Assembly: GCA_031180405.1 (NCBI GenBank)
Contig: JAPSLU010000010.1
Coordinates: 1-51,152 of the forward strand
Origin: Bacillus sp. (in: firmicutes)
GTDB taxonomy: Bacteria; Bacillota; Bacilli; Bacillales; Bacillaceae
DNA length: 51,152 bases
Reading direction: 5' to 3'
Below are positions 1-51,152 of this stretch, one piece after another. How positions within the stretch are numbered: the first letter of the stretch is position 1; every line of letters starts with the position of its first letter. The notes beneath the pieces were generated by a model. The model saw only the letters and a program-made list of their open reading frames with translations, was not told the DNA's origin and did not search any database. Position numbers and translations under genes: made by a program.

Positions 1-393
1 TCTGCTGTCTTTACACATTTACTTGCCATACCTATATTAAAAAGGCTAAGGTTTGATCTAGCCCCATTAAAACCCTTTAGAGAGTGGAAACTGCCCCAAA
101 GTATTTTATGGTATTATTTAATTGCTTCCATTTTACTTATGGTTGAACTTGATAAAGATACTTTCCTATTTATGGCTGTTATTAACCTTTATTTTATCTT
201 GCAATTCTTTGTCCTTATGCAAGGTTATTCATTCGTTTTTTATTACTCTTATACAAAAGGTTGGTCTAAAATCATTCCAATTTCTATTTTAATTGCTTCA
301 TTACTTATACCGATATTTCTTTATCTTATTAGAATCTTAGGTATAATTGATTTAGGCTTTTCTCTACGTGGTAAATTAACGAAGAAAAAGTGA
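1..393 (+). CDS. yybS: YybS family membrane protein (DUF2232), 3' part only
   Basis: The reading frame is open from the first base of the window to a TGA at 391-393, so the N-terminal part lies outside. The visible 130 residues contain a FREWKLP segment followed by hydrophobic stretches around LWYYLIASILLMV and later PISILIASLLIPIFLYLI, then a basic tail ending in KLTKKK. This matches the C-terminal part of the YybS polytopic membrane protein, whose gene sits directly before gdpP in B. subtilis. Its function is not known. The ATG at 139 is internal, not a start, because the family sequence continues upstream of it. The identification rests on residue pattern plus gene order. Confidence 0.8.
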   Translation, partial: SAVFTHLLAIPILKRLRFDLAPLKPFREWKLPQSILWYYLIASILLMVELDKDTFLFMAVINLYFILQFFVLMQGYSFVFYYSYTKGWSKIIPISILIASLLIPIFLYLIRILGIIDLGFSLRGKLTKKK

Positions 394-420
394 TATTGTT
401 AGTCCTTAAGACTGATGCTA

Positions 421-447
421 ACGCTTGCCTTTCGGGGCACGTTTTTC
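421..447 (+). terminator. Possible rho-independent terminator after yybS
   Basis: TGCC (426-429) pairs with GGCA (436-439), and ACG (421-423) pairs with CGT (440-442) across a two-base bulge. A run of five T follows. The stem is short and bulged, so termination may be partial. It lies between yybS and gdpP. Confidence 0.45.
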
Positions 448-501
448 AACAGACTAAATTAGGTTTTGTATTCACTGTTGCGAGGAGTTGATGAGAACAG
501 A

Positions 502-2475
502 ATGCCAAGTTTTTATGAGAAACCATTAATCCGTTATCCTATATACACATTGATTGGCGTAACAGTGATCGCTGTACTTGTTCTAACTCTTTATAATTGG
601 GTCATTGGGTCCATTTTAATGGTCATTCTTGCAATTGTACTATATTTTATTAAAAAGGCTATTTCAGATTTAAAGTCTGAAATGGAAGATTATATAACAA
701 CGCTTTCTTATCGGTTAAAAAAGGTCGGCGAAGAGGCTTTAATGGAAATGCCTATTGGTATCATGTTGTTTAATGATCAATATCAAATTGAATGGTCAAA
801 TCCCTTTATGACCTCCTGTTTTGATGAAGATACGCTTGTTGGAAGGTCTCTTTTTGATGTTGCAGACTCACTTGTCCCATTAATTAAACAAGAAGTTGAG
901 TCAGATACTATTGCATTGTATGACAGAGAGTTTAAGGTGATCATTAAACGAGAAGAGCGGTTATTATACTTTTTTGATGTAACTGAACAGGTTGAAATTG
1001 AAAAACAATATGAAGATGAACGAACTGTCTTAGCTTTTATCTTTCTAGATAATTATGATGAAGTTACTCAAGGAATGGATGATCAGACTAGAAGTGCTAT
1101 TAATAGTGAGGTTACGTCCTTGCTAAATAAATGGGCAAAGGATTATGGTGTATTTCTAAAAAGAATTTCTTCTGAGAGGTTTATAGGTGTACTAAACGAA
1201 GATATTTTAACCAAGTTAATTAGAACAAAGTTTTCAATATTGGATGAAGTACGTGAAAAAACAACCGTTCATAATGTCTCGTTAACGCTGAGTATTGGAA
1301 TAGGCTCTGGTGTTTCTTCCCTACAAGAGCTTGGTGATTTGGCACAGTCCAGCTTAGATCTTGCTCTAGGGAGAGGTGGAGATCAGGCAGCACTAAAGCA
1401 GCCGAGTGGTAAGGTTAAGTTTTTCGGTGGAAAAACTAATCCAATGGAAAAACGGACTAGAGTACGAGCTCGGGTTATTTCACATGCATTAAGGGAAATT
1501 GTTAATGAAAGTGACAAAGTTATGATTATGGGACATAAATACCCTGATATGGATGCGATCGGTTCAGCAATAGGCATTTTAAAGGTATCACAGGTAAATG
1601 AAAAAGAAGGATTTATCATCTTAGATCCAGACGCTCTTGACTCAGGTGTTGAACAACTACTATCTGAAGTCAAGTTGCATCCAGAACTGTGGTCGAGATT
1701 TATCACTCCAGAGCAAGCACTTGAGATCATGACAGATGATACGCTTCTCATTGTTGTAGACACGCATAAACCATCATTAGTCATTGATGAAAGAGTATTA
1801 TCTAGAAGTGGGCGTGTGATTGTTATAGACCATCATAGACGGGGAGAAGAGTTTATTAAGGATCCAATTCTTGTTTATATGGAGCCGTATGCCTCTTCTA
1901 CAGCAGAGTTAGTAACAGAACTACTAGAATACCAGCCTAAGCATTTAAAAGTAAATATGGTTGAGGCTACTGCCTTATTGGCAGGAATAATTGTAGACAC
2001 CAAAAGTTTCACTCTGCGAACAGGCTCTCGTACATTTGATGCAGCCTCTTATTTAAGAGCAAAGGGTGCTGACACTGTTTTGGTTCAAAAATTCCTAAAA
2101 GAGGATATTACAAGCTATGTAAAACGTGCAAAACTAATCCAACATTCAACGATTTATAAAGAGGGAATTGCAATTACTGTTGCCGAGGAACATGATTTTT
2201 ATGAACAAGTTACAATTGCTCAAGCTGCAGATACTTTGTTAACGATGAATGGCATTGAGGCCTCATTTGTTATTGCAAAACGTAATGAAGAAATTGTAAG
2301 CATAAGCGCAAGGTCACTTGGAGTTGTAAATGTTCAAATTTTAATGGAAGCTCTAGATGGGGGCGGACACCTCACAAACGCTGCAACACAAATGAAGCAT
2401 ACTACGTTACAAGAAGCAGAAAATCGATTAAAATTAGCTATAGAAGACTATCTAGACGGAGGAATAAAATCATGA
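502..2475 (+). CDS. gdpP: Cyclic-di-AMP phosphodiesterase GdpP
   Basis: GdpP hydrolyses the second messenger c-di-AMP to pApA at the membrane. The protein has 657 residues, the usual length. Two transmembrane segments lie within about residues 10-60, followed by a PAS domain (about 80-150) and a degenerate GGDEF domain (about 170-310) whose signature is replaced by [12 protein letters not shown]. The DHH domain has H345, D349 and D351 and the DHH motif at 443-445, and the DHHA1 domain has DGGGH with His at 623. The ATG at 502 starts the family-typical MPSFYEKP; an in-frame TTG at 466 would add 12 residues absent from relatives. The stop overlaps the rplI start (ATGA), which indicates translational coupling. 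Confidence 0.96.
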
Positions 2476-2918
2476 AGGTAATCTTTTTAAAAGATGTAAA
2501 AGGTAAAGGGAAAAAAGGCGAAGTGAAAAATGTTGCTGATGGATATGCACATAATTTTTTAATTAAACAAGGCCTTGCAGTAGAGGCGTCAAACTCAAAC
2601 ATTAGCTCATTAAACGCGCAAAAGAAAAAACAAGAACAAGAAGCTATTGAAGAATTAGAACAAATGCAACAACTAAAAGTAGACCTTGAGAAATTGACTG
2701 TTGAAATACAAGCAAAATCAGGTGAAGGTGGCCGATTATTTGGTTCTGTTACAAGTAAGCAAATAGCGGATGAGTTGAAAAAGACCCATAGCATTAAGCT
2801 TGATAAACGCAAATTAGATCTACCAGATGGCATTCGTTCACTAGGCTTTACAAATGTACCTGCAAAACTTCATCCAGAGGTAAGTGCAACAATAAAAGTA
2901 CATGTAAAAGAGCAGTAG
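2472..2918 (+). CDS. rplI: 50S ribosomal protein L9
   Basis: L9 is a 148-residue protein that binds 23S rRNA near the base of the L1 stalk. The N-terminal domain begins [19 protein letters not shown] with the conserved GYAHNFLIK loop. A long charged helix connector (about residues 45-75) leads to the C-terminal domain, which contains [16 protein letters not shown]. The start codon overlaps the gdpP stop by four bases. The Shine-Dalgarno sequence GGAGG lies inside the end of gdpP. Length and order (gdpP-rplI-dnaC) match B. subtilis. Confidence 0.97.
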
Positions 2919-2944
2919 GTAAATGTTGGAAATGGTTGTGGTTT

Positions 2945-2990
2945 AGTGGAAAGATTGAAATTTATCTTGAAGCGGAGCCACTTTTTTTTT
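2945..2990 (+). terminator. Probable terminator after rplI
   Basis: AGTGG (2945-2949) pairs with CCACT (2978-2982). An inner pairing of AAGAT with ATCTT lies within the loop, and a run of nine T starts at 2982. The unpaired stretch on the 3' side makes the hairpin imperfect. Confidence 0.5.
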
Positions 2991-3026
2991 ATCCTTAGTA
3001 ATAGATTACTATAAACTTAAAGGACG

Positions 3027-4388
3027 GTGATCATCATAAACGAATTAATTGGTGATCGTATTCCACCACAAAATATAGAGGCAGAACAGGCTGTTCTAGG
3101 TGCCATTTTTCTACAACCATCCTCTCTTACTTTAGCATCAGAGCTTTTGATTCCTGATGATTTTTATCGTGCTGCCCATCAAAAAATCTATAATGCTATG
3201 CTTGAGCTCTCAGATAAAGGTGAGCCAGTAGACATTGTCACTGTAACATCAGAATTAGCAGATGCTAATTTATTAGAAGAGGTAGGCGGAGTTTCCTATC
3301 TCAGTGATTTGGCAAACTCTGCACCAACTGCTGCAAATATAGAGTACTATGGAAAAATAGTTGAAGAAAAATCAATCTTACGAAGATTGATTCGAACAGC
3401 TACTACTATTGCACAGGATGGTTACAGCCGAGAAGATGAGGTTGAGGTTCTTCTCAATGAAGCGGAAAAGACGATTATGGAGGTTGCTCAGCGAAAAAAT
3501 GCTGGAGCCTTTCAAAATATTAAGGATGTTCTAGTCCAAACCTATGATAACATTGAAACTCTTCATGATCGAAAAGGGGATATTACTGGTATTCCTACAG
3601 GGTTTGCAGAATTGGATAAAATGACTGCTGGTTTCCAGCGAAATGATTTAATCATTGTAGCTGCTCGTCCATCTGTTGGTAAAACCGCGTTTGCCTTGAA
3701 CATCGCGCAAAACGTTGCAACAAAGACAGATGAAAATGTAGCTATTTTTAGTCTTGAGATGGGTGCAGACCAGCTTGTAATGAGGATGCTTTGTGCGGAG
3801 GGAAATATCGACGCCCAGCGTCTTAGAACAGGTTCTCTTACAGCAGAGGACTGGGGCAAGCTAACAATGGCAATGGGGAGCTTATCAAACTCAGGTATTT
3901 ATATAGATGATACCCCTGGTATTCGCGTAAGTGAAATTCGCGCAAAGTGCCGTCGCCTTAAGCAAGAAAGTGGACTTGGGATGGTATTAATTGATTACCT
4001 CCAGTTGATCCAAGGTTCTGGTCGTTCAGATAACCGTCAACAAGAGGTATCTGAGATCTCTCGTACACTAAAGGAACTCGCACGTGAATTGAAAGTACCT
4101 GTAATTGCATTATCACAGTTATCACGTGGTGTTGAGCAACGTCAAGACAAACGCCCAATGATGTCTGATATTCGTGAATCAGGAAGTATTGAGCAGGATG
4201 CCGATATCGTAGCTTTCTTATATCGTGATGATTACTATGATAAAGAATCTGAAAACAAGAACATTATTGAAATCATTATTGCTAAGCAACGTAATGGTCC
4301 TGTTGGTACAGTTTCGTTAGCTTTTGTAAAAGAATATAACAAGTTCGTAAATCTGGAACGGCGATTTGATGATGGTGTTCCAGCTTAA
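3027..4388 (+). CDS. dnaC: Replicative DNA helicase (DnaB type)
   Basis: This is the hexameric 5'-3' replication-fork helicase, called DnaC in B. subtilis. It has about 453 residues. The N-terminal collar domain starts DRIPPQNIEAEQAVLG. A linker leads to the RecA-like motor with Walker A ARPSVGKTAFAL (Lys near 219), Walker B LIDYLQLI, and the later motifs QLSRGVEQR and DIRESGSIEQDAD. The start is uncertain. The only standard codon before the conserved block is a GTG at 3027 that lies inside what reads as a GGTGATC Shine-Dalgarno sequence (3026-3032). A nonstandard ATA at 3036 or ATC codons would be better spaced. The gene is followed by a strong terminator overlapping its stop. Confidence 0.96.
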   Translation: MIIINELIGDRIPPQNIEAEQAVLGAIFLQPSSLTLASELLIPDDFYRAAHQKIYNAMLELSDKGEPVDIVTVTSELADANLLEEVGGVSYLSDLANSAPTAANIEYYGKIVEEKSILRRLIRTATTIAQDGYSREDEVEVLLNEAEKTIMEVAQRKNAGAFQNIKDVLVQTYDNIETLHDRKGDITGIPTGFAELDKMTAGFQRNDLIIVAARPSVGKTAFALNIAQNVATKTDENVAIFSLEMGADQLVMRMLCAEGNIDAQRLRTGSLTAEDWGKLTMAMGSLSNSGIYIDDTPGIRVSEIRAKCRRLKQESGLGMVLIDYLQLIQGSGRSDNRQQEVSEISRTLKELARELKVPVIALSQLSRGVEQRQDKRPMMSDIRESGSIEQDADIVAFLYRDDYYDKESENKNIIEIIIAKQRNGPVGTVSLAFVKEYNKFVNLERRFDDGVPA

Positions 4389-4427
4389 GGAGATCGTGTT
4401 CGAGCGATCTTCTTTTTTTGTTTTTTT
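4387..4427 (+). terminator. Rho-independent terminator of dnaC
   Basis: A 10-bp stem (4387-4396 with 4405-4414, one G-T pair) closes the loop TGTTCGAG and is followed by T-rich sequence. It begins at the dnaC stop codon. Confidence 0.9.
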
Positions 4428-4521
4428 AACATGTATAAGAGTCTAATTGGAAACAATAGGATAGGGTCTAAAATATAGATAGTTAGAACCATTTGGAAGG
4501 TGATTTAGAAGTTTGTGTTCA

Positions 4522-4606
4522 ATTTACGAACAAATACTAGATTGGTTTTTAAGATTGTTCGTATTTTACATTGACTTTCACAAATGGCATTGTTAAAATA
4601 AACATG
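4522..4606 (+). promoter_or_regulatory. purA promoter with two inverted PurR boxes
   Basis: Two PurBox-like sequences face each other, with cores CGAAC at 4527-4531 and GTTCG at 4557-4561. Their flanks fit the B. subtilis consensus AWWWCCGAACWWT with one or two mismatches. Immediately downstream, TTGACT (4571-4576) and TAAAAT (4594-4599) are separated by 17 bases, a sigma-A promoter starting near 4606. The boxes end just upstream of the -35, the usual PurR arrangement for adenine-responsive repression. Confidence 0.85.
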
Positions 4607-4615
4607 TTTGAATAG

Positions 4616-5926
<1,311 letters not shown>

Positions 5927-5932
5927 CTAGAT

Positions 5933-5966
5933 GGGGGGAATGTATTTTCATTCCTCCTCTTTTATC
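5933..5966 (+). terminator. Rho-independent terminator of purA
   Basis: GGGGGGAATG (5933-5942) pairs with CATTCCTCCT (5949-5958) around the loop TATTTT and is followed by T-rich sequence. Confidence 0.88.
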
Positions 5967-6024
5967 TTTTTTTACATAAAATCATGTTTATTTTTAAAAA
6001 TAAAAATATTTTTTGAAAAATATA

Positions 6025-6053
6025 TTGTAAAGTTATTCATATGATGATATGAT
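6025..6053 (+). promoter_or_regulatory. Promoter of the tRNA cluster
   Basis: TTGTAA (6025-6030) and TATGAT (6048-6053) have a 17-base spacer. They lie about 50 bases before the first tRNA and after the purA terminator, so the four tRNA genes probably form one transcript. Confidence 0.7.
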
Positions 6054-6105
6054 AGATCTCGTCCTGTTAGGACAAAGTAATTCTACAAAAACTCATTTAT
6101 AAAAT

Positions 6106-6181
6106 GAGCCATTAGCTCAGTTGGTAGAGCATCTGACTTTTAATCAGAGGGTCGAAGGTTCGAGTCCTTCATGGCTCACCA
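6106..6181 (+). tRNA. tRNA-Lys (TTT)
   Basis: A complete cloverleaf is visible. Acceptor GAGCCAT pairs with ATGGCTC, and the anticodon stem CTGA/TCAG encloses CTTTTAA (anticodon TTT). The T-arm contains GGTTCGAGTCC. The 3' CCA is encoded. Confidence 0.96.
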
Positions 6182-6200
6182 TTGTTTTTAAGAAAACAGT

Positions 6201-6275
6201 GGCCCGTTGGTCAAGCGGTTAAGACACCGCCCTTTCACGGCGGTAACACGGGTTCGAATCCCGTACGGGTCACCA
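6201..6275 (+). tRNA. tRNA-Glu (TTC)
   Basis: Acceptor GGCCCGT pairs with ACGGGTC. The anticodon arm CCGCC/GGCGG encloses CTTTCAC (anticodon TTC). The T-arm contains GGTTCGAATCC. The 3' CCA is encoded. The gene lies 19 bases after tRNA-Lys. Confidence 0.96.
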
Positions 6276-6325
6276 ACATTTTTTCGCAATAGCGAAAATA
6301 ATGTACAATCATGTCTTGCATCTTT

Positions 6326-6441
6326 GACTAGTGTCAAAAGGTCAAGGAAATTTATTTTGAGTGGCGTCAAAAGGTCAAGGAAATTTATTTTGACTAGCGT
6401 CAAAAAGATTCAAGGAAATTTATTTTGACTGTCGTCAAAAA
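6326..6441 (+). repeat. 33-35 bp tandem repeat between tRNA-Glu and tRNA-Asp
   Basis: There are three units, at 6326-6358, 6359-6391 and 6392-6426, then a partial fourth to 6441. Each starts GA(C/G)T and carries GTCAAAAGGTCAAGGAAAT or a close variant, ending TTTATTTT. The repeat fills nearly the whole spacer in the tRNA transcript. No coding function is supported; the frames crossing it also run through the tRNA genes. Confidence 0.9.
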
Positions 6442-6446
6442 AATTT

Positions 6447-6523
6447 GGTCCGGTAGTTCAGTTGGTTAGAATGCCTGCCTGTCACGCAGGAGGTCGCGGG
6501 TTCGAGTCCCGTCCGGACCGCCA
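6447..6523 (+). tRNA. tRNA-Asp (GTC)
   Basis: Acceptor GGTCCGG pairs with CCGGACC. The anticodon arm CCTGC/GCAGG encloses CTGTCAC (anticodon GTC). The T-arm contains GGTTCGAGTCC. The 3' CCA is encoded. Confidence 0.96.
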
Positions 6524-6643
6524 TTTATATAACTAGTAAAAGGATTTCAATATGCGAAAAGATTGAGGAAGCGACTTGCGAGTAACGGAGCGATGAACTG
6601 ACTAAGGGATTCCTATGCATAGTGGAAGCTGTAAACTACATAT

Positions 6644-6716
6644 GGCTCGGTAGCTCAGTTGGTAGAGCAATGGACTGAAAATCCATGTGTCGGCGGTTCG
6701 ATTCCGTCCCGAGCCA
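6644..6716 (+). tRNA. tRNA-Phe (GAA)
   Basis: Acceptor GGCTCGG pairs with CCGAGCC. The anticodon stem TGGA/TCCA encloses CTGAAAA (anticodon GAA). The T-arm is GGTTCGATTCC. Unlike the other three, CCA is not encoded (the gene is followed by CTT). A 120-base spacer of unknown function separates it from tRNA-Asp. Confidence 0.95.
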
Positions 6717-6720
6717 CTTC

Positions 6721-6752
6721 AAGACATGAACCTATAGGTTCATGTCTTTTTA
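6721..6752 (+). terminator. Terminator of the tRNA operon
   Basis: AAGACATGAACC (6721-6732) pairs perfectly with GGTTCATGTCTT (6737-6748) around a 4-base loop, followed by a T run. This is a strong rho-independent terminator. Confidence 0.93.
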
Positions 6753-6779
6753 ATATGTTAAAGAATTCTTGAACTCTAG

Positions 6780-6857
6780 GGCGCCACAGCCAGCTCCAGC
6801 AGTCATAAGGTAAGATGCCTAGCTCCGAAGTCATAAGCTAATCAAGTGCTTGGTTTA
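6780..6857. repeat. Degenerate intergenic repeat with two related half-units
   Basis: Two similar stretches, AGCTCCAGCAGTCATAAGGTAA and AGCTCCGAAGTCATAAGCTAA, follow each other in a locally GC-richer patch. From memory they resemble a dispersed Bacillaceae intergenic element with CTAGCTCCAGC and GTCATAAG blocks. That relation was not checked. It occupies part of the 343-base gap before the M23 gene. The rest of the gap (6858-7059) shows only AT-rich promoter-like sequence. Confidence 0.45.
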
Positions 6858-6897
6858 ATTACATGTTACGACAATTTAACCAAAATATGTATACAAT

Positions 6898-6914
6898 AAT
6901 ACAGTAATATTACA
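6898..6914 (-). promoter_or_regulatory. Possible WalR box upstream of the M23 peptidase gene
   Basis: On the minus strand, TGTAAT-ATTAC-TGTATT fits the WalR consensus TGTWAH-N5-TGTWAH with one mismatch. Cell-wall hydrolase genes are classical WalR targets, and this one lies next to walR. A short AT-rich motif can arise by chance. Confidence 0.35.
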
Positions 6915-7059
6915 TTTCGATGTATTTACCGTATGATTATTGAATCTATGTTAAATTAGAAAAGGGTATAAAGACGTGAATTTTGTCGGTATTTAAGAGT
7001 AGATTCATAGTTGTAAGCTTTGTAGGCTTTCAATTGTATAGATTTAGGAGGAAATACCA

Positions 7060-8505
7060 TTGTTTAGGTGTTCTAAGAGATTGCTAGGTGAACAACGGAA
7101 AAAGAATTGTTCATACTTAAAAAAGTGGACGATGGGTGTTGTTTTAGCTACATCACTAACTTTTGGATTAAGTGCTCAAGCTGATGACTCATTACCTATT
7201 GTTTACCATATTTATCTCAGTGACGAGTATATGGGAACGGTAGATAATCAAAATGTGATAGATCAACTTATTTCAGCTAAAATAAATAAAATAAAAGATA
7301 AATATAAGGACTATCCACTTACTGTGGAGGATTTAGAGATTATCCCTGAAAAAATGTTTAGACCAGTTTTTGATAATACACAAGCTGAAAAAAACCTAAA
7401 TAAAGAACTTGATGTCGTTGTCGAAGCAGCTGTTTTAAAGATCAATGATGAGGAAGTTGCTGCCTTTCAAAATTTTACTGATGCTGATAAAGTGCTAGAA
7501 GAATATAAACAACATTACGTTTCTAAAGAAGTTCTAGAAGAAATTGCTGCAAGACCAGATAATCAACAATTACCTTTACTTAAAGAGGAACAATCGCGTA
7601 TTACAGAAGTTTCCTTTTCAGAGAAAGTTTCACTTATAACAAAAAATGTGCTACCAGAAAAAATTATAACAACAACGAAACAAGGGGTAAACCTGCTAGA
7701 AAAAGGTACATCTTTCGAGAAAAAATATGAGATTCAAGAAAATGACGTTCTTGGAGGCATAGCAGCTAAACACGACTTAACCTTAGACAAGCTACTAGAG
7801 CTTAATCCTGGTCTGGAAGAAGACTCTATTATTAAGTCTGGCGACTTATTGAATGTAACGGTATTAAAGCCATTTGTAATGGTTCAGGTTAAAGAGGAAG
7901 TCTCTAAAAAGGAAACAGTTGCTTATAAAACAGAAGTCAAAGAAGATGACTCCATGCCTAAAGGAGAAGAGAAAATTTCTCAAGAAGGACAAAACGGAGA
8001 AAATTTAGTTCATTATGTCGTTTACAAACAAAATGGTTCTGAAACAAAACGCGATACCTTAAATGAAAAGGTCTTAATAGAACCTGTAAATGAAATCATT
8101 ATAAAAGGTACGAAAGTTATCCCATCAAGAGGAACTGGTGATCTAGCATGGCCTGCAGTCGGAGGTTATGTCTCTAGTGGGCTGGGACAACGCTGGGGGA
8201 AACTTCATAAAGGAATTGATATAGCTAGACCTAGTGATCGGACTATAAAAGCTGCTGATAATGGAAGAGTTACCTCAGCTGGTTTTGATGGTGGTTATGG
8301 AAATAAGGTAATAATTGACCATAATAACGGGATAAGAACTGTATATGCCCATTTAAGCTCAATTTCTGTTTCAGTTGGACAGGTTGTTTCACAAGGACAG
8401 AAACTTGGCGTTATGGGATCGACAGGTAACTCTACAGGTATTCATCTTCATTTTGAGGTTTATGAAGATGGAAACCTAAAAAATCCTATGGATTACTTAA
8501 ATTAA
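7060..8505 (+). CDS. Secreted M23 peptidoglycan endopeptidase with LysM and G5 domains
   Basis: This 481-residue protein has an N-terminal membrane or signal segment (about 25-45) ending LSAQA. An alpha/beta region follows. A LysM domain lies at about 228-270 (YEIQENDVLGGIAAKH), a G5 domain at about 280-355 ending IIIKGTKV, and a C-terminal M23 domain. Zinc ligands are H383 and D387 in LHKGIDIA, with H462 and H464 in HLHFE. It should cleave peptide cross-links of peptidoglycan outside the cell. The TTG start at 7060 is 8 bases after AGGAGG (7046-7051). Related bacilli carry a similar gene just before walR. It has its own terminator, so it is not part of the wal operon. Confidence 0.9.
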   Translation: MFRCSKRLLGEQRKKNCSYLKKWTMGVVLATSLTFGLSAQADDSLPIVYHIYLSDEYMGTVDNQNVIDQLISAKINKIKDKYKDYPLTVEDLEIIPEKMFRPVFDNTQAEKNLNKELDVVVEAAVLKINDEEVAAFQNFTDADKVLEEYKQHYVSKEVLEEIAARPDNQQLPLLKEEQSRITEVSFSEKVSLITKNVLPEKIITTTKQGVNLLEKGTSFEKKYEIQENDVLGGIAAKHDLTLDKLLELNPGLEEDSIIKSGDLLNVTVLKPFVMVQVKEEVSKKETVAYKTEVKEDDSMPKGEEKISQEGQNGENLVHYVVYKQNGSETKRDTLNEKVLIEPVNEIIIKGTKVIPSRGTGDLAWPAVGGYVSSGLGQRWGKLHKGIDIARPSDRTIKAADNGRVTSAGFDGGYGNKVIIDHNNGIRTVYAHLSSISVSVGQVVSQGQKLGVMGSTGNSTGIHLHFEVYEDGNLKNPMDYLN

Positions 8506-8513
8506 CGGGTACA

Positions 8514-8557
8514 AAGGAGCTGACACCATCATCTATATTTGGTCAGTTCCTTTTTTC
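8514..8557 (+). terminator. Terminator of the M23 peptidase gene
   Basis: AAGGAGCTGAC (8514-8524) pairs with GTCAGTTCCTT (8542-8552) with one G-T pair, followed by TTTTTT. It separates the peptidase gene from walR. Confidence 0.9.
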
Positions 8558-8671
8558 TTTCAAGATAGCATATAGTAAACGTATATATAGGGTAATCTTT
8601 GAAGATGAATCTCTTCTTTGAAAATGGTACATTAAAATATAGAAGAACATGCAAATAAAAGGGGCGAGAAT

Positions 8672-9379
8672 ATGGAAAAGAAAATCTTAGTTGTCGATGA
8701 TGAAAAGCCAATTGCTGATATACTACAATTTAATTTAAAAAAGGAAGGTTATGCTGTTTATTGTGCTTATGATGGAAATCAGGCATTGGAAATGGTGGAA
8801 GAAATAAACCCTGACCTCATTCTATTAGATATTATGCTTCCAAACAAAGATGGTATGGAGGTATGTAGAGAAGTTAGAAAAAAGCATGAAATGCCAATTA
8901 TCATGCTTACAGCAAAGGATTCGGAAATAGATAAAGTACTTGGCCTTGAATTAGGTGCTGATGATTATGTGACAAAACCGTTTAGTACACGAGAATTATT
9001 AGCACGTGTAAAAGCAAACCTTCGAAGACAGCAGGTAAATGATACGAGTGACTCGAAAGGAACATCAAATGAAATCTCCATTGGCTCATTAGTTATTCAC
9101 CCTGATGCTTATGTGGTTTCAAAACGGGGAGAAACAATCGAATTAACACATCGTGAGTTTGAATTACTTCATTATCTTGCACAGCATATCGGACAGGTTA
9201 TGACACGAGAGCATCTATTACAAACTGTATGGGGATATGATTACTTTGGAGATGTAAGAACAGTAGATGTGACAGTTCGACGTTTAAGGGAAAAGATTGA
9301 AGACAACCCAAGTCATCCTACATGGATTGTGACAAGACGTGGAGTAGGTTATTACTTAAAGCAATCAGAACAGGAATAA
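8672..9379 (+). CDS. walR: Response regulator WalR (YycF)
   Basis: WalR is the essential OmpR/PhoB-type regulator of cell-wall metabolism, with 235 residues. The receiver domain has acidic D9 and D10, phospho-acceptor D53 in LLDIMLP, T80 and K102. T101, the PrkC phosphorylation site in B. subtilis, is present. The winged-helix DNA-binding domain (about 130-232) contains [29 protein letters not shown] and TRRGVGYYL. The ATG at 8672 follows GGGGCGAGAAT. It is the first gene of walRKHIJ; walK starts 4 bases after its stop. Confidence 0.98.
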
Positions 9380-9383
9380 CCCG

Positions 9384-11195
9384 ATGAAAAGAGTAAGGTT
9401 TTTTCAATCAATTCATTTTAAATTTGTGACAGTCTATGTCTTACTTATCATGATGGCCATGCAGATTATTGGAATTTATTTTGTGAAAGAGTTAGAGACT
9501 TCGTTGAAATCAAATTTTGAGACTTCATTAACAAAGCGTGTAAGCTTGCTGGTGTATAATATTGAACAAGAAATGTCACGAGATCCTAAAGAATATACGG
9601 ATGGAAAAACGGTAACTAGTGAAATCACATCTATCATAAGAGACTTTCAAACAGAAGAAATCATTGAGGTTCGTGTGATTGATATGAATAAGACTGTTAT
9701 TGCTACGACTAGTAGTAATCAGGATATTGTAGGAAAAAAAACTACAGAAGAGTCTGTTCGACGTGCTTTAGTCGGCCTTGATTATAGCGGTTTATTTATT
9801 GATGATGAGACTGGACGTGTTCGAGTACTAACGGTTCCTGTAAATCATGATAAACAAACAATTGGTGCTGTATATGTGAGTGCATCTATGGAAGAAGTTT
9901 TTACTCAGATGAGTATTATTAATAAGATCCTTGCAACTGGAACGATTATCTCATTGGCTATAACAGCGGCTCTTGGTATTTTTCTTGCAAGAACCATTAC
10001 TAGACCAATGACTGATATGAGAAAGCAAGCGATTGAATTAGCCAATGGTAATTTCTCTAGAAAAGTTAAAGTATATGGAGAAGATGAAATTGGTCAGCTA
10101 GCGATCACATTTAACTATTTGACAGAAAAGCTTGAAGATGCCCAAGCAATGACAGAGGGAGAACGGAAGAAGTTAGCTTCTGTTATTGCCCACATGACAG
10201 ATGGGGTTATTGCAACAAATCGTGACGGACAAGTTATTTTAATTAATAATCCGGCTTTAGAGATGTTAAATGTTTCACGTGGAACGATAAATCAAACAAA
10301 TATAACGGAACTTCTTGGAATCAGTGAAGAATATACATTTGAAAGTCTCATCGAGGAACAAGAATCACTTGTATTGGATACTGGAACGGAAGAACGTCCA
10401 TTTATATTGCGGGTCAGTTTTTCTGTTATACAAAAAACAGAAGGTTTAATAGCTGTTTTGTATGATATTACTGAACAAGAAAGAATTGATCAAGAAAGAA
10501 GAGAATTTGTAGCAAATGTATCACATGAGCTTCGTACCCCATTAACTACGATGAGAAGCTATTTAGAAGCATTAGCCGATGGAGCTTGGAAAGATGAAGA
10601 TATTGCACCGCAATTTTTACATGTTACTCAAACAGAAACAGAGCGAATGATCCGATTAGTGAATGACTTGTTGCAATTATCTAAACTTGATCGAACGGAT
10701 TATCAACTAACAAAGGATTGGGTTAACTTTACGGATTTTCTCCAAAAAATAATCGATCGATTTGAAATGACAAAGTCGCAACATGTGGCGTTTGTTAGAA
10801 ATATCCCAAAAGAACCTCTATACGTTGAAATTGATACAGATAAAATTACCCAAGTGCTAGATAATATTATTTCAAATGCTTTAAAGTACTCACCTGAGGG
10901 TGGGACGGTAACATTCACAATCGATATATTAGCATCAGAAATACAGATTCGCGTGAGGGATGAAGGTGTAGGCATTCCACAGGAAAGTGTGAATAAAATT
11001 TTTGATCGTTTCTATCGAGTAGATAAAGCACGAACCCGTCAGCTTGGAGGAACAGGCTTAGGTTTAGCCATAGCGAAGGAAATGATCCAAGCACATGGGG
11101 GAGATATATGGGCGCAAAGTAAAGAGGGAAGAGGTACAACAGTGTTCTTTACCTTACCATATGATCCAGAACAAGAGGATGAGTGGGATGAATAA
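9384..11195 (+). CDS. walK: Sensor histidine kinase WalK (YycG)
   Basis: WalK is the membrane kinase for WalR, with 603 residues. TM1 is at about 12-32, an extracellular Cache-like domain at about 33-180, TM2 at about 184-203 and a HAMP domain at about 205-255. A PAS domain at about 265-365 precedes the dimerisation helix with phospho-acceptor H381 in VSHELRTPLTTM. The ATPase domain has DNIISNALKYSP (N box), RDEGVGIP (G1), FDRFYRVD (F box) and GGTGLGLAIAKE (G2). A parS-like 16-mer lies within the coding region at 10271-10286. Its activity is likely tuned by the downstream WalH and WalI. Confidence 0.98.
   Translation: MKRVRFFQSIHFKFVTVYVLLIMMAMQIIGIYFVKELETSLKSNFETSLTKRVSLLVYNIEQEMSRDPKEYTDGKTVTSEITSIIRDFQTEEIIEVRVIDMNKTVIATTSSNQDIVGKKTTEESVRRALVGLDYSGLFIDDETGRVRVLTVPVNHDKQTIGAVYVSASMEEVFTQMSIINKILATGTIISLAITAALGIFLARTITRPMTDMRKQAIELANGNFSRKVKVYGEDEIGQLAITFNYLTEKLEDAQAMTEGERKKLASVIAHMTDGVIATNRDGQVILINNPALEMLNVSRGTINQTNITELLGISEEYTFESLIEEQESLVLDTGTEERPFILRVSFSVIQKTEGLIAVLYDITEQERIDQERREFVANVSHELRTPLTTMRSYLEALADGAWKDEDIAPQFLHVTQTETERMIRLVNDLLQLSKLDRTDYQLTKDWVNFTDFLQKIIDRFEMTKSQHVAFVRNIPKEPLYVEIDTDKITQVLDNIISNALKYSPEGGTVTFTIDILASEIQIRVRDEGVGIPQESVNKIFDRFYRVDKARTRQLGGTGLGLAIAKEMIQAHGGDIWAQSKEGRGTTVFFTLPYDPEQEDEWDE
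10271..10286. other. parS-like ParB (Spo0J) binding site inside walK
   Basis: TGTTTCACGTGGAACG matches the symmetric B. subtilis parS consensus TGTTYCACGTGRAACA at 15 of 16 positions; only the last base differs. B. subtilis parS sites cluster around the origin and often lie inside genes. Confidence 0.75.
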
Positions 11196-12531
11196 AGAGT
11201 CAATAAAAAGTGTCCTATTAACGATACTAGTCTTAATAAGCTTATTTTTTACGTGGAATTTGTGGAATTCGAAACCACCTTTTGAGGAGTTTCAGAATAA
11301 TAGTTTTTTTGAAAGTATCCCAATTAGTAATGAGGAACGAGAGCCCTATGAAGTCATAAGACCACAACAGCTTTTTGTTCATACATCAAATCAACATTTT
11401 AGTACATTTGATGATCAGTATCTTAAGAGCCTTTGGAATGAGATGCAAAAATGGGATTTTAGTGCAAGTAATGATCGTAATTTGACTCATACCTATACAA
11501 AGGAGAAATTTACAAGTTGGGTACATGAGAAAGATGAAGCTAAAATAGAGCTTAGATTTCTAGATGGCATTCCAATGGAGACATTTGAATCAATGTTTGA
11601 ATGGGATACGGATACAAATGAAGATATTAGCTTTGATCGAATTTATTTAAACGTTCCCCAGGAAAAGGAAGTTCAAATGGTCTATTTTGTTTCAAGTGAG
11701 ACGTTGAAAATAGTTGAGACGTCTGTCAATATGTCTGATGCTAATCAGTTTGTTGGTGAGCTATTTAGCCAGAGAAATGAATTTCAGCCATTTTTCAAAT
11801 ATGGTGAAGAAGATGGGACTGAATTCTTATTGCCTGTTAATAAAGTCAAAATAGATAGTTTTCAGTATGTTACAGATGAAATTGATGGAGCAATCTTTAA
11901 AGATGCCTTATTTAGCAATCCTCGGATCGTGAAGCAGGATGTTGACTTTTCAAAAAATCGCTATACCGATAGCTCAAGGGAACTTAATATTTTTCCAAAT
12001 GAGCATATGGTGAGGTTCGTAAATCCTACTTTAAGAAATACAAGCTTTTTAGAGAATAACATGCTGGTAGATCAAAGCATTGACTACCTAAATGACCATG
12101 GAGGATGGACAGACAACTACTTTTTATTTAACATAAATGAACTAAATCAGGAAATAAAGTATGTTATGTCAATTCAATCGATACCTGTTTTTGAATCTAG
12201 TATAGAGCCGTTTGGGCCAACGATGATTTCCCAAAGATGGGGGCAAAATGAAATTGCTATATATGAACGTCCCTCCTATCAGCTAATGACCAAAATATCA
12301 AGCAGTAATACTGAGACGTTAATGTCAGGACATGAACTCGTCGACACACTAACTAAGGATTCATCTATTGAAATAAATAATATTAAAGGTATATATATTA
12401 TGTACGAACTAGGAGGAGAAACTGATCAACGCTTTGTAAAAATCACTCCCTCTTGGTGTTTAGAATTAATTGATGGAACATTGATAAAAATTGATGGCAA
12501 TCAAAGGGGTGATAAAAGTGGATTGGAGTAA
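11188..12531 (+). CDS. walH: WalK regulatory protein WalH (YycH)
   Basis: WalH is a membrane-anchored extracytoplasmic protein that, with WalI, modulates WalK in B. subtilis. It has 447 residues and one N-terminal membrane segment (about 9-27) followed by a long exported region, the family architecture. The ATG at 11188 has AGAGG 9 bases upstream inside the end of walK. Upstream in-frame starts would place much of the protein inside walK. The start overlaps the walK end by 8 bases and the end overlaps walI by 14. Confidence 0.93.
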   Translation: MNKESIKSVLLTILVLISLFFTWNLWNSKPPFEEFQNNSFFESIPISNEEREPYEVIRPQQLFVHTSNQHFSTFDDQYLKSLWNEMQKWDFSASNDRNLTHTYTKEKFTSWVHEKDEAKIELRFLDGIPMETFESMFEWDTDTNEDISFDRIYLNVPQEKEVQMVYFVSSETLKIVETSVNMSDANQFVGELFSQRNEFQPFFKYGEEDGTEFLLPVNKVKIDSFQYVTDEIDGAIFKDALFSNPRIVKQDVDFSKNRYTDSSRELNIFPNEHMVRFVNPTLRNTSFLENNMLVDQSIDYLNDHGGWTDNYFLFNINELNQEIKYVMSIQSIPVFESSIEPFGPTMISQRWGQNEIAIYERPSYQLMTKISSSNTETLMSGHELVDTLTKDSSIEINNIKGIYIMYELGGETDQRFVKITPSWCLELIDGTLIKIDGNQRGDKSGLE

Positions 12532-13333
12532 AACTAAAACCATTTTTATCCTAGCATTTCTTACCTTAGATATCTATTTAGCTATTGAGTTTTTTGAACT
12601 ACGAAATCAATCAGACTATGCGATTTTGCAAGAGGCAACGATTGAGGAGAAGTTAGAAGTTGAAGGGATAGTCTACAGCGATTTGCCTGACGATATCGAT
12701 AAAAGCTTTTATATTACAGCGAAAAGTAAAGACTTTACTCTAAACGAAGTAGCGAAGCTGGAAAATCAAGCATTGGTTCTAACAAACACCAATATAGAGG
12801 AAGAATCTTTTCGTACATTAAATATGAAACTAGACAAACCATTTCCATTGCCTGAAGTAAATATGCAGAGCAAAATCAATCAGTTTTTAAAAGACAATGT
12901 TATTTCTGGTGAACTTTATCATTATTGGTATACAGATGAAGAATCTAATTCTATAATATGTATTCAGACCTATAATAATCAAAATATTTTTCAATCAAGG
13001 GAAGACCATATAGGGATGATTATTTTTTATTTAAATGAAGATAATGAAATTTACAGTTATGAGCAATCGATGCTAGAAGAAATAAAAAAAGTAGAAGAGC
13101 AAGAATCAGCAATATCAGCTTTAAAGGCTATTGAAGCTTTATATAATAAAAATTATCTAACGCCAAACAGTGAATTAGTCAATATTCAATATGGATATTA
13201 CACGCATATTCCACTCTCTAATCAACAAATTTTAGCACCTACATGGCATATCATTGTAGAAACAGAAAATAGTGAGAGAAAAGATTTCTATGTAAATGCT
13301 TTAGAGGGAGATGTTTTGCAGTTAACGGAATAG
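12518..13333 (+). CDS. walI: WalK regulatory protein WalI (YycI)
   Basis: This 271-residue partner of WalH begins VDWSKTKTIFILAFLTLDIYLAIEFF, which covers its single membrane anchor. The GTG at 12518 is chosen because family members begin MDWSKTK and AAGGGGTGAT lies at proper distance. The upstream ATG at 12491 would add nine atypical residues. The C-terminal YycI fold ends with DFYVNALEGDVLQL. It overlaps walH by 14 bases. Confidence 0.93.
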   Translation: MDWSKTKTIFILAFLTLDIYLAIEFFELRNQSDYAILQEATIEEKLEVEGIVYSDLPDDIDKSFYITAKSKDFTLNEVAKLENQALVLTNTNIEEESFRTLNMKLDKPFPLPEVNMQSKINQFLKDNVISGELYHYWYTDEESNSIICIQTYNNQNIFQSREDHIGMIIFYLNEDNEIYSYEQSMLEEIKKVEEQESAISALKAIEALYNKNYLTPNSELVNIQYGYYTHIPLSNQQILAPTWHIIVETENSERKDFYVNALEGDVLQLTE

Positions 13334-13354
13334 GGTAAAGAGGAGTGACTTAAA

Positions 13355-14149
13355 ATGAGCTTGCAGTTTAGTGTACTTGCAAGCGGTAGTACGGGGAATG
13401 CCATTTATGTTGAAGCCAATGATCAAGCATTTTTAGTTGATGCAGGGTTAAGTGGAAAACAAATGACAAATTTATTTGAGCAAATAGGTCGAGATATAAA
13501 AAAACTTTCAGGTATCTTCGTTACTCATGAACATAGTGATCATATTAAAGGATTAGGTGTACTTGCAAGGAAACATAAACTCCCAATCTATGCGAATGAA
13601 AAAACATGGCAAGCAATGAATGGTTTGATTGGGGAAATTTCAACAGACCAGAAATTTATGTTCCAAACAGGCTCTGTCAAAACATTCGGTTCCGTAGATA
13701 TCGAGTCATTTGGTGTTTCACATGATGCAGCTGAGCCTATGTTTTTTGTGTTTCACCATGAGGGAAAAAAACTTGCTCTTATCACAGATACAGGATACGT
13801 AAGTGATAAGATGAAGGGAACTATTCGTAATGCTGACGCATTTGTTTTTGAGAGCAATCATGATGTTTCAATGCTTCAAATGGGTCATTATCCTTGGAGT
13901 ATTAAACGACGTATATTAAGTGATGTTGGACATGTCTCAAATGAAGATGCGGCAATTGCGATGATGGATGTTATCGGAGATGCAACAAAACGAATTTATT
14001 TAGCTCATCTAAGTAAAGATAATAACATGAAGGATTTGGCAAGGATGTCTGTTGAGCAAACACTAGCAAGTAAAGGGTTTATTACTGGTGAGCAATTTGA
14101 TTTATATGATACAGACCCAACAACCCCAACTACGCTTGTAGCAATTTAA
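13355..14149 (+). CDS. walJ: Metallo-beta-lactamase fold hydrolase WalJ (YycJ)
   Basis: This 264-residue cytoplasmic protein has the metal-binding [11 protein letters not shown] motif. [21 protein letters not shown] and [10 protein letters not shown] follow, as in the WalJ/YycJ family. Roles in coordinating replication with cell division or in nucleic-acid processing have been proposed for it; the substrate is not settled. It follows walI by 21 bases with GAGGAGTGA upstream and closes the walRKHIJ operon. Confidence 0.95.
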
Positions 14150-14255
14150 AATTTCACATAATATCATCATCATCTTGGTTAATTTTTATTCTACAAGAGA
14201 ATAATGTTGATTAGGTAAACACTATTCAAGTGTGTCTGAAAGGAATGGTGACATA

Positions 14256-15476
14256 ATGGGCTATTATGATCAGGATTATGAGAATTATAATGCAAAAAGG
14301 CAAAAAGGCAATCGAGGCGGCTGGTTTTTAGCAGGATTTGTCGGAGCAATCTTAGGAGGATTACTGATGTTCTTCGCCTTACCAGCCCTGTCCAATTTCG
14401 TTCCTTATAACATGGACTTAGGAGATACGGAGTCAGAGTCACAAGGTGGCACAGAAAGTCAATCTGGTATAACAAAGAATGTGTCTGTGAATGTGAATTC
14501 AGCTATTACAGACATTGTTGATGACGTGTCAGATGCCGTTGTTGGTGTTGTCAATCTTCAAGAAGCTGGTTTTTGGAACGAAACAGGTGAAGCTGGAACC
14601 GGTTCAGGTGTTATTTATAAAAAAGATGGTGAAAATGCCTTTGTGGTAACAAACCATCATGTTATTGAAGGTGCTTCACAAGTTGAAATAAGCTTAAGTG
14701 ATGGAACAAGGGTTGCAGCTGAAATATTAGGTAGTGATGTTTTAACTGACTTAGCTGTTTTAAGAGTTAATAGTGAAAAGATAAACAAAATAGCAGAATT
14801 TGGTGATTCTGACGCAGTTAAACCTGGGGAGCCTGTGATAGCAATTGGGAACCCATTGGGGCTGCAATTCTCTGGATCTGTTACACAAGGAATTATTTCG
14901 GGAACGGAACGAGCAATTCCTATCGATGAAAATGGCGATGGGCAAGTGGATTGGAATGCAGAGGTCTTACAAACAGATGCAGCGATCAATCCAGGAAATA
15001 GCGGTGGAGCTCTTATCAATTTAGATGGAAAAGTAATTGGGATTAATTCCATGAAGATAGCTGAAGCAGCGGTAGAAGGAATTGGTTTATCAATTCCTGC
15101 AAATCACGCGATACCCATTATAGAGGATCTTGAAAAATATAGTGGAGTTAGACGTCCATTTATGGGAATTGGTATGAGGTCCCTAAATGAAGTATCAAGC
15201 TATCATAAGGAACAAACATTAAGACTACCTGAAGATATCACAGAAGGTGTTATTGTCATGAGTGTTGTCCCAGTTTCACCAGCAACACAGGCTGGTTTAC
15301 AAGAATTTGATGTCATCACTGAATTTGCTGGAGAAAAAGTAAAGGACATTATCGAATTACGAAAAGTTTTATATGACCAGGATGTGGGAGACACAGTTGA
15401 AGTGAAATATTTCCGAAACGGTGAGGAAATGTCTGGTAAGATGAAACTTGGTGAAGAAAACATGTTAGGGAGCTAA
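14256..15476 (+). CDS. htrC: HtrA-type serine protease (YyxA/HtrC)
   Basis: This membrane-anchored Do/DegP-like protease has 406 residues. A basic cytoplasmic start is followed by a membrane segment (about 25-46), a trypsin-like domain and a C-terminal PDZ domain (about 295-395). The catalytic triad is H135 (TNHHV), Asp in LTDLAVLRV and S249 (NPGNSGGAL). The ATG at 14256 has AGGAATGGTGA just upstream. The in-frame GTG at 14232 is less likely. The position after walJ is as in B. subtilis. Confidence 0.94.
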
Positions 15477-15493
15477 ATAAGCTCTCTTTTTTT
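15467..15493 (+). terminator. Terminator of htrC
   Basis: AGGGAGCT (15467-15474) pairs with AGCTCTCT (15480-15487) around AAATA and a T run follows. The stop codon TAA is inside the hairpin. Confidence 0.9.
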
Positions 15494-15544
15494 AATACCA
15501 TCAGCTCTAGACCAAATAGGCAGGGAACTTGCGCTTTTCAAATG

Positions 15545-15825
15545 GTTGTGGAAAAGTATTTAGGGGACACTAATAATAAAAATATCCACATGTGGATAAG
15601 GAGGATGAAGAGAGATGTATTGCTGTGAAGACCATATAGAATTAGCAATTGATATGTATGTCGATGAGAAAGAAGTTGCACCAGAAATAGAAAAAGTTGA
15701 TCAGGATGGAAAGTTATCCACAAGATGCCAAATGTGCGATAAGCAAGCTGTATATGTAGTTGGAGGTTGATTTTTTCAACAAATGTGGATAAAGTTTAAT
15801 AAATGTGGATAACTTTTGTGGATAA
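15545..15825. promoter_or_regulatory. DnaA-box cluster next to rlmH
   Basis: Five exact DnaA boxes (TTATCCACA or its complement TGTGGATAA) lie at 15591-15599, 15714-15722, 15784-15792, 15804-15812 and 15817-15825. Near matches lie at 15582-15590 and 15545-15553. They surround and enter the small CxxH/CxxC gene and end 25 bases before rlmH. This density is far above chance and no other dense cluster was seen. B. subtilis has several DnaA-box clusters outside oriC that limit initiation; I recall one near rlmH but could not check. Confidence 0.9.
15615..15770 (+). CDS. CxxH/CxxC small protein
   Basis: This 51-residue protein starts MYCCEDHIELAIDMYVDEKE and has CQMC near its C-terminus, so it carries two potential metal-binding pairs (CCEDH and CQMC). 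It matches a small conserved Bacillus family found just upstream of rlmH. GGAGGATGAAGAG upstream supplies the ribosome site. Function is unknown; a structural zinc site is an inference. One DnaA box (15714) lies within the coding sequence. Confidence 0.85.
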   Translation: MYCCEDHIELAIDMYVDEKEVAPEIEKVDQDGKLSTRCQMCDKQAVYVVGG

Positions 15826-15850
15826 ACGTTTTTAAAGTGGGGAAGAAAAA

Positions 15851-16330
15851 ATGAACATTGCTATTATTACAATTGGAAAACTAAAAGAAAAATACTTAAA
15901 GCAAGGAATTGATGAATACTTAAAGCGCTTAACATCCTATGCTAAAGTAGACGTTATTGAATTACCCGATGAAAAAGCTCCAGAAAATCTAAGCGGAATT
16001 GAAATTGAACAAGTAAAAGAAAAAGAGGGAGAAAGAATCCTAAGCAAAATTAGTGACGACACACATGTCATCGCACTAGCTATTGAAGGAAAAATGAAAT
16101 CCTCTGAACAACTGGCTAAAGACTTAGATCAGCTAGCTACATATGGAAAAAGCAAAGTAGCTTTTGTTATTGGGGGATCACTAGGTCTAAGTTCATCTGT
16201 TATGAAGAGAGCGAATGACAGTTTGTCTTTTTCCAAAATGACATTTCCACATCAGTTGATGCGGCTGATTTTATTGGAGCAGGTTTATCGGGCATACAGG
16301 ATTAATCGGGGCGAACCGTATCATAAGTAA
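15851..16330 (+). CDS. rlmH: 23S rRNA pseudouridine-1915 N3-methyltransferase RlmH
   Basis: RlmH is a SPOUT methyltransferase that modifies pseudouridine 1915 in helix 69 of 23S rRNA. It has 159 residues. The knotted SAM-binding region includes [10 protein letters not shown], and the C-terminus is [26 protein letters not shown] precedes the ATG. The last codons (CCG TAT CAT AAG TAA) are the target of SCC-type elements in staphylococci, and copies of this end recur downstream. Confidence 0.97.
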
Positions 16331-16339
16331 ATGAGGTTT
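16315..16339 (+). repeat. rlmH 3'-end attachment-like site (copy A)
   Basis: The 25 bases from ACCGTATCATAAGTAA on, including the rlmH stop, recur exactly at 20112-20136. Diverged copies lie at 18861 and 21734 and a partial match at 47947. This is the position of attB for staphylococcal SCC cassettes. Confidence 0.7.
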
Positions 16340-16766
16340 TTTCAAAAAGAGTAATAGTCATCTCGATCAAGATATAGATCTGTTTTGCCATCTTAACGCT
16401 ACTTCTGCAAGTAGCTAAAAGTGGAAAAAATATCGAAAAATTATACTTAATGTACAAGAAATTCCTTTGTAAAAGCTTATAACTTAATTACCCAAAACTA
16501 AAAAGTACTTGTTATGTAACTATAACAAGTACTTATATTCCCTCTCCTCAAGTGAACATAAGTTTGGAGACGATGGCTTTTAAAAACAATTAAACCAAAG
16601 ATTAGCTATGCTAAAGGGGCAATTTATTACAAGATCAACTGATAACAGAAATCGACCCATTCAACTGAGGAGAAGCAAAATTTTTTGTAGGGATATTGCA
16701 ATAATCTATTTAGTGTAAAATTCTTTGGGAAATAGGTAAAAGACAATAATAATTAATACCACAGCT
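16331..16766. other. Gene-free stretch after rlmH with a perfect inverted repeat
   Basis: No supported gene. AAGTACTTGTTAT (16503-16515) and its complement (16522-16534) form a 13-bp perfect hairpin with a 6-base loop and only a weak T run. A 14-base string CTAAAGGGGCAATT near 16612 recurs inverted near 35728. The rest is AT-rich and has many stops. Confidence 0.6.
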
Positions 16767-17396
16767 CTATTTATTGGTTGTACCATGGCCATTATTCAAG
16801 CTACCATTGAATTTACGATTTAACCCTTTTATAATCAAGTAAATAGGGAAAATCAATTCAAATAGACCTCCTGGAGTAAAGAGCCATATAGGTGCAAGTT
16901 CTGAGATAAGCAATAAAATCGAATATATAAATAAACAGACATATCCTAAAATCCCTAGTCCCATCATCCATTTTGGCGCTAAACTTTTCTTCAGCAAATA
17001 CCAACAATAATAGCTGCTATATCCCCCTAGAGTCAACATAGCTAGTGAGAAGCAAAGTTCCCTGAGCTTGAGAATCGGTTCAATATTTGTTTGAGATATT
17101 AGTAACACGCTTATTGCTCCGATTGCTAATAAAAATCCTTCTATAAATCTTGAAAACATATATCCTTGTATAATTGTTTTATTATAAGACTTTAAACGTT
17201 TAAAACTCAACAAACCAATAATAACAACTACAAAACTATTAATCAATTCAAACCCAATACCTAGTCTTGTGGAAGCTATGTCTTGATGGTCTTGTACCCC
17301 ATTTACAATCATTTGATTGCCAATTGCATAGGTTACCGTCGCTAATAAAAAACAAAACCCAATAATTTTTTCATATCCTCTATACTGTTTTTCCAT
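16767..17396 (-). CDS. DUF4386 family integral membrane protein
   Basis: This 209-residue, very hydrophobic protein has about six transmembrane segments. It starts MEKQYRGYEKIIGFCFLLATVTYAIG and has FSRFIEGFLLAIGAI and YYCWYLLKKSLAPKW in the middle. The pattern fits the DUF4386 family, whose function is unknown. It is transcribed away from the Crp/Fnr-type gene, with 81 bases between the two starts. Such divergent pairing suggests that the regulator controls it, which is an inference. It lies inside the putative first rlmH-linked cassette. Confidence 0.75.
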   Translation of the reverse strand: MEKQYRGYEKIIGFCFLLATVTYAIGNQMIVNGVQDHQDIASTRLGIGFELINSFVVVIIGLLSFKRLKSYNKTIIQGYMFSRFIEGFLLAIGAISVLLISQTNIEPILKLRELCFSLAMLTLGGYSSYYCWYLLKKSLAPKWMMGLGILGYVCLFIYSILLLISELAPIWLFTPGGLFELIFPIYLIIKGLNRKFNGSLNNGHGTTNK

Positions 17397-17477
17397 GTTC
17401 TTTCATTCTCCCTTCAGTAAAGATATAAAAAATACATCATAATATTCTGAAAATTAAAGGTGAAGAGGTGGTCTGCA

Positions 17478-18068
17478 ATGAATAATATCGAAATAGGAAA
17501 ATTGATGATAGTTGAAACATTGAAAAAAATGACTGATTTAAATGATGATGACCTTTCAGAACTGGTAACGAGCATACCTATACAAAAATATAAAAGAGGA
17601 ACAGTCCTTTTAAATCAGGGTGATAAGCCAGATATGAGTTATTACCTCATAATGGGTTGTGTTCGTCAGTATGTCTGTAATGAGCATGGAAAAGAAATCA
17701 CTGTTGATTTATATATAGATGAACAGTCCATCAATATGTTTAGTTATGCTGATGAAGTCGGTGACTCTATGTACAGTCTTGCATGTCTCGAAGACTGTAT
17801 CATGGTATCATGTCCAGAAATTATGACTCGTGACTTAGAAAACACACAACCTGAATTTAGAGATATGCTTAGAATATTCTTCCAAAACCAGTTCACTGTG
17901 TTACAGAAAAATCTTGCAAGCTTTAAGGCACAAACACCAGAAGAAAGATTTCGGGCATTGGTTAAAAATCGTCCAGAACTTCTAAAAAGAGTACCTCAAA
18001 ATATACTGGCAAGCTATTTGAATATCACCCCCGAAACCTTCAGTCGTTATAAAAAAACTTTGACGTGA
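17478..18068 (+). CDS. Crp/Fnr family transcriptional regulator
   Basis: This 196-residue protein has an N-terminal cyclic-nucleotide-binding-like beta roll (about 25-135: YKRGTVLLNQGDKPDMSYYLIMGCVRQYV). A long helix and a C-terminal HTH_Crp motif follow (about 165-195: VPQNILASYLNITPETFSRYKK). No four-cysteine iron-sulphur pattern of classical Fnr is present, so the effector is unknown. The ATG at 17478 follows AGAGGTGG by 7 bases, better than the upstream GTG at 17460. It is divergent from the DUF4386 gene. Two FNR-like palindromes lie nearby, at 18101 and 19146. Confidence 0.88.
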   Translation: MNNIEIGKLMIVETLKKMTDLNDDDLSELVTSIPIQKYKRGTVLLNQGDKPDMSYYLIMGCVRQYVCNEHGKEITVDLYIDEQSINMFSYADEVGDSMYSLACLEDCIMVSCPEIMTRDLENTQPEFRDMLRIFFQNQFTVLQKNLASFKAQTPEERFRALVKNRPELLKRVPQNILASYLNITPETFSRYKKTLT

Positions 18069-18100
18069 TCTTAGAATAGAACATACATGAATATTTTTCC

Positions 18101-18114
18101 TTGATTTGAATCAA
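18101..18114. promoter_or_regulatory. FNR/Crp-type palindrome
   Basis: TTGATTTGAATCAA is an exact TTGAT-N4-ATCAA palindrome 32 bases after the Crp/Fnr-type gene and 65 bases before the next start. It could be an operator for that regulator. Extended by one base each side and followed by TTTTATT it could also act as a weak terminator. Confidence 0.45.
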
Positions 18115-18178
18115 GTTTTATTAATTTTCAAGGTGCATCAGGTGTAAGTGGGTATGTAGTTGTTTCGAGGAGTGACAA

Positions 18179-18442
18179 GTGAAATGGGAGCAAGTATGTG
18201 TAAAATATCCGGAGCAATGGGTACTTGTAGAGGCTATCTCTGCTTGTTCAAAAAACTCGATACATTATCTAGATGATTTATCAGTCATTTCTCACTTCCC
18301 CGATTCAACGCTTGCATGGAAAGAATATAAAAAACTCCATTTAGCTGAGCCTACACGTGAATACTATATTTTTCATACTGACCACAACACAATTGAAGTT
18401 AAAGAACAAAAGTTTATTGGAGTAAAGAAACGACTTCAATAA
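18179..18442 (+). CDS. Small hypothetical protein linked to a retropepsin-like gene
   Basis: This 87-residue protein starts MKWEQVCVKYPEQWVLVEAI, with the mid segment HFPDSTLAWKEYKKLHL and a later YYIFHTDHNTIEVKEQ. The GTG start at 18179 has GAGGAG 6 bases upstream. The pattern resembles small proteins encoded just before retroviral-type aspartic proteases in bacteria. A broken gene of that kind follows 8 bases downstream, which supports the pairing. The function is unknown. Confidence 0.7.
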   Translation: MKWEQVCVKYPEQWVLVEAISACSKNSIHYLDDLSVISHFPDSTLAWKEYKKLHLAEPTREYYIFHTDHNTIEVKEQKFIGVKKRLQ

Positions 18443-18450
18443 AAATTGAG

Positions 18451-18799
18451 ATGTTTGATGGATCACTGATAGTCTAAGTTTCGTTAATCATTAGGAAAGA
18501 CAATGTTTTTAAAGAGGTTCTTTTAGACACTGGTTGTTCCATACCGATCTTTGATACTGATGAAATAGAGGAAATTGGGCTTATTATTGACAGAGCAAAT
18601 GATAGACCAAGAAGAATGTATGGTGTTGGTGGGGAAAGCGAACTTTGCTATGAGAAAATTGTATCCGATTTAAAAATTAGTAACAATTGCTTGATTCCTT
18701 TCAATTACAACTAGGAATAATAAGGGAAACCTATGGATTTAACCGTATTCTTGAAATGATTTTATGATTGATGTCGGTTTAATAATAGATTTATTTTAA
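18451..18799 (+). pseudogene. Retropepsin-like aspartic protease, degraded
   Basis: In one frame from ATG 18451 the sequence reads MFDGSLIV, then an in-frame TAA, then VSLIIRKDNVFKEVLLDTGCSIPIF, which carries the aspartic protease motif LDTGCS. After a frameshift near 18705 the end reads QLGIIRETYGFNRIL and finally DFMIDVGLIIDLF, typical of the C-terminus of this family. At least one nonsense change and two frame changes make it nonfunctional. It was probably cotranscribed with the gene before it. Confidence 0.75.
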
Positions 18800-18860
18800 A
18801 GATATGATAGTTAAATAGAAAAATTTGGTACCTAAAACCTCATTTTGATTAGTTACAGTG

Positions 18861-18886
18861 AACAGTACCATAAGTAAATGAAGTTT
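18861..18886 (+). repeat. rlmH-end-like repeat (copy B)
   Basis: CAGTACCATAAGTAAATGAAGTTTT differs from the rlmH-end copy at 16318 mainly by TAC for TAT and A for G after ATGA. It therefore still encodes Tyr-His-Lys-stop. Its first 17 bases recur exactly at 47947-47963. Confidence 0.6.
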
Positions 18887-18902
18887 TACTACTAGGAAAG
18901 GG

Positions 18903-18951
18903 AAAAAAAGCAGTTGTTCCTAAAGGGTTTCAATAATCGCCTTTTAGGAAC
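18903..18951 (-). terminator. Terminator of the 46-aa membrane protein gene
   Basis: GTTCCTAAA-GG (18916 on) pairs with CCTTTTAGGAAC (18940-18951) with one bulge. Read on the minus strand, it is followed by a run of seven T (the A run at 18903-18909). Confidence 0.7.
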
Positions 18952-19084
18952 AGTTTTGATCTGATATATAGATATAACCATAGGAAAAAGCTGCAGCAAT
19001 TGCCATGATGAGAAGTGATACGTCAGCAATCAGAGCATTTTTTCTCTGATTCGATATATTATTTTGATTTTCATAGGTAGCCAT
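18944..19084 (-). CDS. 46-aa single-pass membrane protein
   Basis: The small open frame encodes MATYENQNNISNQRKN, then a hydrophobic segment (about 18-41: ALIADVSLLIMAIAAAFSYGYIYI), then SDQNCS. GGAGG lies 9 bases before the ATG on the minus strand, and a terminator overlaps the stop. A real short gene is therefore likely although no homologue is recognised. It lies inside the putative second cassette. Confidence 0.65.
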   Translation of the reverse strand: MATYENQNNISNQRKNALIADVSLLIMAIAAAFSYGYIYISDQNCS

Positions 19085-19407
19085 TTTATACTAACCTCCA
19101 TTTTCTTTTGTAAGTTAAGTTTAAATGGAGGATTATCATCGAGCATTGACTTAAGTCAAGAAATTGTATTATTTAATCAAATCAATACAAGCTGGACAGA
19201 GAATTTAGATATTCTCTGTCTTTTTAATTTTATCTAGGTTTTTCATGGATTCAAATTCTTTTTGAGTAGACTGTATTAGTGTCACTACTTATAAATGTTC
19301 ATAATTCAAAAAGTTTTACATTAACTTATTGGGTCACCTTTTTGTTGTTTTTCATATTATAAATGCGAATTGGAGTTTTATAAATTTATAAATTGGAGGA
19401 AGCATTT
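19085..19407. other. Intergenic stretch with an FNR-like palindrome and an orphan terminator
   Basis: TTGACTTAAGTCAA (19146-19159) is a perfect palindrome of FNR/Crp type. GACAGAGAA (19195-19203) pairs with TTCTCTGTC (19212-19220) and is followed by TTTTT, a good terminator on the plus strand without an intact gene before it. ATG at 19120 after AAGTTTAA opens only nine codons. The upstream gene may have decayed. Confidence 0.6.
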
Positions 19408-20088
19408 ATGAACAATTTTTACAACCCGTATTACTATCCGAGTACTTATTATGTTCAGTCAGATTATTATGAGGATCCTTATTATATGTCTTTTCGACAA
19501 ATAGATTTGGGTACTTATTGGGAAGTGAATGAAGGTGGATGGAGAGGTGTATGGATACGAAGAGGGAATGGCAATGTCTTTGATGCAACGTGGACCAGAG
19601 CAGGGGAACGACCGATTACCGCTGTTTTGAGAATGCGATTGCAGGACAATTTTGTATGTATATCACGCAGAAATAGCAGTGACGGAAATGACTGTCAGTA
19701 TGTAGGAAGAATTGAAGGAAGAAGAGTAACAGGGTTTAACATTTGTAACACTGGAGGTGGTCCTTGGACCGGTACAATACACAGAGGGCCTCGAGTACCG
19801 GATTTAGGAAGAAGATGGGAAGAAGAGGAAGGTGGATGGAGAGGTGTATGGACCCGTCGGGGAAACAGCAACATCTTTGATGCAAGATGGACTAGAGCTG
19901 GTGCTACCCCTGTTACCGCAGTATTAAGGGTGGAACAACAGGGTAACAATATTCGGATTGAACGACGGAACAGCAGTGATGGAAATAACTGTAATTACAC
20001 TGGTAGAATTGAAGGAGCGAGAGTAACCGGTACTTATACCTGTGACCAAGGAGGAGGTAATTGGAGCGCTACAATATTTTATGAGTAA
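19408..20088 (+). CDS. Protein with two tandem copies of an unrecognised 95-residue domain
   Basis: This 226-residue protein has a Tyr-rich start (MNNFYNPYYYPSTYY), then two copies of one domain at about 33-127 and 132-226, about 60 of 95 positions identical. Each copy carries GGWRGVWxRRGN, FDAxWTRAG, TAVLR, RRNSSDGNxC, GRIEG and GGGxW. No signal peptide or membrane segment is evident. Trp/Gly-rich alternating segments suggest a beta-rich fold. The ATG at 19408 is about 7 bases after GGAGGA; the TTG at 19393 overlaps that site. Function is unknown. It is flanked by rlmH-end-like repeats. Confidence 0.8.
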   Translation: MNNFYNPYYYPSTYYVQSDYYEDPYYMSFRQIDLGTYWEVNEGGWRGVWIRRGNGNVFDATWTRAGERPITAVLRMRLQDNFVCISRRNSSDGNDCQYVGRIEGRRVTGFNICNTGGGPWTGTIHRGPRVPDLGRRWEEEEGGWRGVWTRRGNSNIFDARWTRAGATPVTAVLRVEQQGNNIRIERRNSSDGNNCNYTGRIEGARVTGTYTCDQGGGNWSATIFYE

Positions 20089-20111
20089 ATTAGTAAAAGT
20101 TCGGTAGGAGG

Positions 20112-20136
20112 ACCGTATCATAAGTAAATGAGGTTT
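20112..20136 (+). repeat. rlmH 3'-end repeat (copy C), exact
   Basis: Identical over 25 bases to 16315-16339, including the Tyr-His-Lys-stop codons and the following ATGAGGTTT, but with no rlmH gene attached. It marks a likely cassette junction 24 bases after the duplicated-domain gene. Confidence 0.75.
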
Positions 20137-20154
20137 ATTAACATTTAAATTAAA

Positions 20155-20185
20155 GGAGAAGGTAACAATTCAATCTACCTTCTCC
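20155..20185. repeat. Perfect 10-bp inverted repeat
   Basis: GGAGAAGGTA (20155-20164) and TACCTTCTCC (20176-20185) form a hairpin with an 11-base loop just after repeat copy C. No T run follows on the plus strand. On the minus strand a short TTTAATTT follows, so it may weakly terminate the minus-strand frame at 20264. Confidence 0.5.
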
Positions 20186-20263
20186 TAAGATGAATATAAT
20201 AAAAAGATAATTATATGGAAAGCTTATGTATTTTTGGTTACGTCTATTTAAAAATCATTAATC

Positions 20264-20533
20264 TTAGCTATACAATTTGCTATATAACAATAGTGATCTT
20301 ATCACACCTGATTGAGAATAACTTGGCATTCCAATCCCTCTTGGTCGACCTTTGTGAAGGGTTGCTAGGAGAGTTTTAACTTGAATTGAGCGTATGAAAG
20401 AATTTCTATTAGGAGGAGCCCATGTCTTTGTCTTGACTAAGGTATTACCTTTATGAGTAACGACTTCATATATTCCATAGCCTTCAATATACCTCGTACT
20501 GTTTAATGAAATAATTTCCCCGATTTGCCCCAA
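20264..20533 (-). CDS. Hypothetical protein or gene fragment
   Basis: The frame encodes VVTHKGNTLVKTKTWAPPNRN, SIQVKTLLATLHKGRPRG and ends SGVIRSLLLYSKLYS. It is open upstream of the TTG at 20533 (SYSGIVQEKLGQ) to a stop near 20570, without a clear ribosome site. I do not recognise it. Composition looks protein-like, so it may be the remaining part of a decayed gene. Confidence 0.3.
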   Translation of the reverse strand: MGQIGEIISLNSTRYIEGYGIYEVVTHKGNTLVKTKTWAPPNRNSFIRSIQVKTLLATLHKGRPRGIGMPSYSQSGVIRSLLLYSKLYS

Positions 20534-20644
20534 CTTCTCTTGAACTATTCCACTGTAAGAAAATAGGCTAGGCTAGTGAATTAACTAGTTATATTAAAAA
20601 CCTCATATAGCTCTACCTCAAACGAACCATAAATAGCAAAAAGT

Positions 20645-20690
20645 ATACGATAAAAGCCGGTACTAATAATAGTGACGGCTTTTATCGTAT
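20645..20690. repeat. Perfect 15-bp inverted repeat
   Basis: ATACGATAAAAGCCG (20645-20659) and its exact complement (20676-20690) enclose a 16-base loop. The CGGCTTTTATCG end makes it look like a bidirectional terminator. A perfect TATAAT lies just downstream at 20708-20713. The gap 20534-20753 holds nothing else recognisable. Confidence 0.6.
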
Positions 20691-20753
20691 TTAAACTGTC
20701 TTTAAACTATAATTGTTAATAGGTATAAACAACATTTATTAGTAAAGGGAGTA

Positions 20754-20858
20754 ATGATTTTGAAGATTTTAAGAATATTAATATATGGTTTTGTGTTAGT
20801 AAATATTTTTGGGTTACTTTACTGGATTACTACAATGTTAATAGACTTATTTAATTAA
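20754..20858 (+). CDS. 34-aa hydrophobic peptide
   Basis: The short frame reads MILKILRILIYGFVLVNIF, then GLLYWITTMLIDLFN, essentially one membrane helix. AAAGGGAG is 8 bases before an in-frame TTG at 20760; the ATG at 20754 is closer to it. TATAAT at 20708 could be its -10. It might be a small membrane protein or toxin-like peptide. No homologue is recognised and chance cannot be excluded. Confidence 0.4.
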   Translation: MILKILRILIYGFVLVNIFGLLYWITTMLIDLFN

Positions 20859-20866
20859 AATACGAT

Positions 20867-21403
20867 TTAAAAGTTATTAAATAACCTTTCTTTCTTAGAT
20901 TGTAGGGAAAAGGTTGTTTCTCCTTTGTTTATACTAATGGTGAACAAAGTAACCCAATTAAAATACTTATCTAAACTGAAGTAATAAATATATGTTCTAA
21001 AATTAATTAATAAAAATGCATTTGTATAGAGAATAAGGCTTATTAAATTTATATTCCCAGATAGGATAAAGTTTATATGCATAAAAAGGCAAACAAGGAT
21101 AGAAGGGATGGTGAATAAACCTGCTATAAGAAATATTCCAAGTATAATTTGAACAATTGGTATAACATAGTTAAAAACCAGTAGATGCTCTAAAGCGATA
21201 TTCTCTATGAAAGTCTTATAAAAGAGTGGGACATTAGACTGCTGTAATGAATTTATAAGGTATTCTCTCAAAAATATACCCGGTTCTTTAAACCATAATT
21301 TATCCGTAATTTTGGTTACTCCTGCCAAAAACCAACCCAATCCAAAAAGCATTCGCGTTAAAACAATCATTGATGGTAACAGTTTTGCATTTTTAATTTT
21401 CAT
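20867..21403 (-). CDS. DoxX-like membrane protein
   Basis: This 178-residue protein has four to five membrane segments. The N-terminal pattern RMLFGLGWFLAGVTKITDKLW, with FLREYLINSL and a later IPIVQIILGIFLIAGLFT and LFMHINFILSGN, fits the DoxX/DoxD family. Members act near respiratory or sulphur redox enzymes, but the role of this one is not known. GGAGGAG precedes the ATG on the minus strand. It is convergent with the 34-aa peptide gene. AAAGGTTATTTAATAACTTTT over its stop may be a weak terminator. Confidence 0.7.
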   Translation of the reverse strand: MKIKNAKLLPSMIVLTRMLFGLGWFLAGVTKITDKLWFKEPGIFLREYLINSLQQSNVPLFYKTFIENIALEHLLVFNYVIPIVQIILGIFLIAGLFTIPSILVCLFMHINFILSGNINLISLILYTNAFLLINFRTYIYYFSLDKYFNWVTLFTISINKGETTFSLQSKKERLFNNF

Positions 21404-21534
21404 CTAAATACTCCTCCGTAATTTTGATTTTCCTCAGTGCATTTTTTTTGCCCAAGGGAAACTTTATGGGTAAAAAAATTTGTTAGCTTAGACTTGCGCT
21501 ATTGATATTTTTCTTTAATTATATGTCTTATCTG

Positions 21535-21723
21535 TCAAAATGTTTCCTTTGTACAAAATACTTTACCAAACACAAAATTTATTGTAAATAGATATTTAGA
21601 TGTAAAAGTGTATGAAACTAATGAATAGTTTAAGTCATTAAATATCCCCACAATATTATGGAGTGGTGGTTTTAAATATATAAAAACTTTTTGCTCAAAT
21701 TCAACTATGTCCTTTGGTGACAT
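21535..21723 (-). CDS. Hypothetical 62-aa protein
   Basis: The frame encodes MSPKDIVEFEQKVFIYLKPP, then LHNIVGIFNDLNYSLVSYTF and a C-terminal FGKVFCTKETF. AAGGTG lies 7 bases before the ATG on the minus strand. Repeat copy D begins 11 bases upstream of the start, so the junction would have replaced any older upstream sequence. Not recognised; possibly a remnant. Confidence 0.35.
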   Translation of the reverse strand: MSPKDIVEFEQKVFIYLKPPLHNIVGIFNDLNYSLVSYTFTSKYLFTINFVFGKVFCTKETF

Positions 21724-21733
21724 TCACTGCACC

Positions 21734-21755
21734 TTACCATAAGTAAATTAAGTTC
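21734..21755 (+). repeat. rlmH-end-like repeat (copy D)
   Basis: TTACCATAAGTAAATTAAGT keeps TAC CAT AAG TAA and most of the following bases found in copy B. It is the most diverged of the four clustered copies. Confidence 0.5.
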
Positions 21756-21774
21756 TATTTATAAAGGAAAAACT

Positions 21775-21978
21775 AGTCCTTGAATTCAGTGAAGATGGAA
21801 AGGGGTTAATACCTGGAGAAGAGGAAAAAGTTTTTGAACGATTTTATAGTAGAGAACGGTTCTGGAGCTGATCTATCTATTACAAAGGATATTATTGGGG
21901 AGTATGGTGGGCTATATTATGGCTTAACCGAATCAATCTATAGGGGCAACACGTATCTCTATTCCTAAAAGAATGTAA
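21775..21978 (+). pseudogene. Sensor histidine kinase, C-terminal remnant
   Basis: Three frames joined by two frameshifts give LEFSEDGKGLIPGEEEKVFERFYSRE, then GSGADLSITKDIIGEYGG, then GATRISIPKRM. These are the G1, F and G2 boxes and the end of a histidine kinase ATPase domain. The dimerisation part and sensor are missing, directly after repeat copy D. The gap 21979-22172 that follows has no supported gene. Confidence 0.8.
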
Positions 21979-22172
21979 AACACAAATAACTCACCACATT
22001 TAGGATAGATATTTCTTGGTATTCTATAGATTAAAGTTTATCATTAGGGAAGAAAAGCAGTGGGATTTACCAGAAAAGAGCTAATTGAAGAGCGGTATTC
22101 TGTGTATAGTGGTTAAATGGTTTAAAATAAGAGGAAAGCGTATATGGGAAACCATTAATTAAAAGAACAGGG

Positions 22173-22781
22173 GTGATTTGTATCGTAAAGGAGACAGAAA
22201 AAGCTGTTTTTCATGAACGATTAACTGCCTATCAAAAAATAGCCGCTGTAAAAGAACCTAGCAGCATTGAAAAAGCAATCAAGTATAAGAATAAAATTAG
22301 TGCAGTGTTTTTAATGACAGGAAACATAATGTCAGTAAAACAATACGTGGATCTTTTTAAAAAGGAAGGTTTGCCTGTATTTGTACATATTGAGAAGATT
22401 GGTGGTTTGAGCTTAAATAATGAAGGGCTCGAATTTATTGCTAATTATGTAAAGCCACTTGGCATTGTAACAACTAAGCCTGGTTTAGTTATTAAAGCAA
22501 AAAAACTAAAGTTACTTGTGATTCAGCGTGTATTTATGATAGATACGGAAGTATATAAACATATGATAGAATCAGTTGATCAAAATGGAGCCGATATTAT
22601 TGAAATTATGCCATCTCGCCTGCCACATATTATTCAATTACTCTCAAAACAAATCAATAAACCATTAATCACTGGCGGTTTATTATCGGAAAAAGCACAT
22701 GCACTAGAAGCCCTTGAAAATGGTGCTGTTGCTGTAACGACTTCAAATTTAGATGTATGGAAAGCAGATCTAACAACGTAG
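22173..22781 (+). CDS. glpP: GlpP family glycerol-phosphate-responsive antiterminator
   Basis: GlpP is a TIM-barrel RNA-binding antiterminator that responds to glycerol-3-phosphate. The 202 residues include KIAAVKEPSSIEKAI, VFVHIEKIGGL, GIVTTKPGLVIKAKK, ADIIEIMPSRLP and ITGGLLSEKAHALEALENGA, typical of the family. The start is uncertain: GTG 22173 lies within an AGGGGTGAT ribosome-site-like sequence. The next operon has a terminator in its leader, the expected target. The gene therefore probably controls the glycerol-phosphate ABC transporter rather than glpFK or glpD, which are not in the window. Confidence 0.88.
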   Translation: MICIVKETEKAVFHERLTAYQKIAAVKEPSSIEKAIKYKNKISAVFLMTGNIMSVKQYVDLFKKEGLPVFVHIEKIGGLSLNNEGLEFIANYVKPLGIVTTKPGLVIKAKKLKLLVIQRVFMIDTEVYKHMIESVDQNGADIIEIMPSRLPHIIQLLSKQINKPLITGGLLSEKAHALEALENGAVAVTTSNLDVWKADLTT

Positions 22782-22926
22782 TTGCAACGGAAATGATTGA
22801 AAAATATTATTCTTTACATTATTTGTCGAATCTTAATACTTTTTTTACAATATATTGAAACTTTCTTAATAATGGATCTGTAATATAAGAATCGTAAAGT
22901 AAATACAAACAAACGGGTTCAATTAG

Positions 22927-22987
22927 AGAGACCTCAAATCATTTAGGCAATTGCCTTTATATTTGAGGTCTCTTTTCTTTTATTTTT
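22927..22987 (+). terminator. Leader terminator of the ugp-type operon, likely GlpP target
   Basis: AGAGACCTCAAAT (22927-22939) pairs perfectly with ATTTGAGGTCTCT (22961-22973). An inner palindrome AGGCAATTGCCT lies in the loop and a TTTTCTTTTATTTTT tail follows. It lies about 90 bases before the binding-protein gene and 145 bases after glpP, within a 294-base gap. A TTTACA/TAATAA pair (22844-22872) or TGTAATAT (22879-22886) could serve as promoter. GlpP-dependent readthrough is inferred from B. subtilis glpD. Confidence 0.8.
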
Positions 22988-23075
22988 GGGAGGTGAAAGG
23001 GTAAATATAAGCTCGCATCATTAATGTGTACAAAAAAGAGTTGAAAATAAAATAGAGAAGAGTGAGGAATAAGAA

Positions 23076-24377
23076 ATGAAGAAATTATACGGATTTTTAA
23101 TTATGATGATTGCACTTTTTATTGTTTCTGCATGTAGTTCAACAGAATCAGCTGGAACAGAAAACAAGGAGAATTCAAATGAAGCTTCCGCGACCGAGGA
23201 TAAAATAGAGATTAAGTTTTGGTATGCATGGGGAGATAAAATAGGTGAAAATAATGAAAATCTTGTAAAAATGTTTAATGAATCACAGGATAAAATCCAT
23301 GTAACTGCAGAATATCAAGGTACATACGATGAACTTCATGCAAAAACACAGGCTGCATTTGCTGCAAAAAATGCACCAGAAGTGACAATGAATGAAATAG
23401 CATCAATCGGCGTATTTGCAAAGTCAGGTATGACACAGGATTTAACTCCTTTTATCGAGCGAGATGATATTAATTTAGATGACTTTAACCCTGGTCTTAT
23501 GGGTAACTCTTATGTAGATGACAAACTTTATGGACTTCCATATTTGCGTAGTACCCCAATTCTTTATATGAATACTACTTTGTTAGAAGAAGCAGGTTTA
23601 GATCCAGCAGGTCCAAAGGATTGGACTGAATTTGAAGAATATCTACGTGCCCTTACTAAAGGCGAAACAGTTGGAATGACAATGCCGGTGGACATTTGGA
23701 TGTATGAAGCATTTGTTGCACAAGGAGAAGGAAAAATGCTGTCTGACGATGCGTCTCAAGTAGCATTCAATGAAAAAGCCGGTGTCGAAGCACTTGAATT
23801 TTGGAAAAAACTAGAGAAAGAAGGCTTAATTAAAATTCCTGGCGGCGAAGAAGCAGGAGAAGTTAAGAAACAGGATTTTGCAAATGGTCGTTCGGCGATG
23901 ATTTTCTCATCTACAGCTGATCTTTCATACAATTTAAGTGTTGCAGAGGAACAAGGCTTTGAATTAAATACAGCATTTATGCCGGCCAATAAAGTGCATG
24001 GTGTCCCAACTGGCGGTGCTAACCTTGTTATGACAGCAGGACTTGATGAAGAAAAACAAAATGCAGCATGGGAATTTATTAAATGGATGACAGCGACAGA
24101 ACAAACAGTTTATGCAAGCTCGTATACAGGATATCTGCCTAGCCGTCTTTCTGCAATTGAGACAGAAGAAATGCAGAATCTATATAAAGAAAAGCCGCAA
24201 TTTAAAGTAGCAGTTGATCAATTGCAATATGGTCAAGCACGTCCAATGGTTGAAGCGTATCCGGAAATATCTAAAATCATAATGGATGAAATTTCTCGAA
24301 CAATTTTAGAAGATCTTAAACCACAGGATGCCTTAGATGCAGCAGCTGAAAAGGCAAATAAATTGCTTGAAAAATAA
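23076..24377 (+). CDS. ugpB: ABC transporter substrate-binding lipoprotein, glycerol-3-phosphate type
   Basis: This 433-residue extracellular solute-binding protein of family 1 has the lipobox VSAC with Cys20. The mature part has IEIKFWYAWGDKIGENNENL, KNAPEVTMNEIASIGVFAKSG, LPYLRSTPILYMNTTLLEEAGLDP and AWEFIKWMTATEQ. The pattern is closest to UgpB, which binds sn-glycerol-3-phosphate or glycerophosphodiesters. The downstream glycerophosphodiesterase and upstream glpP support that substrate, although maltose- or sugar-type binding proteins are related. GTGAGG precedes the ATG. Confidence 0.88.
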   Translation: MKKLYGFLIMMIALFIVSACSSTESAGTENKENSNEASATEDKIEIKFWYAWGDKIGENNENLVKMFNESQDKIHVTAEYQGTYDELHAKTQAAFAAKNAPEVTMNEIASIGVFAKSGMTQDLTPFIERDDINLDDFNPGLMGNSYVDDKLYGLPYLRSTPILYMNTTLLEEAGLDPAGPKDWTEFEEYLRALTKGETVGMTMPVDIWMYEAFVAQGEGKMLSDDASQVAFNEKAGVEALEFWKKLEKEGLIKIPGGEEAGEVKKQDFANGRSAMIFSSTADLSYNLSVAEEQGFELNTAFMPANKVHGVPTGGANLVMTAGLDEEKQNAAWEFIKWMTATEQTVYASSYTGYLPSRLSAIETEEMQNLYKEKPQFKVAVDQLQYGQARPMVEAYPEISKIIMDEISRTILEDLKPQDALDAAAEKANKLLEK

Positions 24378-24408
24378 AAGGTGATCAGTTTAGATTAATC
24401 AATTATTT

Positions 24409-24449
24409 AGGAAGAAAAGTTTGTAAATATAGCTTTTCTTCCTTTCTAT
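24409..24449 (+). terminator. Intercistronic hairpin after ugpB
   Basis: AGGAAGAAAAG (24409-24419) pairs perfectly with CTTTTCTTCCT (24433-24443), followed only by TTCTATT. It probably attenuates downstream expression or protects the ugpB mRNA, giving excess binding protein, rather than fully stopping transcription. Confidence 0.55.
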
Positions 24450-24463
24450 TGAGGGGTGTAAAG

Positions 24464-25288
24464 ATGGATTGGTTGAGAGAAATAAAAATTATGATTTTTG
24501 ATTTAGATGGAACATTGTATCAGGATTACACTTTTTTAGGACGTTATTTACGATATATGCTTAACGAACAGCTAACGGAACAGGAATTGCAGGAACAAAT
24601 AAATGAAGCTTATGAAATATTAGAAGGAAACCACCCTGTCCGATTTGGTTATTACTATAACCATGAGAATAAAAAGGTATACACTCATGAAAATTTGAAG
24701 CCGATTTCGAGTTTTTTCTGGGATAAACAAGATCTTGTTGAAGTAGCGGAGACGGTTGAACATCTCTTCTATATAGGAGACCCATGGTGCATTGCAGCTG
24801 TTTTTGGTGACAGACATAACATTAGTGAAGAAAAAAGAAGGAATTCCTTTGAATTAGTACGGAAAGAAATGCTACGTGAACCACATAATATTCATCGACA
24901 TAGTTCATTATTTGATGTACTAGCTAATTTAGATATGGATAGAAAAATTTTTATGACAAATACTCCAGGTCCTTCTGGTCCGGAATTTGTACAGTATTTA
25001 AAGCTAGAGCACTTATTTGATGAGTATATTTATGATGCTGGAAAGCCAGGCGGTATTCAGGTGATTTTGGAAAGGCTTCTTTCAGAAGGTTATCAACCTC
25101 ACGAAATTATATCAGTTGGAGACAATCCTTTTAACGATTTATATCCAGTTAAACATGTTGGCGGTAAAACATGCTTAATTTCTCAATATAAACATGCAGA
25201 TTCGACAATGTGGGATGAATCGGTAAAAACAATTGAAGAATTAACAGGATTTTTACAAAGGTTTCAAACAGTGCAAATGAAATTATGA
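24464..25288 (+). CDS. HAD superfamily hydrolase
   Basis: This 274-residue cytoplasmic phosphatase-type protein has motif I DLDGTLYQD, motif II FMTNTPG, a conserved Lys in AGKPGG and motif IV SVGDNPFNDL. A helical cap follows motif I. The ATG at 24464 follows GAGGGGTG. Its position inside the ugp operon, between ugpB and ugpC, suggests dephosphorylation of glycerol-3-phosphate or a related imported phosphate, but the substrate cannot be read from the sequence. Confidence 0.82.
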   Translation: MDWLREIKIMIFDLDGTLYQDYTFLGRYLRYMLNEQLTEQELQEQINEAYEILEGNHPVRFGYYYNHENKKVYTHENLKPISSFFWDKQDLVEVAETVEHLFYIGDPWCIAAVFGDRHNISEEKRRNSFELVRKEMLREPHNIHRHSSLFDVLANLDMDRKIFMTNTPGPSGPEFVQYLKLEHLFDEYIYDAGKPGGIQVILERLLSEGYQPHEIISVGDNPFNDLYPVKHVGGKTCLISQYKHADSTMWDESVKTIEELTGFLQRFQTVQMKL

Positions 25289-25367
25289 GGGAAGATGGCG
25301 AACTATTGGCATCTGCCAATCCATTCTTTATTCGAAAAACAGTTCATTAAATTGGAGATGAGATAAC

Positions 25368-26447
25368 ATGGCAGAGATTAGATTACTTAATGTCTCAAAA
25401 ACTTATAAAGAAGAGGAAGTAATTAGCAATTTAAATTTAACGATTCGAGATGGATCGTTCACTGTCTTGGTGGGACCATCTGGATGTGGTAAATCAACGA
25501 CGCTTCGTATGATAGCCGGCCTAGAAAAAGAGTCAGGTGGTGAAATTTGGATAGGAGACAAGCTTGTTAATGATACACCTCCAGGTAAACGTAACATTGC
25601 CATGGTGTTTCAAAATTATGCGTTATATCCAACAATGACAGTAAGAGGAAATATTGAATTTGGTCTTAAGAATAAAAAGGTACCAAAAGCTGAGCGGGAA
25701 GCACTTATTAGTGAGATTTCTGAGATTGTAGGACTGACAGAATTTCTAGATAAAAAACCTCAGCATCTTTCTGGGGGACAGAGACAGCGTGTTGCTTTAG
25801 CACGTGCGATGGTAAAAAAACCAAAAGTATTTATTTTGGATGAACCTTTGTCCAATTTGGACGCTAAGCTACGTGGTCAAATGAGAACAGAGTTAATCCA
25901 GCTTCATAAACGACTCGGCACTACGTTTATTTATGTGACACATGATCAGGTGGAAGCTATGTCAATGGGTGATGAAATTGTCATATTAAACAAAGGAGAA
26001 ATTCAACAGGCAGATAGTCCAATGACGGTTTATCATGATCCTAACAATATTTTTACAGCGAATTTTATCGGTACACCAGCCATGAACATTGTGAATCATA
26101 CTAAACTTTTAGATTTCATGCCAGAAGTTAATGGCGATGTGAAATATGTTGGATTTCGTCCTGAACATATTCAGCTTTCTCTTACTGAAAGTAAAGACCC
26201 ACATTCCATTGTCATGCAGAGTGAGATTGTCACAATGGAAACTTTAGGATCGGAAACAATTTATACAGTTAAAAGTGAAGCAGGTATATTGAACATTAAA
26301 AGTGTAATGGATCCTTTACACGATGTAACACATGTTAATGTCATGATTCCTCATGAAAAGTTATACTTCTTTGATGGTGAAGGAAACCGGAATCGCGCTG
26401 TCACGGTAAAACGAGATGAGGCTGTCTTGGTGAAGGGAGGTATCTAA
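25368..26447 (+). CDS. ugpC: ABC transporter ATPase, UgpC/MsmK type
   Basis: This 359-residue ATPase energises the importer. Walker A is GPSGCGKST, the Q loop is VFQNYALYPTMTV, the signature is LSGGQRQRVALARA, Walker B is VFILDEPLSNLDAKLR, and the H loop is VTHDQVEAM. A C-terminal regulatory (TOBE/MalK-type) domain begins near residue 235 with GFRPEHI. The order binding protein, HAD, ATPase, two permeases, GDPD suggests one operon. Confidence 0.92.
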   Translation: MAEIRLLNVSKTYKEEEVISNLNLTIRDGSFTVLVGPSGCGKSTTLRMIAGLEKESGGEIWIGDKLVNDTPPGKRNIAMVFQNYALYPTMTVRGNIEFGLKNKKVPKAEREALISEISEIVGLTEFLDKKPQHLSGGQRQRVALARAMVKKPKVFILDEPLSNLDAKLRGQMRTELIQLHKRLGTTFIYVTHDQVEAMSMGDEIVILNKGEIQQADSPMTVYHDPNNIFTANFIGTPAMNIVNHTKLLDFMPEVNGDVKYVGFRPEHIQLSLTESKDPHSIVMQSEIVTMETLGSETIYTVKSEAGILNIKSVMDPLHDVTHVNVMIPHEKLYFFDGEGNRNRAVTVKRDEAVLVKGGI

Positions 26448-26448
26448 T

Positions 26449-27318
26449 ATGGTGATGAACAAGATTCGTCCATATATCATGATTGCACCCGCTATAACGG
26501 TATTTTGTTTATTCTTTATTTATCCGATAGGCTACATGATTTATTTAAGTATGCATGACTGGAATTTTGTAAGTCCTGAAAAAACATTTGTAGGAGGAGA
26601 CAATTTTAAGAACCTTTTTTCAGAGCGCGAATTTATAGAAGTCATGCAAAACACGTTTACATACACAGGATTGACTGTATCATTGACCATTTCTATTTCG
26701 TTGTTGCTAGCACTTTGGTTGAATAGAAAGGGAGCCGTATATGGAATGATACAAGGGGCCATTTTTAGCCCTCACATTATTTCTCTCGTTTCTGTGTCAA
26801 TGCTTTGGATGTGGCTTATGGATACGGATTATGGATTATTGAACTGGTTTTTAAATTTATTCGGTTTCTCAAATGTTCCTTGGTTGACAGATCCAAACAC
26901 TTCTTTATTTTCACTTGTCATTGTTGCTGTTTGGAAGAGCATTGGCTTTAATACCTTAATATTTATTGCAGGGCTTCAAAGTATTCCTCGTGACATATAT
27001 GAAGCAGCGGAACTTGATGAATCTAGCAAAGTACGTACTTTTTTTAAGTTAACGTTACCGATGCTGTCTCCTACATTATTTTTCTTAACGGTTATAAGTT
27101 TAATAGGTTCCTTCCAGGTTTTTGAAACAATCTCTATCATGACTAAGGGTGGACCTATTAACTCAACGAACACATTTGTTTATTACATTTATGAGTATGG
27201 ATTCAGCTTCTTTAAAATTGGGTATGCATCTGCAGCAGGAGTCATTTTGCTTATTATTGTGAGTTTGCTAACGATCGTCTACTTTCGTATTCTTTCACAA
27301 AAAGTTCATTACCGTTAA
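26449..27318 (+). CDS. ugpA: ABC transporter permease, UgpA/MalF type
   Basis: This 289-residue protein has six predicted membrane segments. The EAA loop YEAAELDESSKVRTFFKLTLPMLSP contacts the ATPase. It starts MVMNKIRPYIMIAPAITVFCLFF. The ATG at 26449 is 8 bases after GGGAGG and lies 1 base after the ugpC stop, so translation is probably coupled. Confidence 0.9.
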   Translation: MVMNKIRPYIMIAPAITVFCLFFIYPIGYMIYLSMHDWNFVSPEKTFVGGDNFKNLFSEREFIEVMQNTFTYTGLTVSLTISISLLLALWLNRKGAVYGMIQGAIFSPHIISLVSVSMLWMWLMDTDYGLLNWFLNLFGFSNVPWLTDPNTSLFSLVIVAVWKSIGFNTLIFIAGLQSIPRDIYEAAELDESSKVRTFFKLTLPMLSPTLFFLTVISLIGSFQVFETISIMTKGGPINSTNTFVYYIYEYGFSFFKIGYASAAGVILLIIVSLLTIVYFRILSQKVHYR

Positions 27319-27332
27319 CAAGGAGGGTCTGT

Positions 27333-28157
27333 ATGAAATCATTATCAATAGGAAAGGTATTAAATGGGATTGGACTTATTCTGGTAGTTGCTATTTTCGC
27401 CTTACCATTTGTTTGGATGATCTCTACATCGTTCAAAACGTTAGGTGAAACTCTTACCTTTCCACCAAAGTGGATCCCAGAGCAGTTTATATGGGAGAAC
27501 TTCTCAAAGGCTTGGAATTCAGGACCTTTTTTACATTACTTTTTTAATAGTTTAATTGTATCTATTGCCATTCTAGTTTTGCAGTTCTTAACAATTATCC
27601 CAGCAGCCTATGCATTTGCACGTTATCAATTTAAGGGGAGTAAGATTTTCTTTGCGCTAACAATGGTTACATTAATGATTCCCGCGCAATTAATTTTTCT
27701 CCCTGTCTATTTGCAGATGAGTTCATGGGGACTACTTGATACATTATGGTCACTTATTTTACCGTTTGCTTCAAGTGCATTTGGGATTTTTATGTTACGC
27801 CAATCATTTATGCAAGTTCCAGAAGAGCTTCTTGAAGCAGCAAGATTAGATGAAGCATCAGAGTGGAAAATTATTTTTCGAATTATGATTCCAATGGCGA
27901 AGCCTGTACTCATTACATTTGCGTTATTTAGCTTTATTTCCCATTGGAATGATTACTTTTGGCCACTAGTTATGACAACGAGTGATAACGTCCGTACGCT
28001 ACCGATTGGGATTTCACAATTGAGAGAAGTAGAAGGCGGTATAGCCTGGAATGTATTGATGGCTGGAAATATGATACTCGTTATTCCAATATTAATTGTG
28101 TTTTTCTTTGCCCAGCGTCAAATCATTCGAGCATTCATTTATACAGGTGTTAAATAA
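27333..28157 (+). CDS. ugpE: ABC transporter permease, UgpE/MalG type
   Basis: This 274-residue protein has six predicted membrane segments. The start LPFVWMISTSFKTLGET and the EAA loop LEAARLDEASEWKIIFRIMIPMAKP are typical of the MalG branch, with a C-terminal FFFAQRQIIRAFIYTGVK. AAGGAGGGTC precedes the ATG. It is the partner of the preceding permease. Confidence 0.9.
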   Translation: MKSLSIGKVLNGIGLILVVAIFALPFVWMISTSFKTLGETLTFPPKWIPEQFIWENFSKAWNSGPFLHYFFNSLIVSIAILVLQFLTIIPAAYAFARYQFKGSKIFFALTMVTLMIPAQLIFLPVYLQMSSWGLLDTLWSLILPFASSAFGIFMLRQSFMQVPEELLEAARLDEASEWKIIFRIMIPMAKPVLITFALFSFISHWNDYFWPLVMTTSDNVRTLPIGISQLREVEGGIAWNVLMAGNMILVIPILIVFFFAQRQIIRAFIYTGVK

Positions 28158-28179
28158 TAAAAAGAAATGAGGAACGACA

Positions 28180-28905
28180 ATGAATAGATGTGTTGCCCAT
28201 CGTGGTTGGTCTGGAAAAGCACCCGAAAATACAAAAGCAGCGTTTCAGCTTGCAATTGATAATCCCGCCATTTCAGCGATTGAATTAGATGTACATTTAT
28301 CAAAAGATGGAGTACCTGTGGTCATTCATGATCATTCCGTTGACAGAACTACAAATGGTAGTGGAAGGATAATTGATCTGACAGTAGAAGAACTTTGTAA
28401 GCTAGATGCAGGATCTTGGTTCGGAGCGGAATTTTCAGGAGAACGTATTCTACTTTTAGAAGAAGTTTTAGAAATGACAAAAGGGAAGAAAAGGTTATTA
28501 ATTGAATTAAAGCAAATGGGTTCTTACTATACAGGTATTGAACAAAAGGTAGCTGATCTGATTCAAAAGCATAATCTTCAAGAAGAAGTATTAGTCATTT
28601 CTTTTGATCATGAATCACTGCGAAAAATAAAAGCAATCGATGTAGAGTTAAAAACAGGTCTTATTTATTTAGGTATGCCAACATTGCTTCTTGAACAAGC
28701 AGCGTATACTGGGGCGAACCATCTTTCTTTTTATCATGGTTTCCTAACGAAGGAGATTGTGGAGATACTTTTATCTAATAATATTGAAATTGGTGCATGG
28801 ACAGTAGATGATATGGAAGCATTAGAAAGAATAAAAGCACTTAGCAGCAAAATTCATATTACGACCAATCATCCAGAACAATTGATTTATCAATATGAAA
28901 AGTAA
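28180..28905 (+). CDS. ugpQ: Glycerophosphodiester phosphodiesterase
   Basis: This 241-residue TIM-barrel enzyme splits glycerophosphodiesters into glycerol-3-phosphate and an alcohol. Catalytic and metal motifs are AHRGWSGKAPENT, IELDVHLSKDG, VIHDHSVDRTTNG and LIELK. No signal peptide is present, so it acts in the cytoplasm like UgpQ rather than secreted GlpQ. It is the last gene of the import operon, so diesters are probably imported and then cleaved. GAGGAACG precedes the ATG. Confidence 0.9.
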   Translation: MNRCVAHRGWSGKAPENTKAAFQLAIDNPAISAIELDVHLSKDGVPVVIHDHSVDRTTNGSGRIIDLTVEELCKLDAGSWFGAEFSGERILLLEEVLEMTKGKKRLLIELKQMGSYYTGIEQKVADLIQKHNLQEEVLVISFDHESLRKIKAIDVELKTGLIYLGMPTLLLEQAAYTGANHLSFYHGFLTKEIVEILLSNNIEIGAWTVDDMEALERIKALSSKIHITTNHPEQLIYQYEK

Positions 28906-28920
28906 ACGGAGGGTAATATA

Positions 28921-29889
28921 ATGACTCAAGGAAAGATTTCGTTTATCATTCCATCATTTAATGAAGCTGACAATATTCCTAGGGTGCTTGAAGCTATTAA
29001 TAAGGAGATGGACAATCTTTTTTATCGATATGAGGTTATCTTTGTTGATGATGGGAGTTCGGATAAAACGTTGGATACCATTCAGCAGTTAGCGTTTCAA
29101 TATGATGAAGTCAAATACATTTCGTTTACAAGGAACTTTGGAAAAGAGTCCGCGATGCTTGCGGGCCTCCAGCATGCAAAAGGTGATGCAATCATTATGA
29201 TGGATGCGGATTTACAACATCCGCCTTCTATTATTGGTCAACTATTAAGAGGATACGAAGAAGGCTATGACCAAGTAATCGCTAAAAGGAATCGAACAGG
29301 TGAATCCCCTGTCCGTTCATTCATTTCATCTTGTTTTTATCGGATCGTTAACCGTACAGTCGATGTACATTTATCTGACGGGGAAGGGGATTTTCGCCTT
29401 TTAAGCCGAAAAGCTGTTAACGCTCTTCTCACGTTAAGTGAAGGCAATCGTTTTTCAAAAGGGCTATATTCTTGGATCGGTCTCGAACAAAAAACGATTT
29501 CCTATGAAAATGTGACTAGAGAGCACGGTGAAACAAAGTGGTCATTTTCAAAACTACTAAACTATGGAATTGATGGAATTGTGTCCTTTAATCATAAGCC
29601 ATTGCGTGCCTGCTTTTATACGGGTGCATTTGTTTTAATGATATCGCTTATTTATATAACCATATCATTTATCCAAATTCTTAATAAAGGAATAGCTGTA
29701 CCTGGATATTTCACTATTATATCTGCTGTTCTTTTTTTAGGCGGTATTCAGCTCGTCTGTATGGGCATCATCGGTGAATATATTGGGAGAATTTATAATG
29801 AAACAAAAAAACGCCCGCATTATTTGGTTCAAACAGCAAACATTGATACATCAACAAAAGTGAGAGAAAAGCATGCCATTAATTCGTAG
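28921..29889 (+). CDS. csbB: GT2 polyprenyl-phosphate glycosyltransferase, CsbB/GtrB type
   Basis: This 322-residue protein has a GT-A domain starting ISFIIPSFNEADNIPRVL, with DDGSSDKT and the metal-binding MMDADLQHPP. Two C-terminal membrane segments follow (about 232-255 and 265-290). It should transfer a sugar from a nucleotide donor to undecaprenyl phosphate on the cytoplasmic face. CsbB in B. subtilis does this with GlcNAc for lipoteichoic acid. The next two genes supply the flippase and transferase expected of a three-component system, and it overlaps gtcA by 17 bases. Confidence 0.88.
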   Translation: MTQGKISFIIPSFNEADNIPRVLEAINKEMDNLFYRYEVIFVDDGSSDKTLDTIQQLAFQYDEVKYISFTRNFGKESAMLAGLQHAKGDAIIMMDADLQHPPSIIGQLLRGYEEGYDQVIAKRNRTGESPVRSFISSCFYRIVNRTVDVHLSDGEGDFRLLSRKAVNALLTLSEGNRFSKGLYSWIGLEQKTISYENVTREHGETKWSFSKLLNYGIDGIVSFNHKPLRACFYTGAFVLMISLIYITISFIQILNKGIAVPGYFTIISAVLFLGGIQLVCMGIIGEYIGRIYNETKKRPHYLVQTANIDTSTKVREKHAINS

Positions 29890-30289
29890 TGAATTTATAA
29901 AATTTGTGATAGTTGGCGGAATCAACACAATTCATTATTATCTTGTTTATATGTTCATTCTTCATTTAGTAGGCTTTCATTACTTTACCGCGCATATAAT
30001 CGGTTTTGTTAGTAGCTTAGTGGGTTCATTTTTCTTAAATACACTTTACACATATAAGGTAAAAGCGACTTGGGCGGCTTTTCTTCGCTTCCCACTAACG
30101 CAGTTGTTTAATACAACCGCTACTGCGGTTTTACTATTTCTTCTCGTTGAACAGCTGCATATAAATAGCAGCTTCGCACCGATGGTAGCAGTTCTATTTA
30201 CATTACCAGCAACGTTTATTCTGACAGGGAGAGTTTTAAAACAATCATGCAAAAGGAAAAAACTAAGTTATTATTCCTCAATCAAATAA
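29873..30289 (+). CDS. gtcA: GtrA/GtcA family flippase-like membrane protein
   Basis: This 138-residue protein has four membrane segments. FIKFVIVGGINTIHYYLVY, FVSSLVGSFFLNTLYTYK and FPLTQLFNTTATAVLLFLLV are typical GtrA-family features. It probably flips the undecaprenyl-phosphate sugar made by the upstream enzyme. It overlaps the csbB-type gene by 17 bases and yfhO by 43, a compact operon. Confidence 0.88.
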   Translation: MPLIRSEFIKFVIVGGINTIHYYLVYMFILHLVGFHYFTAHIIGFVSSLVGSFFLNTLYTYKVKATWAAFLRFPLTQLFNTTATAVLLFLLVEQLHINSSFAPMVAVLFTLPATFILTGRVLKQSCKRKKLSYYSSIK

Positions 30290-32904
30290 GTCATTCGATA
30301 AGAAGATATACCATCTTCAGTCTTTTGGTATGTAGCTTTCTTATTGCCCTTTTCAGTCATTTATTTTTTATCACGGAGTGGTTTGAAGGCCGGTATATGA
30401 CAGGAATCAATGATGGATTGTCACAAATGCAGCCGTTTAAACACCTATTATATAATCAGTATAAAAATGGACAGTTTTTTTATTCTCCTGACTTTGGTAT
30501 AGGTGGCGGTACATACACACAACTTGGCTATTATTTTTCTACCTCAATTGTTTTTCTTATTACAGCGGGTATAACGCTGATACTAGAGAGCATGGGTATC
30601 ATTAATCAGCCCGATATTTTTTATTGGGCAGATGCTATTTTAGTCATTAGTGTTATGAGAATGACGATCATTATAATGGTCACAACTATTTATTTTCGCT
30701 ATTTAAAGATGGATATAGTACCAGCATTTATTGGTGCTGTCGTATACAGTACAAGTATTATTTATTTCCGGCATGTGACATACTGGGAGTTTTTTGCAGA
30801 TGCTATGATCTGGCTTCCATTGCTTTTAATTGGGGTGGAAAAAATCATACGTGAAGCAAGAACGGGCATTTTTCTTTTTGCTGTCTCCGTAAGTTTGTTT
30901 GATAATTTTTATTTTGCTTATGTTAACTTCCTTCTAGTGGGACTTTACATATTATTCAGATGGTTTTTTCCGTTAACGGAAGGTGAATTAATAAAAAGAA
31001 AACAAATTAAATTTTATATAATAAGCGTTATCGCAGGTTTTTGCATTAGCGGATTTTCCTTTTTTCCGGCTGTGTTCGGCTATTTAAACAATTACCGTCC
31101 ACCATATGAAGATGGGGTGCCGCTATTTGACTTTGTCGATAACATTTTAATAAATGGTCGGATTCTCTATATCCCAGCATTTGTCCTTTTGTGTCTTATG
31201 TTAATATCATTGTATCAAAATCGCGTATTTCGATTTTTTGCTTCCTTTACGATTTTGCTTAGCATTTTGCATTTTAGTCCAATGGTTGGAAGTATATTTA
31301 ATGGATTTTCAGCTCCACAGTATCGGTGGGAGTATTTTTTGTCTTTAACAGCGGGTGGTGTTACAGCGGCTGCTCTTCCAATGGTTACCAAAATAAAAGT
31401 GAAACAGTTTATAGTGGCTTTAAGTATTACGATAAGTCTATATGTCCTTTTTTATCAGTTTGATCCGAAGTTAAAGTTCAAAGAGCTAACGGATGGATAT
31501 ATGGCAATTGCAGCTTTTCTAATCTTGGTTTGCCTTTGCGCCCTTGTAATAGCAAAAAATCAACATGCGGCAAAAGTTTTTCCTATACTAATCATTCTGA
31601 CAAGTATAACTAATGCAAATTATTTCCAAGAAAAACGACTAACAATCACTGGTACGGAATTTAGAGTATCCAAGGATTTTATGATGAGTAATGAATATAA
31701 TGGAGCTGATCAGCGGGAAGTAATCCGCCTTATCAAGGAGCAGGAAAAGGATCCGCTAGCTCGAATCGACTGGATGATTGATATGAGAAATAATACGCCA
31801 ATCGTGCAGGGATTTAAAGGGATGAGTGTCTACTCAAGTATTTTAAATAAAGAAATTTTATTATTTTATTTGAAAGATTTGGAGATAGATATGGGAAGGG
31901 AAAGTGTAAGCAGATTTGCGTCACTAGGGGATCGTGCAAACTTATACAGTATTCTGATGGGGAAATATTATGTAACGGAAAAATCTGATAGGTCGATTCC
32001 GTACGGGTTCAAAGAAATAGCATCTTCTGGGAAATATGTTGCCTATAAAAACGAATATTTACTGCCGTTTGTCCGTACAACTAATACTGTTTATCTAGAG
32101 GAAGAGTTGAAAAATGCTTCACCTGTAGCAAAAGAACAAGCGATGCTAACTGGAATTGTGCTTGAAGAAGGGAATTCGAATACACCTATTCCGGAAAGTG
32201 GAAATATTATTGATCGTGCCTCTATTGAAACTGTAAATTCCACCTATAAAAAAGGCATTTTAAAGGTGATAGAAGAAGAAGGTGGAGTGGATCTAATTTT
32301 CAACCATACGAATCCTTCAGTTAAAGATTATTATATTAAGTTTTATATGAAGGGCATAAAAAATAAAAAGGAATATATTCTTCAAGTCAACGATTTTATT
32401 ACCAACAGAAAAGAAGCTGATTCGATTTACCGGACGAATGTAGACGATATTGTCATAAGGATAAAAGCGGAAAATCGTATTTCATTACGAGTGCCAAAGG
32501 GTACTTACGAGCTAGGAGATATTAAGATATATGAAGAGACATATGAAGTGTTGGAGAAAGTAAAAGAAGAAAATAGCCAAACACCTATTAGTCAGGCAAA
32601 CTGGTCTGGCAACAGGCTTTCATTTACGTATCAGAATGATGCAAACAAACAATATGCGGTAATCCCGCTTCCGTACGAACAGGGCTGGACATTAAGAGTA
32701 AATGGTGAAAAACAAGAGATAAAAAAAGCAAATTATGCGTTTACAGGCATTAAGCTTCATGAAGGGAAAAATGAAGTGGAACTTGTCTATTATCCACCCT
32801 ATTTTTTTCAGTTGCTCATTTTATCTGTTGGCTCAATCTGTATAGTTCTCTATATCTTTAAACAAAGAAAACGATTATTCATTCCTGAACAAATATCCAA
32901 ATAA
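30247..32904 (+). CDS. yfhO: YfhO family GT-C glycosyltransferase
   Basis: This 885-residue polytopic protein has roughly 12-14 membrane segments over residues 15-460, an extracellular C-terminal region (about 480-850) and a last membrane helix near 855-875. Typical pieces are MTGINDGLSQMQPF, FSYSPDFGIGGGTYTQLGYY and the C-terminal PYEQGWTLRVNGEKQEI. In B. subtilis, YfhO, CsbB and GtcA modify lipoteichoic acid, with YfhO transferring the sugar outside. The start overlaps gtcA; the ribosome site GGGAG is 14 bases away, so coupling is likely. Confidence 0.9.
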   Translation: MQKEKTKLLFLNQISHSIRRYTIFSLLVCSFLIALFSHLFFITEWFEGRYMTGINDGLSQMQPFKHLLYNQYKNGQFFYSPDFGIGGGTYTQLGYYFSTSIVFLITAGITLILESMGIINQPDIFYWADAILVISVMRMTIIIMVTTIYFRYLKMDIVPAFIGAVVYSTSIIYFRHVTYWEFFADAMIWLPLLLIGVEKIIREARTGIFLFAVSVSLFDNFYFAYVNFLLVGLYILFRWFFPLTEGELIKRKQIKFYIISVIAGFCISGFSFFPAVFGYLNNYRPPYEDGVPLFDFVDNILINGRILYIPAFVLLCLMLISLYQNRVFRFFASFTILLSILHFSPMVGSIFNGFSAPQYRWEYFLSLTAGGVTAAALPMVTKIKVKQFIVALSITISLYVLFYQFDPKLKFKELTDGYMAIAAFLILVCLCALVIAKNQHAAKVFPILIILTSITNANYFQEKRLTITGTEFRVSKDFMMSNEYNGADQREVIRLIKEQEKDPLARIDWMIDMRNNTPIVQGFKGMSVYSSILNKEILLFYLKDLEIDMGRESVSRFASLGDRANLYSILMGKYYVTEKSDRSIPYGFKEIASSGKYVAYKNEYLLPFVRTTNTVYLEEELKNASPVAKEQAMLTGIVLEEGNSNTPIPESGNIIDRASIETVNSTYKKGILKVIEEEGGVDLIFNHTNPSVKDYYIKFYMKGIKNKKEYILQVNDFITNRKEADSIYRTNVDDIVIRIKAENRISLRVPKGTYELGDIKIYEETYEVLEKVKEENSQTPISQANWSGNRLSFTYQNDANKQYAVIPLPYEQGWTLRVNGEKQEIKKANYAFTGIKLHEGKNEVELVYYPPYFFQLLILSVGSICIVLYIFKQRKRLFIPEQISK

Positions 32905-32908
32905 GCTT

Positions 32909-32949
32909 ATATGGCATGATTCCTATACTCGTGAGGATACATGCCATAT
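32909..32949 (+). terminator. Possible terminator of yfhO
   Basis: ATATGGCAT (32909-32917) pairs with ATGCCATAT (32941-32949). Inner TCCT/AGGA could extend the hairpin. The T tract after it is weak. Confidence 0.4.
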
Positions 32950-33061
32950 TTGTATTGTAAAAGGAATTGGTTAGGTGGGTTCAGTTTTTAAGTTTTATCC
33001 AATTCATGCCCATCAAGCTTTTCATAGAGTTCTAGTGCTCATTCTATCATAATAAAAAATT

Positions 33062-33141
33062 TCCCCCAAAAAATACCTTAAAAGTAGAGTGATCCACCTA
33101 ATCTCATAGTTAGGGTAATGATCGTTTCTACTTTTAAGGTA
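33062..33141 (-). terminator. Long inverted repeat, likely terminator of the metallophosphoesterase gene
   Basis: TACCTTAAAAGTAGA (33074-33088) and its exact complement (33127-33141) enclose a 38-base loop with inner CCTAA/TTAGG. On the minus strand it is followed by TATTTTTTGG, giving a terminator for the gene at 33177. It lies between convergent genes. Confidence 0.65.
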
Positions 33142-33176
33142 CTACATATCATACCAATGGAAGAATCACGTTTCCT

Positions 33177-34016
33177 TTATCGGCTTGCAATTGGAATGAG
33201 GGGAATGTGGCAATTACGATGTTCGTCGGTACCTCTTGCAATTTTCGTTGGAGCAAAATGGTTAATATTTTCATATATAATTGGTGCACTTTGCGCGATA
33301 GCTGCATCGTCAAAATCAATCGCATTTACAGTAATCTCATTTTCTCCAATTTCAATGAGACGCAATGCATGCTGGTCTAGACAGGCAGACTTTTGCACAA
33401 AAGTCCAGTTTTTTTGCTTAACAATTGAATCTACGTGTGTATGTCCATTAAAATATAGCCCGATTCCTTCTTTTTTATCTAAAATGCTCCACATATCTAT
33501 GTCTGGATGAATCGAACCTTTGTCCATATTTGAGCGAGTAGTTGTATTATATACAGGATGATGGGCAAAAACGAGTAATGGCTTATTACCAGATGAACGA
33601 ACAACCTCTTCCAGCCACGAAAGTTGCTCATTATCTATCCAGCCACCCCAATCGTCGTAATCCATCTCTTTAGCAGTATCTAAAAAGGCAAAAACAGCTT
33701 TATCTGTTTCAAAAGAATGATACTGTGCTTGTCCAGTTATGCTTAATACTTCTTTTTTGGTCATAGCATATACATCATGATTTCCAAGTGCATGGTAGAA
33801 AGTGCGGTTTTTTTGATTAATTAAACCATAAACTTCCTTAAGTTCAGATTCTAGACCATAATTCGTTAAATCCCCAATAGAAACATAAAAATCTGCATCC
33901 GTTCCTAAAAATTGATCAATGAATCTTTCATAAAATGTTGAACGCGCCTCTTTTAATCCTGGAATTGCTTCATCAATAGAAGGGTAATGTAGATCACCAA
34001 TCATAGCAATTTTCAT
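33177..34016 (-). CDS. Calcineurin-like metallophosphoesterase
   Basis: This 279-residue cytoplasmic protein has the five metallophosphoesterase motifs: GDLHYP, SIGDLTNYG, LGNHDVY, FAHHPVYN and NGHTHVD. The ATG with its first base at 34016 is 7 bases after AGGAG. Upstream in-frame starts precede that ribosome site and are rejected. It has no signal peptide and carries a conserved DYDDWGGWID insert. The substrate cannot be deduced. It is transcribed toward yfhO, so it is not part of that operon. Confidence 0.85.
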   Translation of the reverse strand: MKIAMIGDLHYPSIDEAIPGLKEARSTFYERFIDQFLGTDADFYVSIGDLTNYGLESELKEVYGLINQKNRTFYHALGNHDVYAMTKKEVLSITGQAQYHSFETDKAVFAFLDTAKEMDYDDWGGWIDNEQLSWLEEVVRSSGNKPLLVFAHHPVYNTTTRSNMDKGSIHPDIDMWSILDKKEGIGLYFNGHTHVDSIVKQKNWTFVQKSACLDQHALRLIEIGENEITVNAIDFDDAAIAQSAPIIYENINHFAPTKIARGTDEHRNCHIPLIPIASR

Positions 34017-34398
34017 AATCATTCTCCTCTCAAAATAAAAGAATTGTAGCTGTGGAAAGATATCACAAATCAAACAGATGTGATACACAATTTATACAAT
34101 TATTAGTTTAAATGACTAATATTAAGAAGGGTTATGTAGGATGTAAATGTTAGGATAAAATACGTTAAAGTTAAGTTTACAAATCAAAAACAATATAAAC
34201 CTTTTCAATCAAAACTATACTAATAATTGAATAAGGACTAACAATTGCTATATTTGGTAATAGAGAAAGTGAAGTTTGGATCTGAGCCAGCATTTTAAGA
34301 AATAGAATACCATATTATTATTTTTCTGATTAAAGATAGAAAGAGGGCAATAAGTAAAGGGAAATTTTATAGTAAACAATCTTTTTATAAAAAGATTT

Positions 34399-34414
34399 AG
34401 TTTCACGTGAAACT
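34399..34414. other. parS-like perfect palindrome
   Basis: AGTTTCACGTGAAACT is a perfect 16-bp palindrome and matches parS TGTTTCACGTGAAACA at 14 of 16 positions, with only the symmetric outermost bases changed. It lies in an intergenic region, just beyond the nos terminator. ParB binding is inferred. Confidence 0.75.
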
Positions 34415-34429
34415 TTTTATATTGATTAA

Positions 34430-34456
34430 TAATAAAAACCAACATTTTAGTTGGCT
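34430..34456 (-). terminator. Terminator of nos
   Basis: On the minus strand CCAAC-TAAAAT-GTTGG is followed by TTTTTATT. It lies 12 bases after the nos stop. Confidence 0.75.
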
Positions 34457-34466
34457 TTACCAAAAA

Positions 34467-35549
34467 TTAATATCGTCTAGATTGATAAAAAAAGTTAGGT
34501 TTTTTAATAACATTAGTATATGGTTTATGAAAAATATGTGTTGTAGCTGGTGCTAAGGGTGGGATGAGCCAAGTCCAATCCCCTGAAACAGACCTTTCAC
34601 TTTCCATTTCTTTTTCTTCAAATTTTTTAAATTGTTGTGCAGCGGTATGATGGTCTACTATACTAACCCCATCTTCCTTATATGAATGTAAGACTGCTGT
34701 ATTCAATTCTAAGAGTGCCCGATCCTTCCATAGAGATATATTACTTTTAATGTCCAATTCCATTAAATTTCCTATTAGAGGTAGCAAATTATACCGTAAT
34801 TCATCTGCTAAGTTTCGTGCTCCTATCTCCGTGCCCATATACCAGCCATTAAAAGGGGCCGCCGTATAAGTAATGCCTCCAATTTCAAGCGTCATATCTG
34901 AAATAATCGGAACTGCATACCATTTCAGGTTTAAATCTTCAAACCACTTGTAATGTGGATGGCGAATAGGAACTTGAAGAAGAAGCTTTTCTGGTATCTC
35001 GACTATTTTCGGATGATCTTCATTAATTTGAATGATTAAGGGTAAGACATCAAATTTTCCAAACTTCGGTTCCCATCCAAGATTTATACAGGTTTCTGTA
35101 AAGGATACGGAGTGCGGATCCCCTAAAACACCTTGTTCAGTTTTATAACCAGCATAGCGGATCAATTGATGATTCCATATATGTACAGTTTTATTAGGTT
35201 TCTTCTGTGAAAAAATTGTTATTGTAGGACGTATACGCCCATTATTCGTTGCATAATCGATATGCTCAAATAATGCTTCAATCATTTCTTCCTCTGTGTT
35301 TATGTCCCTCTTATCGAAAACGTTTAAATGATCCCAAAATAATCTTCCTATACAACGATTACTATTACGCCAAGCGACTTTTGCCCCATATTCTAGTTCC
35401 AGGGTTGTGTGTTCATAAAAACCTTGGCTTTGTATATGTTTTCCAATTTCATCCAATCTATTTTGTATTTCCTGCTCAGTTTTATTTAATTCCCTATAAC
35501 AAGAATGAATAAATTCCTTTGCCTCATTAAGTAGTTCATTAATCAACAT
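34467..35549 (-). CDS. nos: Nitric oxide synthase oxygenase
   Basis: This 360-residue bacterial NOS oxygenase makes NO from arginine using an external reductase. The haem thiolate is C66 in [10 protein letters not shown]. The substrate-binding region has [16 protein letters not shown], with the family Glu, and pterin-site and C-terminal features follow ([13 protein letters not shown]). No reductase domain is attached, as usual in Bacillus. AGGAGG lies 4 bases before the ATG; an in-frame TTG one codon later is equally well spaced. It is a single gene with its own terminator. Confidence 0.96.
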
Positions 35550-35757
35550 TAATCCTCCTATGATGAATTATGCTCTAATAATATCATAATGGGTTTGAAT
35601 AAAAACAACCGCATTTGATAGAAAATCATCCTACCACTTAATCCCTAACAGGTTTACTTTGTTTTATTAATCTATCCGGCCCCGTTAACATAAAAAGCGA
35701 CTGTTCATATAGAACAATTGCCCCTTTAGTTGAATAAAACTTCTGTAATTATTCTTT

Positions 35758-35797
35758 TTTAAAAGAAATGGCTTATCGAGGTTCGATAAGCCATTTC
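35758..35797 (-). terminator. Terminator of the bstA-type gene
   Basis: GAAATGGCTTATCGA (35765-35779) and its exact complement (35783-35797) form a 15-bp stem with a 3-base loop. On the minus strand TTTT follows. The rest of the 261-base gap between this gene and nos shows nothing recognisable except an inverted copy of a 14-base string also found near 16612. Confidence 0.85.
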
Positions 35798-35810
35798 CAT
35801 ACATATTGTA

Positions 35811-36320
35811 TTATCTTGATAATGCAATTTTTATATGAGCTAAGTGATGCTCTTCGTGCCAAGCTAACTTTGCAACATTTGCTGCAACAGTTATTGTACC
35901 GTTTATTTGGTGAGTAAAAGCCCGATTTGATTGCTCTTCTGTTAAGCTATGTCCTAAAGATACGATGCGCTCATTTATACCTTCTAACATTTTAATAGAG
36001 CTTTCTACAGGAAGCTTTGTATCCGGTTGAATAGCCCACTTTACTTCATCAAAAGCTGGTACTGTTGGATTCTCTTCTGTTAAAGCCAGCTTTAAACGTT
36101 GATACATGGTCAACTGAGAATCTGCAATGTGATGAACAAGTTGACGAACTGTCCAGCTACCTACACGATAGGTTTTGCTTAATTCCTCATCACTTAATGA
36201 GTCGACAGTTTTTCTTAGTCGAATCGTGTAAGTTTCGATTTCCTTTAGCCATTCTTGAATATTTTCTAATGTTACTTTTTCAGGTACTTGTAGTTTCCCA
36301 AGTGGGTATATTACATCCAT
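35811..36320 (-). CDS. bstA: DinB/YfiT family metal-dependent transferase (BstA type)
   Basis: This 169-residue four-helix-bundle protein resembles B. subtilis YfiT, a bacillithiol transferase candidate. The metal-binding histidines are in LVHHIADSQ and in the C-terminal AWHEEHHLAHI. The start MDVIYPLGKLQVPEKVT and YRVGSWTVRQLVHH are typical. GGAGGATT precedes the ATG on the minus strand. Its role here, probably thiol-dependent detoxification, is inferred from the family. Confidence 0.85.
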   Translation of the reverse strand: MDVIYPLGKLQVPEKVTLENIQEWLKEIETYTIRLRKTVDSLSDEELSKTYRVGSWTVRQLVHHIADSQLTMYQRLKLALTEENPTVPAFDEVKWAIQPDTKLPVESSIKMLEGINERIVSLGHSLTEEQSNRAFTHQINGTITVAANVAKLAWHEEHHLAHIKIALSR

Positions 36321-36631
36321 TCTTAATCCTCCTTTTTACTATTTTTCCCCTAATCTATAATAGCTAAATTATCTCATAATCCTTGTTATATTTTTACTCA
36401 AATATCTAATTACCTTATTAAGTTTTATTCATGAAGTTGGCCCGATGTTGAATAAGAGCTAAAGACGCAAGTGCCAGTGGAGTTTGCCCCATCAAGTAAA
36501 CTGCTAGCCCCCAACTTGTAGCAACATGATTGAAGCTGGGTGGGACGTAGATCTCTTATAACAAGTTAAGCTGTGATATTTATGGAGGATTAGGGGGAAC
36601 TGGCAAATCACTAGTTTAGGAGGAATTTAGA
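36321..36631. other. Intergenic stretch, no gene seen
   Basis: It contains the divergent promoter regions and a locally GC-richer segment (about 36440-36550) without a supported reading frame. At its end AGGAGG (36618-36623) serves the broken gene that follows. Confidence 0.5.
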
Positions 36632-36865
36632 ATGAATCCAGTCGTAGAGTCTCGATATATATATCTAAAGGGAAAAGTCATGTCCATCCATTTCCAGATA
36701 AAGGTGAAATGTATCATAAGAGGTTTAAAGTACACCATACTCTTGAGGGACTTAGTTCACTTATAGCGTTTTTTTGAGGAATTAAAACGAGAGTCAAGGA
36801 AGAAACTTTCAGTAATAGTAAAGGTTCTGGACATTATCAATCAGCAGAAGTACTTGGAGGAGTGA
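36632..36865 (+). pseudogene. Small frameshifted gene of unknown function
   Basis: ATG 36632 has AGGAGG 8 bases upstream. The start MNPVVESRYIYL must change frame to continue into HPFPDKGEMYHKRFKVHH and TLEGLSSLIAFF. A second change at the T run near 36780 gives EELKRESRKKLSVIVKVLDI and the end NQQKYLEE. The two compensating frameshifts mean a recent small gene of about 77 residues is broken. Not recognised. Confidence 0.6.
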
Positions 36866-36893
36866 GGATATTTAATTTATCATCATTACGTTT

Positions 36894-36966
36894 GCATAAT
36901 AGATTGATCAAAAATCAATCATTGAAACAATCTATTATGCAAAAAAACCGAGTTTATATCGGTATT
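36894..36966. terminator. Two hairpins between the broken gene and the NmrA-type gene
   Basis: GCATAATAGATTG (36894-36906) pairs with its exact complement (36928-36940). Next, ACCGA/TCGGT (about 36947-36963) with poly-A before and poly-T after forms a bidirectional terminator serving the minus-strand gene at 36986. Confidence 0.7.
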
Positions 36967-36985
36967 TTTATTTCATTCATTTCAT

Positions 36986-37849
36986 TTATGAAATTGCATC
37001 AACAAGTTGGTTTAGGGCTTCGTTAATCGGAGTAACTGGACGACCAAGAACTTTTTCAAAATCACTGTTATTTACTTCTAGTGAACCGTTCCGAATGCTT
37101 TCTTGAATTCCTACTACAATCGGAATCACAAAATCAGGTATACCTAAGCCTTTCATGATCTCTGCATATTTTTCGTCACTAACTTGTTGGAAAGGTATTT
37201 CTTTACCCAATACATTACCAAGGGCAGATGCCAATTCTTCTTGAGTTAAAAGAGGACCAGAAAGTTCATATACCGTATTTTCATGACCGCTTCCAACAAG
37301 AACTGCTGCCGCTGCATCTGCGTAATCTTGTTGCAGTGCCCAGCCTACTTTACCTTCTCCAGCAGAAGTTACCCATGGAGCTCCTGCTATAGCACCTTGA
37401 ATGCTTCCGATTTCGTTTTCCAAATACCAATTGTTACGCAAGAAAGAATAGGGGATACCTGTCTTAATGATGGCAGCTTCTGTCGCAACATGAGGTGGAG
37501 CCATTAAATTTTTGCTTTCTGTTGCATTAGCTATACTTGTATAAGCGATAAATTTCACCCCTGCACGCTCAGCTGCTTGGACAGCATTAGCATGTTGTTG
37601 AATTCTTGTTTCATTGTCACCATCGGCAGAAATAATTAATAATCGGTCAATTCCTTTAAAAGCATGATCTAATGTTTCTGGACGGTCAAAATCTCCTTGA
37701 CGAACTTCCACTCCACGAGTACGAAGTCCTTCGGCTTTCTCTGAATTTCGGACACTCACCACCAGATCACTTGCAGGTATTAATTTCAATAATGATTCTA
37801 CAACCTTTGAACCTAATTTCCCTGTTGCTCCAGTAACTAAAATTTTCAT
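36986..37849 (-). CDS. NmrA-like NAD(P)-binding oxidoreductase (QorB type)
   Basis: This 287-residue atypical short-chain dehydrogenase fold has nucleotide-binding GATGKLGSKVV. RQGDFDRPETLDHAF, LLIISADGDN and FIAYTSIANA follow, then YSFLRNNWYLEN as in the QorB/YtfG group. Those enzymes reduce quinones with NAD(P)H; the substrate here is not known. GGAGGG precedes the ATG. It is divergent from the Rrf2 regulator gene with palindromes between, so it is probably the regulator's target. Confidence 0.85.
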   Translation of the reverse strand: MKILVTGATGKLGSKVVESLLKLIPASDLVVSVRNSEKAEGLRTRGVEVRQGDFDRPETLDHAFKGIDRLLIISADGDNETRIQQHANAVQAAERAGVKFIAYTSIANATESKNLMAPPHVATEAAIIKTGIPYSFLRNNWYLENEIGSIQGAIAGAPWVTSAGEGKVGWALQQDYADAAAAVLVGSGHENTVYELSGPLLTQEELASALGNVLGKEIPFQQVSDEKYAEIMKGLGIPDFVIPIVVGIQESIRNGSLEVNNSDFEKVLGRPVTPINEALNQLVDAIS

Positions 37850-37887
37850 TAATATTCCCTCCAGTTGAGAATTTGCTGTAACGATGT

Positions 37888-38005
37888 TGATTACATGTAT
37901 TCATTTTAGTTACATGTAACTAGTTTGTCAACATGTGAAATTATATATATTATTTTGTTCGTATTTTAGTATAATAAACTTGTAATCATATTAATTACAT
38001 GATGA
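37888..38005. promoter_or_regulatory. Operator-like palindromes in the divergent promoter region
   Basis: TAGTTACATGTAACTA (37907-37922) is a perfect 16-bp palindrome. Related sequences TTGATTACATGTATTC (about 37888) and TTAATTACATGATG (about 37990) repeat the ATTACATG core. The 193-base region lies between the NmrA-type gene and the Rrf2 gene and probably binds the latter. Confidence 0.6.
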
Positions 38006-38042
38006 AGTAAAAAAGGATAGTTAATAGGGATGGTGACTAAAC

Positions 38043-38477
38043 ATGTCCATCAGCAGCCGATTTGCAGTCGGAATTCATATATTGGCTCTAATTGAATTAA
38101 ATAAGGAAGGAGTAACATCTTCTGAATTTTTAGCTACAAGTGTTAACACGAATCCAGCCGTTATAAGAAAATTAATGAGCATGCTAAAAAAAGCTGGTTT
38201 AATAGAGGTACACCCAGGAATTGCAGGTGCTAAACTCGCTAAGGAATTATCTTGTATCACACTATTCGACGTTTATAAGGCAGTGAATGTTGTGCAGGAA
38301 AAAGAATTGTTTAGCATACACGAAAGTCCACATCCTGAGTGTCCCGTGGGTAGGAACATCCAGAATACAATTGAACCATTATTCGTAGCAGCACAATTGG
38401 CCATGGAGAGGGTTTTAGAAAATGTTACTTTAGAAGATGTTGTGAGAGACATTGCTACTAAAGAAAACATTTGTTAG
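38043..38477 (+). CDS. Rrf2 family transcriptional regulator (YwnA type)
   Basis: This 144-residue protein has an N-terminal winged helix (ISSRFAVGIHILALIELN, NPAVIRKLMSMLKKAGLIEV) and a short C-terminal region with CPVGRNIQ. A single Cys in HPECPVG lies where some Rrf2 proteins bind a cofactor or sense redox state. No three-Cys IscR cluster is visible. GGGATGGTG precedes the ATG. It likely represses the divergent oxidoreductase gene and itself. Confidence 0.88.
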   Translation: MSISSRFAVGIHILALIELNKEGVTSSEFLATSVNTNPAVIRKLMSMLKKAGLIEVHPGIAGAKLAKELSCITLFDVYKAVNVVQEKELFSIHESPHPECPVGRNIQNTIEPLFVAAQLAMERVLENVTLEDVVRDIATKENIC

Positions 38478-38478
38478 A

Positions 38479-38507
38479 AGGCATTCCTAAGGAATGTCTT
38501 TTCTCTT
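38479..38507 (+). terminator. Terminator of the Rrf2 gene
   Basis: AAGGCATTCC (38479-38488) pairs with GGAATGTCTT (38492-38501, one G-T pair) around TAA and is followed by TTCTCTTT. Confidence 0.75.
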
Positions 38508-38556
38508 TGTTCTTCAACTAACCTAGACCGTTTGAAGTGTATTAATTTACAAATTA

Positions 38557-38709
38557 TTAATTTTCTAACAAAACATTAAATTCTTCTACATATACTGCAT
38601 TTCCAGTAATTTGAACTTCAATTGATTTACTATTTTTCAAAACCTGTACTGCAACCCGACCATCTTTTTCAATTTCATGACCTTGCTCAACAATAAGATT
38701 TGAGGGTCA
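38557..38709 (-). pseudogene. PhzF family isomerase, C-terminal remnant
   Basis: On the minus strand the frame ending at 38557 reads IVEQGHEIEKDGRVAVQVLK, then SIEVQITGNAVYVEEFNVLL. This resembles the C-terminal EQG...R...V..GG.AV pattern of PhzF-like proteins. The catalytic N-terminal part is absent, and a frame change lies near 38700. It occupies most of the 464-base gap between the Rrf2 gene and the Fur-regulated lipoprotein gene. Confidence 0.55.
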
Positions 38710-38865
38710 ATAAAATTGGTATTAATGTATTTCGCATAAAGCCCCCATTATCCCTTATTAAAATTTGATAGTTATCACTAATTTACCAATATCCTCTATT
38801 TTGTTATTCAACTAACCTACAAGTGCTATTTTTTGAACTTTTTAAAAATTATATTAAATATAACA

Positions 38866-38925
38866 TTGACATTGAGAATCATTATCGGTAAAATGAAACT
38901 AATTAATACTGAAAATCATTATCAT
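38866..38925 (+). promoter_or_regulatory. Promoter with two Fur boxes
   Basis: TTGACA (38866-38871) and TAAAAT (38889-38894) have a 17-base spacer. The spacer carries TGAGAATCATTATC (38873-38886), and TGAAAATCATTATCAT (38910-38925) lies in the 5' leader. Both fit the Fur consensus built on GATAATGATTATC. Iron repression of the following gene is strongly indicated. Confidence 0.88.
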
Positions 38926-38941
38926 CTGAAGGAGCGTCAAA

Positions 38942-40141
38942 ATGAAAAAATCATTATTATTATTTGCATCTATTACTTTAGCGGGTTCTGTACTTGTAGC
39001 TTGTGGTTCGGATGAAGCTGCTAGCGAACCAAAGGAAGAAAAGATAGTAACAGAGGAAACTAATGGCCAAGAAGCAGAAACGCAGAGCCCAGAGTTTGTT
39101 CTTGAAGAATCAACCACAGCAAAACAAGTTGTTGATTACAAAGCAATGATGGATGAGCTAAATAAGATGAAAGAAGATAAAGAAGTGGACTGGGATTTAG
39201 TTGAGTCTACATATCAAAAAGAATTAAAAACAGTAACAGGAGAATTAGACACTTTTATTACATCAGGAATCAATGCGGGTAAAAATGATGAATTAGAACA
39301 AAACGTTGCACGTCAATTAATAGATAAAGGAACACAATCGTACTTTTATGCAAAACAAAAAGAACTTCATGGTGAAGTAGCGACTGCAATAGAAGAAGGA
39401 GATCAAGCGAAAGCAGAAGCCGCATTTGCAGAGGTAAAACATCTAATCGAAGAAGTAATAATCCCGACGGCTGAGAAGCGTGATGACTACTATGAATTAA
39501 CTGGCGAAGATAGTCTTGTTGGAAACATCCAAAATGGATTATCCTTACAAGCGGAAGCACTTGCTAGCAAAAATGTAGAAGATTTCTCTGTTTATAAGCA
39601 AATCACTGATAAATCTATCTATAGAAGTTATTATTTAGCATCAAACTCCTATGCTGAAAAGATTGCGGCAGCGGTTAGTGAAGGAAATACAGATGAAATA
39701 GAATTACAAATCATGCAAACAGAAGCATTAGGATTCTATCAAGCTATTAAAGCCTCTCTTACTGACGGAGATGAAGAAGCGGCAACCAAGCTACAAGAGT
39801 TGTTTGATTTCAGTAAAACAGATGCAGCATCTATCAATCCAGAGGAAGTTTCTGAATTTTTCACAAAAGCATTTGTTGGCAAAATCACAGGTTATCATGA
39901 AAAGGCTGCAACAACTCTAGCTGAAGGCGACGTTGCAAGTGCTCGTGTAGAAGCGATGGAAGGTAATGTCTTTATGAAAGATATAGAGATTGTTCTAAAT
40001 GAAAAATTAGGAGAAGAAAAGGCTGTAGAATTACTTGATCAAGGGCAAAAATGGTATGAAGCTATTACAGCTGAAAATGCTGAAGAAGCTGCAGAGCAAA
40101 GTAAAGCGATTGTATCTGTCCTTTCAGGTGTAGTAAAATAA
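38942..40141 (+). CDS. Fur-regulated iron-uptake-type lipoprotein, uncharacterised
   Basis: This 399-residue lipoprotein has the lipobox LVAC with Cys21. A Glu-rich linker leads to a helical region with repeated acidic segments (DYKAMMDELNKMKEDKEVDW, LHGEVATAIEEGDQAKAEAAF, YYELTGEDSLVGNIQ). Similar helical proteins accompany FTR1-type iron permeases, and an FTR1 gene lies 5 kb downstream. The GAAGGAG site is 7 bases from the ATG. Two Fur boxes precede it and a strong terminator follows. An iron-binding or iron-delivery role is inferred. Confidence 0.75.
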   Translation: MKKSLLLFASITLAGSVLVACGSDEAASEPKEEKIVTEETNGQEAETQSPEFVLEESTTAKQVVDYKAMMDELNKMKEDKEVDWDLVESTYQKELKTVTGELDTFITSGINAGKNDELEQNVARQLIDKGTQSYFYAKQKELHGEVATAIEEGDQAKAEAAFAEVKHLIEEVIIPTAEKRDDYYELTGEDSLVGNIQNGLSLQAEALASKNVEDFSVYKQITDKSIYRSYYLASNSYAEKIAAAVSEGNTDEIELQIMQTEALGFYQAIKASLTDGDEEAATKLQELFDFSKTDAASINPEEVSEFFTKAFVGKITGYHEKAATTLAEGDVASARVEAMEGNVFMKDIEIVLNEKLGEEKAVELLDQGQKWYEAITAENAEEAAEQSKAIVSVLSGVVK

Positions 40142-40170
40142 AAAAAGCCGCTTTAGCGGCTTTTTTTATT
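40141..40170 (+). terminator. Terminator after the Fur-regulated lipoprotein gene
   Basis: GCCGC (40147-40151) pairs with GCGGC (40156-40160), extended by A/T pairs, with loop TTTA and a run of seven T. Only 23 bases separate it from the next gene, which has no room for a full promoter, so partial readthrough probably feeds that operon. Confidence 0.92.
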
Positions 40171-40193
40171 TTGGATCCAGGAGTGTACGATAA

Positions 40194-41144
40194 ATGAACA
40201 TTTTGATTACAGGTGGAGCAGGATTTATCGGAAGTCATTTGGCTAAAAAACTTTTATTAAATCAACATCAAATCACGATTGTGGATAATTTCCACCCTTA
40301 CTATAGCCCAGAACAAAAAAAGGTTCATATTCATGAGATAAAAAGGCTGGAAATGCCATTTCGATTGCTTCAAGCAGATTTAAGCGAGGAATTGAGCTGT
40401 AAGAAAGTCTTTGAGGAAACCGCCTATGATGTGATTGTCCATTTAGCTGCATTGCCAGGTGTTCCATTCTCCATTCAACAACCACTTCAATATGTTGATT
40501 ACGATATAAAAATAACGATCAATCTTTTGAAGAATTCAGGAGAAACTAATGTCAAGCATTTTGTGTTTGCGTCTTCCTCATCAGTTTATGGAAATCAGAC
40601 GAATAAACCATTATCAGAAGAAAATGCAAATGGACGTGTTGCTTCTCCTTATGCAGCGGCAAAATATGGAGCAGAATCGTTTTGTCATGCTTACCAGTCA
40701 CTTTATGGTTTTCAATTATCAATTTTGCGCTTTTTCACGGTTTATGGGCCCTGGGGAAGACCGGATATGGCGATTCCTATCTTTATTCGTAAATTAATAG
40801 CTGAAGAAAGTATCGATATATTTGGAAAAGGTTCCGCAAGAGACTATACATATATCGATGATATTGTTGATGGTATCGAACGAACGATCCTTTATTCCAA
40901 AGGAAATGAAACCTATAATCTTGGATACGGTGAACCAGTGTATATGGAAACTCTCCTTGAACACTTGCTGAGGAGTTTCCCTACAATGAAAGTGAACCGA
41001 TTAGAACCTCGTCAAGGGGATGTGCAGATGACTTGGAGCAATATTGAAAAGGCAAAGCATTTGCTGGGCTACAAGCCGACAGTAAATATTGAGGAAGGTT
41101 TAAAGCGAACAATTCTATGGGCAAGAAACTACTTCCAAAAGTAA
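40194..41144 (+). CDS. NAD-dependent nucleotide-sugar epimerase/dehydratase
   Basis: This 316-residue extended short-chain dehydrogenase has NAD-binding GGAGFIGSHL, catalytic SSSVYG and YAAAK (Tyr-x-x-x-Lys), and sugar-binding FTVYGPWGRPDMAI. The latter is typical of UDP-glucuronate or UDP-glucose 4-epimerase-like enzymes. The exact sugar is not determined. AGGAGTG precedes the ATG. It is the first gene of a tightly overlapping four-gene operon. Confidence 0.85.
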   Translation: MNILITGGAGFIGSHLAKKLLLNQHQITIVDNFHPYYSPEQKKVHIHEIKRLEMPFRLLQADLSEELSCKKVFEETAYDVIVHLAALPGVPFSIQQPLQYVDYDIKITINLLKNSGETNVKHFVFASSSSVYGNQTNKPLSEENANGRVASPYAAAKYGAESFCHAYQSLYGFQLSILRFFTVYGPWGRPDMAIPIFIRKLIAEESIDIFGKGSARDYTYIDDIVDGIERTILYSKGNETYNLGYGEPVYMETLLEHLLRSFPTMKVNRLEPRQGDVQMTWSNIEKAKHLLGYKPTVNIEEGLKRTILWARNYFQK

Positions 41145-42058
41145 TTCATTTTATTAGCTTTTTGTTATTCACTGCTTTTTTGTTTTTAAGTTTAGCTTTT
41201 TTTGATATAGAAATTTTGTATGAACAAACAAAATTATTTTTTTCAAACTATCAATGGCTCTTATTTACGACCATTTGTTATTTTCTAGCGTTTCTTTTAA
41301 GAGCGGTTGCTTGGAGAATGTATGGTGAGAAGAGACAAGCCTTTGCCCCTTATATTTACGGTCTATTTTATAGTTTATTTTTTAATCATATATTTCCGAT
41401 TAAAATTGGAGATATCGTCCGGATTGGTGTAATTGCCAATAAGAAAGAAGTCAGTTGGGATTCAGCAATCCATTCAGTTGTGGTGATGAGGGTATTTGAC
41501 CTTCTGTGCTTAGGGTTGTTTTCCTTCCTAGGAGCTTTGTTTATTGGTGTATCCCTCCGCTACACTTTTTTGCTTCAAGCAATGGTGGTTGGTATGACCG
41601 TTGGCGTTTTGTTTCTATTAATAGTAAGAAAAAAGTGGTTTACGTTTTATATAAAGCATCTCACGTTAGTTAAGGAGACATTCTATCATAAAAAAGCAAT
41701 TGGAATGATTAGTTTAGTGGCCTTAAGCTGGGTTCTTGAGGCTGCTGTTGTGTACGGAGTGATGCAGGCACTTTTATTTGATTTATCGTTTCTTCATGCG
41801 GTATGGGTCAACAGCATCACAGTAGCTGCACAGGTGTTTCAATTTGCTCCCGGTGGTCTTGCTACCTATGAAAGTGTGATGAGCTTTGCCTTAGTACAAT
41901 TAAAAATAGATTGGAAAGATGCTTATCACATTGCACTCATTACCCATGTATATAAATTTATTTTTTCTTACCTTGCAGGTGCTATTGCCTTTACGCTGCA
42001 TCCTATTTCACTTAGACAATTAAAAGTATGGAGAACGAAGAAAGGAGAAAAATCATGA
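41117..42058 (+). CDS. LPG-synthase-TM / AglD-like integral membrane protein
   Basis: This 313-residue protein has about eight membrane segments. RAVAWRMYGEKR, NHIFPIKIGDIVRIGVIANK and QFAPGGLATYESVMSFAL fit the UPF0104/flippase-like family related to the membrane part of MprF and to AglD. Such proteins are proposed to move or process lipid-linked sugars. It overlaps the epimerase gene by 28 bases. Confidence 0.85.
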   Translation: MGKKLLPKVIHFISFLLFTAFLFLSLAFFDIEILYEQTKLFFSNYQWLLFTTICYFLAFLLRAVAWRMYGEKRQAFAPYIYGLFYSLFFNHIFPIKIGDIVRIGVIANKKEVSWDSAIHSVVVMRVFDLLCLGLFSFLGALFIGVSLRYTFLLQAMVVGMTVGVLFLLIVRKKWFTFYIKHLTLVKETFYHKKAIGMISLVALSWVLEAAVVYGVMQALLFDLSFLHAVWVNSITVAAQVFQFAPGGLATYESVMSFALVQLKIDWKDAYHIALITHVYKFIFSYLAGAIAFTLHPISLRQLKVWRTKKGEKS

Positions 42059-43521
42059 AACAGGCATCAAAATTTGAAAAAACTGCAGCACGTTGCTGGA
42101 ATCTGCTAAATGAAGGAAAACCGTTTACGCCTATTTTCGTCTTTGGCACGATGCTTTTGTTCCACATCACCTCGTGGGGAGAAGGTGAATTTTGGCTATC
42201 TTTTTTTCTATCCTTCCTTCTCATTGTGCCGATGATGGCTATATACTATCTATTTGATTTTCCTTTACTGCTTCGAAATTATTTATGGTTTCCTTTTGTG
42301 GCGTACCTAATGCTGTTTAATGATTTTGAATTAAGTTTACTTCTATTCGCGCTTGGGCTTTATTTCTTTTTTACCATTTTCTTTTGGGGAACCTTTTACT
42401 ATCACCTTCGCATTGGGACGTCGTGGCTGAATTTTACGCGTTTTTGGAAGCTAGTCTTAAAAAATAGTGACTCCACCAGCGGGAATGCACAGGAACAAAT
42501 GCCAAAGTTCTTATTATTACTTTCTCTCTGGCAGCTCTATTTTGAGGGGGTTTCTACAGAATCTGTGATTCACTGGCCAAACTATTTCTTTTTTATAGCA
42601 GGAGTTTTAATTTATAGCACCATCTTGCATCGTAATCTATTTGATTGGAAGCCTAAGGAATACACAACTTGGACGGATAATATCCCTGTAAATGCAAACG
42701 CAGTAAATGAACGGGTTATCACAATTGTGATCGACGGCATGCGGAGGGACCGTTTTCAAATTGCTGATACGCCATTTTTAGACAAACTGAGAAAAAGTGG
42801 GACCGAATATACACAAATGGAAACAGTCTATCCTGCTCGTACTGTTGTTTGTTTTACCTCGATGATGACAGGGACGTATCCACATGAGCATGGAATCAAA
42901 TCCAATATGGTGTGGAAGCTGGGGACAAAAGTGGAGACAGTGTTTGATTCCCTTCGGAAAGTAGGGAAAAAGGGAAGGATGCTTGCGGTTGCACATTTAG
43001 TAGATTCGATGGGTGATGATGTCGATACCTATACTGCGATAGCGGACAATAGTAAAGTCGATCATCAGATTATGGAACGAGCGAAACAAATCATGAAAGA
43101 GAAAAATCCAGATTTCTTCAAAGTCCAGTTAATCAGCACGGACCAAACGGGGCATAGTCGAGGCGTTTTATATGACGAATACCTAGAAAAAATCGCAGAG
43201 GCAGATCGTATTATTGAAGACTTTGTAGGCTGGCTTGAGAAGGAAGGCTATATGAAAAATACCACCTTGGTGATTTGTGCAGATCATGGTCAGGCGGATG
43301 GAATTGGCGGACACGGTCATTTAGACGAGGGAGAGAGGTTTGTGCCGTTTTTTATGCACGGTCCTGCCATTGAAAAGGGGAAAATTGTGGAAGAAAAGCA
43401 TAGCCTTGTTTCGCTTGCTCCAACAATCTGCTATCTATTAGGAGCCCCATATCCTAGTCATAGTCGAGGCCCTGTTTTAACAGATGCGATGAAACTACAG
43501 AAAAGGGAGGGAGTTTCATGA
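42055..43521 (+). CDS. Membrane-bound nucleotide pyrophosphatase/phosphodiesterase-type protein
   Basis: This 488-residue protein has about five N-terminal membrane segments (to about residue 205), then an alkaline-phosphatase-superfamily domain. Motifs are IVIDGMRRD, nucleophile-type YPARTVVCFTSMMTGTYPHEHG, STDQTGHSRG, CADHGQADG and GHGHLDEGERFVPFF. It could cleave or transfer a phosphodiester group such as a head group on a glycolipid or polymer; the substrate is unknown. The ATG at 42055 follows AAAGGAG and overlaps the previous stop (ATGA). Confidence 0.85.
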   Translation: MKQASKFEKTAARCWNLLNEGKPFTPIFVFGTMLLFHITSWGEGEFWLSFFLSFLLIVPMMAIYYLFDFPLLLRNYLWFPFVAYLMLFNDFELSLLLFALGLYFFFTIFFWGTFYYHLRIGTSWLNFTRFWKLVLKNSDSTSGNAQEQMPKFLLLLSLWQLYFEGVSTESVIHWPNYFFFIAGVLIYSTILHRNLFDWKPKEYTTWTDNIPVNANAVNERVITIVIDGMRRDRFQIADTPFLDKLRKSGTEYTQMETVYPARTVVCFTSMMTGTYPHEHGIKSNMVWKLGTKVETVFDSLRKVGKKGRMLAVAHLVDSMGDDVDTYTAIADNSKVDHQIMERAKQIMKEKNPDFFKVQLISTDQTGHSRGVLYDEYLEKIAEADRIIEDFVGWLEKEGYMKNTTLVICADHGQADGIGGHGHLDEGERFVPFFMHGPAIEKGKIVEEKHSLVSLAPTICYLLGAPYPSHSRGPVLTDAMKLQKREGVS

Positions 43522-44285
43522 ATAAGCAAAATGTAATTGTTTTTTTACCTGCTCATAACGAAGAGGAATCTATTGCGGAAGTCATTGGAAGTATCCCTCG
43601 CCATTTTCATCCAAGTGTGACTGTCAGGGTGCTTGTCATCGATGACGGTTCAATAGATAGAACGGTTGAAGTCGCTAAATCTGCCGGAGCTGATTATGTG
43701 GTTTCCCTTCCTCAAAATAGAGGGCTTGGGGCAGCAGTTCGCGAAGGACTCTTTCAATGTGAAAAAAAGCTTAATGCTGATATAGCGGTCATGATTGATG
43801 CCGATAATGAATACCCTGCATGGCAAATTCCTGAGTTGCTTGCACCTATTTTTAATGGAGAAGCTGATTATACGATGGGATCTCGTTTCTTAGGTAACAT
43901 ACACGGAATGCGCCTTCATCGTCGATTAGGGAACTACTTTTTTACCCTTTTACAATCCATATTGCTAAGAAAATGGATTTATGATGGTCAGTCTGGCATG
44001 AGGGCTTTCTCAAAACAGGCCATGCAAGAGGCTGAGATTATCCATGATTATAATTATGCACAGGTCGTCACTTTAAATTTGGTCCGTAAAGGATTTCGGG
44101 TAAAAGAAATACCAATCGAATATCAAGTACGGACAAAGGGACAGTCCTTTATTAAGTTTAAAGCTTATATAACCTCTGTCTTCCCTGCAATTGTACGAGA
44201 GATGAAGCGCCCTGTTAAGAAAGTCAACATTAATAAAACAGCCCATTTGTTGCTGGAAAATGTCAAGGATAGAAAATCCTCTTAA
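43518..44285 (+). CDS. GT2 glycosyltransferase, polyprenyl-phosphate type
   Basis: This 255-residue GT-A enzyme has VFLPAHNEEESIAEVI, VIDDGSIDRT and the DxD-like MIDADNEYP. The C-terminal IPIEYQVRTKGQSFIKFKAY resembles dolichol-phosphate mannose synthases. No C-terminal membrane segments are seen. It overlaps the preceding stop (ATGA) and closes the four-gene operon. With the GT-C enzyme at 46162 it could form a donor/acceptor pair (inference). Confidence 0.87.
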   Translation: MNKQNVIVFLPAHNEEESIAEVIGSIPRHFHPSVTVRVLVIDDGSIDRTVEVAKSAGADYVVSLPQNRGLGAAVREGLFQCEKKLNADIAVMIDADNEYPAWQIPELLAPIFNGEADYTMGSRFLGNIHGMRLHRRLGNYFFTLLQSILLRKWIYDGQSGMRAFSKQAMQEAEIIHDYNYAQVVTLNLVRKGFRVKEIPIEYQVRTKGQSFIKFKAYITSVFPAIVREMKRPVKKVNINKTAHLLLENVKDRKSS

Positions 44286-44332
44286 GGGTTGAGGTAATTG
44301 TGTGAATAATCTAAAAAGGTTCCGATTTGTTA

Positions 44333-44365
44333 TTGACTTTAAAATTGATAATGATTATCATTAAC
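44333..44365 (+). promoter_or_regulatory. Fur-controlled promoter of the FTR1 unit
   Basis: TTGACT (44333-44338) and TATCAT (44356-44361) have a 17-base spacer. GATAATGATTATCATTAAC (44347-44365) matches the 19-bp Fur consensus at 18 positions and covers the -10. Confidence 0.92.
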
Positions 44366-44384
44366 AACAGAAGGAGCTAAGTAA

Positions 44385-45143
44385 ATGATGAAAAAATTTA
44401 TTCTTGCCTTATGTGTTCTTTTAATTAGTGTCACTGGACTTAGTAAGCCAGTCAATGGATACTCCTATGGAGATCCTAATGAGGAATTTGTGGCGGAAGC
44501 CTATAAGGATATGTTTACGAAACTCAATGAATCACCGCCAGATTATGCAAGTACGTTGGCTATTTTTGAGACGGTGAAAGAAGAACTGGATATGCATATG
44601 GGATCTGAACCTGCTGAAGCAGTACTTACTCATATTGAAAATGAGGATAAAGAAGCGGTCATTTCTAATATGGAGAAAATTCTCGTCTTAAATATTGCTC
44701 GTCGCTTAGAAAACATTGATAAAAACTTTGAAGAATATGATACAAGCAAAAAACTTCTGGCAAAAGCCTTTGCAACATATAAAGCATTATCACCGGTTGT
44801 AGAAGAAAAAAGTGCGGAAGATCACCAAAAAATAAACGCACACTTTGAATCTGCACTTGTGGCCTTAGGGAATCCTGGACTTTTTGGTGTCGGAGAAAAG
44901 GAATCTAATTATAACCAGTTTGTTAAAGATAAAGAAGAAATCTTAACCATTTTGAAAAACGTGTTTAAGATGAAAAGCGTAGAAGTTGGCCATTATTCCG
45001 AGGAAGAATTTGAAGGATCGGAAAATGTGAAAAATGAAGGATGGACAGATTATTCCAATTTTAAAAACTGGATTCCGATCATCATCCTTGTTGGTGCTAT
45101 TATAGCTGTAGTCCTGTTTGTCAGAAAAAGAAGTAGGGGCTAG
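44385..45143 (+). CDS. Surface-anchored FTR1-associated protein
   Basis: This 252-residue protein has a signal peptide (about 1-27), a helical acidic exported region (FVAEAYKDMFTKLNE, DMHMGSEPAEAVLTHIE, EEYDTSKKLLAKAFATYKAL), a C-terminal membrane segment (about 226-247: WIPIIILVGAIIAVVLF) and a basic end. Its pattern resembles the helical lipoprotein at 38942. AAGGAG precedes the ATG. It is probably the extracellular iron-delivery partner of the FTR1 permease 24 bases downstream; Fur control is clear. Confidence 0.75.
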   Translation: MMKKFILALCVLLISVTGLSKPVNGYSYGDPNEEFVAEAYKDMFTKLNESPPDYASTLAIFETVKEELDMHMGSEPAEAVLTHIENEDKEAVISNMEKILVLNIARRLENIDKNFEEYDTSKKLLAKAFATYKALSPVVEEKSAEDHQKINAHFESALVALGNPGLFGVGEKESNYNQFVKDKEEILTILKNVFKMKSVEVGHYSEEEFEGSENVKNEGWTDYSNFKNWIPIIILVGAIIAVVLFVRKRSRG

Positions 45144-45167
45144 AATAACCGTGAGGGGGGAAATGGA

Positions 45168-46100
45168 ATGGAAATACAAGCATTACTGATTACTTTTCGT
45201 GAAGTGTTGGAAGCTTTACTTATTGTAGGGATCATTACCACTTATTTAGGACGTACTCAAAACCCCAAATATAAAAAATTTGTCTGGTTAGGTGCGGGTT
45301 TTGCTGTTCTCGCTAGTATCGGAGCCGCATTCCTATTTCAGGTTGTGTTTACAAGCTTTGCGGCAATGGGAAGTGAAATTTATTTAAAAATAGGAATCAT
45401 GCTTGTCTCTTCCGTTCTATTAACCCAAATGGTCTTTTGGATGGCGAAACATAGTAAAGACATGAAGGGAAGCATGGAAGGGAAAATGGATCAATTTGTT
45501 ACAACAGGAAATGTTGTAGGTATGGTTATTCATTCTTTTCTTGTCGTCCTTCGTGAAGGGATTGAAACAGTCTTTTTCTTCGCTGCCATTACGGGGGGAG
45601 ATATCGGAAAGGCAGTGGAAGGCTGGGGAGCTATTACAGGTGCACTTATTGCGGCAACTGTGTGCTATTTTTTCTTTAAAGGAACGATGCGCATCCCTTT
45701 AAAGACATTTTTCAAAGTCACAGGTGTGTTTATTGTATTAATTGCGGCAGGTCTTTTTGTTCAAGGAATTTCCGTGATGCAGGATATCAAGTTGATAGGA
45801 AGCGTCATGCCCCATGTTTACGATTTAACATGGTTCCTTCCTGAACACCCGATTGATCATGCCCACTTTTTACGAGATACGGGAACTGCACCTATCTTCT
45901 CTGGGGATGTGGGTATATTCTTTAAGGCATTGTTCGGATATTCCTCTATGCCATCCATAGAAGAAATCATTGCCTATATAGGTTATTTTGTGGCTATCTA
46001 CTTATTAGTCAATGTAAAGGAAAAAGACACAAATAAAGTAAAAGCGCAAAAGGAAGTGAAACATTCAATGGAATGGAACGCTACCAATGAAATGAAATAA
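45168..46100 (+). CDS. efeU: FTR1 family high-affinity iron permease
   Basis: This 310-residue integral membrane protein has about seven helices. The two iron-binding REXLE-type motifs are present, REVLE at 11-15 and REGIE at 129-133, with the surrounding LLITFREVLEALLIVGI and VVLREGIETVFFF. It transports ferric iron, normally coupled to ferrous oxidation by a partner. No DyP-type EfeB peroxidase is encoded nearby; the exported protein upstream may replace EfeO. GGGGGG precedes the ATG. A terminator follows. Confidence 0.92.
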   Translation: MEIQALLITFREVLEALLIVGIITTYLGRTQNPKYKKFVWLGAGFAVLASIGAAFLFQVVFTSFAAMGSEIYLKIGIMLVSSVLLTQMVFWMAKHSKDMKGSMEGKMDQFVTTGNVVGMVIHSFLVVLREGIETVFFFAAITGGDIGKAVEGWGAITGALIAATVCYFFFKGTMRIPLKTFFKVTGVFIVLIAAGLFVQGISVMQDIKLIGSVMPHVYDLTWFLPEHPIDHAHFLRDTGTAPIFSGDVGIFFKALFGYSSMPSIEEIIAYIGYFVAIYLLVNVKEKDTNKVKAQKEVKHSMEWNATNEMK

Positions 46101-46109
46101 GATTTTAAG

Positions 46110-46142
46110 GGCAAGACGATTGAACTTTCGTCTTGTCTTTTT
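46110..46142 (+). terminator. Terminator of the FTR1 unit
   Basis: GGCAAGACGA (46110-46119) pairs with TCGTCTTGTC (46128-46137, one G-T pair) around an 8-base loop and is followed by TTTTT. Confidence 0.92.
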
Positions 46143-46161
46143 CTGTGGAGGAGGTGTTTTA

Positions 46162-47637
46162 ATGCTAATGGAGCGATTTATAAAAGCTAAGGATTGGTTG
46201 CCTAAGTTGGGAATGTTAATTCTGATAGTAATCATTGGTCTCACCAGTTATATTCGTGTAGTTTACAGCAGTCCGTTTGCAAGGTCATGGGATCAAGTGG
46301 ATTTTTCATTAGCTTTAGGACGGTTTGATTTATTGGCAATGCAGCCGCATTTCCCGGGTTACCCTTATTTTGTATTCGGAGGAATGATCTTTCATCAATG
46401 GATTGAGGACCCTGCACAGGCGCTTTCTATCTTTAATACGATAATGATGCTTTTTGCTACACTTCCGATATATTGGGTAGCGAGAAGGCATTTATCTAGG
46501 TTACATAGTTTACTTGTTTGCACATCTGTACAATCTCTTTCTTATTTTTGGATCATGGCAACAGAACCTATGAGTGAGGCAGCTGCTGTCAGTGTGTTAT
46601 GGTGGTATTTATGGAGTTTACAGCGTGCAAAAGAGGATTCAACAGCCAATATCCCTCTTTTGCCATTGTTCATATTTAGTGTTCTAATGGGAATCCGTCT
46701 GTCTTACCTTCCATTTGGATTGGGGATTATTCTTCTTATATTATCAAAACTAAAACGGTTCACGAAGGGGTCTCTAAAGTACATAGTAAAATCACTTTCT
46801 ATTGCCCTTCTGTTTCAATTTATATGGGTTGCGGGTTTAGTTGCTACGGAGGGCAATATCACAAACTTCATCACGCTCGCTTTCCAATTTGTTTTTGGGC
46901 ATTTTAATGATTGGGGTGGAGCAGTCACCGCTGAGTCTACGCCGCTTTTCGACCGCTTTACGCAGCTGTTATTAATTAATATATTTTGGATAGGCATATG
47001 TGGGGAATCTACTTTTACGGCTGTTCTTTTCGGTTTCCTTCTTGTTTTTATCGTGAAAAACAGAGCAGAATTACCTTCTTCGAAAGCAGCTTTCTTTCTA
47101 CTGCTGGGAAGTTATTTTTGCTGGGCATTGTTTGCACAAAATATCGATAAACCACGCCACGCACTGCCGTTGATTGCTCTTATTTCCTTTTTCTTATTTG
47201 TCTCGGCACTTATGTCACAAAAGTATCGTGGAGTAAAATTCATGATTATCCTTGGTATATTGATTCTTCAGTCTGTAAATGGATTTGGCTTTGTTAAGGA
47301 AAAAGCAAATGTTGCCCCAGCCACCTATCAGTTAACAAATTATTTAAAAGAATATAAAGAACCTTTTGTTATCTACACATGGGAAGAAGCAAGAATTATG
47401 GATTATTTAGAAGTGGAATACCCATATGAACGAGTTTTCTCCTATGATTATTTTGCAAGTAGCATTAAGCAGCGTGAAAACAAAAGAATATTTATAACAG
47501 ATCATGTATTGGAAGGGTTTGAGAAGCAAGGGATACAGGTAGAGAGGTATGCTAAAAAAATTAGGACCTTTCAATCAAATACCTTATTTGATCCGGCTTA
47601 TAGTAGTATCACTCTTTTTGAGTGGAAAAGTGAATAG
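46162..47637 (+). CDS. GT-C type membrane glycosyltransferase
   Basis: This 491-residue polytopic protein has about ten membrane segments. An early loop SWDQVDFSLALGRFDLLAMQ with HFPGYPYFVFG resembles dolichyl-phosphate-mannose-dependent and ArnT-like transferases. AQNIDKPRHALPLI is typical of GT-C enzymes, and a soluble C-terminal part ends SSITLFEWKSE. The ATG at 46162 follows GGAGGAGG; an upstream in-frame ATG at 46120 lies inside the terminator and is rejected. It may use a lipid-linked sugar made by the enzyme at 43518. The acceptor is unknown. Confidence 0.8.
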   Translation: MLMERFIKAKDWLPKLGMLILIVIIGLTSYIRVVYSSPFARSWDQVDFSLALGRFDLLAMQPHFPGYPYFVFGGMIFHQWIEDPAQALSIFNTIMMLFATLPIYWVARRHLSRLHSLLVCTSVQSLSYFWIMATEPMSEAAAVSVLWWYLWSLQRAKEDSTANIPLLPLFIFSVLMGIRLSYLPFGLGIILLILSKLKRFTKGSLKYIVKSLSIALLFQFIWVAGLVATEGNITNFITLAFQFVFGHFNDWGGAVTAESTPLFDRFTQLLLINIFWIGICGESTFTAVLFGFLLVFIVKNRAELPSSKAAFFLLLGSYFCWALFAQNIDKPRHALPLIALISFFLFVSALMSQKYRGVKFMIILGILILQSVNGFGFVKEKANVAPATYQLTNYLKEYKEPFVIYTWEEARIMDYLEVEYPYERVFSYDYFASSIKQRENKRIFITDHVLEGFEKQGIQVERYAKKIRTFQSNTLFDPAYSSITLFEWKSE

Positions 47638-47742
47638 ACTGTGGTGCAGTAGCATGGATCGAATATCTGTCTCATGAAATAACACCAAACGTAGTAGTAT
47701 TTAAAGAAGTAATTTTTAAAGGGAAAATCATTTAGGTACATC

Positions 47743-47979
47743 ATGGTGAACCTTTTTTTAACAGACCGTTACCTACACCTAAAAGAACAACTTACTTCGA
47801 TTACTAATAAAATTGAAATTCAGATTCGCCCCGATGGAAAAGTGCTGATTAACGGCATGATACGAGACATAGACTTAAGAACTGAAAATGAATTTTACAT
47901 GGTAGATTTGGTAACGCAAAGGGACAGGAAGAAACCACTGGAGATAAACAGTACCATAAGTAATGGTAAAATTAACTAA
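47743..47979 (+). CDS. Hypothetical 78-aa protein, possibly a chimeric or truncated frame
   Basis: The frame encodes MVNLFLTDRYLHLKEQLTSI and IEIQIRPDGKVLINGMIRDI and ends NSTISNGKIN. No convincing ribosome site precedes the ATG. The preceding interval (47640-47742) also contains a protein-like stretch (VAWIEYLSHEITPNVVVFKE) in another frame, so a decayed gene is possible. The last residues are encoded by the rlmH-end-like match at 47947. Not recognised. Confidence 0.35.
   Translation: MVNLFLTDRYLHLKEQLTSITNKIEIQIRPDGKVLINGMIRDIDLRTENEFYMVDLVTQRDRKKPLEINSTISNGKIN
47947..47963 (+). repeat. 17-bp match to rlmH-end repeat copy B (copy E)
   Basis: AACAGTACCATAAGTAA is identical to 18861-18877 and includes TAC CAT AAG TAA. 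The bases after it differ. It lies 33 bases upstream of the thiamine operon promoter, at the far border of the variable region. It may be a cassette end or a coincidence. Confidence 0.4.
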
Positions 47980-47996
47980 AATTTATATAAAAAGAA

Positions 47997-48024
47997 TTGA
48001 CAGTTTCAAAAGTTGTGATATGGT
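47997..48024 (+). promoter_or_regulatory. Promoter of the thiamine operon
   Basis: TTGACA (47997-48002) and TATGGT (48019-48024) have a 16-base spacer and an extended TGA before the -10. It lies about 30 bases upstream of the riboswitch. Confidence 0.7.
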
Positions 48025-48055
48025 TAATGACAGAGTGAAAATAAAATAGTAAGTA

Positions 48056-48152
48056 TCTATCCACTAGGGGAGCCCATTGAAAGGCTGAGATCAAAGTGAC
48101 CTTTGAGACCCTAGAACCTGATCTGGGCAATACCAGCGTAGGAAAGTGGAAG
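48056..48152 (+). ncRNA. TPP riboswitch (THI element)
   Basis: The conserved strings AGGGGAGCCC, GGCTGAGA, GACCCTAGAACCTGATC and TGGGCAATACCAGCGTAGG are all present in order. P1 forms between CCACT (48061-48065) and AGTGG (48145-48149). Thiamine pyrophosphate binding should switch off tenA and the YkoEDC transporter. Confidence 0.96.
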
Positions 48153-48194
48153 TGACGGGACAATTGTATTGTCATTTAATCTTTAGATGATTCC

Positions 48195-48236
48195 AAACCA
48201 CTTTCTTTACGCATGTAAAAAAAGTGGTTTTTTTAT
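48195..48236 (+). terminator. Riboswitch-controlled terminator
   Basis: 16-base arms (48195-48210 and 48215-48230, one mismatch) close a GCAT loop and are followed by TTTTT. CCACTTTC in the 5' arm (48198-48205) is exactly complementary to GAAAGTGG at the 3' edge of the riboswitch (48142-48149). The P1 strand can therefore act as antiterminator without ligand. The remaining leader to 48397 shows no further gene. Confidence 0.93.
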
Positions 48237-48397
48237 GTTTATTATTATTTTAATCCACTTTTAATAGCCAAAAAGAGCTAGAGCCAACCTCAAACTAGGA
48301 GGGGGATAACAGCTTGTAAAGGTTCGATTGGTTGAAGGAAAACCCAGATTAATGGAAGTTTCACTTTATCTATCTTAATAATTCAGGAGGGTTTATC

Positions 48398-49090
48398 ATG
48401 TCATTTTCTCAATTGTTGCGTAAAGAAGTAAATTCTATTTGGGAAGCAAGTTTTCATCATCCGTTTGTGAAAAAGCTTGGTGAAGGAAGCTTAGATTTAG
48501 AATGTTTCCGTTATTATGTTTTGCAAGATTCTTATTATTTAAGTCATTTTGCTAGAGTGCAAGCTTTGGGAGCAGCAAAGGCAAATGATTTAGAAACAAC
48601 AAATCTCATGGCACAACATGCCCAAGGTACATATAAAGCGGAGCTAGCTTTACATCGCAATTTTTCTGAAAAGTTAGGTATTTCAATTGAAGAAAAAAAC
48701 ACTTTTGAACCTGCACCGACAGCTTATGCATATACATCTCACTTGTATCGTGCCGCATATGAAGGTCATTTAGGAGATATTATAGCAGCCATTTTACCAT
48801 GCTACTGGCTCTATTATGAAATTGGCGAACTATTGAAAGGATCCAAACCAGATGAGCCAATTTATCAGGAATGGATTGCAGCCTACGGCTCTGAGTGGTT
48901 CCGAGCTTCTGTTGAAGAACAAATTGCTCGATTAGACGCTATTGCAGAAACAGTTACAGAAGCAGACAGAGAACGAATGAAACAACATTTTGTTTTGAGT
49001 AGCCAATATGAATATTCATTCTGGGAGATGGCCTACACACTAGAAAATTGGCCAGTTGAAAAAAAGGAGATAGAAGAATATGCAAAATAA
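48398..49090 (+). CDS. tenA: Thiaminase II (aminopyrimidine aminohydrolase)
   Basis: TenA salvages thiamine breakdown products by hydrolysing aminomethylpyrimidine to HMP. It has 230 residues. The nucleophile is C135 in ILPCYWLYYEIG. The substrate-binding acid is in FRYYVLQDSYYL, and the C-terminal Glu region is YEYSFWEMAYTLENW. AGGAGGG precedes the ATG. It is the first gene after the TPP riboswitch and overlaps ykoE by 11 bases. Confidence 0.96.
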   Translation: MSFSQLLRKEVNSIWEASFHHPFVKKLGEGSLDLECFRYYVLQDSYYLSHFARVQALGAAKANDLETTNLMAQHAQGTYKAELALHRNFSEKLGISIEEKNTFEPAPTAYAYTSHLYRAAYEGHLGDIIAAILPCYWLYYEIGELLKGSKPDEPIYQEWIAAYGSEWFRASVEEQIARLDAIAETVTEADRERMKQHFVLSSQYEYSFWEMAYTLENWPVEKKEIEEYAK

Positions 49091-49667
49091 TAAAGGTTTA
49101 AAACTAGGAGATATTTTAACAACTGTTGTCATTGCGATTGTTTTTGGAATTGTTTATAAACTGTGGGGGCCACTCTACTATTTTGTAAAACCGCTTGGAT
49201 TACATCTTGACCAATTAATTTATGGTATGTGGTTTATTGCTGCCACGGTAGCATTCTTAATTATCCGCAAGCCGGGGGTAGCGCTGCTTGCTGAAATAGC
49301 CGCTGCTTCTGCTGAATTTATTACAGGTTCTGAATGGGGACTAGAAGTACTTATTTATGGAGTTATACAAGGATTGTTTGCTGAAATTATTTTTGCGATA
49401 TTCCTATACAAACGTTTTGATTTATTCGTTGTTTCATTGGCTGCAGCAGGGTCTGCCCTTGGATCATTAATTATGGACTTTTATAAAGGATACGTTGGAG
49501 AGCTTGCAGCTTGGAATCTTACTCTATTTATCGGTGCGCGTTTTATTGGGGCAATCGTACTCGCGGGATTCTTTGCTTACTATCTAGTAAAAGCACTCGA
49601 GGCTACAGGTGTTACACAGCTCGTCCGACCAGCATCGAAAGAGGATTATGAAGCGTTAGATCGCTAG
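49080..49667 (+). CDS. ykoE: Thiamine-precursor ECF transporter S component YkoE
   Basis: This 195-residue membrane protein has about six helices (GDILTTVVIAIVFGIVYKLWG, GMWFIAATVAFLIIRKPG, EFITGSEWG). It is the substrate-binding subunit of the YkoEDC transporter, thought to take up HMP or related precursors. AAGGAG lies inside the end of tenA and the coding regions overlap. The TPP riboswitch controls it. Confidence 0.93.
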   Translation: MQNNKGLKLGDILTTVVIAIVFGIVYKLWGPLYYFVKPLGLHLDQLIYGMWFIAATVAFLIIRKPGVALLAEIAAASAEFITGSEWGLEVLIYGVIQGLFAEIIFAIFLYKRFDLFVVSLAAAGSALGSLIMDFYKGYVGELAAWNLTLFIGARFIGAIVLAGFFAYYLVKALEATGVTQLVRPASKEDYEALDR

Positions 49668-49680
49668 AAGGTGAAGAAAT

Positions 49681-51132
49681 ATGGAGAAGATTGCTTTTGT
49701 TGAAAAGCTCCGACTAAAGTTTCCTGGCAGTGAACATTTAATGTTTAATGATTTATCGGTTTCTTTTTCCAAAGGGGAAAAAGTACTGTTGTTAGGTCCT
49801 TCGGGATGTGGAAAATCAACCTTGCTACAAGTGTTAGCGGGGTTGATTCCATATTCAATTGAGATCCCAATGAAGGCAGAAAGCCAGCGGATTCCGGAAA
49901 AATGGGGATATGTATTTCAAGATCCAGATTCTCAGTTTTGTATGCCATTTGTCGATGAAGAGCTTGCTTTTGTGCTGGAAAACTTACGAATACCGCGTGA
50001 AAAAATGAATGGTCAAATAAAGGAACTATTAAGCCTAGTTGGCTTACAATTAGAAACAATGCACACAAATATTCATACTTTATCAGGCGGGATGAAACAA
50101 AGGCTTGCCATTGCTGCAGCATTGGCATTAGATCCAGAAGTATTATTTTTAGATGAACCGACTGCAATGATTGATGTAGAAGGAACGGAAGACATTTGGG
50201 ACACGATAAAACATATAGCTGAAGATAAAACGTTGATCATCGTCGAACACAAAATTGAACATGTAATCGATTTTGTTGACCGTATTATTTTGTTTAATGA
50301 TCTTGGAGAAATAATTGCAGATGGTCCAGCTACTGTTATTTTTCAAACGTACAAGAAAATAATCGATGAACAGGGAATTTGGCATCCTGCTGTTTGGGAG
50401 GATTATATTCAGAAACGAGAAGTAAGGGAAAAGGCAATTTCACAAGGAGAAGTACTCCGCTTTCAAGATTTTAAAGGGCTTAGAAGCAAAGAAGTGAAAA
50501 TTCACCTGGATGAAGCTGTTATTCATGCTGGTGAGTGGATCGTCGTAACAGGAAAAAACGGCGCAGGGAAAAGCACCTTATTGCATGCGATAATGAATTT
50601 AATACCAACAGAGGGAATAGGGAGCTTTTACGGAAAACCGTTAGCAAAAATAAAAAATATTTATCAACATATCGCATTTGTTTTTCAAAATCCAGAGTTT
50701 CAGTTTGTGACCAATTCTGTGTATGAGGAGATAGCTTTCGGTCTTCGATTACAAAAGAAATCGGAAGAGGAAATAAAAAAGAAGGTTACTTCTATGTTAA
50801 AGTTGTTTCATTTAGCAGAGCTGAAAGGGCATCATCCTTATCAATTATCTATGGGACAGAAGCGGAGATTAAGTGTCGCTGCCTCAATTGTGGATGACAA
50901 AAAGGTATTATTATTAGATGAACCGACATTTGGGCAAGATGCAAAAAATACATTTGCACTTTTAGAACTTCTAGAACAGTTACGTCAACAAGGAACAATC
51001 ATTGTGATGGTAACGCACGATGGGGAAATTGTCGAGCACTTTGCAACAAGACGATGGGAAATTGAGGATGGACATTTAGTCTTTGATGAGCAAATAGATC
51101 CTCATTATGCAAATGCTTTGTTAAGAGTTTAA
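49681..51132 (+). CDS. ykoD: ECF transporter ATPase YkoD, two fused ABC domains
   Basis: This 483-residue protein carries two ATPase domains. The first (about 5-235) has GPSGCGKST, LSGGMKQRLAIA and VLFLDEPTAMID. The second (about 255-480) has GKNGAGKST, LSMGQKRRLSVAAS and VLLLDEPTFGQDAKN, where the signature LSMGQ differs slightly from LSGGQ, as is common in ECF ATPases. The fusion replaces separate EcfA1/EcfA2. It follows ykoE by 13 bases. Confidence 0.95.
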   Translation: MEKIAFVEKLRLKFPGSEHLMFNDLSVSFSKGEKVLLLGPSGCGKSTLLQVLAGLIPYSIEIPMKAESQRIPEKWGYVFQDPDSQFCMPFVDEELAFVLENLRIPREKMNGQIKELLSLVGLQLETMHTNIHTLSGGMKQRLAIAAALALDPEVLFLDEPTAMIDVEGTEDIWDTIKHIAEDKTLIIVEHKIEHVIDFVDRIILFNDLGEIIADGPATVIFQTYKKIIDEQGIWHPAVWEDYIQKREVREKAISQGEVLRFQDFKGLRSKEVKIHLDEAVIHAGEWIVVTGKNGAGKSTLLHAIMNLIPTEGIGSFYGKPLAKIKNIYQHIAFVFQNPEFQFVTNSVYEEIAFGLRLQKKSEEEIKKKVTSMLKLFHLAELKGHHPYQLSMGQKRRLSVAASIVDDKKVLLLDEPTFGQDAKNTFALLELLEQLRQQGTIIVMVTHDGEIVEHFATRRWEIEDGHLVFDEQIDPHYANALLRV

Positions 51133-51139
51133 GAGGGGG

Positions 51140-51152
51140 ATGAACGTTGAGG
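51140..51152 (+). CDS. ykoC: Start of the ECF transporter transmembrane subunit (YkoC), cut by the window end
   Basis: GAGGGGG (51133-51139) follows the ykoD stop, then ATG at 51140 and TTG at 51147. The TTG has the better spacing (7 bases), while the ATG touches the ribosome site. Only a few codons are present. The call rests on the expected ykoEDC gene order. Confidence 0.4.

Follow-up and report, generated by a model that had tools for sequence, protein, structure and literature searches.

Copies of the rlmH end and the cassettes between them

We analyzed a stretch of 51,152 nucleotides (the window) from Bacillus sp. (contig JAPSLU010000010.1, assembly GCA_031180405.1), in which an intact rlmH occupies positions 15851 to 16330 of the forward strand. 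Its reading frame was whole, with the Tyr-His-Lys-stop terminus at 16330, and the 3' end serves as the attachment site in the chromosome. The genome carried one rlmH copy only, and among the best 80 of 582 rlmH relatives that of Metabacillus halosaccharovorans was 94% identical to it. Positions 16315-16339 and 20112-20136 matched exactly over 25 bp, while 100 shuffles of the window under a first-order Markov model gave no exact repeat above 19 bp (mean of the longest, 15.8), indicating that the identity on which the original prediction rested is real. The window also held a longer repeat of 28 bp, inside a tandem repeat located at 6.3 kb between tRNA genes. The rlmH end is present in the window as a family of copies, which had previously been overlooked. 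The copies lie at 16319, 18866, 20116 and 21735, and the segments 18847-18887, 20097-20137 and 21716-21756 were 78%, 73% and 61% similar, respectively, to 16300-16340. A degenerate copy at 20619-20636 had a sub-threshold site matrix score of 6.3 and was recognized through alignment with homologous cassettes.

Site 1 (16313-16340, forward strand), identified by the repeat, the matrix and alignment, joins the rlmH end to a type A left end (ATGAGGTTTT). Cassette 1 (16327-18865, 2.5 kb) has type A ends on both sides and encodes a 209-aa DUF4386 family membrane protein (16767-17396, reverse strand; PF14329, E 4.7e-15), a 202-aa Crp/Fnr-type regulator with a cyclic-nucleotide-binding domain (17460-18068, forward strand; PF00027, E 6.1e-8) and an 87-aa ORF. 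End typing placed its inverted type A right-end motif (AAAACCTCATTTTG) at 18834-18847 on the forward strand. Site 2 (18860-18887, forward strand), found by the matrix and by alignment to the rlmH end, is followed by cassette 2 (18874-20115, 1.25 kb), which was typed as A at its left end and had no inverted motif recognized at its right end by the end-type patterns. This cassette contains a 231-aa ORF with an internal repeat (19393-20088, forward strand), for which no match was found in Pfam or NCBIfam. Site 3 (20110-20136, forward strand; 25-bp repeat and alignment) is the second copy of the original prediction and precedes cassette 3 (20124-20624, 0.5 kb), which is type A at both ends, with the inverted right-end motif (AAAAACCTCATATAG) at 20596-20610 on the forward strand. 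It encloses a deleted gene piece whose full-length counterpart (628 aa, GH15-type) was found in a G001 cassette. The degenerate site 4 (20619-20636, forward strand), placed by alignment with G001, G014 and L085, leads into cassette 4 (20633-21734, 1.1 kb), a type C cassette with a single membrane-protein gene. The 178-aa product of this gene (20867-21403, reverse strand) had no Pfam match and looks DoxX-like by eye. The inverted type C right-end motif (AACTATGTCCTTTGG) lies at 21703-21717 on the forward strand, and site 5 (21729-21756, forward strand; matrix and alignment to the rlmH end) is the final site of the compact array. Array genes lie on both strands, and two of the four cassettes look partially decayed. 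The cargo survey covered ten proteins of one array and five of G008.

The stretch between the two 25-bp copies had been taken for one 3.8-kb element. This was ruled out because additional sites divide the stretch internally and the array continues beyond it to 21.7 kb. The broader proposal of an rlmH-targeted, SCC-like and non-autonomous insertion in a Bacillaceae host was supported by the rlmH-end sites, the lack of a recombinase in the array and the similarity of rlmH to that of M. halosaccharovorans.

End types and recombinases in Bacillales

Further rlmH-end copies were found in 42 of 99 Bacillales rlmH loci. The site matrix gave 80 matches downstream on the rlmH strand of these 99 loci, a count that is partly circular because 76 downstream sites had served to train it, and the controls, free of this circularity, gave one match on the opposite strand and none upstream. 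A separate site count yielded 26 sites downstream on the rlmH strand as compared to one on the opposite strand and none upstream. Right ends held the left-end sequence in inverted form, and the left and right end types agreed in 49 of 51 typed pairs (20,000 shuffles: mean 34.2, maximum 43), with patterns that were defined after site inspection and tolerated up to two mismatches. These 51 were counted out of 97 pairs, the other 46 having an untyped end. L034, L035 and L036 are duplicate records of G005, G009 and G068; the first two were removed from the 99 loci and L036 from the pair counts.

No large serine recombinase or Ccr was found in the array and the 21.7 kb downstream of rlmH, and there was no CcrB-like enzyme among the scorable recombinases of the window's genome (89% complete), in agreement with the predicted absence of Ccr. 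This genome had nine resolvase-domain and four recombinase-domain matches. Scoring with the Ccr models covered the two full-length recombinases, C56 (CcrB 112.5 bits, XisF 93.3) and C352 (CcrB 141.5 bits, XisF 162.4),; of the others, C132 is truncated at the edge of a contig and C198 has a split reading frame. Given such low CcrB scores, with C352 scoring higher for XisF, the scored recombinases of the genome were rejected as the mobilizer. A search of the order returned at least 19 matches among 397 genomes, with three candidates scored per genome row; in the window's genome it scored 3 of 19 candidates and thus contributes little there.

End types A and C of the window are also the ends of full elements with CcrB-like recombinases in other Bacillales. 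A recombinase was present inside 8 of 40 A-A pairs, the other 32 being small and free of one; most full elements had been collected by searching for recombinases, and this share does not represent a frequency. Among the 39 type A loci within the 99 (1-18 kb covered per locus), G008 alone had a recombinase, which scored 408 bits with the CcrB model (cut-off 900). The recombinase tree comprised 45 rows, nine with an untyped left end. In one clade of 11 rows (support 100/100), all eight rows with a readable left end were type A, and the type C rows (n=3) fell in one clade.

Shared cassettes and competing explanations

Cassette 4 sits between sites in three other species (G001, G014 and L085), at different array positions. 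Its gene occurred in 3 of 80 family genomes, including the window's own, and old core sequence common to all relatives, the outcome named in the original prediction as refuting it, was not observed. Two other cassettes were shared site to site in both loci: one of 2.46 kb between G001 and G068 (90.8%; rlmH 77.1%) and one of 1.36 kb between G001 and G004 (93.1%; rlmH 76.1%). Homology ended at a site in both loci in 10 of 565 cases versus about 0.2 expected from site density, and at a site in either locus in 28 of 565, which is close to the site-density expectation; 2 of 569 homology chains ran site to site in both loci. The cassette 1 gene pair was present in the G007 rlmH region (85% DNA identity), with similarity ending before the sites. 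Part of cassette 2 (18978-19163) recurred at 81% downstream of rlmH in L078, where pieces resembling the cassette 1 regulator and cassette 2 occur in the same order with no intervening site detected, an arrangement that fits joint descent equally well. A search of plasmid and phage collections with 16315-21800 gave no match.

We consider it likely that the region from 16.3 to 21.7 kb consists of four tandem, small SCC-like cassettes without a recombinase, site-specifically joined and probably moved in trans. The putative site-specific joining at the rlmH end is supported by the anatomy of the array and by comparison between loci. Each cassette would enter at the rlmH end by site-specific recombination, leaving rlmH whole and a site copy at every junction. 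Movement was most likely in trans, whereby the CcrB-related large serine recombinases of full elements would insert and excise cassettes while a full element is, or formerly was, in the same cell. Several observations speak against this explanation: no recombinase in the window or, to the extent scored, in its genome, the right end of cassette 2, the G007 similarity that stops short of the sites, the order in L078, the 2/569 chains and 28/565 ends, and the apparent partial decay of two cassettes.

The cassettes might instead be immobile leftovers of a decayed composite island, in which full SCC-like elements inserted serially and the recombinase and other genes were deleted between surviving sites. 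Cassette 3 is a deletion form of the larger G001 cassette, and L072, a ccr-less element whose right 2.4 kb was 97.9% identical to the full element G174 (rlmH 74.4%), has the right arm of a full element, as internal deletion would give; composites and pseudo-SCC forms are also known from staphylococcal work and from the accessible part of PMC10061031. We nevertheless regard such decay as an unlikely source of the array, since other species carry intact cassettes of 1-2.5 kb from site to site, elsewhere in their arrays and with identity above that of rlmH, and most A-A pairs are small and recombinase-free as noted above. It is far less probable that homologous recombination shuffled the array by exchanging incoming rlmH-region DNA via the short sites and flanking core genes with no site-specific enzyme. 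Sites of 20-25 bp are short substrates for homologous exchange, and it would not be expected to give matched inverted end types or end types that follow the recombinase clades, even though many shared stretches in the loci end away from sites and natural transformation of SCCmec is reported in the accessible text of PMC9072672. The probability of a chance repeat or short regulatory motif is negligible in our estimate: apart from the AT-rich composition of the sites nothing favors it, and it is at odds with the 19-bp limit of the shuffles, the multiple copies in the window, the occurrence of sites downstream of rlmH in many species and never upstream, and the reversed pattern being found in 0 of 80 genomes.

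Relation to known elements

SCC elements are the carriers of methicillin resistance and, to our knowledge, how SCC-like elements acquire their cargo remains an open question. The window array resembles SCC, including its composite and pseudo-SCC forms, in rlmH-end insertion, junction site copies, inverted right-end motifs and tandem stacking, and full relatives of its cassettes elsewhere encode CcrB-like enzymes. It differs in host group, in cassettes of only ~0.5-2.5 kb without ccr, and in a full-element recombinase well below the CcrB cut-off. As in SCC, insertion at site 1 preserved the coding end of an intact rlmH, and direct repeats together with right-end inverted repeats accompany cassettes 1, 3 and 4, cassette 2 being without a recognizable inverted right end. 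The ccr that an SCC holds within the element was absent from the 21.7 kb downstream of rlmH, and the array thus has the SCC-type ends without ccr that define pseudo-SCC. The Enterococcus cassette chromosome (ECC), according to the accessible portion of PMC6222049, shares with the array the rlmH 3' region, direct repeats, attR inverted repeats and a TATCATAA core, but has ccrAB, which the array lacks.

The original prediction knew of no such system in this group; however, PMC10061031, in its accessible part, describes islands that lie at rlmH and carry large serine recombinases, some of the islands being composite, in Bacillus, Planococcus, Paenibacillus and others. These islands and the array are alike in chromosomal site, host phylum and composites with several rlmH-end repeats, whereas the islands were found via polymerase-SSB genes and bear recombinases, and the accessible text does not cover small ccr-less cassettes or end types. 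Integron gene-cassette arrays likewise consist of small units, each with a single gene or a few, that are separated by recombination sites and vary in order by genome, but the window array has genes on both strands, ends that suit serine recombinases and no integrase: a scan of six array ORFs gave no match to a tyrosine integrase. More tentatively, and with slightly less than even confidence, we propose that the rlmH end in Bacillales may be a shared exchange port, integron-like on serine recombinases, in which one chromosomal site would serve several recombinase lineages, each with its own end type, and small enzyme-free cassettes would cross genera and be stacked and reordered by any incoming full element. 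If Bacillales do maintain arrays of small ccr-less cassettes with ends matching full-element recombinases, the way in which free cargo becomes part of an element could be tested in harmless bacteria, environmental Bacillales rlmH regions become a search ground for sources of SCC-type cargo, and the arrays offer natural data on the ends accepted by each CcrB lineage.

On the right of the array, UgpB (23076-24377) and a YkoE-like gene (49080-49667) had no match, at 1e-60 and 1e-30, respectively, in 20 other genomes of the genus, and therefore no conserved right flank was found. No empty site was shown within the host's species or genus. In comparisons that were cross-species only, sequence like GGTAAAGCAGAGAGTTGAAGT, a candidate for the empty-site sequence, followed rlmH in L076 and L098 (2 and 3 mismatches in 21; no more sites within the 2.2 and 4.4 kb examined) and also followed the far site of the full elements L220, L208 and L210. 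However, GGTAAA starts were also present on recombinase-bearing elements.

The rlmH-end sites and the row of cassettes

We confirmed the 25-bp repeat of the rlmH end, which the original prediction had read as the borders of a single 3.8-kb insert, and found that it exceeds chance for the window (longest repeat in 100 shuffled windows, 19 bp). However, the two copies were part of a set of five. The core TAYCATAAGTAA with a ATGAGGTT-like tail occurred at 16319, 18866, 20116 and 21735, always on the rlmH strand, and a degenerate fifth copy was recognised at 20619-20636 by aligning homologous cassettes. The region is therefore a row of four cassettes (cassettes 1 to 4) of ~2.5, 1.25, 0.5 and 1.1 kb.

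Ahead of the site, right ends often carried a left end in inverted, imperfect form. The ends were of type A (right AACCTCATTTAG, left ATGAGGTT), type B (right TTTTTGCCTCT, left AGGCAAAAA) or type C (right AACTATGTCC, left ACAAAGT). The same layout is reported for the attR of the enterococcal cassette (ECC; PMC6222049). Among 97 neighbouring pairs, 51 could be typed at both ends and 49 of these agreed, while shuffling the right ends 20,000 times gave a mean of 34.2 matching pairs and a maximum of 43. One of the two mismatches was the window interval 20116-21735, which the degenerate site divides into two cassettes, one of type A and one of type C.

The closest named rlmH, among the best 80 of 582 relatives, was that of Metabacillus halosaccharovorans (94%). 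In the loci of these 80, an extended site pattern allowing up to 6 mismatches was counted 26 times on the rlmH strand downstream of the gene; the other strand had a single occurrence and the upstream DNA none. A site matrix at a threshold of 14 gave 80 matches downstream, one on the opposite strand and none upstream on either strand. At least one further site was present in 42 of 99 rlmH loci (21 genus genomes and 78 others), the genus share being 13 of 21 with the window counted. The exact 20-bp site pattern was found in 24 of 80 family genomes and its reversed control in none of the 80. Two more site-like copies, at 777 and 2951 (the latter an exact match to the 20-bp pattern), flanked a LysR-type gene and a PhzF-family gene on contig L022 (G000:C323) of the window's own genome, which has no rlmH on this contig and is from an assembly with an estimated 6.5% contamination, so that the contig may not be the host's.

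Cassettes as shared units

Cassette 4 (20633..21734) aligned to between-site DNA in two comparison genomes, as the first unit after rlmH in G001 and the third unit in G014, and in Alkalihalobacillus deserti (L085) 8.6-9.7 kb downstream of rlmH; in all three the similarity faded at the sites. Its gene occurred in 3 of 80 family genomes including that of the window, downstream of rlmH in every case. Two other G001 cassettes ran site to site in both partners, one of 2.46 kb shared with G068 (90.8%; rlmH 77.1%) and one of 1.36 kb shared with G004 (93.1%; rlmH 76.1%), and each occupied different array indices in its partners. Cassette 3 (20124..20624) contains part of a 628-aa gene, reduced by deletion; a G001 cassette has this gene in full.

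Other comparisons spoke against a tidy site-to-site picture. The gene pair of cassette 1 was common to genome G007 (85%) with similarity stopping before the sites, and locus L078 had pieces resembling the cassette 1 regulator and cassette 2, ordered as in the window and with no site detected between them. Only 2 of 569 homology chains ran site to site in both loci. Homology ended on a site in both loci in 10 of 565 cases against ~0.2 expected, and in either locus in 28 of 565, close to site density.

The 35 typed cassettes without a recombinase, cassette 1 included, had a mean of 2.8 ORFs of at least 80 aa, on both strands. The cargo of the G001 array comprised a radical SAM/SPASM protein, an ABC ATPase with a Peripla_BP_2 protein, a Cass2-family effector-binding protein with an HTH regulator, a GH15-type protein, a sulfotransferase, and a set with PEP mutase, an Ada-type protein and a DNA glycosylase. 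A 231-aa protein of the window (19393-20088) had two similar halves sharing a GGWRGVW stretch and no Pfam or NCBIfam match.

Recombinases of full elements

In agreement with the prediction, which had noted the absence of a Ccr enzyme, the 21.7 kb following rlmH contained no large serine recombinase. A genome-wide search, proposed in the same prediction, gave four recombinase-domain matches, two of them full-length with CcrB scores of 112.5 and 141.5 bits versus XisF scores of 93.3 and 162.4, respectively. In genome G008, type A ends spaced 17.4 kb apart enclosed a full element with genes for a DNA methylase, a RadC-like protein, a P4-family primase, a 203-aa resolvase N-domain protein and a 575-aa recombinase scoring 408 bits to the CcrB model (cut-off 900). 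The 203-aa protein (L182 11291-11899), with the resolvase N-domain only, lay directly ahead of the CcrB-like gene and may be a reduced CcrA-like partner; of the seven other recombinase-bearing type A elements, five likewise had a second match. At 1e-120, 397 genomes drawn from the order gave at least 19 matches in 18 genomes, and the top five among the matches listed were 95-98% identical and came from four other families.

End type and recombinase clade agreed. In the recombinase tree, the type A clade had 11 rows with 100/100 support: all eight with a readable left end were type A, and two of the remaining three were of type A at the right end. Type C was represented by three rows, which formed a single clade. 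Type A pairs spanned 11.3-18.3 kb with a recombinase (8 pairs) and 0.2-9.7 kb without one (32 pairs). Across the 99 rlmH loci, a recombinase started within 2 kb for 12 of the 13 left ends of type B versus none of the 39 of type A; in a single type A locus, that of G008, the gene lay further in. In L179 (genome G006), a type B element 0.2-1.7 kb downstream of rlmH had its recombinase broken into three reading frames; next to it came a type A interval of 9.7 kb.

Origin of the array and neighbouring DNA

The window array works like SCC and ECC and shares their site and end features but lacks ccr, so we filed its units as pseudo-SCC-like cassettes. PMC10061031 places the majority of its Pol-SSB pairs downstream of rlmH, with a second rlmH-end repeat at many of these loci and composites at some, and PMC8407400 describes additional att copies within a staphylococcal cassette. 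Titles and abstract openings, from literature other than preprints and most subscription papers, held no report of Bacillaceae arrays made up of small cassettes that lack ccr. A less likely alternative is a decayed composite island whose small cassettes are leftovers of full elements, a reading favoured by locus L072. The right 2.4 kb of its recombinase-less element was 97.9% identical to the full element of G174, up to the site (rlmH 74.4%), so that some units lacking ccr are clearly full elements reduced by deletion. We still regard tandem small ccr-less SCC-like cassettes, moved in trans, as the probable explanation. Recombinases of full elements would insert them, and the cassettes may be mobile at present. 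We stop at probable because the empty-site and homology-end evidence was weaker than at first look.

A sequence near GGTAAAGCAGAGAGTTGAAGT followed rlmH in loci L076 and L098 (2 and 3 mismatches of 21, respectively), with no further site in the next 2.2 and 4.4 kb. Similar sequence lay past the far site of full elements in L220, L208 and L210 (0-1 mismatches) and in L211 and L223 (4 mismatches); random positions gave 8 or fewer mismatches at 91 of 20,000. L056 and L045 also had it, but with more sites downstream. Since GGTAAA starts were found on recombinase-bearing elements too, the sequence is only suggestive of an empty rlmH site, and across species only.

A lone site-like sequence at 47952-47963 (matrix score 20.7; at most one control match scored 16 or more), followed by TGGTAAA, lay 31.6 kb from rlmH within a small reading frame; it may mark the distal limit of a larger composite island or have arisen by chance. 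UgpB and a YkoE-like gene, both within 22173-51132, had no close match in the other 20 genomes of the genus, so this stretch past the array may likewise be accessory. At 6333-6430, a 28-bp exact repeat lay in a short GTCAAAAGGTCAAGGAAATTTATTTTGACT-like tandem array, which we take to resemble CtsR boxes, with tRNA-Glu and tRNA-Asp genes on either side.
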